In this document: piece after piece, positions 1 through 64,000 of the stretch
Position numbering within the stretch: position 1 is the stretch's first letter
How the letters are laid out: each line of letters starts with the position of its first letter
Source: Ideonella sp. WA131b
GTDB taxonomy: Bacteria > Pseudomonadota > Gammaproteobacteria > Burkholderiales > Burkholderiaceae_C
DNA length: 64,000 nt
NCBI GenBank assembly: GCA_023657425.1
Contig: JAGTJW010000003.1
Location: 372,001-436,000 of the forward strand
Reading direction: 5' to 3'
The notes under the pieces: model-generated
The model's database searches: none
Told to the model about the DNA's origin: nothing
The model's input: the letters and a program-made list of their open reading frames with translations, nothing else
Program-made: the position numbers and the translations under genes

Positions 1-1
1 G

Positions 2-217
2 CGGCTGAACGAGCCGCGCTACGTGACCCTGCCCAACATCATGAAGGCCAAGAAGAAGCCGCTGGAGACGCTCAAGCCGGCCGATCTCGGAGTGGACGTG
101 ACGCCGCGCATCAAGACGCTGAAGGTGTCGGAGCCGCCCAAGCGCGGAGCCGGCGTGAAGGTGCCCGACGTGGCCACGCTGGTGGCCAAGCTGAAGAACG
201 AAGCGAAGGTGATCTGA
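2..217 (+). CDS. etfB: Electron transfer flavoprotein beta subunit, C-terminal end (partial)
   Basis: Only the last 71 residues are inside the window; the gene begins upstream of base 1. The visible part contains the conserved EtfB segment [17 protein letters not shown], followed by a basic tail, and it stops at TGA 215-217. EtfB pairs with EtfA to form the soluble FAD/AMP heterodimer that collects electrons from acyl-CoA dehydrogenases and passes them to ETF-ubiquinone oxidoreductase. The etfA start codon follows 2 bases after the stop, so the two are co-transcribed and probably translationally coupled. An acyl-CoA dehydrogenase downstream fits this role. Confidence 0.93.
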
Positions 218-219
218 CC

Positions 220-1152
220 ATGGCTGCTCTGGTGGTTGCTGAACACGACAACGCGTCGCTCAAGAGCGGCACCTTCAACACGGTCACGGCGGCATTGGCC
301 TGTGGCGTCGATGTGCACGTGCTGGTGGCCGGCACCGGCGCCGCACTCGCGGCCGCCGCGGCGGCGCAGATCACTGGCGTGGCCAAGGTGCTGCACGCCG
401 ATGCGCCGCACCTCGACCATGGCCTGGCCGAGAACGTCGCCGCACAGGTGCTCGCGGTCGCCTCGGCCTACAGCCACATCCTGTTCGCGGCCACGGCCGC
501 GGGCAAGAACGTTGCGCCGCGCGTGGCCGCGCTGCTCGACGTGGCGCAGATCTCCGATGCCACCAAGGTGCTCGCGCCCGACACCTTCGAACGCCCCATC
601 TACGCCGGCAACGCCATCGCCACCGTGCAGAGCGCCGATGCGGTGAAGGTGATCACCGTGCGCACCACCGGCTTCGACCCCGCGGCCGCCACCGGCGGCA
701 GTGCGGCGGTAGAGACCGTGGCCGCGGTGGCCGACGCCGGCAAGAGCGCTTTCCTCGGCAGCGAGATCGCCAAGAGCGACCGCCCTGAGCTCACGGCGGC
801 CAAGATCATCGTCAGCGGCGGCCGTGCCCTCGGCAGCAGCGACCAGTTCAACGCTGTGCTCACGCCGCTGGCCGACAAGCTCGGCGCCGCCCTGGGCGCC
901 AGCCGCGCCGCGGTGGACGCCGGCTACGCGCCCAACGACTGGCAGGTGGGCCAGACTGGCAAGATCGTCGCGCCGCAGCTGTACATCGCGGCCGGCATCA
1001 GCGGGGCCATCCAGCACCTGGCCGGCATGAAGGACAGCAAGGTCATCGTAGCGATCAACAAGGACCCGGAGGCGCCGATCTTCAGCGTCGCTGACTACGG
1101 CCTGGAGGCCGACCTGTTCACCGCCGTGCCCGAGCTGGTGGCCAGCCTCTGA
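220..1152 (+). CDS. etfA: Electron transfer flavoprotein alpha subunit
   Basis: A 310-residue protein, the usual EtfA length. The N-terminal half is the alanine-rich ETF fold. The C-terminal half carries the FAD-binding domain with SGGRALGS near residue 199, VGQTGK at residues 243-248 and the signature [12 protein letters not shown] shortly after. These residues contact the FAD phosphates. It forms the electron carrier with EtfB, and its start lies 2 bases after the etfB stop. The acyl-CoA dehydrogenase gene begins 34 bases downstream, so electron donor and carrier are probably made from one transcript. The ATG at 220 is the only plausible start. Assignment is secure. Confidence 0.96.
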
Positions 1153-1186
1153 CGGCCCCGCGACCCCGCCGCACCAGGAGACCGCG

Positions 1187-2962
1187 ATGAGCTACCGCGC
1201 CCCCGTCAAGGACATGCTGTTCGTCATGAAGGCGCTGGCCGGCATCGAGGCCGTCGCCACACTGCCCGGTCACGAGGACCACGGCCTGGACACCGCCGCG
1301 GCCGTGTTGGAGGAGAGCGCGAAGTTTACCGAAGGCGTGATCGCGCCGCTCAACTGGGAGGGCGACCGCAACCCGTCCTACCTGAGGGACGGTGTGGTGC
1401 ACGCCACGCCAGGCTTCAAGGAGGCCTTCCACCAGTACGCCGAAGGCGGCTGGCAGGGCCTGCAGCACCCCAAGGCCTTCGGCGGCCAGGACCTGCCCAA
1501 GCTGATCCACGCCGCGTGCAGCGAGATGGTCAACAGCGCGAACATGAGCTTCGCGCTGTGCCCGCTGCTGACCGACGGCGCGGTGGAAGCCCTTCTCACT
1601 GCCGGCACGCCGCAGCAGCAGCAGCGTTATCTGCCCAAGCTCATCGACGGCACCTGGACCGGCACGATGAATCTGACCGAGCCGCAGGCCGGTTCGGACC
1701 TCAGCCTCCTGCGCACCCGCGCCGAGCCGCAGCCCGACGGCAGCTACAGGCTGTTCGGCACCAAGATCTACATCACCTGGGGCGAGCACGACATGGTGGA
1801 CAACATCGTCCACCTCGTGCTGGCGCGCGTGACCGGCGCGCCCGAGGGCGTGAAGGGCATCAGCCTGTTCATCTGCCCCAAGGTGCTGCCCGATGGCACT
1901 CGCAACGACGTGCACTGCGTGAGCATCGAGCACAAGCTGGGCATCAAGGCCAGCCCCACGGCTGTTCTGCAGTACGGCGACCACGGCGGCGCCCTGGCGG
2001 AACTCGTGGGCCAAGAGAACCGTGGCCTCGAGTACATGTTCATCATGATGAACGCCGCGCGCTACGGCGTGGGCGTGCAGGGCATCGCGCTGGCCGAGCG
2101 CGCCTACCAGAAGGCCGTGCAGTACGCGCGCGATCGTGTACAGAGCCGCCCGGTCGACGGCAGCCTGTCGCAGGCCGCGGCCATCATCCACCACCCCGAC
2201 GTGCGCCGCATGCTGATGACGATGCGTGCCTGGACGGAGGGTTGCCGCGCGATGGCGCTGGTGGGCGCGAGTGCCTTCGACGCCGCGCATGCGCACCCCG
2301 ATGCCGACACGCGGGCGCAGAACCAGGCCTTCTACGAGTTCCTGGTGCCGCTGATCAAGGGCCTTTCCACCGAGATGGCGCTGGAGGTCGCGAGCCTGTG
2401 CGTGCAGGTGCACGGCGGCATGGGCTTCATCGAGGAGACCGGTGCCGCGCAGTACCTGCGCGACGCCAAGATCCTGTCCATCTACGAAGGCACCACGGCC
2501 ATCCAGGCCAACGACCTGGTGGGCCGCAAGACGGCGCGTGACGGCGGCCGCGTGGCTCTGGCCATCGCCGGCCGCATAAAGGCCACCGAAGATGAGCTCT
2601 CCGCGCGTGACTCTGCCGCCTGCCAGGCGATGGCGCGGAGGCTGGCCGCGGCGCGCAAGGCGTTCGTCGAAGTGGTGGGCTATGTCGCCGGCCACACCAA
2701 GGCGCAGCCCAACGCCGTGTACGCCGGCAGCGTGCCCTACCTCAAGCTCGCGGGCCTCACGGTGGCCGGCTGGCAGATGGGCCGCGCGCTGATGGCCGCC
2801 GAAGACGCGCTCGCCGCGGGCGAGGACCCCGAATTCATGCGGGCCAAGATCGCGACTGCGCGATTCTTCGGCGACCACCTTCTCAACCTGGCCCCGGCGC
2901 TGCGCGACAGCATCGTCGAAGGCGCCGATGCCGTCACCGCGATGGCGCTGGAGTCGTTCTGA
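1187..2962 (+). CDS. Acyl-CoA dehydrogenase, large DmdC/AcdA-type with C-terminal extension
   Basis: At 591 residues this is longer than classical acyl-CoA dehydrogenases (about 380) and matches the roughly 590-residue family that includes DmdC (3-methylmercaptopropionyl-CoA dehydrogenase) and many fatty acyl-CoA enzymes with an extra C-terminal domain. It has MNLTEPQAGSDLS for substrate and FAD contact, and QVHGGMGFIEETGAAQYLRD. The motif IYEGTTAIQAND places the likely catalytic glutamate at residue 434. It should oxidise an acyl-CoA to the trans-2-enoyl-CoA and reduce the ETF encoded just upstream. The start ATG at 1187 follows an AGGAGA ribosome-binding site. The substrate cannot be told from sequence. 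The stop overlaps the next start codon by one base (TGATG). Confidence 0.92.
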   Translation: MSYRAPVKDMLFVMKALAGIEAVATLPGHEDHGLDTAAAVLEESAKFTEGVIAPLNWEGDRNPSYLRDGVVHATPGFKEAFHQYAEGGWQGLQHPKAFGGQDLPKLIHAACSEMVNSANMSFALCPLLTDGAVEALLTAGTPQQQQRYLPKLIDGTWTGTMNLTEPQAGSDLSLLRTRAEPQPDGSYRLFGTKIYITWGEHDMVDNIVHLVLARVTGAPEGVKGISLFICPKVLPDGTRNDVHCVSIEHKLGIKASPTAVLQYGDHGGALAELVGQENRGLEYMFIMMNAARYGVGVQGIALAERAYQKAVQYARDRVQSRPVDGSLSQAAAIIHHPDVRRMLMTMRAWTEGCRAMALVGASAFDAAHAHPDADTRAQNQAFYEFLVPLIKGLSTEMALEVASLCVQVHGGMGFIEETGAAQYLRDAKILSIYEGTTAIQANDLVGRKTARDGGRVALAIAGRIKATEDELSARDSAACQAMARRLAAARKAFVEVVGYVAGHTKAQPNAVYAGSVPYLKLAGLTVAGWQMGRALMAAEDALAAGEDPEFMRAKIATARFFGDHLLNLAPALRDSIVEGADAVTAMALESF

Positions 2963-3963
2963 TGTCCAAGCTTCCCGGTGCGCTGGCGCGCCTGCCGCTG
3001 CCGATCATCGGTGCGCCGCTGTTCATCATCAGCAACCCCAGGCTGCTGATCGCGCAGTGCTGCGCGGGCGTGGTGGGCAGCATGCCGGCACTCAACGCGC
3101 GCCCGGCCGCGCAGCTCGACGAGTGGCTGCACGAGATCACCGAGGGCCTGGCGGCCTGGGATCGTGCGCACCCCGATCAACCCGCGGCGCCGTTCGCCAT
3201 CAACCAGATCGTGCACAAGAGCAACGACCGGCTTGAGCACGACATGGAGGTCTGCGCCCGGTACAAGGTGCCCATCGTCATCACGAGCCTGGGCGCGCGC
3301 ACCGACGTGAACGATGCGGTGCACGCCTGGGGCGGCGTGGTGATGCACGACATCATCAACAACTTCTTTGCTCGCAAGGCCATCGAGAAGGGTGCCGACG
3401 GGCTCATCGCCGTGGCCGCGGGGGCTGGCGGCCATGCCGGCACCAAGAGCCCATTTGCGCTCATCCAGGAGATCCGCGAGTGGTTCGACGGCCCGCTGGC
3501 GCTGTCCGGCTCCATCGCCACCGGCGGCGCGGTGCTCGCGGCGCAGGCCATGGGTGCCGACTTCGCCTACATCGGCAGTGCCTTCATCGCCACCGACGAG
3601 GCACGCGCGGCCGATGCCTACAAGCTCTGCATCGTCGAGAGCAACTCCGACGACATCGTCTACTCCAACCTCTTCACCGGCGTGCACGGCAACTACCTCA
3701 AGCCCAGCATCCGCGCTGCCGGCATGGACCCTGACAAGCTGCCCGAGAGCGACCCCAAGGCCATGAACTTTGGCGGTGGCGAAAGCGCCAAGAAGGCCTG
3801 GAAGGACATCTGGGGCTGCGGCCAAGGCATCGGCGCGGTCAGGGCCGTGGTGCCGGCGGCCGAGCTGGTGGCGCGGCTGCGACGCGAGTACGGTGCCGCG
3901 CGCGAGCGCTGTGTTCTCCCCAGCCCAGGCGCAGGCGCGCCTCATCTCAGCGCAGGTTCGTGA
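2962..3963 (+). CDS. Nitronate monooxygenase family FMN enzyme
   Basis: A 333-residue TIM-barrel protein of the nitronate monooxygenase (2-nitropropane dioxygenase) family. It opens with PLPIIGAPLFIISNPRL. The FMN-site segment AAGAGGHAGTKSPF carries the conserved histidine at residue 158, and GSIATGGAVLAAQAMGADFAYIGSAF is the phosphate-binding region. Family members oxidise alkyl nitronates such as propionate 3-nitronate, but many are of unknown substrate. Its start overlaps the stop of the acyl-CoA dehydrogenase, so it is translationally coupled to it. It may protect propionyl-CoA-type metabolism or act as an enoyl-type oxidoreductase; that is inference. The 3' end overlaps the opposite-strand gene by 17 bases. 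Confidence 0.88.
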   Translation: MSKLPGALARLPLPIIGAPLFIISNPRLLIAQCCAGVVGSMPALNARPAAQLDEWLHEITEGLAAWDRAHPDQPAAPFAINQIVHKSNDRLEHDMEVCARYKVPIVITSLGARTDVNDAVHAWGGVVMHDIINNFFARKAIEKGADGLIAVAAGAGGHAGTKSPFALIQEIREWFDGPLALSGSIATGGAVLAAQAMGADFAYIGSAFIATDEARAADAYKLCIVESNSDDIVYSNLFTGVHGNYLKPSIRAAGMDPDKLPESDPKAMNFGGGESAKKAWKDIWGCGQGIGAVRAVVPAAELVARLRREYGAARERCVLPSPGAGAPHLSAGS

Positions 3964-5539
3964 AACGAGCCTCCGGCCGGTCGTCCGAGCGGTGCACGGT
4001 GGTCACCCCGGCCTTCATCACCCAAGGCCGGATCTGGTGGTGCAGGGGAATCAGCAGCGTCTCTTCGCGCACCCGCAGGAGTGCTTCGCGGATCATCGCG
4101 TCGCGCTTGGCCGTGTCGGTCTCGCTCTTCATGCCGTCGATCAGCCGGTCGAGCGCGGGGTCGGAGACGCGGCTGAAGTTGAAGTTGCCGTCCGCACCCG
4201 AGGTGCGCGTGCGCACCAGGCTCTGCAGGCTGTACTGCGCGTCGTAGTTGGCCACGCCCCAGCCCAGCAGGTAGATGCTGCTGTCGAAGTTCTGCACCTT
4301 CTGGATGAAGGTGGCCATGTTCTCGCTGGCCAGCTGGGCCTTCACGCCAATGTGCGCCCACATCGCCACCACGGCCTGGCAGATCTTCTCGTCGTTGACA
4401 TAGCGGTTGTTGGGGCAATTCAGCCGCGCCTCGAAGCCCTCGGGGTAGCCGGCCTCCTTGAGCAGCGCCTTGGCGCGTTGAGGGTCGGGCTTGACCGGCG
4501 TGTCGAGCTGCGGTGTCCACCCGTTGACGCCCGGCGCCACGATCAGCCCAGCCGGGACGCTCTGCCCGCGCATGATGCTGCGCTGGATGGCCACGCGGTC
4601 GATGGCCAGGCTCAGCGCCTGGCGGACGCGCTTGTCGGCGAACGGATTCCTGCCCTTCACGTTGCTGTGCTTCAGCTCGGAGCTGCCCATGTCGGGTGCG
4701 AGGAAGATCGTGCGCACCTCGGGGCCGTTGACGACTTTCAGGCGCTTGTCGCGCGACAGACGCTCGAGATCCTGGACCGGCACGTCGGTGAGCAGATCCA
4801 CGTCGCCGGCCAACAGAGCGGCCACGCGCGTAGCCTCGGCCTTGATGGGCGTATAGACGACCTGACGGACGTTGCTGCCGGGCTTGTCCCACCAGCCGTC
4901 GTGGCGCGCCATCATGATGCGCTGCTCAGGTTGCCAACTCAGGATGCGGAACGGCCCCGTGCCCATGACGTTGCGCGAGGCGAAGTTCTCCTCCTTGGCC
5001 TTGTAGTCCTGCACACGCGTGGTGTTGTTCTTCTCGGCCCAGGCCCGGCTCATGATCCGGAAGTCGATCAGGTTGCGCAGCAACGTCGGGTTGGGCGCGG
5101 CCAGGATCATGTCGACGGTGTGGTCGTCAACCTTCCGCACCTCGTTCACGCCGGTCACGAAAATCTGCATCGTGCCCTGCGGCTGGCGTATGCGGCTGAA
5201 GCTGAACACCACGTCGTCGGCCGTGAAGGGCGTGCCGTCGTGGAACTTGACACCCTTGCGCAGTTCGAAGCGCACCGTCGTCGGGCCTGTGAAGCTCCAC
5301 TTCGTGGCCAGTGCGGGCTCCACCTGGTAGGTGGCGCTGTAGCGCACCAAGCCTTCGTAGGCGTGCAGCAGTATGGTGCTGGTGGTGGCGTGGTTCTGCG
5401 AGTGCGGGTCCAGCGTGAGGATGTCGTTCTGGGCGGCCCAGCGCAAGGTCTGCGCCTGCGCGGGGGTGGCCAACAAGGTGGTGGCGAGCAGGGCCGCGGA
5501 AAGCAGCGCGCGCGCAGTGGTGGGGCGGCGTCGGAACAT
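3947..5539 (-). CDS. ABC transporter substrate-binding protein, family 5 (peptide/opine type)
   Basis: A periplasmic solute-binding protein of the DppA/OppA class, 530 residues from the chosen start. That start gives a clean signal peptide: MFRRR, a hydrophobic stretch LLSAALLATTLLA, then the cleavage motif AQA before QTLRWA. The mature part has family marks such as ALATKWSF, GVKFHDGTPFTADDVVFSF and GTGPFRI, and a C-terminal lobe with ALSLAIDR. Alternative starts at 5557 and 5587 only lengthen the N-terminus before the signal peptide, and the longest frame begins inside a palindrome, so it was rejected. No permease or ATPase gene lies nearby, so this is an orphan binding protein. Ligand unknown; peptides, opines, nickel or glutathione are the usual options. 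Confidence 0.87.
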   Translation of the reverse strand: MFRRRPTTARALLSAALLATTLLATPAQAQTLRWAAQNDILTLDPHSQNHATTSTILLHAYEGLVRYSATYQVEPALATKWSFTGPTTVRFELRKGVKFHDGTPFTADDVVFSFSRIRQPQGTMQIFVTGVNEVRKVDDHTVDMILAAPNPTLLRNLIDFRIMSRAWAEKNNTTRVQDYKAKEENFASRNVMGTGPFRILSWQPEQRIMMARHDGWWDKPGSNVRQVVYTPIKAEATRVAALLAGDVDLLTDVPVQDLERLSRDKRLKVVNGPEVRTIFLAPDMGSSELKHSNVKGRNPFADKRVRQALSLAIDRVAIQRSIMRGQSVPAGLIVAPGVNGWTPQLDTPVKPDPQRAKALLKEAGYPEGFEARLNCPNNRYVNDEKICQAVVAMWAHIGVKAQLASENMATFIQKVQNFDSSIYLLGWGVANYDAQYSLQSLVRTRTSGADGNFNFSRVSDPALDRLIDGMKSETDTAKRDAMIREALLRVREETLLIPLHHQIRPWVMKAGVTTVHRSDDRPEARFTNLR

Positions 5540-5588
5540 GGCAGGCAAGGGCGGCATGGCCGCCCGGCTATCGATGAAGGCCCGCATG

Positions 5589-5679
5589 CTAGGAGCGTGG
5601 GCGGCAGAAATCCAGCCCCGCGTTGGGCCGACTTCGGGGCCCCGGCGCGGGGCTGGATTTCTGCCGCCCACGCTCCTAG
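5589..5679. repeat. Perfect 34-bp inverted repeat with 23-base spacer
   Basis: The arms 5589-5622 and 5646-5679 are perfect reverse complements. Both outer ends carry CTAG, and the inner end of each arm is CGCG. It lies between the stop of the small Cys-rich gene (5702) and the start of the binding-protein gene (5539), both on the minus strand. In RNA it would form a very stable hairpin, but no U-run follows on either strand, so it is not a classical intrinsic terminator. A dispersed palindromic element (REP- or MITE-like) that may also block read-through is the likeliest reading. Confidence 0.9.
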
Positions 5680-5701
5680 GCCGCGAGCGTCCGTCACACC
5701 C

Positions 5702-6040
5702 TCAGGACTGGCCCGGGGCCGGGGTGCTCGGAGCCGGCAGCGGCTCGAACTCGGCGTCGCAGCCGCGGCCGGCGGCAATCCAGCGACGCGCCAGTGCCCG
5801 GGCCAGGGGCGCTGGCAGCCAGGGCAGCCAGCGCGCGGGCGAGACCAGGGCCCCGCAGCGGTAGCGGGTATCGGCTTCGTGCCACTCGAGCGCCACGCAC
5901 GCCCCGCGCCGGCGGCGCGACAGCAACATGCCCAGCGGGCAGGGCTCGGCCGCGCAGCACACGCCGCAGCCGTTGCAGGCGGCCCCGGTGGCCGGCTTGG
6001 TCGGGGCAGTGGGGTGCAGGTGGATCACGCGCGGGGCCAT
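5702..6040 (-). CDS. Small CxxCxxCC-motif metal-binding protein, function unknown
   Basis: A 112-residue protein from the ATG at 6040; an alternative start at 6049 adds three residues. Near the N-terminus it has the cysteine cluster CNGCGVCCAAEPCPLG, with Cys22, Cys25, Cys28, Cys29 and Cys34, and further cysteines later. This resembles the YkgJ/UPF0153 group of CxxCxxCC proteins thought to bind an iron-sulfur cluster or zinc. The remainder has no recognisable domain and no transmembrane segment. It is transcribed away from sucA and shares the 266-base divergent region with it. No function is known to me, so metal binding is inferred from the cysteines only. Confidence 0.75.
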   Translation of the reverse strand: MAPRVIHLHPTAPTKPATGAACNGCGVCCAAEPCPLGMLLSRRRRGACVALEWHEADTRYRCGALVSPARWLPWLPAPLARALARRWIAAGRGCDAEFEPLPAPSTPAPGQS

Positions 6041-6143
6041 GCCACGCACAGTCTGCCTGCTCAGCGCCGTGGCCTGTCAGGAAATTGAGGGGTCTGCGGG
6101 CGTCTAATCCGGCGGCAGCACAAGGGTGGCCGTGACAGCGCGG

Positions 6144-6152
6144 TGTTAGAGT
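6144..6152 (+). promoter_or_regulatory. Candidate extended -10 promoter for the sucAB-lpd operon
   Basis: TG at 6144-6145, one base, then TAGAGT at 6147-6152 matches an extended -10 element. No good -35 is visible at the right distance. Transcription would start near 6159, just before the structured leader. Weak evidence from sequence alone. Confidence 0.3.
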
Positions 6153-6177
6153 GCCTTCCCAGACAACGAAGGTCCTT

Positions 6178-6300
6178 CCCGTCCCCTTGCCGGCACCGAG
6201 AAAGCCGGCAAGACGGGTCGCTAATCCGCCAACCGGTGAAGCCGGGACGCGGAAGGTTGATCAACCCATCAGCAGCCGCGGAAACCGTGGCGAAAGGTGA
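6178..6300 (+). promoter_or_regulatory. Structured 5' leader of sucA, candidate sucA RNA motif
   Basis: The stretch in front of sucA folds into several local stems. The first has CTTGCCGGC (6186-6194) pairing with GCCGGCAAG (6204-6212), extended by CCCGT (6178-6182) with ACGGG (6213-6217). The second has CCGC 6226-6229 with GCGG 6249-6252 around an inner CCGG/CCGG pair. Then come the palindrome GGTTGATCAACC (6255-6266) and CCGCGG/CCGTGG at 6276-6290, ending next to the ribosome-binding site AAAGGTGA (6293-6300). A conserved cis-regulatory RNA called the sucA motif is known upstream of sucA in Burkholderiales. Position and structure fit it, but I could not run a covariance search. Control of translation initiation is the likely role. 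Confidence 0.7.
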
Positions 6301-6306
6301 GCGAAG

Positions 6307-9174
6307 ATGATGCAGCAGTACCGGCTCAACTCCTACCTGTTCGGGGGCAACGCGCCCTACGTGGAGGAGTTGTACGAGGCCTACCTCGACAACCCCGGGA
6401 GCGTGCCCGACAACTGGCGCGCCTACTTCGACAACCTCCAGCACGTGCCCGCTGTCGACGGCAGCAACAGCCGCGACGTCGCCCACGCGCCCGTCATTGA
6501 GAGCTTCGCCCAGCGCGCCAAGGCCAACGCCTTCGCGCTGAAGGCCAGCGAGGCCGACCTCGCCGTCGCCCGCAAGCAGGTGCACGTGCAGAGCCTGATC
6601 GCGGCCTATCGCTTCCTCGGCAGCCGCTGGGCGGATCTCGACCCGCTCAAGCGCACCGAGCGCCCGAGGATTCCCGAACTCGAGCCGTCGTTCTACGACT
6701 TGACCGAGTCGGACTTGGACATCACCTTCTCCGCCGCGAACACGTACTTCAGCAAGTCCGAACACCTGACGCTGCGGGAGATCGTTCAGGCGCTGCGCCA
6801 GACCTACTGCGGCACCGTCGGTGCCGAGTTCATGCACTGCACCGACCCCACAGAGAAGCGCTGGTGGCAGGAGAGGCTGGAGAGCGTGCGCAGCACGCCG
6901 AGCTTCACGCCCGACGAGAAGAAGCACATCCTTGAGCGCCTGACGGCCGCCGAAGGCCTTGAGCGCTACCTTCACACCAAATATGTCGGCCAGAAGCGCT
7001 TCAGCCTCGAAGGCGGCGAGAGCTTCATCGCCAGCATGGACGAGGTCGTGCAGCGCGCCGGCACCAACGGCGTGCAGGAGATCGTCATCGGCATGGCCCA
7101 CCGTGGCCGCCTGAACGTGCTCGTCAACACGCTGGGCAAGATGCCGGCCGACCTGTTTGCCGAGTTCGACCACACCGCCAAGGAAGACCTGCCCGCTGGC
7201 GACGTGAAGTACCACCAGGGCTTTTCCAGCGACGTGACCACCCCCGGCGGCCCGGTGCACCTGAGCCTGGCCTTCAACCCCAGCCACCTGGAGATCGTCA
7301 ACCCGGTGGTCGAAGGCTCGGTGAAGGCGCGCATGGACCGCCGTGGCGACAAGGAAGGCGACCAGGTGCTGCCGGTGCTGGTGCACGGCGACGCCGCCTT
7401 CGCCGGCCAGGGCGTGGTCATGGAAACGCTGGCGCTGGCGCAGACGCGCGGCTACTACACGGGTGGCACCGTGCACCTGGTGGTGAACAACCAGATCGGC
7501 TTCACCACCAGCGACCCGCGCGACAGCCGCAGCACGCTTTACTGCAGTGACGTGGTCAAGATGATCGAGGCGCCGGTGCTCCACGTAAACGGCGACGACC
7601 CCGAAGCCGTGGTGCTGTGCACCCGCCTGGCCATGGACTACCGCCAGCACTTCAACAAGGACGTGGTGGTCGACATCATCTGCTTCCGCAAGCTGGGCCA
7701 CAACGAGCAGGACACGCCTTCGCTCACCCAGCCGCTGATGTACAAGAAGATCGCCACGCACCCGGGCACGCGCAAGCTGTACGGCGAGAAGCTCATCGCC
7801 CAGGGCGTGCTCAAGGCCGACGGTGCCGACAGCCCCGACGGCATGGTCAAGGCCTTCCGGGCCGCCATGGACGAAGGCCGCCACACCGCCGACCCGGTGC
7901 TCACCAACTTCAAGAGCAAGTACGCCGTCGACTGGGCGCCTTTCCTCGGCAAGAAGTGGACCGACGCCGCCGACACCGCGCTTCCTCTGGCCGAGGTCAA
8001 GCGGCTGGCCGAGAAGATCACCACCATTCCAGGCAACTTCAAGCTGCACCCGCTGGTGGAGAAGGTCATCGCCGACCGCGCCGCCATGGGCCGTGGCGAG
8101 ATCAACGTCGACTGGGGCATGGGCGAGACGCTGGCCTATGCCTCGCTGGTGGCCAGCGGCTATGCCGTGCGCCTGAGCGGCGAGGACTGCGGGCGCGGCA
8201 CCTTCGTGCACCGCCACGCCGTCTTGCACGACCAGAACCGCGAGAAGTGGGACACCGGCACCTACGTGCCGCTGCAGAACGCGGCCGAAGGGCAGGCGCC
8301 GTTCACCGTGATCGACTCCATCCTGTCGGAAGAGGCGGTGCTGGGCTTCGAGTACGGCTACGCCAGCGCCGAGCCGAACACGCTGACGATCTGGGAAGCG
8401 CAGTTCGGCGACTTCGTCAACGGCGCGCAGGTCGTCATCGACCAGTTCATCGCCAGTGGCGAGGTGAAGTGGGGCCGCGTCAACGGCCTGACGCTGATGT
8501 TGCCGCACGGCTACGAGGGCCAGGGCCCCGAGCACAGCAGCGCGCGCCTGGAGCGCTTCATGCAGCTGGCGGCCGACAACAACATGCAGGTCGTGCAGCC
8601 GACCACGGCGAGCCAGATCTTCCACCTGCTGCGCCGGCAGATGGTGCGGCAGTTCCGCAAGCCGCTGATCATCTTCACGCCCAAGAGCCTGTTGCGCGCG
8701 AAGGACGCCACCAGCCCGCTGACCGAGTTCACCAAGGGCGAGTTCCGCACCGTCATCGGCCCCAACCGTGCCGATATCGATGGCGACGCCGTCAAGCGCG
8801 TGATCTGCTGCTCGGGCAAGGTCGCGTACGACCTGCTGAAGAAGCGCGAGGAAAAGAAGACCTCCGACGTGGCCATCATCCGCGTCGAGCAGCTGTACCC
8901 GTTCCCGCACAAGGCCTTCGCGGCCGAGATGAAGCGCTTCCCCAACGCCACCGAGGTGGTGTGGTGCCAGGACGAGCCGCAGAACCAGGGCGCCTGGTTC
9001 TTCGTGCAGCACTACGTGCACGAGAACATGCTCGAAGGCCAGAAGCTCGGTTATGCCGGGCGCCCGGCCAGCGCCTCGCCGGCGGTGGGCTACAGCCACC
9101 TGCACCAGGAGCAGCAAAAGGCGCTGCTCGACCAGGCCTACGGCAAGCTCAAGGGCTTTGTCCTTACCAAGTAA
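6307..9174 (+). CDS. sucA: 2-oxoglutarate dehydrogenase E1 component
   Basis: At 955 residues it has the usual length of the thiamine-diphosphate-dependent E1o. The N-terminus MMQQYRLNSYLFGGNAPYVE carries the short segment that binds the E2 core. Typical family blocks follow: GMAHRGRLNVLVN, VVNNQIGFTTSDPRDSRST, HVNGDDPEAVV (cofactor-binding aspartate region) and LMLPHGYEGQGPEHSSAR. The enzyme decarboxylates 2-oxoglutarate and transfers the succinyl group to the lipoyl arm of SucB in the cytosol. The start at 6307 has AAGGTG about 8 bases upstream. sucB follows after 114 bases and lpd after that, giving the whole complex in one operon, likely controlled by the RNA leader. Confidence 0.97.
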   Translation: MMQQYRLNSYLFGGNAPYVEELYEAYLDNPGSVPDNWRAYFDNLQHVPAVDGSNSRDVAHAPVIESFAQRAKANAFALKASEADLAVARKQVHVQSLIAAYRFLGSRWADLDPLKRTERPRIPELEPSFYDLTESDLDITFSAANTYFSKSEHLTLREIVQALRQTYCGTVGAEFMHCTDPTEKRWWQERLESVRSTPSFTPDEKKHILERLTAAEGLERYLHTKYVGQKRFSLEGGESFIASMDEVVQRAGTNGVQEIVIGMAHRGRLNVLVNTLGKMPADLFAEFDHTAKEDLPAGDVKYHQGFSSDVTTPGGPVHLSLAFNPSHLEIVNPVVEGSVKARMDRRGDKEGDQVLPVLVHGDAAFAGQGVVMETLALAQTRGYYTGGTVHLVVNNQIGFTTSDPRDSRSTLYCSDVVKMIEAPVLHVNGDDPEAVVLCTRLAMDYRQHFNKDVVVDIICFRKLGHNEQDTPSLTQPLMYKKIATHPGTRKLYGEKLIAQGVLKADGADSPDGMVKAFRAAMDEGRHTADPVLTNFKSKYAVDWAPFLGKKWTDAADTALPLAEVKRLAEKITTIPGNFKLHPLVEKVIADRAAMGRGEINVDWGMGETLAYASLVASGYAVRLSGEDCGRGTFVHRHAVLHDQNREKWDTGTYVPLQNAAEGQAPFTVIDSILSEEAVLGFEYGYASAEPNTLTIWEAQFGDFVNGAQVVIDQFIASGEVKWGRVNGLTLMLPHGYEGQGPEHSSARLERFMQLAADNNMQVVQPTTASQIFHLLRRQMVRQFRKPLIIFTPKSLLRAKDATSPLTEFTKGEFRTVIGPNRADIDGDAVKRVICCSGKVAYDLLKKREEKKTSDVAIIRVEQLYPFPHKAFAAEMKRFPNATEVVWCQDEPQNQGAWFFVQHYVHENMLEGQKLGYAGRPASASPAVGYSHLHQEQQKALLDQAYGKLKGFVLTK

Positions 9175-9182
9175 ACGCTGCC

Positions 9183-9259
9183 CGTTCGGGCTGAGCCTGT
9201 CGAAGCCCTGTGTGAAGCACCCCGGTGCCCGCGCCCTTCGACAAGCTCAGTGCGACCGG
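9183..9259. repeat. Imperfect palindromic repeat of the TGAGCCTGTCGAAG type between sucA and sucB
   Basis: The left arm (9183-9205) contains GCTGAGCCTGTCGAAG. The right arm (9236-9259) contains CTTCGACAAGCTCAG followed by GCGACCGG. The arms match as inverted repeats with a few mismatches around a spacer of about 30 bases. I recognise the core as an intergenic palindrome found in many copies in proteobacterial genomes. It occupies most of the sucA-sucB gap and ends about 30 bases before the sucB start, so it could stabilise the upstream mRNA or alter E1:E2 stoichiometry. Confidence 0.8.
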
Positions 9260-9288
9260 AGGTTCACCCACACCTGCTGAAAAACATC

Positions 9289-10548
<1,260 letters not shown>

Positions 10549-10558
10549 GGCCGGCACG

Positions 10559-11980
10559 ATGAGCACCAAGAACTTCGACGTCGTCGTCATCGGCGGCGGC
10601 CCCGGCGGCTACATCGCGGCCATCCGCGCGGCGCAGCTGGGCTTCAACACGGCCTGCATCGACGAGTGGAAGAACGCCATGGGTGGCCCGGCTCCGGGCG
10701 GCACCTGCACCAACGTCGGCTGCATCCCGAGCAAGGCGCTGCTGCAGAGCTCGGAGCACTACGATCAGGCGGCGCACCACTTCGCCGACCACGGCATCGG
10801 CCTGAAGGACCTGAGCATCGACGTCAAGAAGATGCTCGGTCGCAAGGACACCGTCGTGAAGCAGAACAACGACGGCATCCTCTACCTGCTCAAGAAGAAC
10901 AAGGTCACGTTCTTTCACGGGCGCGGCGCCTTCGTCGGTGCCGCTGAAGGCGGCTGGGAAGTGGCCGTCAACGCTGAGTCGCTGATCGCGAAGCACGTGG
11001 TCGTGGCCACGGGCAGCAACGCCCGCGCACTGCCCGGCGTGCCCTTCGACGAGCAGAACATCCTCAGCAACGACGGGGCGCTGCGCGTGGGCGCCGTGCC
11101 CAAGAAGCTGGGCCTCATCGGCGCTGGCGTCATCGGCCTGGAGATGGGCTCGGTGTGGCGCCGCCTGGGTGCCGAGGTCACGGTGCTCGAAGGCCTGCCC
11201 ACCTTCCTGGGCGCGGTCGACGAGCAGATCGCCAAGGAAGCGCACAAGGCCTTCACCAAGCAGGGCCTGAAGATCGAGCTGGGCGTGAAGGTCGGCGAGA
11301 TCAAGACGACCCAGACCGGCGTCAGCGTGGCCTATGCCGACACCAAGGGCGGGGCGAGGACGCTGGATGTCGAAAAGCTCATCGTCAGCATCGGCCGCGT
11401 GCCCAACACCAACGGCCTGAACGCGGAGGGTGTGGGCCTGAAGCTCGACGAGCGCGGTGCGATCGTCGTCGACGACGAGTGCCGCACCAACCTGCCGGGC
11501 GTTTGGGCCGTGGGCGATGTCGTGCGCGGCCCCATGCTCGCGCACAAGGCCGAGGAGGAGGGCGTGGCCGTGGCCGAGCGCATCGCCGGCCAGCACGGGC
11601 ACGTCAACTTCAACACCATCCCCTGGGTCATCTACACCAGTCCCGAGATCGCCTGGGTCGGCCAGACCGAACAGCAGCTCAAGGCGGCGGGCCGCGCCTA
11701 CAAGGCCGGCACCTTCCCGTTCATGGCCAACGGCCGCGCACGCGCCCTGGGCGACACCACCGGCATGGTCAAGTTCCTGGCCGATGCGGCCACGGACGAG
11801 ATCCTCGGCGTGCACATCGTCGGCCCCATGGCCAGTGAGCTGATTGCCGAGGCCGTGGTGGCCATGGAGTTCAAGGCCAGCAGCGAGGACATCGCGCGCA
11901 TCTGCCACGCCCATCCGTCGCTCAGCGAGGCAACGAAGGAGGCGGCCCTCGCTGTGGACAAACGAACGCTGAACTTCTGA
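10559..11980 (+). CDS. lpd: Dihydrolipoyl dehydrogenase (E3)
   Basis: A 473-residue FAD disulfide oxidoreductase. It has the N-terminal FAD site [20 protein letters not shown], the redox-active disulfide Cys50/Cys55 in [16 protein letters not shown], the NAD-binding [17 protein letters not shown] and the C-terminal dimer-interface motif HAHPSLSEA with the catalytic histidine. It reoxidises the dihydrolipoyl arm of SucB and makes NADH. There is no extra N-terminal lipoyl domain, unlike some pyruvate-complex E3 proteins, so it is dedicated to or shared from the sucAB operon. It starts 10 bases after sucB. Confidence 0.97.
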
Positions 11981-11985
11981 CGAGC

Positions 11986-13083
11986 GTGGGGGTCCGTGCC
12001 GTCTACGAGGCTGCGCTCGCCGAGCGCGGCTACCGCAGCGACGACGCCCAGCAGGCAGCCGTCGTGGCGCTCGAGCGTTGCGAGCGCGAATGGGCCGAGT
12101 ACAAGGCCCGGCGCCGCAACGCGCTGACCAAGCTCATCGTGCGCCCGCCCATTCCGCGCGGCGTGTACATGTGGGGCGGGGTGGGGCGCGGCAAGAGCTT
12201 CCTGATGGACTGCTTTTTTCATGCCTTGCCGCTGACGCGCAAGACCCGGCTGCACTTCCACGAGTTCATGCGCGAGGTGCACCGCGAGCTGCAAGAGCTC
12301 AAGGGCACGGCAGACCCGCTTGAGGAGCTCGCCCGCCGCATGGCGCGCCGCTTCCGGCTCATTTGTTTCGATGAGTTCCACGTTGCCGACGTGACCGACG
12401 CGATGATCCTGCATCGGCTGCTCGACGCCCTGTTCGCCAATCGCGTGAGCATCGTCGCCACGAGCAACTTCCACCCTGACGGCCTCTACCCCAACGGACT
12501 TCACCGCGACCGCATCCTGCCGGCCATCGAACTGCTGAAGGCGAAGCTGGAGGTCATCAACGTCGACGCCGGAACCGACTATCGCCGCCGCACGCTGCAG
12601 AAGCTGCCGCTGCTGCACACGCCGCTCGGTCCTCAGGCCGAAGCGGCCCTGGAGGTCGCCTTTGAGAGCCTGCGCGAAGCGCAGGACGAGCCGCCAGTGC
12701 TCAATATTGAGCACCGCGAGATCCGGGCCGTGCGCCGTGCCGGTGGCGTGGTGTGGTTCGATTTCCGGATCCTCTGCGGCGGCCCGCGCTCGCAGAACGA
12801 CTACCTCGAGCTTGCCAGCCGCTTCCACACTGTGCTGCTGGCCAACGTGCCGCAAATGCCGCCGCGGCTGGCCAGTGAGGCGCGCCGCTTCACCTGGCTG
12901 GTGGACGTGCTCTACGACCGCCGTGTGAAGCTGATCTTGTCGACCGCTGCTCCGCCTGAACAGCTCTACACCGAAGGCCCGCTCGCGCACGAGTTCCCGC
13001 GCACCGTGTCGCGCCTGGTCGAGATGCAGTCAGCCGAATACCTGGGGCAGGCGAGGCGCACGGTGGACACCTCCCTCACCTGA
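11986..13083 (+). CDS. zapE: Cell division protein ZapE (AFG1-like ATPase)
   Basis: A 365-residue P-loop ATPase of the AFG1/ZapE family. Walker A is GGVGRGKSFLMD and Walker B is LICFDEFHVADV. Further family segments are RVSIVATSNFHPDGLYPNGL and the C-terminal SRLVEMQSAEYL. In E. coli ZapE associates with the Z-ring and destabilises FtsZ polymers under stress. The start is a GTG at 11986, only 5 bases after the lpd stop. zapE directly after sucAB-lpd is a common arrangement in betaproteobacteria. The 3' end overlaps the opposite-strand phosphatase gene by 8 bases. Confidence 0.93.
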   Translation: MGVRAVYEAALAERGYRSDDAQQAAVVALERCEREWAEYKARRRNALTKLIVRPPIPRGVYMWGGVGRGKSFLMDCFFHALPLTRKTRLHFHEFMREVHRELQELKGTADPLEELARRMARRFRLICFDEFHVADVTDAMILHRLLDALFANRVSIVATSNFHPDGLYPNGLHRDRILPAIELLKAKLEVINVDAGTDYRRRTLQKLPLLHTPLGPQAEAALEVAFESLREAQDEPPVLNIEHREIRAVRRAGGVVWFDFRILCGGPRSQNDYLELASRFHTVLLANVPQMPPRLASEARRFTWLVDVLYDRRVKLILSTAAPPEQLYTEGPLAHEFPRTVSRLVEMQSAEYLGQARRTVDTSLT

Positions 13084-13966
13084 GAGCACTCCCCAGCGTG
13101 AGGGCTTGGCAGAGCCCGCTCCTCGCATGGGCTCCCTCAGTCCCGTTGCCGCTGCCCGACCCGCCGAGGCCGTGCCAAGCAGCAGGACCGCTGACGAACG
13201 ACTCCAGAGGATCGACCCGTGCCAGCGCCAGCGACAAGTTGTCGCCGCCGCCGCGGGCGCGATGGCGCGCCTTGCTGATCAGCACCTCGCTGGCCTCGCG
13301 CGGATGCAGCGCGCGCACGATGGTGCCGATTTCCTTGGGCGTGAAGTAGTGCCATAGACCGTCTGAGCAAGCCATCAGACTGTCGCCGAACTCCAGCATG
13401 CCGACGTCCCACGGCGTGATGGGAGGGTCAGCGTGCGAGCCCAGGCAAGCCGTCAACAGGTTGCTCTGCGGGTGCGTGTTGGCCGCATCGTCGCTGATTC
13501 TGCCCTCGTCGATGAGGCGCTGCACGAAGCTGTGGTCCACTGTCCGGCGCATCATGTCGGCGCCTCTGAAGTGGTAGACGCGGGAGTCGCCTGCGTGGAT
13601 GACGTGGGCGCGCCTGTCAGGCCCCACGTGGAAGGCGGCGATGGTGCTGTGCGGCTCTTCTTCCGAAGTGATGGCCGTGAGCTTGATCGTGCGGTGCGAC
13701 TCGGTCACCAGCCGCTTGAGCATGTCACCCGGGTCGTCCTCGTGCGGTGCGAAGCGCTCATAGACCTGGCGTGCCGTCAGCAGCACTTGGTCGGCAGCCT
13801 TGCGGCCACCGCTCTTGCCGCCCATGCCGTCGGCGACCAGCGCCAGGATGGAACCCTGAACCCGAGGATGCGGCAGGATCTCGACTTGGTCTTGCTGGTA
13901 GGCTCTGTCGCCTCGGTGAAGGCCGGTGGCCGCGCTGATGCGGAACGGCACGGTCGTGATGGACAT
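13076..13966 (-). CDS. PP2C-type serine/threonine protein phosphatase
   Basis: A 296-residue protein phosphatase of the PPM/PP2C family, with no membrane segment. Metal-binding and catalytic motifs are in the usual order: HRGDRAYQQDQ near residue 17, ALVADGMGG near 42, HAGDSRVYHFRG in the middle, CSDGLWHYF and the final GGDNLSLALARV. These aspartates bind the two Mn/Mg ions that activate water for phosphoserine or phosphothreonine hydrolysis. No partner kinase is encoded next to it, so its substrate is unknown. The start at 13966 is 46 bases from the divergent DUF465 gene. Confidence 0.9.
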   Translation of the reverse strand: MSITTVPFRISAATGLHRGDRAYQQDQVEILPHPRVQGSILALVADGMGGKSGGRKAADQVLLTARQVYERFAPHEDDPGDMLKRLVTESHRTIKLTAITSEEEPHSTIAAFHVGPDRRAHVIHAGDSRVYHFRGADMMRRTVDHSFVQRLIDEGRISDDAANTHPQSNLLTACLGSHADPPITPWDVGMLEFGDSLMACSDGLWHYFTPKEIGTIVRALHPREASEVLISKARHRARGGGDNLSLALARVDPLESFVSGPAAWHGLGGSGSGNGTEGAHARSGLCQALTLGSALR

Positions 13967-14012
13967 GGGGCCGAATATAAACTTCGTCCTGCCGGCTGAC
14001 CCGGGTGCCTTG

Positions 14013-14213
14013 ATGGATCAGAACCTGCATTCCCCCACGCGCCGCCTGATCGAGCTGCGCCTCGAGCATGCCGATCTCAACGACCTGATCGATGCCGGGC
14101 AAGCCGGATCGGTCGACGAGCTCGAATTGCGACGCCGCAAGAAGCATCGTCTTTTGCTGCGGGACCAGATTTCCCGGCTTGAAGCCGAACTCGACCCGCG
14201 GGAGCCTGCCTGA
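14013..14213 (+). CDS. DUF465 (YdcH-like) small helical protein
   Basis: A 66-residue protein starting MDQNLHSPTRRLIELRLEHA and made almost entirely of charged amphipathic helix with the family pattern DELELRRRKKHRLLLRDQISRLEAEL. This is the YdcH/DUF465 family, small alpha-helical hairpins of unknown function common in proteobacteria. The longer frame that opens at 13926 reads into the phosphatase promoter region and was rejected in favour of the ATG at 14013. Its stop codon overlaps the probable CTG start of the helicase downstream (CTGA), so the two are likely co-translated. Confidence 0.85.
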   Translation: MDQNLHSPTRRLIELRLEHADLNDLIDAGQAGSVDELELRRRKKHRLLLRDQISRLEAELDPREPA

Positions 14214-16162
14214 GCGAGGACCTCGTCAGTGCCGTTCAGCGGGCCTTCGCGGCCGACGGACCGCTGGCCCGCGAGGTGCCGGGCTTCCTGCCGCGCCCAC
14301 AGCAGGATCTGCTGGCGAGACGCATTGCCGAAGCCCTGCAGTCGCGCCATGCGCTGGTGGCCGAGGCCGGCACCGGCGTGGGCAAGACCTTCGCTTACCT
14401 GGTGCCGCTGCTGCTGAGCGGTCGCCGTGCGCTGGTGAGCACCGCCACCAAGAGTCTTCAGGACCAGCTCTTCCTGCGCGATCTGCCGCGCTTGGCCGAG
14501 GTGCTGGGCCTGCCGGTGCGCCTGGCGCTGCTGAAGGGCCGCGCCAGTTACCTCTGTCGCTGGAGGCTGCAGCAGGCCCAGTTCGGCGCGCACCTGCCCG
14601 ATCGCTTCGCGGTGCGTGCGCTGCAACGCGTGGCGATCTGGGCGCAGGGAACGGCCAGCGGCGACCTGGCCGAGGTCGTGGGCCTGGAAGAGCGCTCGCC
14701 CGTGATCCCGCTTGTGACGAGCACGCGGGACAACTGCCTGGGCGCTGACTGCCCGGAGCACCGTGCCTGCCACGTGATGCAGGCGCGGCGTGAGGCCATG
14801 GCGGCCGACCTGGTGGTGGTGAACCACCACCTCTTCTTTGCCGATCTCGCCTTGCGCGACAGCGGCGTGGCCGAGCTGCTGCCGACGGTGGATGCGGCGG
14901 TGTTCGACGAAGCGCACCAGCTGGTGGAGGCTGGCGTGCAGTTCCTGGGCACGCAGCTGGCCACTGGCGTGGTGCTCGAACTGGGGCGCGATGCGCTCGC
15001 CGCAGGGCTGCAGCACGCCCGCGGCCTGTTGCCTTGGGCCGAACTGCAAGCCGGACTTGAGCGTGCCGCGCGCGATTTGCGGCTGGCTGCGGCCGGACCG
15101 CTGCGCGAGGTGCGCGCCGTGGTCAAGCGGCGCTGGGAGGACTGCGACGCGGCACTGTCCATCGGGCTGCCGGTGCTGGTCGATGCGGCCCGCGAACTGG
15201 CCGACGCGCTGGCTTCGGTGGCCGAGACGGCGCCCGACTTCCCGCGCCTGGAGCAGCGCGCGCGCGCGTTGGCGGCACTGGCCGGTCAGTTCGGCGAGCA
15301 GGCCGAACCCGGCCGCGTGCGCTGGGTCGACCTCACGCCGCACCAGGCACGGCTGGTGGAGTCGCCGCTGGACATCCGCGAGATGATGCAGGGCCAGCGC
15401 GAGGCCGCCCCCAAGGCCTGGGTGTTCACCTCGGCCACCCTGGGCGACGACGATGAGCTGAGCTGGTTCACGCGCCGCGCCGGGCTGGACGATGCCCGCA
15501 CGCTGCGCGTGGGCAGCCCCTTTGACTATCCCGCCCATGCCCGCATCTGGATGCCGAGGCCGTTTCCATTGCCCAACTCGGAGGCCCACCCGTCGGCCGT
15601 GGGCGCGCTGGCCGGCCGCTTGGCCCGCGCGCTGGGCGGCCGCACCTTCGTGCTCACGACGACGCTGCGCGCGCTCCGGCAGGTGGCCGACGCCCTGGCT
15701 GCAACGGCGCCCGAGCTGACGCTGATGGTGCAGGGCCACGAGCCGCGCCGCGCCCTGTTGCAGCGCTACGGCGATGGCCGTGGCGCGGTGCTCGTTGGCT
15801 CAGCCAGCTTCTGGGAGGGCATCGACATGCCCGGCGACGCGCTGCAGTGCGTGCTGATCGACAAGCTGCCGTTCCCGCCGCCGGGCGATCCGCTGGTGGA
15901 GGCTCGGGTCCGGCAGCTGCGCGAGGAAGGCCGCAACCCGTTCGACGAGTACTTTGTCGCCGAGGCTGCGGTTTCGCTGAAGCAGGGCGCCGGGCGACTG
16001 ATCCGCACCGAGTCGGATCGAGGCTTGCTCGTGGTGTGCGATCCGCGCATGGCTCAGATGCGCTATGGCCGGCGGCTGTTGCAGGCGCTGCCGCCGATGA
16101 CGGTGCTGGCTGAGGAGGCCGACGCGGTGAGCTGGCTGAGCGAGCTGTCAGCGGCGCACTGA
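14210..16162 (+). CDS. ATP-dependent DNA helicase, DinG/YoaA (XPD-like, iron-sulfur)
   Basis: A superfamily 2 helicase with Walker A AGTGVGKT, DEAH box VFDEAHQLVE and late motifs FTSATL and GSASFWEGIDMPG. Four cysteines of an XPD-type 4Fe-4S cluster are present: one in ASYLCRW and three in DNCLGADCPEHRACH. The length (about 650) is nearer YoaA than DinG. The first ATG/GTG-type start is GTG at 14276, but the preceding in-frame residues LSEDLVSAVQRAFAADGPLA look like the conserved family N-terminus. The only candidate start that includes them is CTG at 14210, 5 bases after GGGAG and overlapping the upstream stop. I use it, with moderate certainty. Probable role: resolving R-loops or unusual structures in DNA repair. 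Confidence 0.85.
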   Translation: MSEDLVSAVQRAFAADGPLAREVPGFLPRPQQDLLARRIAEALQSRHALVAEAGTGVGKTFAYLVPLLLSGRRALVSTATKSLQDQLFLRDLPRLAEVLGLPVRLALLKGRASYLCRWRLQQAQFGAHLPDRFAVRALQRVAIWAQGTASGDLAEVVGLEERSPVIPLVTSTRDNCLGADCPEHRACHVMQARREAMAADLVVVNHHLFFADLALRDSGVAELLPTVDAAVFDEAHQLVEAGVQFLGTQLATGVVLELGRDALAAGLQHARGLLPWAELQAGLERAARDLRLAAAGPLREVRAVVKRRWEDCDAALSIGLPVLVDAARELADALASVAETAPDFPRLEQRARALAALAGQFGEQAEPGRVRWVDLTPHQARLVESPLDIREMMQGQREAAPKAWVFTSATLGDDDELSWFTRRAGLDDARTLRVGSPFDYPAHARIWMPRPFPLPNSEAHPSAVGALAGRLARALGGRTFVLTTTLRALRQVADALAATAPELTLMVQGHEPRRALLQRYGDGRGAVLVGSASFWEGIDMPGDALQCVLIDKLPFPPPGDPLVEARVRQLREEGRNPFDEYFVAEAAVSLKQGAGRLIRTESDRGLLVVCDPRMAQMRYGRRLLQALPPMTVLAEEADAVSWLSELSAAH

Positions 16163-16184
16163 GGGCGCGCCGCCGGCGCACGGC

Positions 16185-16997
16185 TCACCAGAGCTTCCAC
16201 CAGGGCCGATCGCGGGCCGCAAAGCCCTGGCGAAGGAAGGCGCTGTCGGGGAAATTGTTCCTCAGGACCCGCTCCGCGGCGTCGCGCAGATCGGTCATCA
16301 GCAGCTTGTCGTAGCTCTGCACCAGGATGAACAGCGCTTCTTCCACCGCCGGTGCTTGCTGGAACTCCGTGATCGCCGCCTGCGCGCGATTGGCCGCCGC
16401 CAGATAGGCGCCACGGCGGAAGTAGTAGCGCGCCACGTGCACCTCGTGTGCCGCCAGGGTGTGCAGGATGTGGTTCATGCGCAGCCGGGCGTCAGGGGTG
16501 TAGCGCGACTGCGGGAACTGGTCGGCCAGCTGCTTGAAGGCCTGCCAGGCGTCGCGTGCCGCACGCTGGTCTCTCTCGGCGATGTCCTGGTTGGCGAGGC
16601 GACCGATGAAACCCAGGTCATCATTGAAGTTGATCACGCCCTTCAGGTAGAAGGCGTAGTCGAGGGTCGGGCTGCTGGGGTTCAGGCGGATGAAGCGGTC
16701 GATGGTCGACAGCGCACTGGCCTGTTCGCCCTGCTTCCAGTTCGCGTAGGCCAGATCCAGGAGGGCCTGCTGAGCCAGAAGCGAGCCAGCCGCCAGCCCT
16801 TCGATGCGTCCCAGCAGCTGGGCGGCGCGGTCGTAGGCGCCTGCGTCCATATCGGCACGGGCGTCGCGGTACAGACGCTCGGCCTGGGCGGCCGGTGCGT
16901 TGTCGGGCAGTGGGGTGGAGCCGCAGCCGGCGATGAGGGCCGCAAGGACCACAATCGCCGCCTTCCAGGACAGCAGTGACCGGAACGCCAGGGACAT
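16185..16997 (-). CDS. bamD: Outer membrane assembly lipoprotein BamD
   Basis: A 270-residue lipoprotein from the ATG at 16997. The signal peptide ends in the lipobox LIAGC with the lipidated Cys25. The mature protein is TPR-like helical repeats with BamD family blocks such as AERLYRDARADMDAGAYDRAAQLL, FIRLNPSSPTLDYAFYLKG and FPQSRYTPDARLRMNHI. BamD is the essential non-BamA subunit of the beta-barrel assembly machine and sits on the periplasmic side of the outer membrane. Its start lies only 14 bases from the earliest practical start of the divergent rluD. The convergent helicase gene ends 22 bases away. Confidence 0.95.
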   Translation of the reverse strand: MSLAFRSLLSWKAAIVVLAALIAGCGSTPLPDNAPAAQAERLYRDARADMDAGAYDRAAQLLGRIEGLAAGSLLAQQALLDLAYANWKQGEQASALSTIDRFIRLNPSSPTLDYAFYLKGVINFNDDLGFIGRLANQDIAERDQRAARDAWQAFKQLADQFPQSRYTPDARLRMNHILHTLAAHEVHVARYYFRRGAYLAAANRAQAAITEFQQAPAVEEALFILVQSYDKLLMTDLRDAAERVLRNNFPDSAFLRQGFAARDRPWWKLW

Positions 16998-17011
16998 GGG
17001 GAAAGTGGCGG

Positions 17012-18022
17012 GTGAAAGCACACGAGTATAAGGAGCCGGACACGGCAGGCGCGGACGCTGCCGGGTCGCAAGCCACTGAGGCCGAGGAGCCGTTCGCCGC
17101 CGACGTGCCGCCCGAGCGGCGCCGCGGGCTCATCGAGCGGGAGCGGCACGGCCAGCGGCTCGACAAGGCCCTGGTAGACCTTGCGCCGGAGTTCTCGCGC
17201 AGCCACCTGCAGCGGCTGCTCGAGGCCGGCCATGTGCGTCTGGATGGTGCCATCAGGAGCACGGCGTCGCAGCGCGTCAAGGCTGGCCAGGTGCTGGAAG
17301 TCGAGCTCGTGCCCACGGACGAAAGCCGTGCGTTTCGGCCACAACCGATGGCGCTGGCGCTGCTGCACGAGGATGAACACCTGCTGGTCCTCGACAAGCC
17401 TGTCGGGCTGGTCGTTCATCCCGCCCCGGGCCACTGGCAGGGCACCCTTCTCAACGGCCTGCTCGCCCATCATCCCGGCGCCGCGTCGCTGCCCCGGGCC
17501 GGCATCGTCCACAGGCTCGACAAGGACACCTCGGGTGTGATGATGGTCGGCAAGACCCTGCCGGCGGTCACCGCGCTGGTCCGGGCCATCGCCGCGCGCG
17601 AGGTGCAGCGACGCTACTGCGCCATCGCCGCACTCGGCCCTGGTGGGGTGCCGCCGCCGCCCCGGTTCAGCGTCGAAGCACCCATTGGCCGCGACCCGGT
17701 GTCGCGCCTGCGCATGGCCGTCGTCGTCACGGGGCGCCCGGCGCGGACCGACTTCGAGCTGCAGCATCGTTGCGATGGCTTCTTCGGCTTGCGCTGCACG
17801 CTCCACAGCGGCCGCACGCATCAGATCCGCGTGCACGCGGCCTCGCGCGGGCTGCCTCTCGTGAGCGATGCCTTGTACGGCGGTCGGCCGGCTCTGGGTC
17901 TGCAGCGGCAGGCTCTGCACGCGCACGAGTTGTCTCTCGCCCACCCGGTCAGTGGCCAGGCGCTTTCGTTTCGATCCGAGCTGCCTGCCGATTTCGCCGC
18001 CGCCTGGGCCGCGCTACAATAA
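17012..18022 (+). CDS. rluD: 23S rRNA pseudouridine synthase RluD (1911/1915/1917)
   Basis: A pseudouridine synthase of about 336 residues. An N-terminal S4 RNA-binding domain ([20 protein letters not shown], then [11 protein letters not shown]) is followed by the RluA-family catalytic domain with [12 protein letters not shown], whose Asp is the nucleophile, and [12 protein letters not shown]. RluD modifies helix 69 of 23S rRNA and matters for subunit joining. The start is uncertain: GTG 16976 lies inside bamD, GTG 17012 has GGGGAAAG upstream, and GTG 17105 would leave a proper divergent intergenic region. The first 35 residues are low-complexity and not conserved. bamD-rluD divergence is typical of betaproteobacteria. 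Confidence 0.92.
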
Positions 18023-18236
18023 GCCCCGATTCGGCGCAGCAGGCCCAGCCGCCGCCGAACGTCGCTCCATCCAGCCCCGAACACCGAGACGCTGCCACGC
18101 GCTGGCAGCCCGACCGGCGAACCGCGGTGCCTTCGTGCCGCTGATACGCCGCCCAACCGCCCGCCTGACAGCCGCAGGCACGCTCACCGCCCTCCAAGCC
18201 CGCCTTCGCGGGCGCTTCACGCAACCCGCGCCGTCC

Positions 18237-18989
18237 ATGAACACTGCCGAGGCCAAGCGTGTCCTCGAAACCGCACTCATCTGCGCCGTCGCGCCGATGA
18301 CGCTTTCGGAGATGCGTGCCCTCTTCGATGGCCAAATCGGCCCCGACACGCTGCGGCACCTGCTCGATGAACTCGCCCGCGACTGGGAAGGCCGCGGGGT
18401 CGAGCTGGTCGCGCTCGCCAGTGGCTGGCGCTTCCAGAGTCGCCCCGAGATGCGCGCGTACCTGGACCGCCTGCACCCCGAGAAGCCGCCGAAGTATTCA
18501 CGCGCTGCGATGGAGACGCTGGCCATCGTGGCCTACCGTCAGCCCGTGACGCGCGGCGACATCGAAGACATTCGCGGTGTCACCGTCGGCAGCCAGATCA
18601 TCAAGCAGCTTGAGGACCGAGGTTGGATCGACGCCATCGGCTACCGTGAGGCGCCCGGTCGCCCGGCGCTGTACGCGACGACGCGGCAGTTCCTCGACGA
18701 TCTGGGCCTGGCCAGTCTCGAGCAGCTGCCTCCGCTCGAAGCGGGCACCGGTGTGCCGGCGGCCGGCGCCGCGCTGGGCGCCCTTGAAGGGGCGGATGCG
18801 TCCTTGCTCCTTGACGAGTTGCAGGCGACCGTGCCGTTGGCCGGATCCGCCTCGGCCCACGAAGCCGCCGGCGTGACCGACCGGGCTTCGCGTGCCGACT
18901 TGCTTCCCGCCCCCCACCCTGAAGCCGCCGACATGCCCGCCGATCCTGGCGTTGAACCCGCTGCAGAACCGGACGCTCCCATCCCATGA
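18237..18989 (+). CDS. scpB: Segregation and condensation protein B
   Basis: A 250-residue protein with two winged-helix domains. It starts [20 protein letters not shown] and contains the conserved block [32 protein letters not shown]. ScpB binds ScpA and SMC in the condensin complex that organises and separates chromosomes. The last 80 residues are alanine- and glutamate-rich and probably disordered. The frame stays open upstream to 17868 but reads through the end of rluD, so the ATG at 18237 was chosen. The gap 18023-18236 (214 bases) shows no clear promoter or gene. Its stop overlaps the rluB start (ATGA). scpA is not in the window. Confidence 0.93.
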
Positions 18990-21229
18990 CCCCTCCCGAC
19001 GACGCCGACACCCCGCTGCCCGAGCCGATCGAGGCCGCTGCGCCCCCGAAGCGCCGACGTGCCCCACGCAAGGCGGCGGTCGATGTGCCCGCTCCCACGC
19101 CCGGCGAGATGGTCGGGGCGGTCGAGGCGCCTACGCGAGACGTGCTGTTCACGCCCGCCGCAGACACTCCGACCCAGCGGGTGCGCAAGCCGCGGAAGGC
19201 GGCCGAGGCCGCCACGGCCGATCAGGGCGTGCCGGCTGCAGCCCGGCCGCTCGCAGAGCCTCTCGACACGGCCGTCGAGGCACGCGCAGGCGAGGCGGAC
19301 GCGGCGGCACCGGCCACGCCCGCCGGCGGCGGCTCCGATGGGGCGGCGCCCGATGACGCCGAACCCCGGGGCCGCCGGCGCAACCGACGCCGCGGCCGCC
19401 GTGGTCGCCGTGACGACGACACGCCCGGAGCGGTCGACGCAGCGCCGCCGGCGCCCGCGGGTGGCGATGCCGGCGAGGTCTTCCATCAGGTGCTGATGGG
19501 CGCCTTCGACCGTGAGGCCGAGATCGTCAGAATGGACGTCGCGCCAGGCGGATCGGTGGCGCTCGCTGGCGACGCCCTGGCCGATGCCGACGACACGGCG
19601 CCGGCGGTGGCCGCTGTGGCCGACGCTGTGGCGGACGCCGAGGAGGCGGCGCCCGACCAAGCCTTCGCCGAGGCGCGCCGCGTGCTCGCGCCCGACCACG
19701 GCGCGCCCAAGCTGCACAAGGTGCTGGCGCAGAGCGGCGTGGGCTCGCGCCGCGACCTCGAGCAGATGATCGTCGAGGGACGCGTGGCGGTGAACGGTAC
19801 GCCGGCCCACGTCGGCCAGAGGGTCAGCTTCGGCGACCGCATCGCTCTCGACGGCAAACCTGTGAAGGTACGCATCCAGCCGCCGAAGCCGCGCGTGCTG
19901 GCTTACCACAAGCCGGCCGGCGAGGTCGTCACGCACGATGACCCGCAGCAGCGCCCGACTGTCTTTCGCCGTTTGCCGCGTCTGCCGCACGGCAAGTGGC
20001 AGTCGGTGGGGCGGCTCGACATGAACACCGAGGGCCTGTTGCTGTTCACGAACAGCGGCGAGCTCGCCAACCAACTGATGCACCCGCGTTTCGGCGTCGA
20101 GCGCGAGTACGCCGTTCGCTCCCTGGGCATGTTGTCCGAGGAGTCGAAGCGACGCCTGCTCGAGGGTGTGGAGATTGACGGACAGCGTGCGGCCTTCATG
20201 AGCATCGAAGACGGTGGCGGTGAGGGGGCCAACCACTGGTATCGGGTCGTCATTACCGAGGGTCGCAACCGCGAGGTGCGCAGGCTCTTCGAGGCCGTCG
20301 GTCATGCGGTGAGCCGCCTCATCCGCATCCGCTACGGTTGCGTGGTGCTGCCGCGCGGCCTCAGGCGCGGCGTGTGGGTCGACCTCGGCGAGGACGACCT
20401 GCGGGCATTGCGCCGCCTCACCAGCCAGCCGCGCCAGGCGGGCGAGGGTGCGCCGGTGGACATGGACGGCGCCGGCAGGAAGCGCAATCGGCGCGGCAGG
20501 AAGCGCGGCCGAGGCGATGTGGGGGATGGCCACTTCGAGGTCGCCGGCCCGCGCCCCGACGGTCCGCGACGCGAACCCGGTGCCCAGGGAGGCCCGGGGC
20601 CGGAGCGGCGGGCGGACGCCGCTGACCGCTTCGAGCAGCCACCGCCCAATGTGTCACCGCTGATGACCTCGCTGGACCGCACCCTGCGCAAGGGTGTGCC
20701 CAGGCCCGAGCGCAGCGCCAAGTCCATGGCCCGTTTTGAGCTCGAGGGGGGCTTCATCCCGAACCCGCTGCTGCAGACCTACGACAAGCGCGCAGCGCAG
20801 CTGGACAAACAGCGCCGCAACATCCCTGAGGACGGCCCGATCCCCAACCCGCTGCTGCAGACCTACGACAAGCGTGCCGCGCAGCAGGACACGCAGCGCC
20901 GCGACATTCCCGACGACGGGCCGATCCCGAACCCGCTGCAGCAGACCTACGACAAGCGCTTCGTGCAGAACCGCAAGAAGCCGCTGACCGCCGACCCCGA
21001 CAAGATCCCAGACCCGATGCAGACGGCGGTGGGCTACATCGGCGCCCATGCTTTCCACCGAAAAGGCAAGGGCGGCGGCAAGGGCGGGCCCCGCGGTGGC
21101 GGGGGCGGCGGAGGCTCTGGGGGCGGTGGTCCTCGTCCGCGCAAAGCCGGCGGGACGGGCGGCGCGCCGGGTGGCGGCAGTCGCGGCAAGCGCGGCGGTG
21201 GCAAGCGCGGCGGCAGTTCATCCCGCTGA
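18986..21229 (+). CDS. rluB: 23S rRNA pseudouridine 2605 synthase RluB with long disordered extensions
   Basis: A 747-residue protein, much longer than E. coli RluB (about 290). Residues 1-230 are Ala/Pro/Arg-rich and probably disordered. Next come an S4 domain ([20 protein letters not shown]) and the RsuA/RluB catalytic domain with [16 protein letters not shown], nucleophile Asp345. The tail holds three near-identical units beginning [12 protein letters not shown] and a fourth diverged one ([17 protein letters not shown]), then a Gly/Arg-rich end. RluB modifies U2605 of 23S rRNA. Long tails are seen in other Burkholderiales RluB proteins; RNA binding by the basic tail is inference. It is coupled to scpB by a 4-base overlap. 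Confidence 0.93.
20756..21055 (+). repeat. In-gene tandem repeat in rluB (84-bp units)
   Basis: Units begin at 20756, 20840 and 20924 (84-bp period, 28 codons), and a diverged fourth begins at 21005 after 81 bp. Each encodes IPxPxxQT followed by a charged spacer such as [11 protein letters not shown]. The first two units are nearly identical at the protein level, which suggests recent duplication. Confidence 0.9.
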
Positions 21230-21293
21230 GCCGCCACCGTTCACAAGCTAAAATCAAAAACTTTGCCAAGTCCTTGATTCAGGAGAACTTTTC

Positions 21294-21719
21294 ATGGCGA
21301 TTGAACGCACCCTTTCCATCATCAAGCCCGACGCCGTGGCCAAGAACGTCATCGGCCAGATCTACGCCCGCTTCGAGGGCGCGGGCCTCAAGGTCGTGGC
21401 AGCCAAGATGGTGCACCTCTCGCAGGGCGAGGCCGAGTCCTTCTATGCCGTGCACAAGGCGCGGCCTTTCTTCAACGACCTGGTCAGGTTCATGGTCAGC
21501 GGTCCGGTGATGATCCAGGTGCTCGAGGGCGAGGGCGCCATTGCCAAGAACCGCGAGCTGATGGGCGCGACCGACCCCAAGAAGGCCGAGAAGGGCACGA
21601 TCCGCGCCGATTTCGCCGACAGCATCGACGCCAACGCCGTGCACGGCTCCGACGCGTCCGAGACGGCCGCTGTCGAGGTGGCGTTCTTCTTCCCCGGGAT
21701 GAACGTCTACTGCCGCTGA
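21294..21719 (+). CDS. ndk: Nucleoside diphosphate kinase
   Basis: A 141-residue enzyme of standard length. It starts [18 protein letters not shown], and the phosphohistidine is His117 in [10 protein letters not shown]. Other family marks are [15 protein letters not shown] and [17 protein letters not shown]. It moves the gamma phosphate between nucleoside triphosphates and diphosphates through that histidine. A strong ribosome-binding site AGGAGAA lies 8-9 bases upstream. In the 64-base gap before it, TAAAAT at 21249-21254 could be a -10 element, though no matching -35 is visible. ndk upstream of rlmN is the common order in beta- and gammaproteobacteria. Confidence 0.97.
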
Positions 21720-21736
21720 ATGCGGAGCGCCGGCCC

Positions 21737-22996
21737 GTGCAGACCCCAAGCACCAAGCCCCTGCGAGGAGCCGTCTCCGCCCGGCCACTGCTTGAGCCCT
21801 CCGGGGGGGTGACGATCGAAGGGAGCCTGGGGCCACTCGTCAACCTGCTGGATCTCGATCTCGAAGGCCTCACGGTTTTCTGCGAGGGTCTGGGCGAGAA
21901 GCGCTTTCGCGCCACCCAGCTGTACCGCTGGATCCACCAGCGCGGCGCGTCGGACTTCGACGCGATGACCGACCTGGCCCGCTCACTGCGCGAGAAGCTG
22001 GCCCTGCGAGCCGAGGTGCGCGCGCTGCCGGTGATCAGCGAGCACCGCTCCGCAGACGGCACCGTGAAGTGGTTGTTCGACGTCGGCGGCGGCAACGCAG
22101 TGGAAACTGTGTTCATCCCCGAGGTCGACCGCGGCACGCTGTGCGTGAGTTCGCAGGCCGGGTGTGCCGTGGGTTGTCGCTTTTGCAGCACCGGGCACCA
22201 GGGCTTCAGCCGCAACCTCACCACGGGCGAGATCGTGGCCCAGCTGTGGTTCGCCGAGCACCGGCTGCGCTCTGTGGGGGGCCATGCCGTGCGCCAGATC
22301 GACAACGTCGTGATGATGGGTATGGGCGAGCCGCTGCAGAACTACGCAGCGCTGGTGCCTGCCTTGCGGACGATGCTCGACGATCACGGCTACGGCTTGA
22401 GTCGCCGCCGCGTCACCGTCAGCACTTCGGGCGTGGTGCCCATGATCGACCGGCTCCGCGACGACTGCCCGGTGGCGCTGGCCGTGTCGCTGCATGCACC
22501 GGATGACACGCTGCGCGAGCGACTCGTGCCGCTCAATCGCAAGTACCCGCTGGCCGAGCTGCTGGCGACCTGCCGGCGCTATCTTGAGGCCGCCCCGCGT
22601 GACTTCATCACGTTTGAGTACTGCATGCTCGACGGTGTCAACGACAGCCCCGAGCACGCACGGGCGTTGGCGGCCCTGGTGCAGGGCTGCGCCCAGGCCA
22701 GCCGCAGCGTCGGCGCGGTGCGCTGCAAATTCAACCTCATCCCGTTCAACCCCTTCCAGGCATCGGGGCTGCTGCGCTCGCCCCACGAGCGGGTCCTTGC
22801 CTTCGCCGGGGTGCTGCAGGCGGCCGGCATCGTCACGACCATCCGCAAGACGCGCGGAGACGACATCGACGCCGCTTGTGGCCAACTGGCCGGCGAGGTC
22901 CTGGACCGCACGCAGGCGCGTGAGCGCCTGCGTCAACGCCGAGCGGTGTTCGAGATCGTGCCGCAGACCCTGCGCGACGAGGCCCGGCGGTCATGA
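21737..22996 (+). CDS. rlmN: Dual-specificity 23S rRNA/tRNA adenine C2-methyltransferase RlmN
   Basis: A radical-SAM methyltransferase of up to 419 residues. The 4Fe-4S cluster cysteines are in [23 protein letters not shown] and [16 protein letters not shown] near the start mark the N-terminal RNA-binding domain, and [10 protein letters not shown] and FNLIPFNPF are late family motifs. It methylates A2503 of 23S rRNA and A37 of some tRNAs. The GTG at 21737 is used. GTG 21809 would remove about 24 poorly conserved residues encoded by a proline- and glycine-rich stretch and is equally possible. pilF overlaps its stop by 4 bases. Confidence 0.95.
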
Positions 22997-23799
22997 GGCG
23001 TCAGGCCGCTGTCTGGCAGCTGGCCGGCTGTGTGGGTCTGCTGGTGCTCGCGGGCTGCACCACCGTCACTACCACCACCTCTGACGGCAGTTTGGTGCCG
23101 ACGCCGCCCCAGGGCGTGGCCGACCCTGAGCGCCGCGCGCAGGCCCGGCTCGAACTGGCGGGGCTGTATTTCGCGCGCGGCCAGAACCAGACCGCGCTCG
23201 ACGAGATCCGCCAGGCCTTGCAGGCGCGGCCCGACATGGCCGAAGCCATCGGCCTGCGCGCGCTGGTATTGGCGGCCACGGGCGACAGCATTGGCGCTGA
23301 GGCTTCGTTTCAGCGCGCGATGCAACTGGTGCCGGGCGATGCCGGCATCGTGCACAACCATGGCTGGTTCCTGTGCAACGAGCGCCGTTTCGCCGAGGCA
23401 GACGCCGCTTTCGACCGGGCCATCGCCATGCCGCGCTACGACGGTCTGGCGCGCAGTTGGATGGCCAAGGGGGTATGTCTGGCGCGCGCCGGCCGCTGGG
23501 CCGATGCCGAGCGGGCACTGTCACGCAGCTACGAAGTCGATCCCGCCAGCCCGGTGACCGCCTACAACCTGTCCGAGGTGCTGCTGCGGCGCGGCGAGCT
23601 GGAGCGTGCGCGCTTCTACGTCGGGCGCATCAACGCCGTGCCCGAGCAGGTCAATGCACAAAGCCTTTGGCTGTCCGTGCGCATTGCACGCCGACTCGGC
23701 GACACCTCGGCCATGATGGACTACGGGCGGCGCCTGCGCGACCGTTTCCCCCAGTCCACCGAGGCCCTGCAGTTCGAACGTGGCCGCTTCGACGACTGA
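22993..23799 (+). CDS. pilF: Type IV pilus biogenesis/stability lipoprotein PilF (PilW)
   Basis: A 268-residue lipoprotein with signal peptide and lipobox LVLAGC, followed by about six TPR helices, for example [22 protein letters not shown], the PilF hallmark [20 protein letters not shown] and [17 protein letters not shown]. PilF is the outer-membrane pilotin that helps assemble the PilQ secretin. It sits between rlmN and rodZ as in many proteobacteria. The ATG overlaps the rlmN stop (ATGA), so translation is coupled. No pilus structural genes are in the window. Confidence 0.93.
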
Positions 23800-23828
23800 G
23801 AGCCACCACAACCCTCACACTGACTACC

Positions 23829-24779
23829 GTGAACGCCGAACATGGCCAGTCCGCAGAGTCCGGTGCCGAAAGGGCCGCGACCGCAGGCGCGCTGCTGAAG
23901 GCGGCGCGCGAAAGGCAAGGCTTGCACATTGCTGCGCTGGCCGCTGCCATCAAGGTGTCGCCGCGCAAGCTCGAAGCGCTGGAGGCCAACCGGCTCGGCG
24001 AGTTGCCCGACACGACTTTCGCGCGGGCGCTGGCCCAGACGGTGTGCCGCACGCTGAAGATCGACGCCCGCCCGGTTCTCGACCGCCTGCCGGCTGCCGG
24101 ACCCTTGCCGCTGGTACCCCCCGACTCTGGATTGAATGCGCCTTTTCGCGAGGGCTCGGTGCGCAGCCTGCGCAAAGGCGACGACGCGCGGATGGCCCGG
24201 TTTGCGGTGCGGCCGATGCTCTGGGGTGCGGGGTTGCTGTTGTTGGCTTCGGTGGCCCTGTTCCTGGTGCCGCCTGTGTCGCAATGGGAATGGAGGGGCG
24301 GTGCGGGCTTGCCCGCGCCGGGATCGTGGCCGGCTTCGGCCGCCTCGGCGGCGTCGCTGGTGATGCCCTCGGTACCGGCCTCGTCGACACCGTCAGCGGC
24401 TTCCGGACCTGAGTCCGCACCTTCCGAAGCGGTGCCAGGGGCAGCCCTGCCGGGCAGTTCGGCCGGCGCCGCGTCGGCGCCGATGGTCGAGACCGTGTTC
24501 TCTGCGCCGCCTGCCGGGACCGATGCCGCCGCGGTCGCCGCGGCCGTGCTGCTTCAGTTGCGCGTGACCGAGGCGTCCTGGGTCGAGGTGCGCGACGCGC
24601 GGGGTAACATGCTCTTGTCCCGCACCGTATCGCCGGGTGAGCAGGTGGGGCTCAACGGGGCAGAGCCGCTGGCGCTGGTGGTGGGCAATGCCGCGGCCAC
24701 CGAACTGGTCTTCCGCAGCCGCAAGGTCGACCTCGCCTCGCGCAGCCGCGACAATGTGGCCCGCTTCCAGTTGCCCTGA
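23829..24779 (+). CDS. rodZ: RodZ-like cell-shape protein with Xre-type HTH and DUF4115 domains
   Basis: A 316-residue bitopic protein. Residues 15-80 form an Xre/Cro helix-turn-helix ([19 protein letters not shown], then [15 protein letters not shown]). One membrane helix ([20 protein letters not shown]) follows near residue 135. After a Ser/Ala/Pro-rich periplasmic linker the C-terminal DUF4115 domain begins at [14 protein letters not shown]. In E. coli RodZ (YfgA) links MreB to the membrane and lies at this same locus. The start is GTG 23829, with no obvious ribosome-binding site. The frame continues open upstream but overlaps pilF, so a longer protein was rejected. Confidence 0.88.
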
Positions 24780-24805
24780 CGCGCCCCCCTGCGCGCCGCA
24801 CCGTG

Positions 24806-26083
24806 ATGAACGCTGACGAACCCGTCGACCTGATCGAAGCCGCCTCCCCGGCGCCCCGCCGCTCGCGGCAGGCGCGTGTGCGGTGGGGCAGCCATGTCGT
24901 GACCATTGGCGGCGACGCCCCCGTGCGCGTGCAGAGCATGACCAACACCGACACGGTCGACGCCATCGGCACGGCCATCCAGGTCAAGGAGCTCGCTCAG
25001 GCCGGCAGCGAGCTGGTGCGCATCACGGTCAACACCCCAGAGGCTGCCGAGGCCGTGCCGCACATTCGCGAGCAACTCGATCGCATGGGCATCGACGTGC
25101 CGCTGGTGGGCGACTTCCACTACAACGGCCACCGTCTGCTTGCCGACCACCCGGCGATGGCCGAGGTGCTGAGCAAGTACCGCATCAACCCCGGCAACGT
25201 CGGCAAGGGCGACAAAAAGGATCGCCAGTTCGCGCAGATGGTCGAGGTGGCGGCGCGGCTGGACAAGGTGGTCCGCATCGGCGTCAACTGGGGCAGCCTC
25301 GATCAGGAGCTGCTGGCCTCGATGATGGACGCCAACGCGCGGCGCGCCGTGCCGCTCGACGCGAAGCAGGTGATGTACCAGGCGCTCGTGCACTCGGCGC
25401 TCAGCTCCGCCGACTATGCGCGCGAGCTGGGCCTCAACCCCGACCACATCATCATCAGCTGCAAGGTCAGCGGCGTGCAGGACCTCATCAGCGTGTACCG
25501 CGCGTTGGCGCGGCGTTGTGACTACGCGTTGCACCTGGGCCTGACCGAGGCCGGGATGGGCACCAAGGGCACGGTGGCCAGCGCCACGTCGTTGGGCATC
25601 CTGTTGCAGGAAGGCATCGGCGACACCATCCGCGTGAGCCTGACCCCGCAGCCGGGCGAGGCCCGCACGCAAGAAGTCGCGGTGGCGCTGGAGATCTTGC
25701 AGAGCCTGGGCCTTCGCAGCTTCAACCCCAGCGTGACGGCCTGTCCCGGGTGCGGTCGCACCACCAGCACCACCTTCCAGGAGCTGGCCAAGCAGATCGA
25801 CGACTTCCTGCGTGCGCAGATGCCGGTGTGGAAGTTGCGCTACCCGGGGGTCGAGAACCTCAAGGTCGCGGTGATGGGCTGCATCGTCAACGGGCCCGGC
25901 GAGAGCAAGCACGCCGACATCGGCATCAGCCTGCCCGGCACCGGTGAGGCGCCGGCCGCGCCGGTGTTCATCGACGGCCAGAAGGCCCTGACGCTGCGCG
26001 GCGAGGGCATCGCGCAGGAGTTCCACAAGATCGTCGAGGACTACATCGAGCGGCGCTTCGGCGCCGTTACTGCGGGCCATTGA
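24806..26083 (+). CDS. ispG: 4-hydroxy-3-methylbut-2-enyl diphosphate synthase (IspG/GcpE)
   Basis: A 425-residue enzyme of the methylerythritol phosphate isoprenoid pathway. The TIM-barrel part shows [14 protein letters not shown] and [12 protein letters not shown]. The 4Fe-4S cluster is held by cysteines in ACPGCGRT and GCIVNGPGE. It converts the cyclic diphosphate to HMBPP and needs reducing equivalents from flavodoxin or ferredoxin. GTG at 24803 directly precedes the ATG at 24806; the ATG is used. Dxr, an earlier step of the same pathway, is encoded at 48308, and UppS, which uses its product, at 46645. Confidence 0.96.
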
Positions 26084-26151
26084 GGGCTGCGCTGCCCAAA
26101 GCCTCCAGCCCTCAGACCGCCCCTGCCGCGCCCGAAGGCGCCGCCCGCACC

Positions 26152-27462
26152 ATGGCCGACAAGATCCTCGCCGTCAAAGGCATGAATGACATCCTGCCGG
26201 GCGGCGTCCCGCGCAGGGAGAAGCTGCCCGACTCCGCGCTGTGGCGCTGGTTTGAGCGCACGGTCGACCATGTGCTGTCGCAGCACGGCTACCAGTACCT
26301 CATCACGCCCGTGGTTGAGCCCACGCCGCTGTTCGTGCGCGGCATCGGCGAGGCGACGGACATCGTCGAGAAGGAGATGTACTCCTGGCGCGACGCGATG
26401 AATGGCGATGCGCTCACGCTGCGTCCCGAAATCACCGCGGGCATCGTGCGCGCGATGGTGGAGCACAACGCCCTCTACAACGGGCCGCTGCGCGTGTGGT
26501 CGGTGGGGCCGGTCTTCCGCCACGAGCGCCCCCAGAAGGGTCGCTACCGCCAGTTCCACCAGCTCGACGTCGAGGCGCTGGGCCTGCCCGGGCCCGATGT
26601 GGACGCCGAGCTGATCCTGCTCGTGCGTCGCCTCTGGCAAGCCCTTGGTCTGACGGTCGGGCGCGACGTGCGTCTTGAGCTCAACAGCCTCGGGCAGCCC
26701 GCGGAGCGCGCTGCCCACCGTGCGGCGCTCGTGGCCTATTTCGAGCAGCACCACGACCACCTGGACGAGGACTCGCGCCGCAGACTGCACAGCAACCCAC
26801 TGCGCATCCTCGACACCAAGAACCCGGCCCTGCAGGCGCTGGTGGAAGCCGCGCCGGGACTGGAGGCGCACCTGGGCGAGGAGTCACGCGCCCATCTGCG
26901 CGCCGTGTGCGAAGTGCTCGATGCGGCCGGGCTGCCCTACCGCGTCAATCCGCGTCTGGTTCGCGGGCTGGACTACTACAACCTGACGGTCTTCGAGTGG
27001 GTGACCGACCAGCTGGGTTCGCAAGGCACGGTCTGCGGTGGCGGGCGCTACGACGGTCTGTTCGAGCAACTGGGCGGCAAGCCCACGCCGGCCATCGGGT
27101 TCGGCCTGGGCATCGAGCGCCTGCTTTTGCTGCTGCAGGAACTCGGCGTGCCCGTGCCCGACGCGGCCCCCGACGCCTATGCCCTGGTGGCCGAAGGCGC
27201 GCCGCTGGCCACCGTGCTGACCACGCTGGACGCGCTGCGCGCTTCCGGGGTGGCGGTGCAGATGCACGCCGGCGGCGGCAGCCTGAAGAGCCAGTTCAGG
27301 CGCGCTGATGCCAGCGGGGCCCGCTACGCACTGATCTTCGCGCCCGATGAACTTTCGCGTGGCGAGGTGGCTCTGAAGCCGCTGCGCGACTCCGCAGCGG
27401 CGCAGCAGGCGCGGCCGCTGGCCTCCGTGGTCCAGTGGGCCTGGGAACTGCTGCCCGCATAA
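26152..27462 (+). CDS. hisS: Histidine-tRNA ligase
   Basis: A 436-residue class II synthetase. The start [17 protein letters not shown] matches the family. The frame is open to TTG 26080, which overlaps the ispG stop, but those 24 residues are unconserved. Class II motifs are present: [18 protein letters not shown] with [19 protein letters not shown] (motif 2), the histidine-specific [23 protein letters not shown], and FGLGIERL (motif 3). It charges tRNA-His. The operon position between ispG and yfgM is conserved. HisZ at 34822 is a paralogue that lacks the aminoacylation role. Confidence 0.96.
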
Positions 27463-27523
27463 TCCAAGGCTCTGCCCACACGGCGGCGCGGTGCGCCCGG
27501 GGGCGTCCTTCCCGACACGCACG

Positions 27524-28234
27524 ATGGCCACCAATCTCGACCTGCAGCAGCAGGAGCAACTCGAATCCTTCAAGGCGTTCTGGAAGTCCTACGGCAACCT
27601 GGTCACCTGGACGCTGATCCTCGCGCTCGGCGCCTTTGGCGGCTGGCGCTGGTGGGAGAACCGCCAGGCTCAACAGGGCCTGGAGGCCGGTGGCATGTAC
27701 GAGGCCCTCGATCGGGCTGTTGCGGGGGCCGACCTGGAAAGGACCGCGCGCGTGCTCGCCGATCTGCAGCAGCGGTTCCCGAAGACCGCTTACGCCGCGC
27801 AGGGCGCGATGCTGGCAGCCAAACTGCAAGCCGAGAACGGACAGACCGATGCTGCCAAGGCCAGCCTGGGCTGGGTGCTCGCCAACGGAACCGATACCGA
27901 CCTCAAGGCCATGGCGCGCCTTCGCCTCGCAGCGGTGCACGCCGAGGCCAAGGCTTACGATGAGGCGCTGAAGCTGCTCGCCGAACCCTTGCCTGCGCCG
28001 TTCGAGGCCCTGCGGGCCGACCGCCAAGGCGACCTCCTTCTGCTGCAGGGCCAGCAGGCCGAGGCCGTCCAGGCCTACCAGCGCGCGCAGGCCGCGATGA
28101 GCGACCAGGTCGACTATCGCCGCTTCATCGAGGCCAAGCTCGCGGCCCTCGGCGCGCCGGTGCGTGCCGCGGATGCTGGAGCCGAGGCTGCGAGCGCGCC
28201 GGCGAGTGCCGTTGCGCCAGGGGCGTCGAAGTGA
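27524..28234 (+). CDS. yfgM: YfgM-family TPR membrane protein
   Basis: A 236-residue protein with a short cytoplasmic N-terminus (MATNLDLQQQEQLESFKAFW), one membrane helix (LVTWTLILALGAFGGWRWW) and a periplasmic TPR-like helical domain (KLQAENGQTDAAKASLGWVL and similar). In E. coli YfgM works with PpiD at the Sec translocon as a periplasmic chaperone partner and lies beside bamB as here. The final 25 residues are alanine-rich. Its stop overlaps the GTG start of bamB (GTGA), so the two are coupled. The gap of 61 bases after hisS holds no recognisable signal. Confidence 0.9.
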   Translation: MATNLDLQQQEQLESFKAFWKSYGNLVTWTLILALGAFGGWRWWENRQAQQGLEAGGMYEALDRAVAGADLERTARVLADLQQRFPKTAYAAQGAMLAAKLQAENGQTDAAKASLGWVLANGTDTDLKAMARLRLAAVHAEAKAYDEALKLLAEPLPAPFEALRADRQGDLLLLQGQQAEAVQAYQRAQAAMSDQVDYRRFIEAKLAALGAPVRAADAGAEAASAPASAVAPGASK

Positions 28235-29346
28235 GGGCGCTGCGCCGTTGGACGGCGTCGCTGTTGGCGCTGGCGATGCTCGCCGGCTGCGCGTCCGACA
28301 GGCCCGAACCCAAGCCGCTGGAGCCGCTCACGCCCAAGGTCACCGGCCGCCTGGTCTGGCAGGCCCACATCGGCCGTGTCGACTTCCCTCTCCTGCCGCT
28401 GGTGCGCGACGACCTCGTCGTCGTTGCCTCGACCTGGGGCGATGTGCAGGCCTTCAAGACCGAGACCGGCGAGCTGTGGTGGCGCTGGCCGGTTGGCGCG
28501 CCGCTGTCGGCCGGCGTCGGCCACGATGGTCGCTTCACGGCGGTCGTCACCCGCGACAACGAGGTCGTGACGCTCGATCAGGGCCGGGAAGTCTGGCGGG
28601 CGCGGGTGCCGGCCCGCGTGGTGACGCCGCCGCTGGTGGCCGGCGAGCGTGTGTTCGTGCTCAGTGTGGACCGCGCCGTGCACGCCTTTGATGCCGTGGA
28701 TGGCCGGCGCCTGTGGGTGCTGCAGCGCCCCAGCGAACCGCTGACGTTGGCCCAGCCCAGCGTCATCGCGGCCCACCGCAACACGCTGCTGGTGGCGCAG
28801 GGGCCGCGCCTGGCCGGGATCGATCCCCTGCGCGGCACCGTGCAGTGGGAAGCGGCCATTGCCACGCCGCGCGGCAGCAACGAGGTCGAGCGCCTGGCCG
28901 ATCTCGTCGGCCCCATGGTGCGCGTTGGCGACCGGGTCTGCATGCGCGCCTTCCAGAACGCTGTCGGCTGTGCCGACGCTGCACGCGGCAGCACGCTGTG
29001 GTCGCGCAACAGTGGCGGCATCACGGCGCTGGCCGGCGACGGGGAGCGCGTGTTCGGCGCCGACGCCAGCGACCGGGTCCATGCCTGGCGCGCGAGCAAC
29101 GGCGACGCGCTCTGGAGCAACGAGAAATTCCTCCACCGCGGCCTGAGCGGCGGCGTTGCCGTCGGTCCGCTGGTGGTCTTCGGCGATCGCGAGGGCTACG
29201 TTCATTTCCTCTCTGTCGAGACCGGCGAGCCTCAGCTGCGCCTGGCCACGGATGGTCAGCCGATCATCGGCACGCCGGTGGTCTCGGGCCGGACGCTGAT
29301 CGTCACCACGGCCGCAGGCGGCCTGTTCGCTTTCCGGCCCAACTGA
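28231..29346 (+). CDS. bamB: Outer membrane assembly lipoprotein BamB
   Basis: A 371-residue lipoprotein. The lipobox LAGCAS near residue 20 gives the lipidated cysteine. The mature protein is an eight-bladed PQQ-like propeller with repeating [37 protein letters not shown] and GDALWSN blades. BamB binds BamA POTRA domains and speeds folding of outer-membrane proteins. The start is GTG overlapping the yfgM stop. With bamA and bamD it makes three BAM subunits encoded in this window, at three loci. Confidence 0.94.
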
Positions 29347-29368
29347 TGCGGCGCATGCGCTTTCGCCC

Positions 29369-30718
29369 ATGAAGCCGGTCATCGCCATCGTCGGCCGCGC
29401 CAATGTCGGCAAGAGCACATTGTTCAACCGCATCACGAAAAGCCGAGATGCCATCGTGGCCGACCATGCCGGCCTCACGCGCGACCGCCACTACGGTGAC
29501 GCACGCCTGGGGCCGCGCGAGTTCATCATCGTCGACACCGGTGGCTTCGAGCCCGACAAGCCCACGGGTGTGGTGGCCGAGATGGCCAAGCAGACCAAGC
29601 AGGCCGTGGCCGAGGCCGACCTGGTCATTTTCGTTGTCGACGTGCGCGCGGGCCTTTCGGCGCAGGACCACGACATCGCTCGGTTCCTGCGCCAGCAGCA
29701 AAAGCACGTGCTGCTCGCAGCCAACAAGGCGGAGGGCATGGTCGACGCGCCGCAGCTGGCCGAGTTTCATGAGCTCGGCATCGGCCCGCCGTTGCCGATC
29801 TCCTCGGCGCACGGGCAGGGGATCCGCAGCCTGCTCGAAACTGCGCTGGAACCCTTCCATCTGGGCGACGAGGCGGCGGACGAGGAGGCGAACGCCGACG
29901 AGTCCGATCGGCCCATTCGGCTGGCCGTGGCCGGCCGTCCCAACGTGGGCAAGAGCACGCTGATCAACGCCTGGCTGGGTGAGGAGCGCCTGGTGGCGTT
30001 CGACCAGCCCGGCACCACGCGCGACGCGATTCATGTGCCCTTCGAGAAGGACGGCCGGCGCTTCGATCTGATCGACACCGCGGGACTGCGGCGCAAGGGC
30101 AAGGTTTTCGAGGCGATCGAGAAGTTTTCGGTCGTCAAGACTCTGCAGGCGATCGCCGAAGCACATGTCGTGCTGCTGTTGGTCGACGCCACGCAAGGCG
30201 TGAGTGAACAGGATGCACACATCGCCGGTTACGTCCTGGAGTCCGGCCGGGCGGTGGTGATCGCGCTGAACAAGTGGGATGCCACCGACGCCTACCAACG
30301 GCAGCAGCTCGAGCGCAGCGTCGAGAGCCGGTTGGCCTTCCTGAAGTACGCGCCGGTGCTGCCCATTTCGGCCAAACGCCGGCAGGGTCTGGGTGCGGTC
30401 TGGAAGGCGCTGCTGCAGGCCAACGCCTCGGCCACGGTGAAGATGAGCACGCCGGTGCTCACGCGGCTGGTGCACGAGGCCGCCGAACACCAGGCACCGC
30501 GCCGCGAGGGCCGCTTTCGGCCCAAGATGCGTTACGCCCACCAGGGGGGCATGAACCCTCCGCGCGTCATCATCCACGGCACGGCACTTGAGCACGTCAC
30601 CGACTCGTACAAGCGCTACCTCGAAGGCCGCTTGCGTGAACACTTCAAGCTCGTGGGCACACCGGTGCGCATCGAGCTGCGCTCGGCCAGCAACCCCTTC
30701 CTCGAACGCGGGCGTTGA
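29369..30718 (+). CDS. der: Ribosome biogenesis GTPase Der (EngA)
   Basis: A 449-residue protein with two GTPase domains in tandem and a C-terminal KH-like domain. The first domain has [13 protein letters not shown], then GLTRDRHYG and DTGGFE. The second has [28 protein letters not shown] and NKWD. The KH part includes [17 protein letters not shown]. Der is essential for 50S subunit assembly. The first P-loop reads GRANVGKS instead of the usual GRPNVGKS, a mild deviation that should still bind phosphate. hfq follows 78 bases later. Confidence 0.96.
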
Positions 30719-30796
30719 CGACTTCGCCGCCACTGCGTCTAGGGTCATGCCCTGTGGTAACGTGATCCACCGTTTCCCCCCAACACGGAACATATC

Positions 30797-31039
30797 GTGA
30801 GCAACAAAGGCCAACTCTTGCAGGATCCCTTTCTGAACCTGCTGCGCAAGGAGCACGTGCCGGTGTCGATCTATCTCGTCAACGGCATCAAGCTCCAGGG
30901 TCACATCGAGTCGTTCGATCAGTACGTGGTGCTGCTGCGCAACACCGTCACGCAGATGGTCTACAAGCACGCCATCTCCACCGTCGTGCCCAGCCGCGCG
31001 GTGAACTTCCATCCGAACGAGAGCGGCGAGCAGGCCTGA
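30797..31039 (+). CDS. hfq: RNA chaperone Hfq
   Basis: An 80-residue Sm-fold protein starting GTG ([19 protein letters not shown]). Sm1 contains [21 protein letters not shown] and Sm2 contains [13 protein letters not shown], with the proximal-face YKHA signature that binds U-rich RNA ends. It forms the hexamer that pairs small RNAs with mRNAs. The C-terminal tail is short, as usual in betaproteobacteria. hfq-hflX-hflK-hflC is the conserved order. The 78 bases upstream hold no promoter I could assign with confidence. Confidence 0.97.
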
Positions 31040-31047
31040 ACGCAGCC

Positions 31048-32268
31048 TTGAACGAACTGCAGGACGCCGACGCCCCCGCCGTCGTCGAGACGCCCCCCGG
31101 CGTGACGCGGGCAGTGCTGGTGGGCGTCGATTTCGGACCCGGACACGTCTTCGAACACTCGCTCGACGAGTTGGCCATGCTGGCTGCGTCGGCTGGCGAC
31201 GCGGCGGTTGCCCGTGTGACGGCGCGCCGCCGAGCGCCCGACCCGGCCCTTTTTGTAGGCAGTGGCAAGGCTGACGAGATCAAGGCGCTGGTGATCGCCA
31301 CGGCGGCCCATGGCGTGATCTTCGACCAGGCGCTGAGCCCGGCGCAGCAGCGCAACCTGGAGCGCCATCTCGGCGTGCCGGTCGCAGACCGCACAGGCCT
31401 CATCCTCGACATCTTCGCCGCGCGTGCGCAAAGCCACGAGGGCAAGCTGCAGGTCGAACTGGCCCGTCTGCAGTACCAGGCCACGCGCTTGGTGCGGCGC
31501 TGGAGCCATCTCGAGCGCCAGCAGGGTGGCATCGGCACCCGCGGCGGCCCTGGCGAGGCGCAGATTGAACTCGACCGCCGCATGATCGGCGACCGAATCA
31601 AACAGGTCTCGGCCCGGCTTGAGAAGGTCAAGCGGCAACGCGGCACCCAGCGCAAGGCACGCGAGCGGCGCGGTACCTTTCGCATCTCGCTGGTGGGCTA
31701 CACCAACGCCGGCAAGAGCACGCTGTTCAACGCCCTCGTCAAGGCGCGCAGCTACGCCGCAGACCAGCTGTTTGCTACGCTGGACACCACGACGCGCGCG
31801 TTGTGGCTCGGAGAGGCGCAGGCCCAGGTGTCGCTCTCCGATACGGTGGGCTTCATCCGCGACCTGCCGCACAAGCTGGTGGAGGCCTTCGAGGCCACGC
31901 TGCAAGAGGCTGCCCAATCCGATCTGTTGCTCCACGTGGTCGATGCCGCGAGTCCTGTGCTCGACGAGCAGCGCGCCGAGGTCGATCGCGTGTTGGCCGA
32001 GATCGGTGCTGCCGATGTGCCGCAGATCCTCGTCTTCAACAAGTCCGATCTGCTCGAGCAGACGCGCAGGCCGCTCCAGTTGGCCGACTGGGTCGAGTTG
32101 CACCCCGGCCAGAGGTGCGCTCGCGTCTTTGCGAGCGCGGTCACTGGAGCCGGCCTGCCTGAATTGCGGCAGGCCATCGCTGCACACGCTTTGGCCGAGC
32201 GCGGCGCGGCCGCTGACGGCCATGTCGCTGCTGCTGGCATCGCCGAGGCGCTATCGTCGTCCCCTTAA
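31048..32268 (+). CDS. hflX: Ribosome-associated GTPase HflX
   Basis: A 406-residue GTPase of the HflX subfamily. The N-terminal HflX domain has FVGSGKADEIKAL and VIFDQALSPAQQRNLE. A coiled helical segment with the glycine-rich GGIGTRGGPGEAQIELDRR leads to the G domain with VGYTNAGKSTLFNAL, DTVGFIRDLP and NKSD. HflX splits stalled or stressed 70S ribosomes. The start is a TTG at 31048, 8 bases after hfq; no ATG or GTG fits the family N-terminus better. A long alternative frame on the same strand (31619 onward) merges into hflK and is not a protein here. Confidence 0.94.
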   Translation: MNELQDADAPAVVETPPGVTRAVLVGVDFGPGHVFEHSLDELAMLAASAGDAAVARVTARRRAPDPALFVGSGKADEIKALVIATAAHGVIFDQALSPAQQRNLERHLGVPVADRTGLILDIFAARAQSHEGKLQVELARLQYQATRLVRRWSHLERQQGGIGTRGGPGEAQIELDRRMIGDRIKQVSARLEKVKRQRGTQRKARERRGTFRISLVGYTNAGKSTLFNALVKARSYAADQLFATLDTTTRALWLGEAQAQVSLSDTVGFIRDLPHKLVEAFEATLQEAAQSDLLLHVVDAASPVLDEQRAEVDRVLAEIGAADVPQILVFNKSDLLEQTRRPLQLADWVELHPGQRCARVFASAVTGAGLPELRQAIAAHALAERGAAADGHVAAAGIAEALSSSP

Positions 32269-32296
32269 ACCTCACCGAAACCCCGGACGCAGCCCC

Positions 32297-33640
32297 ATGC
32301 GTGAATCCGCCAGCCCCTCCATTGAAGCCCCCTTTGGCCACCGGCTGCAAAGGGCGGCGCGCGCCTTTTCCGCCTGGGCGGGCGCGGCCATCACGCGCGG
32401 AGGCAGGCACGCGGGCTCGCGCAGCGAGGGCCCCGTCTTCAACAACCGCAACGACGGCCCGCCGGACCTTGACGAACTTTGGCGCGATTTCAATCGCAAG
32501 CTCTCGGGCCTGTTCGGCGGCAAGGGGGGCAGCGGTGGCCGTTCCAACCGGCCTGACGGCAGTGGCGGTGGGGGCGGGGGCGGGGGTTTCCAGCCCGACA
32601 TGAAGAGTGCCGGTATCGGTGCGGGCCTGATCGGTGGCGTCGCGGCCCTCCTTTGGCTGGGCAGCGGCTTCTACATCGTGCAGGAAGGCCAGCAGGCGGT
32701 TGTCACCACTTTCGGCAAGTACGCGCAGACCAAGGACGCCGGCTTTCAGTGGCGCCTCCCTTACCCGATCCAGGCTCACGAGACGGTGGCGGTGTCGCAG
32801 CTGCAGTCGGTGGAAGTAGGCCGCAGTGCGGTGGTGGCGGCCACGGGGCTGCGCGACTCGTCGATGCTCACGCAGGACGAAAACATCGTCGACATCCGCT
32901 TCACCGTGCAATATCGCCGCACCGACGCGCGGGCTTATCTGTTTGAGAACAACCGCCCCGATGAGGCCGTGATCATGGCTGCCGAGACGGCGGTGCGCGA
33001 GATCGTTGGCAAGAGCCGCGTCGACCAGGTGCTGTACGAGCAGCGCGACGCCATCGCCGCCGACCTCGTTCGGTCGATCCAGGCGCAGCTCGACCGCCTC
33101 AAGGCCGGGATCACGATCGCCAACGTCAACATGCAGAGCGTGCAGGTGCCCGAGCAGGTGCAGGCCGCGTTCAACGACGCCGTCAAGGCAACCGCCGACC
33201 GCGACCGCTTCAAGAACGAAGGCCAGGCCTACGCCTCCGACGTAATCCCCAAGGCGCGCGGCACGGCCTCGAGACTGATGGAGGAAGCGGAGGGCTACCG
33301 AGCTCGCGTGGTGGCGCAGGCCGAGGGTGACGCGCAGCGATTTCGCTCGGTGCTGGCCGAGTACCAGAAGGCTCCAGCCGTCACGCGTGACCGTCTCTAC
33401 ATCGACACCATGCAGCAGGTCTACACCAACGTGAGCAAGGTGATGATCGACAGCCGTAGCGGCAGCAACCTGCTGTACCTGCCGTTGGACAAGCTGCTGC
33501 AACAGGCAGGCGTACCTGCGGCCATTGCCCCGGCGCCGGGGCCGGTGGCCACGCCAAGCAGCGTCGACCCAGCTGCGGCGCAGAGCGTCGACATCCGCTC
33601 ACGCGCCGATGCCCGCTCTCGTGACCGTGAGGGCCGCTGA
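32297..33640 (+). CDS. hflK: FtsH protease modulator HflK
   Basis: A 447-residue SPFH/prohibitin-domain membrane protein. The typical HflK opening NNRNDGPPDLDELWRDFN is here preceded by about 48 basic, alanine-rich residues, because the only available start is ATG 32297. A glycine-rich stretch is followed by the membrane helix around AGLIGGVAALLWLGSGFY and the SPFH domain (IVQEGQQAVVTTFGKY). HflK and HflC form a large cage around FtsH in the inner membrane and limit its access to substrates. hflC follows after 27 bases. Confidence 0.94.
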   Translation: MRESASPSIEAPFGHRLQRAARAFSAWAGAAITRGGRHAGSRSEGPVFNNRNDGPPDLDELWRDFNRKLSGLFGGKGGSGGRSNRPDGSGGGGGGGGFQPDMKSAGIGAGLIGGVAALLWLGSGFYIVQEGQQAVVTTFGKYAQTKDAGFQWRLPYPIQAHETVAVSQLQSVEVGRSAVVAATGLRDSSMLTQDENIVDIRFTVQYRRTDARAYLFENNRPDEAVIMAAETAVREIVGKSRVDQVLYEQRDAIAADLVRSIQAQLDRLKAGITIANVNMQSVQVPEQVQAAFNDAVKATADRDRFKNEGQAYASDVIPKARGTASRLMEEAEGYRARVVAQAEGDAQRFRSVLAEYQKAPAVTRDRLYIDTMQQVYTNVSKVMIDSRSGSNLLYLPLDKLLQQAGVPAAIAPAPGPVATPSSVDPAAAQSVDIRSRADARSRDREGR

Positions 33641-33667
33641 GGCCTGACCCAGGGATTGCGCCCCACC

Positions 33668-34543
33668 ATGAACAAGATCGCCGCCACTCTGGCCATCCTC
33701 GCTGCGCTGCTGCTGGCAGCATCCAGCACCCTCTTCGTTGTCGACCAGCGCCAGGTCGGCGTGATCTATGCCCTTGGCGAGATCAAGGAGGTCATCACCG
33801 AACCGGGGCTGAACTTCAAGTTGCCGCCACCGTTCCAGAACGTCGTTTTCCTCGACCGCCGTGTGCAGACGCTGGACAGCCCGGAGACGCGCCCCATCTT
33901 CACGGCCGAGAAGAAGAGCCTGGTCGTCGACTGGCTCATCAAGTGGCGGATCGCCGAGCCGAGACAGTTCATCCGCAACAACGGTGTCGACTTCCGCAAC
34001 CTGGAGGCGCGCCTGGCCCCGGTGGTGCAGGCTGCGTTCAACGAAGAAATCACGAAGCGCGACGTCAAGGGCGTCCTGGCCACCGAGCGTGACAAGGTCA
34101 CGAATGATGTCAAGGGCCGCCTTGCGGACGATGCCAAGTCGTTCGGCATCGAGATCCTTGACGTGCGCATCAAGCGCGTGGACTTCGTCGCTGATATCAC
34201 CGATGCGGTGTACCGCCGCATGCAGTCGGAGCGGCAGCAGGTGGCCAACGAGCTGCGCGCACAAGGCACCGCCGAAGGCGAGAAGATCCGTGCCGATGCC
34301 GATCGCCAGCGTGAGGTGATCGTCGCCGAGGCCTTCCGGGATGCGCAGAAGATCCGCGGCGAGGGTGACGCCAAGGCCTCGGCTCTGTACGCCGACGCCT
34401 TCGGACGCGACCCGCAGTTCGCGCAGTTCTACCGCAGCCTTGAGGCTTACCGCGCCACCTTCCGCAGCAAGAGCGACGTGATGGTGCTGGACCCGTCGTC
34501 GGAGTTCTTCCGCGCGATGCGCGGCAACACCCCGGCGCGCTGA
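33668..34543 (+). CDS. hflC: FtsH protease modulator HflC
   Basis: A 291-residue SPFH protein with one N-terminal membrane helix (IAATLAILAALLLAASSTLF) and the periplasmic prohibitin domain (DQRQVGVIYALGEIKEVI). The helical tail includes RRMQSERQQVANELRAQG and AEAFRDAQKIRGEGDAKA. It is the obligate partner of HflK. The ATG at 33668 gives the usual N-terminus, whereas the frame opens at 33656. The next gene, a DUF2065 protein, also follows hflC in related genomes. Confidence 0.95.
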   Translation: MNKIAATLAILAALLLAASSTLFVVDQRQVGVIYALGEIKEVITEPGLNFKLPPPFQNVVFLDRRVQTLDSPETRPIFTAEKKSLVVDWLIKWRIAEPRQFIRNNGVDFRNLEARLAPVVQAAFNEEITKRDVKGVLATERDKVTNDVKGRLADDAKSFGIEILDVRIKRVDFVADITDAVYRRMQSERQQVANELRAQGTAEGEKIRADADRQREVIVAEAFRDAQKIRGEGDAKASALYADAFGRDPQFAQFYRSLEAYRATFRSKSDVMVLDPSSEFFRAMRGNTPAR

Positions 34544-34564
34544 GTGCGGGCCGGCTGACCGTCG

Positions 34565-34750
34565 ATGGGCGAGGTGCTGATCGGCGCGATGGCGCTGGTT
34601 CTCATCGCGGAGGGACTGCTGCCCTTCCTGAGCCCGAGGCACTGGCGCGCCGTGTTCGAACGAGCCGTGCAGATGAGCGACGGCCAGATCCGGTTCATCG
34701 GGCTCCTGAGCCTGCTGGCCGGTCTGGCACTGCTGCTGGTCTGGGCCTGA
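34565..34750 (+). CDS. DUF2065 (YjeT-like) small membrane protein
   Basis: A 61-residue protein with two predicted membrane helices, residues about 5-22 (LIGAMALVLIAEGLLPFL) and 42-60 (FIGLLSLLAGLALLLVWA), joined by SPRHWRAVFERAVQMSDGQI. This is the DUF2065/YjeT family, which sits between hflC and purA in E. coli and close to them here. Function unknown. Context suggests a link to the HflKC-FtsH complex, which is inference. Confidence 0.88.
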   Translation: MGEVLIGAMALVLIAEGLLPFLSPRHWRAVFERAVQMSDGQIRFIGLLSLLAGLALLLVWA

Positions 34751-34821
34751 GAGCAGACGTCGGGTGAGGTGGGGCGCCGAGTGCGGCGCCTACAATGCCT
34801 TTTTCAACGACGTCCCCGTCC

Positions 34822-37369
<2,548 letters not shown>

Positions 37370-37405
37370 TTCCCACCGATCACACCCACACGGAGACCGA
37401 GCCTC

Positions 37406-37927
37406 ATGCTCACCGACGACGGCAAGCACCTGTACGTGTCCTGGGACGAGTACCACCAGCTGATCGAGCGTCTGGCGCTCAAGGTGGCGGCCTCGGGCTG
37501 GGAGTTCGACCAGATCTTGTGCCTGGCGCGCGGCGGCATGCGGCCGGGCGACGTGCTGTCGCGCGTGTTTGACAAGCCGCTGGCCATCATGAGCACCAGC
37601 AGCTATCGCGCCGAGGCCGGCACCATCCAGGGCCGGCTCGACATGGCCAAGTACATCACCATGCCCAAGGGCGAGTTGGCTGGGCGCGTGTTGCTGGTGG
37701 ACGACCTGGCCGACACCGGTGTGACGCTGCGCGCCGTGGTCGACCGACTGCGCGGCATGCCCGCGATCAGCGAGCTGCGCGCCGCTGTCATCTGGGTCAA
37801 GGGCGTCTCAAGCTACACACCGGACTACTACTGCGACGTGCTGCCCACCAGCCCCTGGATCCACCAGCCCTTCGAGGACTATGACAACCTCCGCCCCGAC
37901 GGCCTGGCGAAGAAGTTCCAGGTCTGA
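37406..37927 (+). CDS. Purine phosphoribosyltransferase (Gpt/HGPRT-like)
   Basis: A 173-residue type I phosphoribosyltransferase. The PRPP-binding loop is VLLVDDLADTGVTL. The N-terminal hood and flexible loop are represented by ILCLARGGMRPGDVL and STSSYRAEAGTIQGR. The C-terminus (YYCDVLPTSPWIHQPFEDYD) resembles bacterial xanthine/guanine phosphoribosyltransferases. It probably salvages a purine base to its nucleotide, which fits its place after purA; the exact base is not certain. Its stop is immediately followed by the shared hairpin terminator for the opposing tRNA gene. Confidence 0.85.
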   Translation: MLTDDGKHLYVSWDEYHQLIERLALKVAASGWEFDQILCLARGGMRPGDVLSRVFDKPLAIMSTSSYRAEAGTIQGRLDMAKYITMPKGELAGRVLLVDDLADTGVTLRAVVDRLRGMPAISELRAAVIWVKGVSSYTPDYYCDVLPTSPWIHQPFEDYDNLRPDGLAKKFQV

Positions 37928-37962
37928 AAAACCAAAGGCCGCTTGCAGCGGCAAGCGGCCTT
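37928..37962 (-). terminator. Intrinsic terminator of tRNA-Leu (possibly bidirectional)
   Basis: An 11-bp perfect stem, AAGGCCGCTTG (37935-37945) with CAAGCGGCCTT (37952-37962), around a 6-base loop. On the minus strand it is followed by TGGTTTTTC, giving a run of five T. The tRNA 3' end is 18 bases before the stem. On the plus strand no T-run follows, so it ends the phosphoribosyltransferase transcript less well. Confidence 0.8.
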
Positions 37963-37980
37963 CGGCTCTGTGGTCTGGTC

Positions 37981-38065
<85 letters not shown>

Positions 38066-38080
38066 TTTCAGGAGCCCAAG

Positions 38081-38110
38081 ACTATAGCAAACATTTGAGC
38101 AACAGAACAA
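38081..38110 (-). promoter_or_regulatory. Promoter of tRNA-Leu
   Basis: Reading on the minus strand, the -35 is TTGTTC (38110-38105), the spacer is 18 bases and the -10 is TATAGT (38086-38081). The predicted start is about 9 bases before the mature tRNA 5' end. It overlaps the upstream region of the divergent rnr gene. Confidence 0.55.
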
Positions 38111-38136
38111 GTGCGTTGGCCTCCGGCGCTGGACTG

Positions 38137-40386
38137 ATGGGCGATGTCGAAGGCACCGTCGAGGGCCACCGCGACGGCCACGGCTTCGTCTGGCCCGACC
38201 ATGGCGAAACGCCGATCTTCCTGGCCCCGCAGGAGATGCGCAGCGTGCTGCACCGCGACCGCGTGCGGGTGCGTGTTCTGCGCTTCGACCGCAAGGGCCG
38301 CCCCGAGGGCCGCGTGATCGACATCCTCGACCGCCGCAAGGCGCCCATCATCGGCCGGCTGCTGCACGAGGGCGGACACTGGATCGTCGCGCCCGAGGAC
38401 AGCCGTTACGGCCAGGACATCCTGATCCCCAAGAACGCCACCGCCAGCGCCGCGGTGGGGCAGGTGGTGTCGGTGGAGCTCACCGAGCCGCCCTCGCTGC
38501 ACTCGCAGCCGGTGGGCCGTGTGGCCGAGGTGCTCGGCGAGATCGACGACGCCGGCATGGAGATCGAGATCGCGGTGCGCAAGTACGAGGTGCCGCACCT
38601 CTTCACGCCCGAAACGCTGGCGCAGGCCGCGGCGCTGCCCGACAAGCTGCGCGCCACCGACCGCAGGCACCGCATCGACCTGCGCGATGTGGCTTTGGTC
38701 ACCATCGACGGCGAGGACGCGCGTGACTTCGACGATGCCGTCTACGCTGAGCCCTACAAGGCAGGCCGCGGCAAGAGCGCGGTCGAGGGCTGGCGGCTGC
38801 TGGTGGCGATTGCCGACGTCAGCCACTACGTCAAGCCCGGCGAGCCGCTGGACGAAGACGCGTACGAGCGCGCCACGTCTGTCTACTTCCCGCGCCGGGT
38901 GATCCCGATGCTGCCCGAGAAGCTGAGCAACGGCTTGTGTTCGCTGAAATCCGACGTCGAGCGCCTGGCGATGGTGTGCGACATGGTCGTCACCACCGAC
39001 GGCAAGGTGCACGCGTACCAGTTCTACCCGGCGGTGATCGAGTCGCACGCGAGGCTCACCTACACCGAGGTCGCGGCGGTGCTGGCCAACACCCGCGGCC
39101 CCGAGGCCGCCAAGCGCGCCGAGCTCGTGCCGAAGCTTTTGCACCTGCACGAGGTGTACCGCGCGCTGCTGAAGCAGCGAGCCACCCGCGGCGCGATGGA
39201 GTTCGAGAGCACCGAGACGCAGATCGTCTGCGACGAGCAGGGCCGCATCGAGAAGATCGTTCCGCGAACGCGCACCGACGCGCACCGGCTCATCGAGGAG
39301 GCCATGCTCGCGGCCAACGTCTGCGCAGCCGAGTACATCGCCGGTGCCGAGCACCCTTGCCTGTACCGTGTGCACGAGGGCCCGACGCCCGAGAAGCGCC
39401 AGGCGCTGCAGGCGCAGCTCAAGTCGCTGGGCGTGGCGGCCGTGCTGTCCGAGCAGCCCAGGCCGGCCGAGATGGCCGCCATCGCCGCGGCGGTACAGGG
39501 TCGGCCCGACGCGCTGCAGATCCACACGCTGCTGCTGCGCTCAATGCAGCAGGCCATCTACACGGCCTCGAACAACGGCCACTTCGGCCTGGCCTATGGC
39601 GCCTACACGCACTTCACAAGCCCGATCCGCCGCTATCCCGACCTGTTGGTGCACCGCGTGATCAAGGCCATCCTGTCGGCCAAGCGCTACCACCTGGCAG
39701 GCAGCGCCAAGACGCGCAAGCCCGAGGCGCGCCGCAGCAAGCCGCCGCGCTCCGTGGCCAAGCCGATGAGCCGCGACCTGGAGCTCTGGGAGGCTGCCGG
39801 CGGCCACTGCAGCGCCAACGAACGCCGTGCCGACGAGGCCAGCCGTGACGTCGAGGCCTGGCTCAAGTGCCGCTACATGCGAGAGCACCTGGGCGAGGAG
39901 TTCGCCGGCACTGTGAGCGGCGTCGCGGGCTTCGGCCTCTTCGTGACGCTCGATTCCCTGTACGTCGAGGGCTTGGTGCACATCACCGAACTCGGCGGCG
40001 AGTACTACCGCTTTGACGAGGCGCGCCAGGAGCTCCGCGGCGAGCGCACCGGCGTCCGCTACACGATGGGCACGCGGGTGCGCGTGCAGGTCAGCCGTGT
40101 CGACCTCGACGGTCGCAAGATCGACTTCCGCATGGTGCGCGACGGCGAGGGCGAGCGGCAGCTGCAACGGGGCAAGGGCGCGGCGGCCGAGCGCGCCCCG
40201 GGCGAGAAGCTGGACAGCGCAGCGGCCGAGCTGGCCGCGGTGAAGCAGGCCGATCGTTTGGCCCGGGGCGCAGCCAAGGCCGTACAGACGCTTCGCGGCG
40301 CAGCAGCGGCCGTTGCCGGGCGGCCGGCGCGCTCGCGCAAGCCCGGACCGCAGCGGGCGTCGCCAAAGGCGCGGTCGCGGCGCTGA
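38137..40386 (+). CDS. rnr: Exoribonuclease R
   Basis: A 749-residue 3'-5' exoribonuclease. Cold-shock-like domains come first (VEGTVEGHRDGHGFVWPD). The RNB catalytic domain has the metal-binding aspartates in DGEDARDFDDAVYAE, then ERATSVYFPRRVIPMLPEKL and SPIRRYPDLLVHR. An S1 domain (FAGTVSGVAGFGLFVTLD) and a basic Lys/Arg/Ala-rich tail end it. The N-terminal winged-helix region of E. coli RNase R (813 residues) is absent, since the frame upstream runs into the tRNA-Leu gene. The start is ATG 38137, with TTG 38116 possible. It degrades structured RNA, including tmRNA-tagged mRNA and defective rRNA. Confidence 0.94.
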   Translation: MGDVEGTVEGHRDGHGFVWPDHGETPIFLAPQEMRSVLHRDRVRVRVLRFDRKGRPEGRVIDILDRRKAPIIGRLLHEGGHWIVAPEDSRYGQDILIPKNATASAAVGQVVSVELTEPPSLHSQPVGRVAEVLGEIDDAGMEIEIAVRKYEVPHLFTPETLAQAAALPDKLRATDRRHRIDLRDVALVTIDGEDARDFDDAVYAEPYKAGRGKSAVEGWRLLVAIADVSHYVKPGEPLDEDAYERATSVYFPRRVIPMLPEKLSNGLCSLKSDVERLAMVCDMVVTTDGKVHAYQFYPAVIESHARLTYTEVAAVLANTRGPEAAKRAELVPKLLHLHEVYRALLKQRATRGAMEFESTETQIVCDEQGRIEKIVPRTRTDAHRLIEEAMLAANVCAAEYIAGAEHPCLYRVHEGPTPEKRQALQAQLKSLGVAAVLSEQPRPAEMAAIAAAVQGRPDALQIHTLLLRSMQQAIYTASNNGHFGLAYGAYTHFTSPIRRYPDLLVHRVIKAILSAKRYHLAGSAKTRKPEARRSKPPRSVAKPMSRDLELWEAAGGHCSANERRADEASRDVEAWLKCRYMREHLGEEFAGTVSGVAGFGLFVTLDSLYVEGLVHITELGGEYYRFDEARQELRGERTGVRYTMGTRVRVQVSRVDLDGRKIDFRMVRDGEGERQLQRGKGAAAERAPGEKLDSAAAELAAVKQADRLARGAAKAVQTLRGAAAAVAGRPARSRKPGPQRASPKARSRR

Positions 40387-40399
40387 GGCGCGCGGGCTG

Positions 40400-41902
40400 T
40401 CAGCGCGAGTCGAGCAGGTGTTCGATGAGCGCGGCGGCGCGCAGCGGCCGCCCGGGGTGCGCGGCCGCGTAGGCATCGGCCGCGGCGCCGTGGCACCAGG
40501 CGGCTTGCGCGCCCACCGTCGAAGCTCCGGTGTCGGGTGCACTGCTCCAGCAGCCGCCTGCCCAGCCGGACAACACATCGCCTGTGCCGGCGGTGGCCAG
40601 TGCGGCGTTGCCGGTGGGGTTGACGACCAGCCGCCCGCCCGGTGATGTGATCACGCTGCCCGAGCCCTTGAGCAGCACCGCGGCGCCAGTCTCAGCAGCC
40701 AGCGCGCGTGCCGCGCCGAACCGGTTGCGCTGCACGGAGGCGGTGTCGCTGCCCAGCAAGCGGGCGGCCTCGAGCGGGTGCGGCGTCAGCAGCGTCGGGC
40801 GGCCCCGCTTGGCGCGGGCGAACAGCGCCTGCCGCAGCGCGGGCTCGGTGGCCACGGCGTTCAGCGCGTCGGCGTCAAGCACCAGCCGTGCGGCGTGTGC
40901 CAGCAGGGCAGGCAAGGGCGCCGCGATGCGGTCGCCGCCGCCGCAGCCGGCAACCACGGTGGTATCGCGCAGGGCCTGCGGCTGGGTCGCCGCGTCGAGC
41001 CCGCGGCGCATCAACTCCGGCCGCATCATGGGCACTCCCTCGGTGTCGAGCAGCGTCACGAACACGCGGCCGGCACCGGCGGCCAGAGCCGCTTCGGCGG
41101 CGAGCGTGGCAGCCCCCGTCATGCCGGGGCCGCCGCCGACAATGACCACGTCGCCATAGCGCCCCTTGTGGCTGGCGTGCAGGCGCGCAGGCGGCTGCGG
41201 CGCGCCGGCCAGCCAGGCGCTGCCGTCTCCGGGTGGGTGGCCGAGGTCGGCCAGCCAGACCGTGCCCGCATGGTCGCGACCCTGGTGGGTGAAGCAACCC
41301 GGTCGCAGCGATAACGCGCACAGTGTGGCCGTCGCCACAATGGCCTGGTCTCCGAGCAGGGTGCCGGTGTCGGGGTGCAGGCCGCTGGGCAGGTCGACGG
41401 CGAGCACCGGCGCGGGGCTCGCCCGCGCCGCCGCGATGGCATGCGCGATCTCGCCCTGTGGCGCGTGCTGACTGCCCAGGCCGAGCAAGGCATCGATCAC
41501 GAGGTCGACAGGCGGCAACCGAACCGGGCAGGGTGTAGGCTCAAGGCCGACCTGCCGGGCCGCCGCCAACGCGGCGGCGGTGTCGACAGACGGCGCCCGG
41601 GCTGACTGGGCACGGTGCACCTGCACCGTCCAGCCCGCGGCGTGCAGGTGGCGCGCGGCCACAAGGCCATCACCGCCGTTGTCCCCCGGCCCGCAAAGCA
41701 CGGCCACGCGGCGCCCGTATGGGGCCAACGCCAGTGCCAAGCGCGCCACGGCCAGCCCCGCGCGCGCCATCAGCGTGCCGGCCGGGTGCCCGGCGCGCGC
41801 AAAGGCCTCGTGCTCGCGGGCCGCCGCGGCATCCAGCAGCGGCCAGTGGCGGAAGACACCAACGCGCGCCAGCGTGCCCGTGTCGGGGGATTCCGCGTTC
41901 AT
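40400..41902 (-). CDS. nnr: Bifunctional NAD(P)H-hydrate epimerase / ADP-dependent dehydratase
   Basis: A 500-residue two-domain metabolite-repair enzyme. The N-terminal YjeF_N epimerase domain has AGLAVARLALA and CGPGDNGGDGLVAARHL. The C-terminal ribokinase-like dehydratase domain has GRYGDVVIVGGGPGMTGAA, LTPHPLEAARLLG and NPTGNAALATAGTGDVLSGW. It repairs damaged hydrated NADH and NADPH. It follows the dadA-like gene by 27 bases on the same strand. It converges on rnr with only a 13-base gap, so no intrinsic terminator fits between them. Confidence 0.93.
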   Translation of the reverse strand: MNAESPDTGTLARVGVFRHWPLLDAAAAREHEAFARAGHPAGTLMARAGLAVARLALALAPYGRRVAVLCGPGDNGGDGLVAARHLHAAGWTVQVHRAQSARAPSVDTAAALAAARQVGLEPTPCPVRLPPVDLVIDALLGLGSQHAPQGEIAHAIAAARASPAPVLAVDLPSGLHPDTGTLLGDQAIVATATLCALSLRPGCFTHQGRDHAGTVWLADLGHPPGDGSAWLAGAPQPPARLHASHKGRYGDVVIVGGGPGMTGAATLAAEAALAAGAGRVFVTLLDTEGVPMMRPELMRRGLDAATQPQALRDTTVVAGCGGGDRIAAPLPALLAHAARLVLDADALNAVATEPALRQALFARAKRGRPTLLTPHPLEAARLLGSDTASVQRNRFGAARALAAETGAAVLLKGSGSVITSPGGRLVVNPTGNAALATAGTGDVLSGWAGGCWSSAPDTGASTVGAQAAWCHGAAADAYAAAHPGRPLRAAALIEHLLDSR

Positions 41903-41929
41903 GCTGGCATTGTGCGGCCGCCCGTGCTC

Positions 41930-43145
41930 CTACCGAAGGCGCGCGGCGGACAGCGGAACAAGCGCCTCGTCCGGGGCTTGACCGGCCAACTGCGCCACGA
42001 TCAGCCGCGCGCTGCCGCAAGCCAGTGTCCAGCCATGCCCGCCGTGTCCGACATTGAGCCAGACACCCGGCAGGCGGCTGGCACCAATCGCCGGCATGCC
42101 GTCGGGCAGCACCGGCCGCGGGCCGCGCCAGTGCACGGCCTCACGCATGATGGCGCTGCCCGGGAACCAATCGCCGAGCGTGCGGTAAAGCGCGCGCAGC
42201 GTGTGCAGGGGTGGTGGCGTGGTGGCCATGCCGCCCAGCGTGTGACCGCCGCTGACTACGCACGCGCTGGCCCAGCCGCGAAATCACCGTGCCGCTGGTG
42301 GCGTCAATGACGCCCGCGCGCGGTGCTTGCGGCAACTGACCGTCAACATGGTTCACAGGTGCCGTCACCGACACGCCCCAGAGTGCGCGCAGCGGCAAGG
42401 TCAGCCCGGCGCTGGCCAGCAACGAAGCGGCGTCGACACCGGCGCACACCACCACTGAGTCGGCGACGACCGTGCTGCCGTCGGCCAGCACCAACGTCAC
42501 TGGTGCCCCTGGCCGCAGCGTGTTGACAGCGGTGTCGAAGCGAAAGTGCGCCCCCTTCAGCACGGCCAGGGCCTTGAGGCGGTGCGCGAACTGACGACCG
42601 TTGCCCACGGCGTCCTGAGGCAGGTGGATCGCCGCGCGCAGCGGTTGTGCCGGGTTCAGTGCCGGCTCGATCTGGCGGGCGCGCTCGGCGTCCACCAGAT
42701 CAAAAGCCACTCCGAGCTCTGCCATGCGCCTGAGCGTGGCACGGTGGGCGCGCAGCTGGCGCTCATGTCGCAGCAGCACGAGCACGCCGTCGGCCTGTTC
42801 GAAGTCGAGGTCGATCGAGCGCGTCAGGTCCAGCATGCGTTGCCGGCTGGCCAGCGCCAGTCGCTGCAAGGCCAGGCGGTGCGACACGAGCAGGCGCTCG
42901 CGGTGAGCAGCGATCGCCCGACCCAGCCAGGCCCAGCGCGTGGGCGTGGCCAGGCCCAAGCGCCACGGCGAGCAGCCGCCCAACGGCTCCACCCAAGCGG
43001 GTGCGATGACGCCAGCTTGCGCGAAGCTGGCTTCGGCGGCGACGCTGCTGCGGCGCTCGAACACCTCGACCTGGTGCCCGGCGGCGGACAGTTCGTAGGC
43101 GGTGGTGACGCCGACCAGGCCGGCGCCGATGACGGCTACGCGCAT
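41930..43145 (-). pseudogene. dadA: D-amino acid dehydrogenase-like FAD oxidoreductase, broken by a one-base frameshift
   Basis: The N-terminal part from ATG 43145 has the FAD motif AVIGAGLVGVTTAYELSAAG and the DadA block RRSSVAAEASFAQAGVIAPA. The reading frame is lost near 42257. The C-terminal part continues in another frame with GGMATTPPPLHTLRAL and NVGHGGHGWTLACGSARL. On the coding strand the junction reads CGCGTGCGTAGTCAGC. Dropping the A gives RVRVSGGHTLGG, the expected family sequence, and a complete 404-residue protein. So either the gene is a recent pseudogene or the base is a sequencing error. An intact protein would oxidise D-amino acids to 2-oxo acids at the inner membrane. Confidence 0.85.
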
Positions 43146-43213
43146 GGCCCAGGATCTCGTGTGGCAGGAGAGCTGCTGCAATCCTCGATGCCAGCATCCG
43201 GCGTTGCGCTGCG

Positions 43214-43222
43214 TGCTAAACT
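43214..43222 (+). promoter_or_regulatory. Candidate extended -10 promoter for rpsB-tsf
   Basis: TG (43214-43215), one base, then TAAACT (43217-43222). No clear -35 is seen. It would produce a leader of about 195 bases before rpsB. Confidence 0.35.
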
Positions 43223-43267
43223 AGTCAGGTTTTGCCTCGACGCATGTTTCGTCCGGGGCGGATCAAC

Positions 43268-43310
43268 GGGATCGTCGCTGCTGCATGGCAATCGCCATGC
43301 GGCCGATCCC
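43268..43310 (+). promoter_or_regulatory. Nested stem-loop in the rpsB leader
   Basis: An outer stem GGGATCG (43268-43274) pairs with CGATCCC (43304-43310). It encloses an inner perfect stem GCATGGC (43283-43289) with GCCATGC (43294-43300) and a 4-base loop. The fold lies in the long untranslated leader of rpsB. Ribosomal protein S2 is known to repress its own mRNA through the leader in E. coli, and this structure may serve that purpose here. The rest of the 280-base gap (43146-43425) shows no gene. Confidence 0.5.
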
Positions 43311-43425
43311 GAAATCGCGAACCCGTCCGAACCAAGGTGTTGTGGGGAGCGCAACAGGCTGCAAGGTCTGTGGCAGCACGTCACGATGACAGGACGGGAT
43401 TCTAGAACCAACCTTCGGAGTTCCC

Positions 43426-44169
43426 ATGTCTGTCTCCATGCGTGAAATGCTGGAAGCGGGTGTCCATTTCGGACACCAGACGCGCTTCTGGAATCCCAGG
43501 ATGGCACCGTACATCTACGGCCATCGCAACAAGATCCACATCATCAACCTCGAGAAGACGCAGCCGCTCTTCGAAGAGGCGATGAAGTTCATTCGCCAGC
43601 TCAGCGCCCGCCGCGGCACCATCTTGATGATCGGCACCAAGCGCCAGGCGCGCGATGTGATCGCGCTGGAAGCCCAGCGCTGCGGCATGCCCTATGTCGA
43701 CCAGCGTTGGCTTGGCGGCATGATGACCAACTTCAAGACGGTCAAGGGCTCCCTGAAGAAGCTCAAGGACATGCAGGCCACCAAGGAGGGTGGCATCGAG
43801 CAGATGATCAAGAAGGAAGCCCTGCTGTTCGACCGCGAGCTCGTCAAGCTCGAAAAGGACATCGGCGGCATCCAGGACATGGGCGCGCTGCCCGATGCGA
43901 TGTTCGTCATCGACGTCGGCTATCACAAGATCGCCGTGGCCGAGGCCAAGAAGCTGGGCATCCCGGTCATCGGCATTGTCGACACCAACCACTCGCCGCA
44001 GGGCATCGACTACGTGATCCCCGGCAACGACGACTCCGCCAAGGCCGTGGCCCTGTACGCCCGGGCCGTCGCCGATGCCGTGCTCGAGGGCAAGGCCAAC
44101 GCCACGGCCGACGTCGTGCAGGCGGCTTCGGGCGGCGATGAGTTCGTCGAGGTCCGCGAAGAGGCCTGA
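43426..44169 (+). CDS. rpsB: 30S ribosomal protein S2
   Basis: A 247-residue protein. It starts [20 protein letters not shown] and has the S2 signatures [25 protein letters not shown] and [10 protein letters not shown], ending in an acidic tail. It binds the 30S head near S1 and is added late in assembly. A GGAG ribosome-binding site precedes the ATG. It begins the rpsB-tsf-pyrH-frr cluster conserved across bacteria. The long structured leader suggests autogenous control by S2. Confidence 0.98.
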
Positions 44170-44186
44170 TTCGCCTGACCGGCCCC

Positions 44187-44220
44187 GCGGCGGGCGCACC
44201 ACGCCCGCCGCTTGCGTTTT
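44187..44220 (+). terminator. Stem-loop with T-rich tail between rpsB and tsf
   Basis: A 10-bp perfect stem, GCGGCGGGCG (44187-44196) with CGCCCGCCGC (44202-44211), a 5-base loop and then TTGCGTTTT. It may act as a partial terminator that lowers tsf relative to rpsB, or protect the rpsB 3' end. Confidence 0.6.
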
Positions 44221-44239
44221 CACTTCCTGGAGAGATTCA

Positions 44240-45130
<891 letters not shown>

Positions 45131-45160
45131 GCTCGTTCTCCGGTCTGGACCTGCGGGTTT

Positions 45161-45182
45161 CGCCGGGGGCCATCCCCCGGCG
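45161..45182 (+). other. Stable hairpin between tsf and pyrH
   Basis: A 9-bp perfect stem, CGCCGGGGG (45161-45169) with CCCCCGGCG (45174-45182), around a 4-base loop in the 120-base tsf-pyrH gap. No T-run follows, so it looks like an mRNA-stability or processing element rather than a terminator. Confidence 0.5.
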
Positions 45183-45250
45183 GAGCAGGCGGGCCGCGAG
45201 GCCCCGCCCCTTACACTCCACCCCAACCCGAAGCTCCGTCGACAAGCCGA

Positions 45251-45961
45251 ATGCCGGCCTACCAGCGCATCCTTCTCAAGCTCTCCGGCGAAGCCCTGAT
45301 GGGTGACGACGCTTACGGCATCAACCGCGCGACGATCGTGCGCATGGTGCAAGAGGTCAAGGGCATCACCGACCTCGGAGTGCAGGTGGCAGTCGTCATC
45401 GGCGGCGGCAACATCTTCCGCGGCGTGGCCGGCGGCTCGGTGGGCATGGACCGCGCCACCGCCGACTACATGGGCATGCTTGCGACGGTGATGAACGCGC
45501 TGGCACTGGCCGACACGATGAGGCAGGAAGGCATCACCGCGCGCGTGATGTCGGCCATCAGCATCGAGCAGGTCGTCGAGCCCTACGTGCGGCCGAAGGC
45601 CTTGCAGTACCTCGAGGAGGGCAAAGTCGTCGTGTTCGCCGCCGGGACCGGCAACCCCTTCTTCACCACCGACACGGCCGCGGCGCTGCGGGGCGCCGAG
45701 ATGGGCGTCGAGGTTGTGCTGAAGGCCACCAAGGTCGACGGCGTCTACTCCGCCGACCCCAAGAAGGACCCGACGGCCACGCTGTACTCGCGCATCAGTT
45801 TCGACGAGGCGATCGCGAGGAACCTGCAGGTCATGGACGCCACGGCCTTCGCGTTGTGCCGTGACCAGAAGCTCCCGATCAAGGTGTTCTCGATCGTCAA
45901 GCCTGGCGCCCTGCAGCGCGTGGTGCGCGGCGAGGACGAGGGCACGCTGGTGCACGTCTGA
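45251..45961 (+). CDS. pyrH: UMP kinase
   Basis: A 236-residue bacterial UMP kinase of the amino acid kinase fold. It begins with [13 protein letters not shown], then has [31 protein letters not shown] and [17 protein letters not shown]. It phosphorylates UMP to UDP, forms hexamers and is controlled by GTP and UTP. frr follows after 14 bases, as in most bacteria. Confidence 0.97.
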
Positions 45962-45975
45962 CGAGGATTCCGCAC

Positions 45976-46536
45976 ATGACGCCCGCCGACATCAAGAAGA
46001 CCGCCGACACGAAGATGGCCAAGTCCATCGAGGCCTTCAAGAACGAAATGCACAAGATCCGCACCGGACGCGCCCATCCCGGTTTGCTCGACCAGGTGCA
46101 CGTCGACTACTACGGATCGATGGTGCCCATCAGCCAGGTGGCCAACGTGTCGCTGCTCGATGCGCGCACGATCAGCGTGCAACCTTGGGAGAAGGGGCTG
46201 GGCGCCAAGATCGAGAAGGCCATCCGCGAGAGCGACCTCGGCCTGAATCCCAGTGCCCAGGGCGACCTGCTGCGGGTGCCGATGCCGGCCCTCACCGAGG
46301 AGCGCCGCAGGGAGCTGACGAAGGTTGTGCGCCATGCCGGCGAAGAGGCCAAGATTGCCGTGCGCAGCGTGCGCCGTGAGGCCAACGAGCACCTGAAGAA
46401 GCTGCTCAAGGACAAGGCCGTGTCCGAGGACGACGAGCGGCGGGCGCAGGACGAGGTGCAGCGCTTGACCGACGGCACGATCTCGCAGATCGACAAGCTG
46501 GTGCAGGGTAAGGAAGCCGAGGTCATGGCGGTCTGA
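45976..46536 (+). CDS. frr: Ribosome recycling factor
   Basis: A 186-residue RRF of standard length. It has the three-helix bundle and hinge domain with [30 protein letters not shown] and [18 protein letters not shown]. With EF-G it splits post-termination ribosomes. Downstream, a GC-rich palindromic stretch separates it from uppS. Confidence 0.98.
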
Positions 46537-46541
46537 CATGA

Positions 46542-46630
46542 GCCTCCAAGCTCGATGCCGCTCGCGCCCCCCCCGAGGGGCCGCCGCCCGACGGCCCGGC
46601 CACGCCGGCTCCGCGGTCGGGGCTTGAGGC
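46542..46630. repeat. GC-rich intergenic element with imperfect terminal inverted repeats
   Basis: The 108-base gap between frr and uppS begins with GCCTCCAAGC (46542-46551) and ends with GCTTGAGGC (46622-46630), an imperfect inverted pair. The middle is a C/G-run segment with CCCCCCCCGAGGGG. The composition resembles a dispersed intergenic repeat I recall from Burkholderiales genomes, but copy number could not be tested. A related CTTGAGCCCTCCGGGGGG stretch occurs near 21790 at the rlmN start. Confidence 0.45.
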
Positions 46631-46644
46631 CGGCCCGCGTCGAC

Positions 46645-47394
46645 ATGACGAATCTCTCGCAGCCCGGCGCGGCTCTGGGCACGTTGCCGCGCCACGTGGC
46701 CGTCGTCATGGACGGCAACGGGCGCTGGGCGCGCAAGCGCTACATGCCGCGCTTCTTCGGCCATAAGCAGGGTGTCGATGCGCTCGTCCGCGCGGTCAAC
46801 ACCTTCGCCGACCGCGGCGTGCAGTACCTCACCGTGTTCGCCTTCAGCTCCGAGAACTGGAAGCGGCCCACCGAGGAGGTCTCGGGCCTGATGAGCCTGG
46901 TGCTGGTGGCGGTGTCGAAGTACCTCACCAGGATGCACCGCGACGGCGTGCGCATCCGCATCGTCGGCGACCGCGCGGCCGTCTCCGACAAGTTGCGCCA
47001 GGCCTGGGAGCAGGCCGAGTCTCTGACCGAGCACAACACGCGCATCACGCTGGCGGTGGCCTTCAACTACGGCGGTCGATGGGATGTGGTCCAGGCCTGC
47101 CGAAAGGCCATCGCCCATGACCTGCCGCCCGAGCGGCTTGACGAGGCCTGGTTGTCGCGGCACATGGCGCTGAGCTTCGCGCCCGATCCGGACCTGTTCA
47201 TCCGCACGGGTGGCGAGATGCGCATGAGCAACTTCCTGCTCTGGCAGGCCGCGTACTCGGAGCTTTTCTTCACGGACTGTCTCTGGCCCGACTTCGGCGA
47301 AGCCGAGATCGATGCCGCGCTGGCCGCCTATGCCCAGCGTGACCGCCGCTACGGCGGCATTCAGCTGCCGTCGGTGGCGTTGCCAGGCGCTTGA
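46645..47394 (+). CDS. uppS: Isoprenyl (undecaprenyl) diphosphate synthase
   Basis: A 249-residue cis-prenyltransferase. The motif HVAVVMDGNGRWARKR holds the catalytic aspartate, and FAFSSENWKRP, AFNYGGRWDV and DLFIRTGGEMRMSNFLLWQ are further family blocks. It extends farnesyl diphosphate with isopentenyl units to make the lipid carrier for peptidoglycan and polysaccharides. The ATG at 46645 is used, since the preceding 30 codons fall in the GC-rich repeat. It heads the lipid part of the cluster. Confidence 0.96.
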   Translation: MTNLSQPGAALGTLPRHVAVVMDGNGRWARKRYMPRFFGHKQGVDALVRAVNTFADRGVQYLTVFAFSSENWKRPTEEVSGLMSLVLVAVSKYLTRMHRDGVRIRIVGDRAAVSDKLRQAWEQAESLTEHNTRITLAVAFNYGGRWDVVQACRKAIAHDLPPERLDEAWLSRHMALSFAPDPDLFIRTGGEMRMSNFLLWQAAYSELFFTDCLWPDFGEAEIDAALAAYAQRDRRYGGIQLPSVALPGA

Positions 47395-47442
47395 GCGCCG
47401 GTGCCGATGCGAGCGCGCGCCCCGAGCACCGTCGTCGCCGGC

Positions 47443-48285
47443 ATGCTGCGCCAACGCATCGCCACCGCTGTCGTGCTGGTGCTCTTGCTCCTGGCCGCGC
47501 TCGCGTCATCGAGCGCATGGCCGTTCGCGCTGCTGACTCTGGTTCTGATCGCTCTCGCCGGTTGGGAGTGGGCGCGCCTGAACCAGGCCGGGGCCGGGCT
47601 GTCCTGGGTGCTTGGCGGGAGCATCGGTTTGTCCGGGGCGGCGGCACTTGCGTCCGGTTGGCGCCTGGACTCCCTGGCGCCACTGTGGTGGCTGGTCTCG
47701 GCGCTGTGGGTGGTGGCCGGTGCCGTGGCGCTGGGCCGCGGTCCGGCCTCGTGGCCGCGGCTGTCGCGCTCGGCACGTTGGGCGCTTGGTCTGTTGGCGC
47801 TGTGGGCGGCGTGGCTGGCGCTCGCGCATGCGCGCGCCATCGGGATCAACTTCCTGCTGTCGGTGCTCTGCCTGGTGTGGATGGCCGACGTCGCGGCCTA
47901 CTTTGGTGGCCGTGCGTTCGGCCGCCGCAAGCTCGCGCCGATGATCAGTCCGGGCAAGAGCTGGGAGGGTGTGTGGTCGGGCATGGCCGGCGTGCTGATG
48001 CTGGGGTCCGTCTGGGTGGCCATCGACGGGCATTTCGCGGTCGATGTGCCGAGCCTGTTCTCCCTGTTGCGGCAACGCCTGGGCGTGGGGGGCACCGTGC
48101 TTGCGCTGCTGGTGCTCAGCGGGCTCAGCGTCGTCGGCGACCTGATCGAGTCGCTCGTCAAGCGGGCGGCTGGCGCCAAGGACAGCAGCCGGCTGCTGCC
48201 CGGACACGGGGGTGTGCTCGACCGTGTCGATGCGCTCCTGCCGGTGCTGCCCGCGGCGATGGCCCTGGCCAGCTGGGCGCGCTGA
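47443..48285 (+). CDS. cdsA: Phosphatidate cytidylyltransferase
   Basis: A membrane enzyme of about 280 residues with roughly seven hydrophobic helices. It ends in the CDP-diglyceride synthetase signature SLVKRAAGAKDSSRLLPGHG followed by GVLDRVDALLPVLP. It makes CDP-diacylglycerol from CTP and phosphatidic acid, the branch point of phospholipid synthesis. The start is uncertain. MLRQRIATAVVLV at 47443 fits the family, but GTG 47401 and ATG 47407 add up to 14 residues and lie nearer the uppS stop. dxr begins 22 bases after the stop. Confidence 0.95.
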   Translation: MLRQRIATAVVLVLLLLAALASSSAWPFALLTLVLIALAGWEWARLNQAGAGLSWVLGGSIGLSGAAALASGWRLDSLAPLWWLVSALWVVAGAVALGRGPASWPRLSRSARWALGLLALWAAWLALAHARAIGINFLLSVLCLVWMADVAAYFGGRAFGRRKLAPMISPGKSWEGVWSGMAGVLMLGSVWVAIDGHFAVDVPSLFSLLRQRLGVGGTVLALLVLSGLSVVGDLIESLVKRAAGAKDSSRLLPGHGGVLDRVDALLPVLPAAMALASWAR

Positions 48286-48307
48286 AACCCTTCGCATCGA
48301 AGCGCCC

Positions 48308-49510
48308 ATGAGCACCCGACGTCAACGTCTCGCTGTCCTCGGCTCCACGGGCTCCATCGGCACCAGCACGCTCGACGTGGTGGCGCTGCATCCCGAGCGT
48401 TTCGAAGTCTTCGGCCTCACGGCCTTTCGGCGCACTGAGCTGCTGCTTGAGCAGTGCCGGCGCTTCCGGCCCGCGGTGGTGGTGGTGCCGGATGCCGGCC
48501 CTGCAGACGCGCTGCGCACCCAACTCGCCGACGCCGGTTTGCCGACTGTGGTGCGCAGTGGCGCTGTGGCTCTGGCCGAGCTGGCCGCCGCGCCGGAGGT
48601 CGATGCGGTCATGGCGGCCATCGTCGGTGCCGCCGGCTTGCCAGCCTGCATGGCCGCCGCGCGCGCGGGCAAACGCCTGCTTCTGGCCAACAAGGAAGCG
48701 CTGGTGGTGGGCGGCGCGACCTTCATGCGTGCAGTGGCGCGCGGCGGCGCGACGCTGTTGCCGATCGACAGCGAGCACAGTGCGATCTTCCAGTGCCTGC
48801 CCGAAGACCGCGCCGCCTGGCCGCGCCGCATTGACCACATCGTGCTCACCGCCAGCGGCGGGCCGTTCCGCGAACGCGCGCACGCCGCACTCGCCGACGT
48901 GACGCCGGCCCAGGCGGTCGCCCATCCGAACTGGGTGATGGGCCCGAAGATATCGGTCGACTCCGCCACGATGATGAACAAGGCGCTCGAGGTCATCGAG
49001 GCGCGTTGGCTGTTCGACCTCGTGCCCGAGCAGATCCGCGTCGTCATCCACCCGCAGAGCATCGTGCACAGCATGGTGGTGTGCCGCGACGCCAGCGTGT
49101 TGGCGCAGCTCGGCACGCCCGACATGAAGGTGCCCATCGCCTACGGGCTGGCGTTCCCCGAGCGCATCGCCAGCGGTGCCGCGAGGCTGGACTTCATCGG
49201 TCTGAAGCCGCTGACCTTCAACGAGCCTGATCGCACACACTGCCCGGGCCTGTTCCTGGCCTGGGATGCGTTGCGCGCCGCCGAGGGCACGACCGCCGTG
49301 CTCAACGCCGCCAACGAGGAGGCTGTCGCCGCGTTCCTGCAGGGAACGATTCGCTTCACCGACATTCACAGCGTCAACGCCGAGACGCTGTCGCGGCTGC
49401 CGCCCGCCCTCGCTGCCGACCCTGGCGTGGACGACCTCATCGATCTCGACCAGCGCGCCCGCGCCATGGCCCGCCACGTCATGCAAGGCCTGGCCAAGGG
49501 TTCTCGATGA
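48308..49510 (+). CDS. dxr: 1-deoxy-D-xylulose 5-phosphate reductoisomerase
   Basis: A 400-residue enzyme of the non-mevalonate isoprenoid pathway. NADPH binding is in VLGSTGSIGTSTLDV. The metal and substrate site includes LANKEALVVGG, PIDSEHSAIFQ and TASGGPFRE, with KISVDSATMMNKALEVIEA further on. It converts DXP to MEP and is the target of fosmidomycin. Its stop overlaps the rseP start (ATGA). Confidence 0.97.
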   Translation: MSTRRQRLAVLGSTGSIGTSTLDVVALHPERFEVFGLTAFRRTELLLEQCRRFRPAVVVVPDAGPADALRTQLADAGLPTVVRSGAVALAELAAAPEVDAVMAAIVGAAGLPACMAAARAGKRLLLANKEALVVGGATFMRAVARGGATLLPIDSEHSAIFQCLPEDRAAWPRRIDHIVLTASGGPFRERAHAALADVTPAQAVAHPNWVMGPKISVDSATMMNKALEVIEARWLFDLVPEQIRVVIHPQSIVHSMVVCRDASVLAQLGTPDMKVPIAYGLAFPERIASGAARLDFIGLKPLTFNEPDRTHCPGLFLAWDALRAAEGTTAVLNAANEEAVAAFLQGTIRFTDIHSVNAETLSRLPPALAADPGVDDLIDLDQRARAMARHVMQGLAKGSR

Positions 49511-50904
49511 TCACCGCGCTTCTGGCCTTTGTGCTCACGCTGGGCGTCCTCATCATCATCCATGAGTACGGCCACTATCGGGTGGCTGTGGCGTGCGGTG
49601 TGAAGGTGCTGCGCTTCTCGGTGGGCTTCGGCCGCGTGGTCTGGAGCCGCCGCTGGGGAGCCGACGGCACCGAGTTCACGCTCAGTGCGCTGCCGCTTGG
49701 CGGCTACGTTCGCATGCTCGACGAGCGCGAAGCAGATGTGCCGCCGCACGAGCTTCACCGCACCTTCAACCGCCAGCCGCTGGGCAAGCGCGCGGCCATC
49801 GTGGCCGCCGGGCCCCTGGCCAACCTGGCCCTGGCGGTGCTGCTCTATGCCGGCTCGCACTGGATCGGCGTCGAGGAGCCCAAGGCCTTGCTGTCGACGC
49901 CCGCTGCGGGTTCGCCGGCCGATCGGGCCGGCCTGCGCGCGGGTGACTGGGTGCGCAGCTTCGCCACCGACAACGGTGAATGGTCAGAACTGCGATCGAT
50001 GGCCGACCTGCGCTGGGCCGTCACCCGCGCCGCGATGGACCGCCAGGATGTGCGCCTGGAGGTCACCGATCGAGAAGGACGTGCGCGCCGCTCCCTGACG
50101 CTGTCGCTGGCCGGTTTCGATCCCCGAGATGTGGACTCCGGCTTCATGCGTCGCATCGGTTTGGCCGGCGGCTTCAGCGAGCCCGTGGTCGGCGAGGTTC
50201 TCGCCGACGGACCCGCCGCCCGCGCCGGACTGCAGCGCGGCGACCGCGTGCTGGCCATTGACGGTCAGCCGGTGGCCGAGGCCATGGCCGTGGTGGAGCG
50301 CGTGCGGGCGGCGGTGGTCACTGGTGCCGACGGCATGGAGAAGGCGCGCACGCTGCGCTGGTCGGTCGAACGCGCCGGCCGCACGCTGGAACTTGAAGTC
50401 ACACCGCGCCTCGTGCGGCAGGACACACGCGATGGCCCGCGCACGCTGGGTCGCATCGATCTCCAGCCCGGGCAGGCCCCTGAGCGCGTGCTGGTGCGCC
50501 ACGGGCCGCTGGACGGCCTCGTGCTGGGCGCCGAACGCACCTGGGAGGTCTCGGTGATGACGCTGCGCATGCTGGGGCGCATGCTGATCGGCGAGGCCTC
50601 ACTGAAGAACCTCTCCGGCCCCGTCACCATCGCCGACTACGCCGGCCAGAGTGTGCAGCAGGGCCTGGCGTTCTACCTGGGCTTTCTGGCTCTGGTCAGC
50701 GTGAGCCTGGGTGTCCTGAACCTCATGCCCTTGCCCATGCTCGATGGCGGTCACCTCCTGTATTACATTTTCGAGGCTGTCACCGGGCGCCCTGTGTCCG
50801 ACGCATGGCTGGCCCGGCTGCAGCGTGGCGGCATCGTGGTGTTGCTGGCGATGATGTCGCTCGCGCTGTTCAACGACATGGCCCGTCTGCTGGGCCTTCA
50901 CTAG
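49507..50904 (+). CDS. rseP: Site-2 zinc metalloprotease RseP
   Basis: A 465-residue membrane protease. The zinc motif HEYGH (His19, Glu20, His23) lies in the first helix, and the third ligand Asp413 is in MLDGGH near the C-terminus. Between them are the membrane-re-entrant loop LPLGGYVRMLDE, two periplasmic PDZ domains (PADRAGLRAGDWV and PAARAGLQRGDRV) and NLSGPVTIADYAG. It cuts the anti-sigma factor in the envelope-stress response and removes leftover signal peptides. It precedes bamA, whose products it helps monitor, by 5 bases. Confidence 0.96.
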   Translation: MITALLAFVLTLGVLIIIHEYGHYRVAVACGVKVLRFSVGFGRVVWSRRWGADGTEFTLSALPLGGYVRMLDEREADVPPHELHRTFNRQPLGKRAAIVAAGPLANLALAVLLYAGSHWIGVEEPKALLSTPAAGSPADRAGLRAGDWVRSFATDNGEWSELRSMADLRWAVTRAAMDRQDVRLEVTDREGRARRSLTLSLAGFDPRDVDSGFMRRIGLAGGFSEPVVGEVLADGPAARAGLQRGDRVLAIDGQPVAEAMAVVERVRAAVVTGADGMEKARTLRWSVERAGRTLELEVTPRLVRQDTRDGPRTLGRIDLQPGQAPERVLVRHGPLDGLVLGAERTWEVSVMTLRMLGRMLIGEASLKNLSGPVTIADYAGQSVQQGLAFYLGFLALVSVSLGVLNLMPLPMLDGGHLLYYIFEAVTGRPVSDAWLARLQRGGIVVLLAMMSLALFNDMARLLGLH

Positions 50905-50909
50905 ACCTC

Positions 50910-53234
50910 ATGTTCCCATCCTCCCTACAGGCCTCGTCCCTGGCGCCGCTGCGCCGCGTCGTCGCCGTTCTCGTGGCGGCCGCGGCCGGCGGCCTGTCCG
51001 CGCAGACCCTTCCGCGGGCTGTCGAGCCCTTCGTCATTGCCGACATCCGGATCGAGGGTCTGCAGCGCACCGACCCGGGCACCGTCTTCGCGACGCTGCC
51101 GTTCCGGATCGGCGACACCTACACCGACGACAAGGGATCGGCGGCCGTGCGCGCGTTGTTTGCCACCGGCCTGTTCAAGGATGTGCGGCTTGAGATCCAG
51201 GATCGCGCGACCGTCGTCGTCGTCGAGGAGCGGGCGATCATCGCTGCCGTCACCTTCGTCGGCCTGAAGGAGTTCGACAAAGATCCGCTGACCAAGAGCC
51301 TGAAAGACGCCGGCATCGGCGAGGGCCTGCCCTTCGACCGCGCGCTGATCGACCGTGCCGAACAGGAGATCAAGCGCCAGTACCTGAGCCGCAGCCTCTA
51401 CGGCGCCGAGGTCACGACAACGGTGACGCCGCTGGAGCGCAACCGCGTCAGCGTCACCTTCACCATGAACGAGGGCGAAGCCGCGCGCATCGCCGAGGTG
51501 CGCATCTCCGGCACCCGCGTGTTCAGCGAGCGCGAGTTGCTGGAGCAGTTCGAGCTCACGCCCAGTGGCTGGTTCACTTGGTACACCAAGTCCGACCGCT
51601 ACTCGCGCACCAAGCTCAATGCCGATCTCGAGAAGCTGCGCGCCTGGTACTTCAACCGCGGCTACCTCGAGTTCGCGGTCGATTCGACGCAGGTCACGAT
51701 CTCGCCCGACAAACAGACGATCTCGATCGCCATCAACATCCGCGAGGGCCAGCCCTACACCGTGACGGCCGTGCGGTTGGAGGGCGAGTACCTGGGCCGC
51801 GACGAAGAGTTCCGCCGGCTCGTGCTGCTGCAGGCGGGGCAGCCGTTCCGCGGTGATGCCGTCACGGCCTCGCAGCGCCGCTTCCAGGAGTTGTTCGGGC
51901 AATACGGCTACGCCTTCGCCCGAGTCGAGCCCCGCACCGAGATCGACCGCGCCACCGGGCAGGTGGCGGTGGTGATGGCGGCCGAGCCATCGCGCCGTGT
52001 CTACGTGCGGCGCATCGAGGTCGCCGGCAACACGCGCACCCGCGACGAGGTCGTGCGGCGCGAGTTCCGCCAGCTCGAGAGCGCCTGGTACAACGGCAGC
52101 CTGATCCAGCTCAGCAAGCAGCGAGTCGATCGCCTGGGCTACTTCGAGAACGTCGAGATCGAGACCAACGAGGTGCCCGGCGCTCCCGACCAGGCCGATC
52201 TCGTGGTGACCGTGAAGGAAAAGCCCACCGGTAACCTCGCCATCGGTGCCGGCTATTCCAACGCCGAGAAGCTGACCTTCAGTGCCTCGGTCAGCCAGGA
52301 CAATGCTTTCGGCTCGGGTCGCAGCCTGGGTTTCGAGATCAACACCAGCCGCTTCAACCGGCAGCTGTCGCTCCGCACGGTGGATCCTTACTTCACGGTC
52401 GACGGCATCTCGATGGCGGTCGATGCCTTCTACCGGACCGCGCGGCCCGTGAACTTCCTGCTCGAGAGCTACGACCTCCGTACGCCGGGTCTGTCGGTGC
52501 GCTTCGGTGTGCCGTTCTCCGAGCTCGACACCGTGTTCGTGGGTCTGGGCTGGGAGCGCACCGAGCTCGGCACTTCGGTGGGCCTGCCACTGTCATGGCT
52601 GAACTTCCGCGCACTGTACGGCAACAACGCCGATTCCTTCACCACAACCGTAGGCTGGGCTCGCGATGGCAGAGACAGCCTGCTCGTGCCCAGCGCGGGT
52701 CGGTTCCAGCGCGTGCTGTTCGAGTATTCGTTCGCGGGCGAGGTGCGTTACCTCAAGACCAACGTGCAGTATCAGGAGTACTGGTCGCTGCCCTACCGCC
52801 TGACGCTGGGCGTGAACGCCGAACTGGGCCTGGGCAAGGGCCTCGGCGGCAGCCCGTACCCGGTCTTCAAGAACTTCTACGGCGGTGGCCTGGGCACCGT
52901 GCGCGCGTTCGAGCAGAACTCGCTGGGCACAGTGGACCCAACCGGTGCCTACATCGGCGGCGCGAAGCGCTTCAACGTCAACACCGAGCTGTACTTTCCG
53001 GTGCCGGGCTCGGGCAACGACCGTACCCTGCGCATCTTCGCCTTTGCCGATGCCGGCAACGTGTGGGCCGAGCAGGAGCGGGTCACCTGGGACTCGCTGC
53101 GCGCCTCTGTGGGCGTTGGCCTGAGCTGGATCTCCCCGGTGGGCCCGTTGAAGCTCAGCTGGGGCCGGCCGATCCAGGTGCAGCGCAACGATAGAATCCA
53201 ACGCTTCCAATTTCAGATCGGGACTGCCTTTTGA
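50910..53234 (+). CDS. bamA: Outer membrane protein assembly factor BamA
   Basis: A 774-residue Omp85 protein. A signal peptide ends around GLSAQT. Five POTRA domains follow (for example VIADIRIEGLQRTDPGTVF and RIAEVRISGTRVFSERELL), then the 16-strand barrel, ending in the signal FQFQIGTAF with terminal Phe. BamA is the core of the machine that inserts outer-membrane barrels. The loop-6 motif usually reads VRGF or VRGY but here is VRAF, with Ala666 in GTVRAFEQN. The skp start overlaps the stop codon (TGATG). Partners bamB and bamD are elsewhere in this window. Confidence 0.97.
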   Translation: MFPSSLQASSLAPLRRVVAVLVAAAAGGLSAQTLPRAVEPFVIADIRIEGLQRTDPGTVFATLPFRIGDTYTDDKGSAAVRALFATGLFKDVRLEIQDRATVVVVEERAIIAAVTFVGLKEFDKDPLTKSLKDAGIGEGLPFDRALIDRAEQEIKRQYLSRSLYGAEVTTTVTPLERNRVSVTFTMNEGEAARIAEVRISGTRVFSERELLEQFELTPSGWFTWYTKSDRYSRTKLNADLEKLRAWYFNRGYLEFAVDSTQVTISPDKQTISIAINIREGQPYTVTAVRLEGEYLGRDEEFRRLVLLQAGQPFRGDAVTASQRRFQELFGQYGYAFARVEPRTEIDRATGQVAVVMAAEPSRRVYVRRIEVAGNTRTRDEVVRREFRQLESAWYNGSLIQLSKQRVDRLGYFENVEIETNEVPGAPDQADLVVTVKEKPTGNLAIGAGYSNAEKLTFSASVSQDNAFGSGRSLGFEINTSRFNRQLSLRTVDPYFTVDGISMAVDAFYRTARPVNFLLESYDLRTPGLSVRFGVPFSELDTVFVGLGWERTELGTSVGLPLSWLNFRALYGNNADSFTTTVGWARDGRDSLLVPSAGRFQRVLFEYSFAGEVRYLKTNVQYQEYWSLPYRLTLGVNAELGLGKGLGGSPYPVFKNFYGGGLGTVRAFEQNSLGTVDPTGAYIGGAKRFNVNTELYFPVPGSGNDRTLRIFAFADAGNVWAEQERVTWDSLRASVGVGLSWISPVGPLKLSWGRPIQVQRNDRIQRFQFQIGTAF

Positions 53235-53791
53235 TGAAGACGTTCGCTCGCTCCCCGGTGACCTGCGGCCTGGCCGCGGTGGCCATTGCCGCGGCTGGTT
53301 TGGCTGCGGCACCCACGGTCTCGGCGCAGGAGCTCAAGATCGGCTACGTCAACAGCGAGCGCGTGCTGCGCGAGGCGGCGCCCGCGCAGGCTGCTCAGCG
53401 CAAGCTCGAAGCCGAGTTCAGCAAGCGCCAGCGCGAGATGACCGAGGCCGAGCAGCGCCTGAAGGCCGCCGCCGACCGGCTTGAGAAAGACGCTCCCACG
53501 CTGGCCGCCGGCGACAGGAGTCGCCGCGAGCGTGAACTCGTCGAGCAGGACCGCGACCTGCAGCGCAAGCGCCGCGAGTTCCAGGAAGACCTCAACCAGC
53601 GCCGCAACGAGGAGTTGTCGGCCGTGGTGGAGCGCGCCAACCGCGCGATCAAGCAGATCTTCGACAGCGAGAAGTACGACCTGATCCTGCAGGAAGTGAT
53701 CTTCGCTGGCACGCGTGTGGACATCACGGACAAAGTGATCCGCGTTCTGAACGCGCCGGCCGCTGCGACGCCGGCTCCAGCGCCGCGCTGA
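53234..53791 (+). CDS. skp: Periplasmic chaperone Skp (OmpH family)
   Basis: A 185-residue secreted protein. The signal peptide ends at VSAQELKIG. The mature part is a long charged helical hairpin ([18 protein letters not shown] and [18 protein letters not shown]) typical of Skp trimers, ending in an Ala/Pro tail. It holds unfolded outer-membrane proteins on their way to BAM. The ATG at 53234 shares bases with the bamA stop; the TTG at 53231 is ignored. bamA-skp-lpxD is the conserved order. Confidence 0.94.
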
Positions 53792-53808
53792 GGGCGGCGG
53801 GCGCGCGC

Positions 53809-54846
53809 ATGACGCCGCACGGGCCGGTTCGCCTGGGCGTGCTGGCGCAGCACCTGGGCGCGGAGTTGCGGGGCGACGCGGATGCGCTGATCGAACGTCT
53901 GGGTCCCCTGGAGACGGCGGATGCCCAGACCATCAGCTTCCTGGCCAACCCGCGCTACCAGGTTCAACTGGCGCACTCGCAGGCCGGCTGCGTGATCGTC
54001 GGACAGGCGCTTGCCGACGCGGCGGCGGCGCGCGGTGCGGCGTTGGTGTGCTCCGATCCCTACCACGCCTTTGCGCGTCTGACGCAGTGGTGGGCGGCGC
54101 GCACGCGCCGGCCGCCCGTGCCCGGTGTGCACCCCACGGCAGTGGTGGAAGAAGGCGTCATCATCGCGGCCGACGCTTCGGTGGGCCCGCTGTGCGTCCT
54201 GAGTCGTGGCGCGCGCATCGGGCCCGGTGCGGTCATCGGTCCGCAGTGTCACGTCGGCGAGGGGGCCTCGGTCGGAGCCGGCACCTGGCTGAAGGCTCGC
54301 GTGTTGTTGTCCGACGCCTGCCGCATCGGCGAGCACGGCATCGTGCATGGCGGTGCGGTCATCGGCGCCGACGGCTTCGGCTTTGCACCGCACGAGGGGC
54401 GCTGGGACAAGATCGAGCAGCTTGGTGCGGTGCGCATCGGTGACCAAGTCGAGATCGGCGCCAACACCTGCATCGACCGTGGTGCACTCGATGACACCGT
54501 GCTGGGCGACGGCGTCAAGCTCGACAACCTCGTGCAGATCGGCCACAACGTCCGCATCGGCGACCACACCGCGTTCGCAGGCTGCGTCGGCGTGGCCGGC
54601 AGCGCGCGCATCGGGCGCCACTGCACAGCCGGCGGTGGGGCCATCATCCTGGGGCACCTGGAGATCGTCGACCACGTGCACATCACCGCGGCAACGCTGA
54701 TCACGCGCTCGATCCACAAGCCGGGTCAGTACAGCGGGGCCTTCCCCTTCGACGACAATGCCGCCTGGGAGAAGAACGCTGCGACTCTGCGCCAGCTGCA
54801 CACATTGCGCGAACGCCTGCGCACGCTGGAAAAGAAGAACGCCTGA
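53809..54846 (+). CDS. lpxD: UDP-3-O-(3-hydroxyacyl)glucosamine N-acyltransferase
   Basis: A 345-residue left-handed beta-helix acyltransferase. The N-terminal uridine-binding domain ([20 protein letters not shown]) is followed by hexapeptide repeats such as [18 protein letters not shown], with the catalytic histidine region [11 protein letters not shown], and a C-terminal helix. It performs the third step of lipid A synthesis, adding the N-linked hydroxyacyl chain from acyl-ACP. fabZ follows after 42 bases. Confidence 0.96.
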
Positions 54847-54888
54847 TGCGCCACCAGGTGCGCCGACCGCGGGGTACCGGACCACACC

Positions 54889-55329
54889 ATGCTCGACATC
54901 CAACACATCCTGCGCAAGCTGCCGCACCGCTACCCCTTCATCCTGGTCGACCGGGTGCTGGAAATCGAGCACCACGTGCGCATCAAGGCGCTGAAGAACG
55001 TCACCATCAACGAGCCGTTCTTCCAGGGGCACTTTCCGGCCCGGCCGGTGATGCCGGGCGTGCTGATGCTGGAGGCGCTGGCGCAGGCCGCTGCGCTGCT
55101 GAGCTTTGAGAGCGAGGGCACCGAGCCGGGCGACAACACGGTGGTGTACTTCGCGGGCATCGACGAGGCCCGCTTCAAGCGCCCCGTGGGGCCGGGCGAT
55201 CAACTCATCCTCGAGGCCGCCATCGAACGGCAGAAGGCGGGCATCTTCCGCTACAAGGCCCGTGCCACCGTCGACGGCCATCTGGCCGCCGAAGCGCTGC
55301 TGATGTGCACGATGCGCAAGGTGGGCTGA
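54889..55329 (+). CDS. fabZ: 3-hydroxyacyl-[ACP] dehydratase FabZ
   Basis: A 146-residue hot-dog-fold dehydratase. It starts [20 protein letters not shown]. The catalytic histidine is in [11 protein letters not shown] and the glutamate in [11 protein letters not shown]. It dehydrates hydroxyacyl-ACP in fatty acid synthesis and so competes with LpxA and LpxD for hydroxyacyl-ACP, which is why it sits among the lpx genes. Its stop overlaps the lpxA start (TGATG). Confidence 0.97.
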
Positions 55330-56120
55330 TGCCGGCGCGCGTGCATGCAACGGCGCTGGTGGACGCGGCCGCCGAGCTCGACGACGGCGTCCTGATCGGG
55401 GCCTACACCCTCATCGGCCCTGGCGTGCGCATCGGCGAAGGCACCACGATCGGCCCCCACTGTGTGATCGAAGGGCCCACCACCATCGGGCGCAACAACC
55501 GCATCGGCAGCCACAACGCCCTGGGCCTGGCGCCGCAGGACAAGAAGTACGCCGGCGAGCCCACCGAGCTCGTCATCGGCGACGGCAACACGGTGTTCCA
55601 GTTCTGCACCTTCAGTCGCGGCACGGCGCAGGACGCGGGCGTCTCGCGGGTTGGCAACGACAACTGGATCATGGCCTACGTGCACCTGGCGCACGACGTG
55701 CAGCTGGGCAGTCACACCATACTGGCCAACAACGCCACCCTGGCCGGCCACGTTCATGTGGATGACTGGGCCATCATCGGCGGCCTTTCCGGCATCCACC
55801 AGTTCTGCCACATCGGCGCGCATGCGATGACGGGCTTCCAGAGCCACGTGAGCCAGGACGTGCCGCCCTACATGACGGTGTCGGGCAATCCGCTCGCGGT
55901 GCACGGCTTCAACGCCGAGGGCCTGCGTCGGCGCGGCTTCAGCCGCGAACGCATCGGACTCGTCAAGCAGATGCACAGGCTGCTGTACCGAGAGGGCCTC
56001 ACGCTCGAGGTGGCCAAGGTCGCACTCTCCGAGCTGAAGGGCACGGTCGAAGGTGGTGACGCCGACGTCGACAGGCTGCTCGATTTCCTCGCCGCGTCCA
56101 CCCGCGGCATCGTGAGATAG
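55329..56120 (+). CDS. lpxA: Acyl-ACP:UDP-N-acetylglucosamine O-acyltransferase
   Basis: A 263-residue left-handed beta-helix enzyme with hexapeptide repeats ([17 protein letters not shown]). The catalytic histidine region is [11 protein letters not shown], and the C-terminal helical domain includes [12 protein letters not shown]. It commits UDP-GlcNAc to lipid A. The ATG at 55329 fits the family start [20 protein letters not shown]. lpxB begins 13 bases after it. Confidence 0.97.
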
Positions 56121-56133
56121 GGAGCACGCGGCC

Positions 56134-57264
56134 ATGCAGTTGGCCATGGTCGCGGGCGAGACCTCTGGCGACCTGCTCGCCTCCTTGCTGCTGGGCGGTG
56201 TCAGGGCCCGCTGGCCTGCGCTGCAGACGGCTGGCATCGGCGGCCCGAGGATGAGCGCGCTGGGCTTCGACGCCTGGTGGCCCAGCGACCGCCTCGCCGT
56301 GCGCGGCTACGTCGAGGTGCTGCGCCACTACCGCGGCATCAAGGCCATTCGGGACGCGCTCGGCGACCGCCTGCTGCGCGAGCGTCCGGCCGGCTTCGTG
56401 GGCATTGACGCGCCGGACTTCAACCTCGGCCTTGAGAAGCGACTCAAGGCCGGCGGCGTCCGCACCGTGCACTTCGTGTGTCCCAGCATCTGGGCCTGGC
56501 GCGGCGGCCGAGCCCGGAAGATGGCCGAGAGCTGCGACCACGTGCTGTGCCTGTTCCCCTTCGAGCCCGAGCTGCTCGCCCGGCACGGCGTGGCGGCCAG
56601 CTACGTGGGGCATCCGCTGGCCGATGCCATCCCGCTGCAGCCGCCGCGGCAGGCCAGCCGCGCCGCTTTGGGCCTGGGCGAGCACGACGAGGTGCTGGCC
56701 GTGCTGCCCGGCAGCCGCAAGAGCGAGATCCTCGCCATCGCACCGCGCTTCTTGCAGGCGGTGGCGCGGCTGGCCCGCTCGCGGCCAGGGTTGCGCTTCG
56801 TGTTGCCGGTGGCGCCGGGCCTGCGGGGCCTGGTGGAGCCGCTCGTGGCGCAGCACGCCCCCGACGCCGGTCTGCGGCTGCTCGATGGCCAGAGCCACGC
56901 CGCGCTGGCCGCCTGCGACCTGACGCTCATCGCCAGCGGCACGGCCACGCTGGAGGCGGCGCTCTTCAAGCGGCCCATGGTCATCGGCTACGCCATGCAC
57001 CCCTGGAGCTGGCAACTCATGAAGCGCATGGCCTACCAGCCCTGGGTGGGGCTGCCCAACATCCTGGCGGGCGAGTTTCTCGTGCCCGAGCGCATCCAGG
57101 AACACTGCAACCCCGAACGGCTCGAGCGCGACGTGCTCGAGTGGCTGGGCGACGCGCCACGGCGCGAGCGCGTGGCGGCGCGTTTCGTCGACATGCACCT
57201 GCTGCTGCGCCAGGATACGGCCAGGCGCGCCACCGATGCCCTCGCGCAAGTCTTTTCGCTTTGA
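56134..57264 (+). CDS. lpxB: Lipid-A-disaccharide synthase
   Basis: A 376-residue GT-B glycosyltransferase. It starts [19 protein letters not shown] and has YIDAPDFN-like [24 protein letters not shown]-like [25 protein letters not shown]-like [11 protein letters not shown], and the late [19 protein letters not shown]. It condenses UDP-diacylglucosamine with lipid X to form the lipid A disaccharide at the inner membrane. Its end overlaps the rnhB start by 29 bases. Confidence 0.96.
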
Positions 57265-57868
57265 GCAGCTCGGCCCGGGATGGGACCGGCCGGGCCTGGT
57301 GGCCGGTGTCGACGAGGCCGGCCGCGGCCCGCTCGCGGGGCCGGTGGTGGCGGCGGCCGTCATCCTCGACGACCTGCAGCCCATCCGCGGGCTGGCCGAC
57401 TCCAAGGCGCTCACGGCGCGCAAGCGCGAGGGGCTGTTCGACGAGATCCGCGCCCGCGCGCTGTGCTGCAGCGTCGCCTTGGCCAGTGTCGACGAAATCG
57501 ACCGCCTGAACATCCTGCGGGCCACGCTGCTGGCGATGCGTCGTGCCGTCGACGGGTTGCGCCTGCCGCCGCACCGCGTCGTGGTGGACGGCAACCGCGT
57601 CCCCATGCTGCCCATGCCGGTGGCGGCCGTCATCAAGGGCGACGCCCAGGTGGCGGCCATCTCGGCAGCCTCGATCCTTGCCAAGGTCACGCGCGACCGG
57701 CTCTGCGCCGAGCTGCACACGCGGTTCCCGCTCTACGGCTTCGAAGGCCACAAGGGCTATCCCACGCCCGCGCACCTGGCCGCGCTGCGCACCCACGGGC
57801 CGTGCCCGGAGCACCGGCGCAGCTACGCGCCCGTGCGCGCCTGCCTGCGCGGGGAGGGCGGATCTTGA
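57236..57868 (+). CDS. rnhB: Ribonuclease HII
   Basis: A 210-residue RNase H2. The active-site acidic residues are in [17 protein letters not shown] (Asp and Glu), VVVDGN and [23 protein letters not shown] is the C-terminal signature. It removes RNA primers and single ribonucleotides from DNA. The start at 57236 overlaps lpxB. The stop overlaps the TTG start of the next gene (TTGA). lpxB-rnhB-methylase is a common betaproteobacterial order. Confidence 0.96.
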
Positions 57869-58647
57869 GCGACCTGCAGCGCATCGCCTCGCGAGACAAC
57901 GCGCTGCTCGTCCGCCTGCGCCGGCTGGCGCAAGACGCCACGGGCTACCGCCGCGTCGGCCAGACCTGGCTGGAGGGCGACCACCTCTGCCGCGCCTTCG
58001 TGCAGCGCGGGGGCCGGGCTGCGCAGGCCGTGTTCACCGACGAAGCCTGGCAGCAGCCGGCCCTGCGCGCCCTGGCCGCCGGGGCCGAGCGCGTGGTGCT
58101 GGTGCCGGCGGCGCTGTTTGCCGGCATCAGCAGCCTGCCGAGCCCGGCGCTGATGGGCTTCCTCGTCGAGCTGCCGCCCGCAGCCGCGCTGCAGCCCGGC
58201 GCACACACGCTGGTGCTGGACCGCGTGCAGGATGCCGGCAACGTCGGCAGCATGCTGCGCAGCGCGGCAGCCTTCGGCGTGCGCCAGGTGATCGCGCTCA
58301 AGGGCACGGCCGCGCTGTGGAGCCCCAAGGTGCTGCGCGCCGGGATGGGCGCGCACTTCGGCCTGGCGCTGATCGACGGTGCCGAGCCGGCGCTGCTGGA
58401 CGGGCTGGCCGTGCCGCTGGTGGCCACCAGCTCGCACGCCGGCGCGGCACTGCCCCACGCCGCACTGCCGGCGCCCTGCGCCTGGGTGATGGGCCACGAA
58501 GGGCAGGGCGTCGATGCCGTGCTGCTGGCGCGCTGCGCGCACACCGTGCGCATCCCGCAGCCCGGCGGGGAGGAGTCGCTCAACGTGGCGGCGGCGGCGG
58601 CGGTGTGCCTGTACGAGTCGGCGCGACGCGACGGCGGCGCTCAGTAG
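57865..58647 (+). CDS. TrmH-family (SpoU) RNA 2'-O-methyltransferase
   Basis: A 260-residue SPOUT methyltransferase. The N-terminal substrate-binding part includes [19 protein letters not shown]. The catalytic knot has motif 1 [20 protein letters not shown], motif 2 [11 protein letters not shown] and motif 3 [18 protein letters not shown]. It likely methylates a ribose in rRNA or tRNA; the exact site is unknown. The start is TTG overlapping the rnhB stop, with GGGGAGGG just upstream as a strong ribosome-binding site. Its 3' end overlaps ppsR on the other strand by 7 bases. Confidence 0.9.
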
Positions 58648-59474
58648 ATGAGCCGGTCGGGCCGCAGGTCGCGCAGGATCGTCGTTGCGATCTCCTCGAT
58701 GCTCTTGTGCGTGGACGACAGCCACGACACGCCCTCGCGCCGCATCATGGTCTCGGCCTCGCGGACCTCGTAGCGGCAGTTCTCGATCGCGGCGTACTTG
58801 CTGCCGGGGCGGCGCTCGTGGCGGATCTGCGAGAGGCGGTCGGGGTCGATGGTCAGGCCGAAGCACTTGCGCTTGTAGGGGGCCAGCGGCGTGGGCAGGC
58901 GGCCGCGTTCGAAGTCCTCCGGGATCAGCGGGTAGTTTGCTGCCTTGATGCCGTGCTGCATGGCCAGGTACAGGCTGGTGGGGGTTTTGCCGCTGCGGCT
59001 CACGCCCAGCAGGATGACGTCGGCCTGCTCGAGGTTGCGCGCGCTCTGGCCGTCGTCGTGCACGAGGCTGAAGTTGATCGCCTCGATGCGGTCGGAGTAC
59101 TCCTGGCTCCTTGACACATCCGAGAAGCGGCCCACACGGTGGTTGCTCTTGACGCCGAACTCCTCTTCAAGCGGTTCGACGAAGGTGCGGAACAGGTCCA
59201 TCACCAGGCCCTTGCAGCCCTCGCCGCGGGCCCCGGTGAGGATGTCGCGAACGTCCTCACGCACCAGGGTGACGAACACGATGGGACGCTGGCCCTCACG
59301 CTCGGCCGTGGCATCGATCTCGGCGCGGACCTGGTGCGCCTTGTCGGGCGTGTCGATGAAGGGCCGCCGGACGTGCCTTGGCCTGGCGGAGAACTGCGCC
59401 AGGATGGAATTCCCGAAGGTCTCAGCGGTGATGCCGGTGCCGTCCGAGACAAAGAACACGGTGCGTTCGGGCAT
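58641..59474 (-). CDS. ppsR: PEP synthase regulatory protein (kinase/pyrophosphorylase)
   Basis: A 277-residue DUF299 protein, the same length as the E. coli enzyme. It starts [20 protein letters not shown] and has the P-loop [15 protein letters not shown], then [15 protein letters not shown]. It switches PEP synthase off by ADP-dependent phosphorylation of a threonine next to the catalytic histidine, and on again by phosphate-dependent dephosphorylation. Longer starts at 59516 and 59519 were rejected. It is transcribed divergently from its target ppsA across a 199-base gap. Confidence 0.95.
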
Positions 59475-59673
59475 GGCGGCGGCGGTTCGGGCCGGGGGCT
59501 GTCGCGATCCGGTCATCATAAGGAGACAGTCCCTAGAATCCGTGGGTTTTCCCGCCTCGCCACCCCGACGTGAACCTCACCGGCCCCGAACAAGCAGAAC
59601 AAGCTGCCGGCAGCAGGACGATCGGCGTGGTGTCAGCCAGGGCACCGGTTTACCCCCATCACGGAGCTTTCCC

Positions 59674-62088
59674 ATGGCACAGGCATCGTTGGCGACCGCC
59701 CTGGTCGTACCCTTCGAACAACTGAGGATGACCGACGTCGAGGTGGTTGGCGGCAAGAACGCCAGCCTCGGCGAGATGATCAGCCAGCTGGCCCATGCCG
59801 GCGTGCGTGTTCCCGGAGGCTTCGCCACCACGGCGCATGCCTTCCGCGTCTTCCTGCGCGAAGGCGGCCTCGAGCAGCGCATCACCGAGACGCTGGCCCG
59901 GCTCGACGTCGACGATGTGCGCGCGCTCGTCGAGACCGGCGCCATGGTGCGCCGCTGGGTGATCGAGGCCCCGCTGCCGGCCGCGCTGGAGACCGAGGTC
60001 CGCGCGCACTACGAGCGCCTGGCGGCCGAGTCGCCCGAGGCCAGCTTCGCCGTGCGCTCCTCGGCCACCGCCGAGGACCTTCCCGACGCCAGCTTCGCGG
60101 GTCAGCAGGAGACCTTCCTCAACGTGCGCGGCATCGACGAGGTGCTGCTGCACATGAAGGAGGTGTTCGCCTCGCTCTACAACGACCGCGCCATCAGCTA
60201 CCGCGTGCACAAGGGCTACGCGCATGCCGACGTGGCGCTGTCGGCCGGTGTGCAGCGCATGGTGCGCTCAGACGTGGGCGCCGCCGGCGTGCTGTTCACC
60301 ATCGACACCGAGAGCGGCTTTCCCGACGTGGTGTTCATCACCGCCAGCTACGGCCTCGGCGAGCTGGTGGTGCAGGGGTCCGTCAACCCCGACGAGTTCT
60401 TCGTCCACAAGCCGACGCTGGCGGCCGGGCGCTTCCCCGTGATCCGCCGCGTCCTGGGCAGCAAGCTGCAGCGCATGGAGTTCGCCAGCGAGGCCGACCG
60501 TGCCGCGGGCAGCCGCCTTGTGAAGACGCTGGACACGCCGCCTGAGCAGCGCAACCGCTACGCCATCACCGATGCCGATGCCGTCGAGCTCGCCAAGTAC
60601 GCGGTCATCATCGAGAAGCACTACGGCCGGCCGATGGACGTGGAGTGGGGCAAGGACGGCATCGACGGCAAGCTCTACATCCTGCAGGCCCGACCCGAGA
60701 CCGTGAAGAGCCAGGGCCAAGGCGTCGAGCAGCGCTTCAGGCTCAAGGGCGACCACAGCAAGACGCCGGTGCTGACCGAGGGCCGCGCCATCGGCCAGAA
60801 GGTGGGAACCGGCCCCGTTCGCCTGGTGCGCAGCACGGCCGAGATGGAACGCGTGCAGCCCGGCGACACTCTCGTGACCGACATGACCGACCCCAACTGG
60901 GAGCCGGTGATGAAGCGCGCCGCGGCCATCGTCACCAACCGCGGCGGGCGCACCTGCCATGCGGCCATCATCGCGCGCGAACTGGGCATCCCGGCCGTGG
61001 TGGGCTGCGGCGACGCCACCGACAAGCTGGCCGAAGGCGCGCTGGTCACCGTGAGCTGTGCCGAGGGTGACACCGGCTTCATCTACGACGGCCTGATCGA
61101 GACCGAGGTCACCGAGGTGACGCGCGGCGAGATGCCGTACTGTCCGATCAAGATCATGATGAACGTCGGCAACCCGACGCTGGCCTTCGACTTCGCGCAG
61201 ATGCCCAACAGCGGCGTCGGGCTGGCGCGGCTGGAGTTCATCATCAACAACAACATCGGCGTGCACCCGAAGGCCATCCTGGACTACCCCCACATCGACG
61301 CCGATCTGAAGAAGGCGGTGGAGAGCGTGGCGCGCGGCCACGCCAGCCCGCGCGCCTTCTACGTCGACAAGCTCACCGAGGGCGTGGCCACCATCGCCGC
61401 GGCTTTCTGGCCCAAGCCGGTCATCGTGCGGCTGAGCGACTTCAAGAGCAACGAGTACCGCAAGCTCATCGGCGGCACGCGCTACGAACCGGATGAAGAG
61501 AACCCGATGCTGGGCTTCCGTGGCGCCAGCCGCTACATCAGCGGCGACTTCGCAGACGCGTTTGCCATGGAGTGCGAGGCACTCAAGCGCGTGCGCACCG
61601 AGATGGGCCTCACCAACGTCGAGATCATGGTGCCCTTCGTGCGCACTGTGAAGCAGGCCGAGACCGTCAAGGGCATGCTGGCCGACAAGGGCCTCAGGCG
61701 CGCCGCCGATGGGGGGACCGACGGCCTGCGCCTGATCATGATGTGCGAGGTGCCGAGCAATGCCATCCTGGCCGAGCAGTTTCTTGAGCACTTCGACGGC
61801 ATGAGCATCGGCAGCAACGACCTCACCCAGCTTACGCTGGGCCTGGACCGCGACAGCGGCCTGGAGCAGCTGGCGCACGACTTCGACGAGCGCGATCCGG
61901 CCGTCAAGGCGCTGATCTCGCGCGCCATCGCAGCCTGCCGTGCCACCGGCAAGTACGTCGGCATCTGCGGCCAGGGCCCCAGCGACCACCCGGACTTCGC
62001 CGACTGGCTGGCGCAGGAAGGCATCGTGTCGATCTCGCTGAATCCGGACACGGTGGTCGAGACCTGGCTGCGCCTGGCCCGTCGCTGA
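59674..62088 (+). CDS. ppsA: Phosphoenolpyruvate synthase
   Basis: An 804-residue PEP synthase. The N-terminal ATP-grasp domain has [13 protein letters not shown] and [20 protein letters not shown]. The central phosphohistidine domain has [19 protein letters not shown] with catalytic His429 and Thr427, the residue PpsR would phosphorylate. The C-terminal TIM barrel has [17 protein letters not shown] and [11 protein letters not shown]. It converts pyruvate and ATP to PEP, AMP and phosphate for gluconeogenesis. The start is ATG 59674, preceded by CGGAG. A TAGAAT at 59534-59539 in the divergent gap may be its -10, but the -35 is poor. Confidence 0.97.
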
Positions 62089-62154
62089 ACGGAAAAGCGG
62101 CCGCGGTTAGTCGATTATCAGAGTCCCTTGCACGCCGAGGGACATGCCCGGCGA

Positions 62155-62172
62155 GACCTAGGGAAAGACCTA
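62155..62172. promoter_or_regulatory. Candidate operator upstream of the symporter cluster
   Basis: GACCTA occurs twice in direct orientation (62155-62160 and 62167-62172) with a 12-base period. The same bases form the inverted repeat TAGG-N6-CCTA (62159-62172). It lies in the 181-base gap between ppsA and the membrane-protein gene at 62270, about 100 bases before that start. It could be a regulator site. The rest of the gap shows no gene and no clear terminator for ppsA. Confidence 0.3.
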
Positions 62173-62269
62173 TTCGGGGATGCGATGCAGGCGGGCGGGT
62201 GCGTCAGACATTCGTAAGCGCCCCCACAAAGAGTCCAGGCCAGCGGATTGACAGGCCTCAGGGCCCCCC

Positions 62270-62572
62270 ATGCTGACCGTCCTCAACATCGCCCAGGTTG
62301 TGCTGTACGTGGCGCTGCTGGCCCTGATGGGCCAGGGCGTCCTGTACGCGCTCGCAGGCGCCAAGCGCGAGTCGAACATCTTCTACACGCTGCTTCGCGT
62401 CATCGGCAAGCCGTTTACCGTGCCGGTGCGCTGGGTCGTTCCCAAGATCTTCTCTGACCAACAGGTCGGCGTGCTGACTTTCGTGCTGCTGCTGATCGTG
62501 AGCTTCATCGTCTTCGTGGAGCGCGGCTTCCTGCTCTGCGAGCAGCTTGGCCACGCGGGGTGTCGCGGATGA
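62270..62572 (+). CDS. Small two-helix membrane protein, function unknown
   Basis: A 100-residue protein with hydrophobic helices at about residues 3-28 (VLNIAQVVLYVALLALMGQG) and 66-86 (VGVLTFVLLLIVSFIVFVE). A basic, conserved-looking loop (FYTLLRVIGKPFTVPVRWVV) joins them, and the tail has two cysteines. I do not recognise a named family. Its stop overlaps the start of the TPR gene (ATGA), and both lie directly before a symporter pair, so a role in assembling or regulating that transporter is possible but unproven. Confidence 0.75.
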   Translation: MLTVLNIAQVVLYVALLALMGQGVLYALAGAKRESNIFYTLLRVIGKPFTVPVRWVVPKIFSDQQVGVLTFVLLLIVSFIVFVERGFLLCEQLGHAGCRG

Positions 62573-63147
62573 ACCGCCTCGACTATCTCTGGGACAAGTG
62601 GCGCGCCATCGGCTGGCTGGTGATCGGGCGCGATGCTGAGGCCTTGTCCCTCTTCGACGAGATGGCCGCGCGCTGGCCCGACGACGTGTACGTGATGGCA
62701 AGCCGCGTGCAGCTGCTGTCCAACGCCGGCCGCACGGCCGATGCACTGGACGTCTCTGCGCGGCTGGTCGGCTTGCAGCCCGAGAACCCCGGCCATTGGT
62801 TCAACCGCGGCTACCTGTTCGAGCAGGCCGAGCAGTGGGAGGGCGCGCTCCGGGCCTTCCGCCGAGCCACCGAGTTGAGCCCCAAGCTCGACCGTGCCTG
62901 GTATGGCATGGGCCTGGTGCTCATCCGTCTCCAGCGCTACGAAGAGGCCGTGGTCGCGCTCAAGCGCAACACGGAGCTGCAACCCATGAGCCCCTACGGC
63001 TGGTACCAGTTGGCGCGCGTGCACGTGGATCGCCAGGCGCCCGACGAGGCCATCAAGATCATCAGGCACCTGCAAGGCTTCGAGCCCAAGGTCGCCGCGC
63101 AGCTGGCGCGCGAGACCGGGCTCGTGCCGCCGCAGCCCACGCTCTGA
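62569..63147 (+). CDS. TPR-repeat protein, function unknown
   Basis: A 192-residue soluble protein with about four TPR units, for example GRDAEALSLFDEMAARWPDD, AGRTADALDVSARLVGLQPE and GALRAFRRATELSPKLDRAW. There is no signal peptide or membrane helix. It starts at ATG 62569, overlapping the previous stop; GTG 62560 is less likely. TPR folds mediate protein-protein contacts. Context links it to the small membrane protein and the symporter genes. The exact role is unknown. Confidence 0.85.
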   Translation: MNRLDYLWDKWRAIGWLVIGRDAEALSLFDEMAARWPDDVYVMASRVQLLSNAGRTADALDVSARLVGLQPENPGHWFNRGYLFEQAEQWEGALRAFRRATELSPKLDRAWYGMGLVLIRLQRYEEAVVALKRNTELQPMSPYGWYQLARVHVDRQAPDEAIKIIRHLQGFEPKVAAQLARETGLVPPQPTL

Positions 63148-63229
63148 CGGCGATCTGCGCCGTCGGCCGCCGAGTTTCGAGAGAGAGACAGGCCCGGTCC
63201 GGGTCGAACACTGAGAAGAGGTGACAACC

Positions 63230-63487
63230 ATGCAGGTGAGTGAAAACCACCAGCGATACTGGTCGAAGAACCTCAGGATCACCTCGATCCTGTTGGCGAT
63301 CTGGTTCGTGGTGACTTACGTGGTCGCGTTTTTTGCGCGCGACCTGAGCTTCAACTTCTTTGGCTGGCCGTTCAGTTTCTGGATGGGCGCCCAGGGATCG
63401 CTCGTGATCTACGTGGCGATCATCTGGTACTACGCCCACTACATGAACAAGCTCGACCAGGAACACGGCGTCGCCGAGGAGGAGTGA
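63230..63487 (+). CDS. DUF4212 small subunit of a sodium/solute symporter
   Basis: An 85-residue protein with two membrane helices, starting MQVSENHQRYWSKNLRITSI and containing ILLAIWFVVTYVVAFFARDL, FFGWPFSFWMGAQGS and YYAHYMNKLDQEH. This matches the DUF4212 family (sodium/substrate symporter small subunit), which is always found before a large solute:sodium symporter. AGAGGTG precedes ATG 63230 as the ribosome-binding site. The large subunit begins 1 base after its stop. Confidence 0.9.
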   Translation: MQVSENHQRYWSKNLRITSILLAIWFVVTYVVAFFARDLSFNFFGWPFSFWMGAQGSLVIYVAIIWYYAHYMNKLDQEHGVAEEE

Positions 63488-63488
63488 C

Positions 63489-64000
63489 ATGGCAGGCTTG
63501 TCTTTCGAACCCCAGACCGGGGTCTCCAACAAGGAGGCCAACGCGGCCTTCAAGAAGGGCCTGAACAAGGTCTACGGCTGGTACACCGGCGGCTTCCTGG
63601 CCTTCATCATTGTGCTGGCCATTGCCGAGCAGATGGGCCTGAGCCGCGGTGCCATCGGCATCGTGTTCCTGCTGGCCACGGTGGGCTTGTATGCCGGGAT
63701 CGGCATCATGAGCCGCACCAACGATGCGGCGGAGTACTACGTCGCCGGCCGTCGCGTGCCTGCCGTCTACAACGGCATGGCCACGGGCGCCGACTGGATG
63801 AGCGCCGCCTCGTTCATCGGCATGGCCGGCACGCTGTACCTCAGCGGCTACGGCGGCCTGGCCTTCATCATGGGCTGGACCGGCGGCTACTGCCTGGTGG
63901 CGCTGTTCCTGGCGCCGTACCTGCGCAAGTTCGGCCAGTTCACGATCCCCGACTTCCTGGGTGCCCGCTACGAGGGCAATGCCGCGCGCTTCGTCGGCAT
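63489..64000 (+). CDS. Sodium:solute symporter, large subunit (partial, runs off the window)
   Basis: The first 170 residues are visible, starting MAGLSFEPQTGVSNKEANAA. Several membrane helices follow, with the solute:sodium symporter marks AAEYYVAGRRVPAVYNGMA and GADWMSAASFIGMAGTLYL, then FTIPDFLGARY. With the DUF4212 partner upstream it belongs to the two-component subfamily often linked to acetate or other short-chain carboxylate uptake. The substrate is not certain from this part. The frame is open to the last base of the window. Confidence 0.9.
   Translation, partial: MAGLSFEPQTGVSNKEANAAFKKGLNKVYGWYTGGFLAFIIVLAIAEQMGLSRGAIGIVFLLATVGLYAGIGIMSRTNDAAEYYVAGRRVPAVYNGMATGADWMSAASFIGMAGTLYLSGYGGLAFIMGWTGGYCLVALFLAPYLRKFGQFTIPDFLGARYEGNAARFVG

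Follow-up and report, generated by a model that had tools for sequence, protein, structure and literature searches.

The sucA gene in the Ideonella sp. WA131b window (the whole stretch of 64,000 nucleotides that was analysed) is preceded by a complete copy of the sucA RNA, a member of Rfam family RF01070, and this copy carries in addition a conserved 5' element (CCUUCC) that lies outside the Rfam model. The region is read here as a cis-acting RNA leader that would control sucA translation by means of a signal-stabilised core and a competing 5' arm; this reading is given a probability of about 0.5. The features on which it is built are the following:

6144-6152, + strand: putative sucA promoter TGTTAGAGT, an extended -10-like box (TGnTAnAGT) seen in the sequence, with a presumed promoter role
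6171-6179, + strand: conserved 5' element GGTCCTTCC, its core CCTTCC (6174-6179) being the commonest upstream hexamer; outside the Rfam model
6178-6217, + strand: P0 hairpin, CCCGTC/GACGGG plus TTGCCGGC/GCCGGCAA with a CCC bulge, from the fold; outside the Rfam model
6218-6303, + strand: sucA RNA, Rfam RF01070, full model (1-83 of 83), 72.4 bits against a gathering cut-off of 40
6218-6222, + strand: 5' strand of P1, UCGCU, pairing with AGCGA at 6300-6304 in the minimum free energy (MFE) fold
6225-6253, + strand: P2 (TCCGC/GCGGA) with P2a (CCGGT/GCCGG), from the RF01070 match and the MFE fold
6251-6256, + strand: GGAAGG at the P2/P3 junction, the exact complement of CCTTCC
6255-6266, + strand: P3 (GGTT/AACC), from the RF01070 match and the MFE fold
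6267-6299, + strand: P4 (CATC/GGTG) around P4a (6275-6281/6285-6291), from the RF01070 match and the MFE fold
6293-6301, + strand: Shine-Dalgarno (SD) sequence AAAGGTGAG, placed by the fold in the 3' strands of P4 and P1
6307-9174, + strand: sucA, encoding 2-oxoglutarate dehydrogenase E1, an ORF with its ATG at 6307

The names of sucA and of the two downstream ORFs, presumably sucB and lpd, follow from presumed homology.

The initial annotation, made from the letters alone, had proposed that the leader was the sucA RNA motif of the Burkholderiales, and a covariance-model search with all Rfam 15 models confirmed it: directly before sucA, RF01070 was matched over its full length, above its cut-off (E 9.5e-12 for the window), with the 3' end of the match 3 nt before the ATG. 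Two families passed their cut-offs in the whole window, RF01070 and a tRNA at 37984-38065. The genome as a whole holds one copy of the motif. A search of 5900-6500 alone at loose thresholds returned the same RF01070 match and two others far below their cut-offs; in the same interval sucA-II (RF01758) and sucC (RF01759) gave no match at E up to 10.

The MFE structure of 6218-6304 is the Rfam fold, save that P1 is lengthened to five pairs; its energy is -39.3 kcal/mol (z -3.78; 1/200 shuffles equally good). The whole leader, 6161-6330, folds at -67.5 kcal/mol (z -2.78; 2/200 shuffles equally good), and P0 alone at -23.8 kcal/mol (z -5.19; 0/200 shuffles equally good). Compared with those of the shuffles, these energies indicate that the four stems exist and exceed chance. 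Four stems in series had indeed been described in front of the gene, and they lie at 6178-6217 (P0), 6225-6253 (P2/P2a), 6255-6266 (P3) and 6275-6291 (P4a), the last adjoining the ribosome-binding site, as had been stated, with the SD at 6293-6301 right after P4a. Their assignment to the sucA motif holds for the later stems, whereas the first, P0, is a lineage-specific hairpin and not part of the RF01070 model. Similarly, the interval 6178-6300 covers the stems and should be widened to about 6171-6304, since the motif ends at 6303 and the 5' element starts at 6171.

The SD also overlaps conserved pairing in the MFE fold: GGUG at 6296-6299 pairs with CAUC at 6267-6270 in P4, and AGCGA at 6300-6304 belongs to P1. 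Terminator-like sites were looked for across 6050-6400 and none was found, so the reading of the leader as a terminator or attenuator was rejected. Because of this, and because the SD falls within the 3' strands of P4 and P1, translation is likely to be the level of control. With the SD paired, the core fold should lower translation, and P1-P4 would represent the OFF state.

The proposal of a sucA RNA had been made dependent on compensatory changes in relatives, and such changes were found in two alignments of leaders that were chosen by us among those collected. A1 is a plain MAFFT alignment of 42 leaders, not fitted to the model; A4 comprises 100 leaders fitted to the model and hence leans towards it. 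In A1, two-sided changes were present in 13 of the 27 pairs (7/500 shuffles as high), 79.8% of the cells paired in comparison to 74.9% in the shuffled alignments (0/500 as high), and the covariation score of 0.204 exceeded both the shuffled value (0.137) and the highest one reached by slid versions of the structure (0.173). The slid versions equalled or passed the structure on two measures (14 pairs and 74 cells vs 13 and 71), with merely 37-44% of their cells pairing. In A4, 86.7% of the cells paired, two-sided changes reached 19 of the 27 pairs and the score was 0.298 (0.146 shuffled), the slid versions giving at most 14 pairs and a score of at most 0.128. The A4 changes fell in 4/5 pairs of P2, 3/4 of P2a, 7/7 of P4a and 2/4 of P4, and the covariation is mostly carried by P2, P2a and P4a. 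P4 varies mainly on its 5' strand, which reads CAUC in this copy and CGCU or AGCU in others; such a pattern is to be expected if the SD, which supplies the 3' strand, must stay. One leader with a weak model score (L298, genome G1157; 27.7 bits) has P2 rewritten as GUUCAUC/GAUGAAC before sucA, a compensatory P2 case.

Among the genomes scanned the distribution of RF01070 is narrow and centred on the Burkholderiales. At E 0.001, with the own genome included in the counts, it was present in 3 of 274 genomes sampled from the class, each a member of the window's family, in 50 of 399 genomes of the order (47 over the cut-off; the order is the GTDB-style group, wider than NCBI's), in 279 of 299 genomes of the family and in 36 of 41 genomes of the genus (34 over the cut-off), and in none of the 14 control genomes. 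Whenever a scan covered more than 40 genomes its filters were stricter, and weak matches may be lost under these. Among 80 listed loci, four clearly of other groups (L064, L087, L104 and L121) were without the fuller motif. A broader model, R1, built from 42 diverse leaders and counted at E 0.01, matched 90 of 101 genomes of a second family, which we take to be Alcaligenaceae from its CCTTCT leaders, 135 of 150 of a third family and 3 of 5 of a fourth, as well as 57 of the 399 genomes of the order, at least two of which (G647, G466) have no sucA behind the match. The labels Alcaligenaceae and Polynucleobacter (g260) are our assumption, based in part on resemblance to named loci. On 38 hand-picked genomes of the window's family R1 recovered 30/30 RF01070-positive and 0/8 RF01070-negative ones, and six of these eight do have sucA.

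Among these, with the filters off, three related genomes of the window's family (L394-L396, genus g409) were found to carry a strongly altered leader of 27.9, 23.0 and 17.1 bits; at L392 the contig starts within the motif. In L394-L396 the P2 region is a long hairpin, P3 is GGUG/CACC, P4 has CACU opposite AGUG, and neither CCTTCC nor GGAAGG is present. L393 (G800), from the same set, has a weak sucA-RNA-like leader of 14.8 bits in which P3 looks enlarged and which is preceded by TCTTCT.

A sucA-type protein started within 500 nt of the motif start in 368 of 373 loci, a number in which some places are represented twice; four of the remaining five look off-target and one (L356) is mis-positioned. 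Within the loci surveyed the leader hence belongs to sucA alone. After exclusions and the merging of duplicates 334 distinct leaders were obtained, with L386 re-positioned beforehand and with L366-L371 (repeats) and L392-L398 not included. The exclusions comprised ten pattern hits without the fuller motif (L064, L071, L087, L104, L121, L131, L156, L166, L171, L177), dropped ahead of any count, and nine of the 373 loci: those not sucA-confirmed (L069, L300, L356, L375, L376), a mis-aligned one (L110) and those with too little upstream sequence (L126, L144, L332). On re-reading, L356 does hold a leader with CCTTCC and still stands outside the counts.

When the leaders were read side by side, many proved to be preceded by GGYCCTTCC. 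Of all hexamers located 3-80 nt before the motif CCTTCC occurs most often, in 231 of the 334 distinct leaders and in 116 of 189 clusters, as against an average of 6.8 of the 189 clusters, and 14 at most, in dinucleotide shuffles; according to these, calls of the element by chance concern about 3.6% of clusters, L128 (Cupriavidus) probably being one. A one-base C-to-T variant, mostly CCTTCT, occurs in 64 more leaders, which brings those with the element in some form to 295/334. GGYCCTTCC is found once in the 64 kb, where about 1.2 copies are expected by chance, so its presence alone proves nothing here. No mention of the 5' element was found in the literature searched; the founding paper of the motif, reportedly that of Weinberg and others from 2007, lay outside this search.

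In the part of PMC4603805 that was available, the sucA 5' UTR of B. cenocepacia is 118 nt long, as inferred from dRNA-seq, and CCTTCC begins 107-111 nt before the ATG in four Burkholderia loci. Together these values would place CCUUCC about 10 nt from the RNA 5' end, an estimate that assumes one start site shared by these species and a UTR length that runs up to the last base ahead of the ATG; on this basis the 5' arm is very probably transcribed. The spacing of CCTTCC varies (10-39 nt to the -10-like box, 3-64 nt to the motif; 126/162 clusters), which argues against a fixed promoter element. A box of the TAnAGT type precedes the 5' element in 59 of the 126 leader clusters having one of four -10-like boxes, these being a subset of the 162 clusters that carry the element. 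A sigma-70 consensus scan recovered no promoter at the sucA leader. In three leaders of the Alcaligenaceae type (L216, L219, L334) AAGGC, located about 10-25 nt before the element, could by eye pair with the GCCUU that holds it, so that a further hairpin (AAGGC/GCCUU) may sequester the arm in this family. Divergent from sucA, at 5702-6049 of the window on the - strand, lies a small cysteine-rich ORF (CNGCGVCC), a candidate YkgJ-type protein; DNA resembling it seems, by eye, to be near the leader of a genus mate (L184).

In the TAnAGT group, of which the window is a member, the 5' element and the motif are separated by a median of 37 nt; in the other three groups of -10-like boxes the medians are 4, 10 and 15 nt. 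The long linkers of the TAnAGT group fold. In an alignment of 41 of the 69 candidate linkers, two-sided changes were seen in 7 of the 12 P0 pairs and 89.2% of the cells paired, in comparison to 84.5% in shuffled alignments and at most 53.4% in slid versions; the inner helix was here counted from a structure specified by us, and RNAalifold on the same alignment gave the nearly invariant outer helix alone, with no covariation. P0 probably folds away the long linker and would so keep the 5' arm close to the core.

Pairing of CCUUCC with GGAAGG would disrupt both P2 and P3. The partner is able to pair fully with CCUUCC in 294 of the 295 distinct element-bearing leaders, and at the level of clusters the element pairs 6/6 with its own partner in 161 of 162. 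The 64 C-to-U variants of the element stay compatible by G.U pairs, as do the partner variants GGGAGG and GGAGGG found alongside the element. L227 has a two-sided change, CCCTCC/GGGGGG, and its free MFE structure forms that helix. Judged by eye, single changes of the element are mostly C-to-U opposite G, with exceptions: L183 and L192 have the pairing-breaking CGTTCC beside an intact GGAAGG, the Cupriavidus site has several changes, including T-to-C, beside an intact GGAAGG, and L310 has CCTACC at the element site. A role of CCUUCC as an anti-SD strand was also considered and rejected, since it pairs 6/6 with the SD region in 4 of the 162 clusters; in 114 it pairs 5/6, and a weak contact is possible.

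Among the 39 leaders without the element, in which count L227 and L310 were placed, 23 retain a pairing-capable partner; two of the 23 are L227 and L310, which hold a changed or shifted element, and 19 have GGAAGG itself. The latter are of the Cupriavidus type (L123, L133 and, by tree place, L008 and L012), of f188 (L211, L224, L228, L373), of Polynucleobacter meluiroseus and its like (L099, L117, L313, L314) and others (L183, L192, L226, L325, L358, L365, L372). GGAAGG is consequently conserved for another reason too. The simplest reading, formed after seeing the data that it fits, is that GGAAGG belongs to the core: loss of the arm would leave the core as it is, and a core change in a leader that retains the arm would be rare.

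The relation between arm and partner was followed on a FastTree phylogeny of SucA starts with 193 tips (L116, for lack of a protein, is not among them). Partners incompatible with CCUUCC, including GGATGG, GAATGG, GAGAGG, GAACGG and GCATGG, occurred at 11 of 29 element-less tips vs 1 of 164 with the element (L299). The element changed 14 times and partner compatibility 6 times; about five partner-change events could be placed, four of them on branches lacking the element, whose share of the tree length is 16% (binomial P 0.003), and the independent-pairs test gave a median p of 0.25. Tree-aware support for coupling of arm and partner is weak. In this count L393-L397 and L227 were scored by hand, TCTTCT of L393 and CCCTCC of L227 being taken as present, and L310 was auto-scored as absent although it holds CCTCCT. 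L397 (G787), with a distant sucA, has a leader with a 7-bp perfect complement, CCUUCUG/CAGAAGG, and was scored as element-present and compensated; nevertheless it was rejected as a decisive case of compensation, since its low R1 score (8.6 bits, E 0.77) and the distance of its sucA from the nearest tip (0.88) leave homology to the sucA RNA unproven.

Folding tests were applied to the arm as well. At equilibrium the arm helix was predicted in 0.75% of the structures of this copy, the median over 162 leaders being 2% and the mean 23%, and the forced arm and non-arm states of the 162 leaders differed by a median of 0.75 kcal/mol. When folding was forced, the median SD exposure was 0.41 with the arm vs 0.39 without it (higher with the arm in 95/162). 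In sampled structures the SD of 89 of 114 leaders was slightly more exposed in the arm state (0.42 vs 0.33). SD pairing to the P4 side was higher in the arm state too (0.46 vs 0.25) and lower in merely 10 of the 114, contrary to expectation. Neither forced nor sampled folding gave clear SD release, and the MFE was no weaker when the element was scrambled (mean change -0.6 kcal/mol). In this copy the models thus favour the Rfam fold over the arm state.

2-Oxoglutarate dehydrogenase is a meeting point of carbon and nitrogen metabolism. In the mechanism proposed here a signal connected with this step, whether metabolite, cofactor or the enzyme itself, would stabilise the core, should a ligand exist. 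The 5' arm CCUUCC, the part first made by RNA polymerase, would compete for GGAAGG, mainly during transcription, and its pairing inside the cell would open P2 and P3 and favour the other state. The evidence for the arm as a switch strand against P2/P3 is suggestive only. According to the part of PMC7011215 that was available, Herbaspirillum has high levels of the motif transcript on nitrate, a condition for which a rise of sucA and sucB is also cited; this pattern fits nitrogen-linked control and singles out no ligand.

The same leader could be a regulator made of the core alone, with the SD hidden in P4/P1 and a response to a signal without the arm, CCUUCC being kept for some other purpose, e.g. 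as a pyrimidine-rich landing site of ribosomal protein S1 or a 5' mRNA-stability element. The 19 distinct element-less leaders that keep GGAAGG and the rarity of the arm helix at equilibrium in this copy speak for it. The mostly C-to-U changes opposite G, with the exceptions given above, speak against it, and so does the chance of an exact 6-nt complement among the 78 hexamers of the motif, about 2% by our own arithmetic with equal base use; we regard this explanation as somewhat unlikely. Autogenous control, in which the 2-oxoglutarate dehydrogenase complex or another protein would bind the leader and no small molecule would be involved, draws on the restriction of the leader to sucA, association with one gene being usual in autoregulation. 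However, a metabolite of the same step would produce the identical association, and such control appears unlikely.

Two further explanations are considered improbable, to a similar degree. CCUUCC or the core could be the target of a trans-acting sRNA repressing sucA, and enterobacterial sucA is in fact under post-transcriptional control by GlnZ, at a site well upstream of its start (PMC9731577, available in part), but a covarying, conserved stem-loop core exceeds what an sRNA site needs. A DNA-level element, be it a promoter or a transcription-factor site unrelated to the RNA fold, would be in keeping with the apparent closeness of CCTTCC to the transcription start; yet the distance to the -10-like box differs between lineages as given above, and CCTTCC is the exact complement of a piece of the core.

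Compared with known systems, the leader resembles RF01070 in the whole model above the cut-off, in its place before sucA and in the SD lying within pairing; it differs in that position 1 of the model falls at 6218 and that the model contains neither P0 nor CCUUCC. The sucA-II and sucC RNAs lead their namesake suc genes. They are likewise RNAs named for suc genes, in Gammaproteobacteria (PMC2864571, in the part available). Translational riboswitches that hide the SD share with the leader a conserved junction core, an SD in 3' strands and a possible competing strand, but the strand proposed here lies 5' of the core and not between core and gene, and there is no known ligand here. GlnZ and sucA, as described in the available part of PMC9731577, also exemplify post-transcriptional sucA control by pairing upstream of the start, but through a trans-acting sRNA with Hfq and no structured leader family. 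In the available parts of PMC3766115, PMC3521395 and PMC4603805 the RF01070 family is a predicted, putative or probable riboswitch with no ligand named. The initial annotation's statement that the ligand is unresolved agrees with the '?' given in PMC3766115 and the word unknown in PMC7011215, both likewise available in part. PMC10636060 labels RF01070 'sul1 RNA' while describing a citric-acid-cycle enzyme, a label that mismatches the Rfam name.

Constructs trimmed to the Rfam boundaries would miss this conserved 5' element. Should the arm prove to be the switch strand, its addition (about 6161-6306) together with a six-base mutation would be a direct test of the mechanism, and an arm-containing construct would be a better ligand screen. 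For the family, it is tentatively suggested that the sucA RNA may be a bistable translational switch with its regulatory strand at the 5' end of the mRNA, and that Cupriavidus and Polynucleobacter may have lost the arm and would serve as natural arm-less controls.
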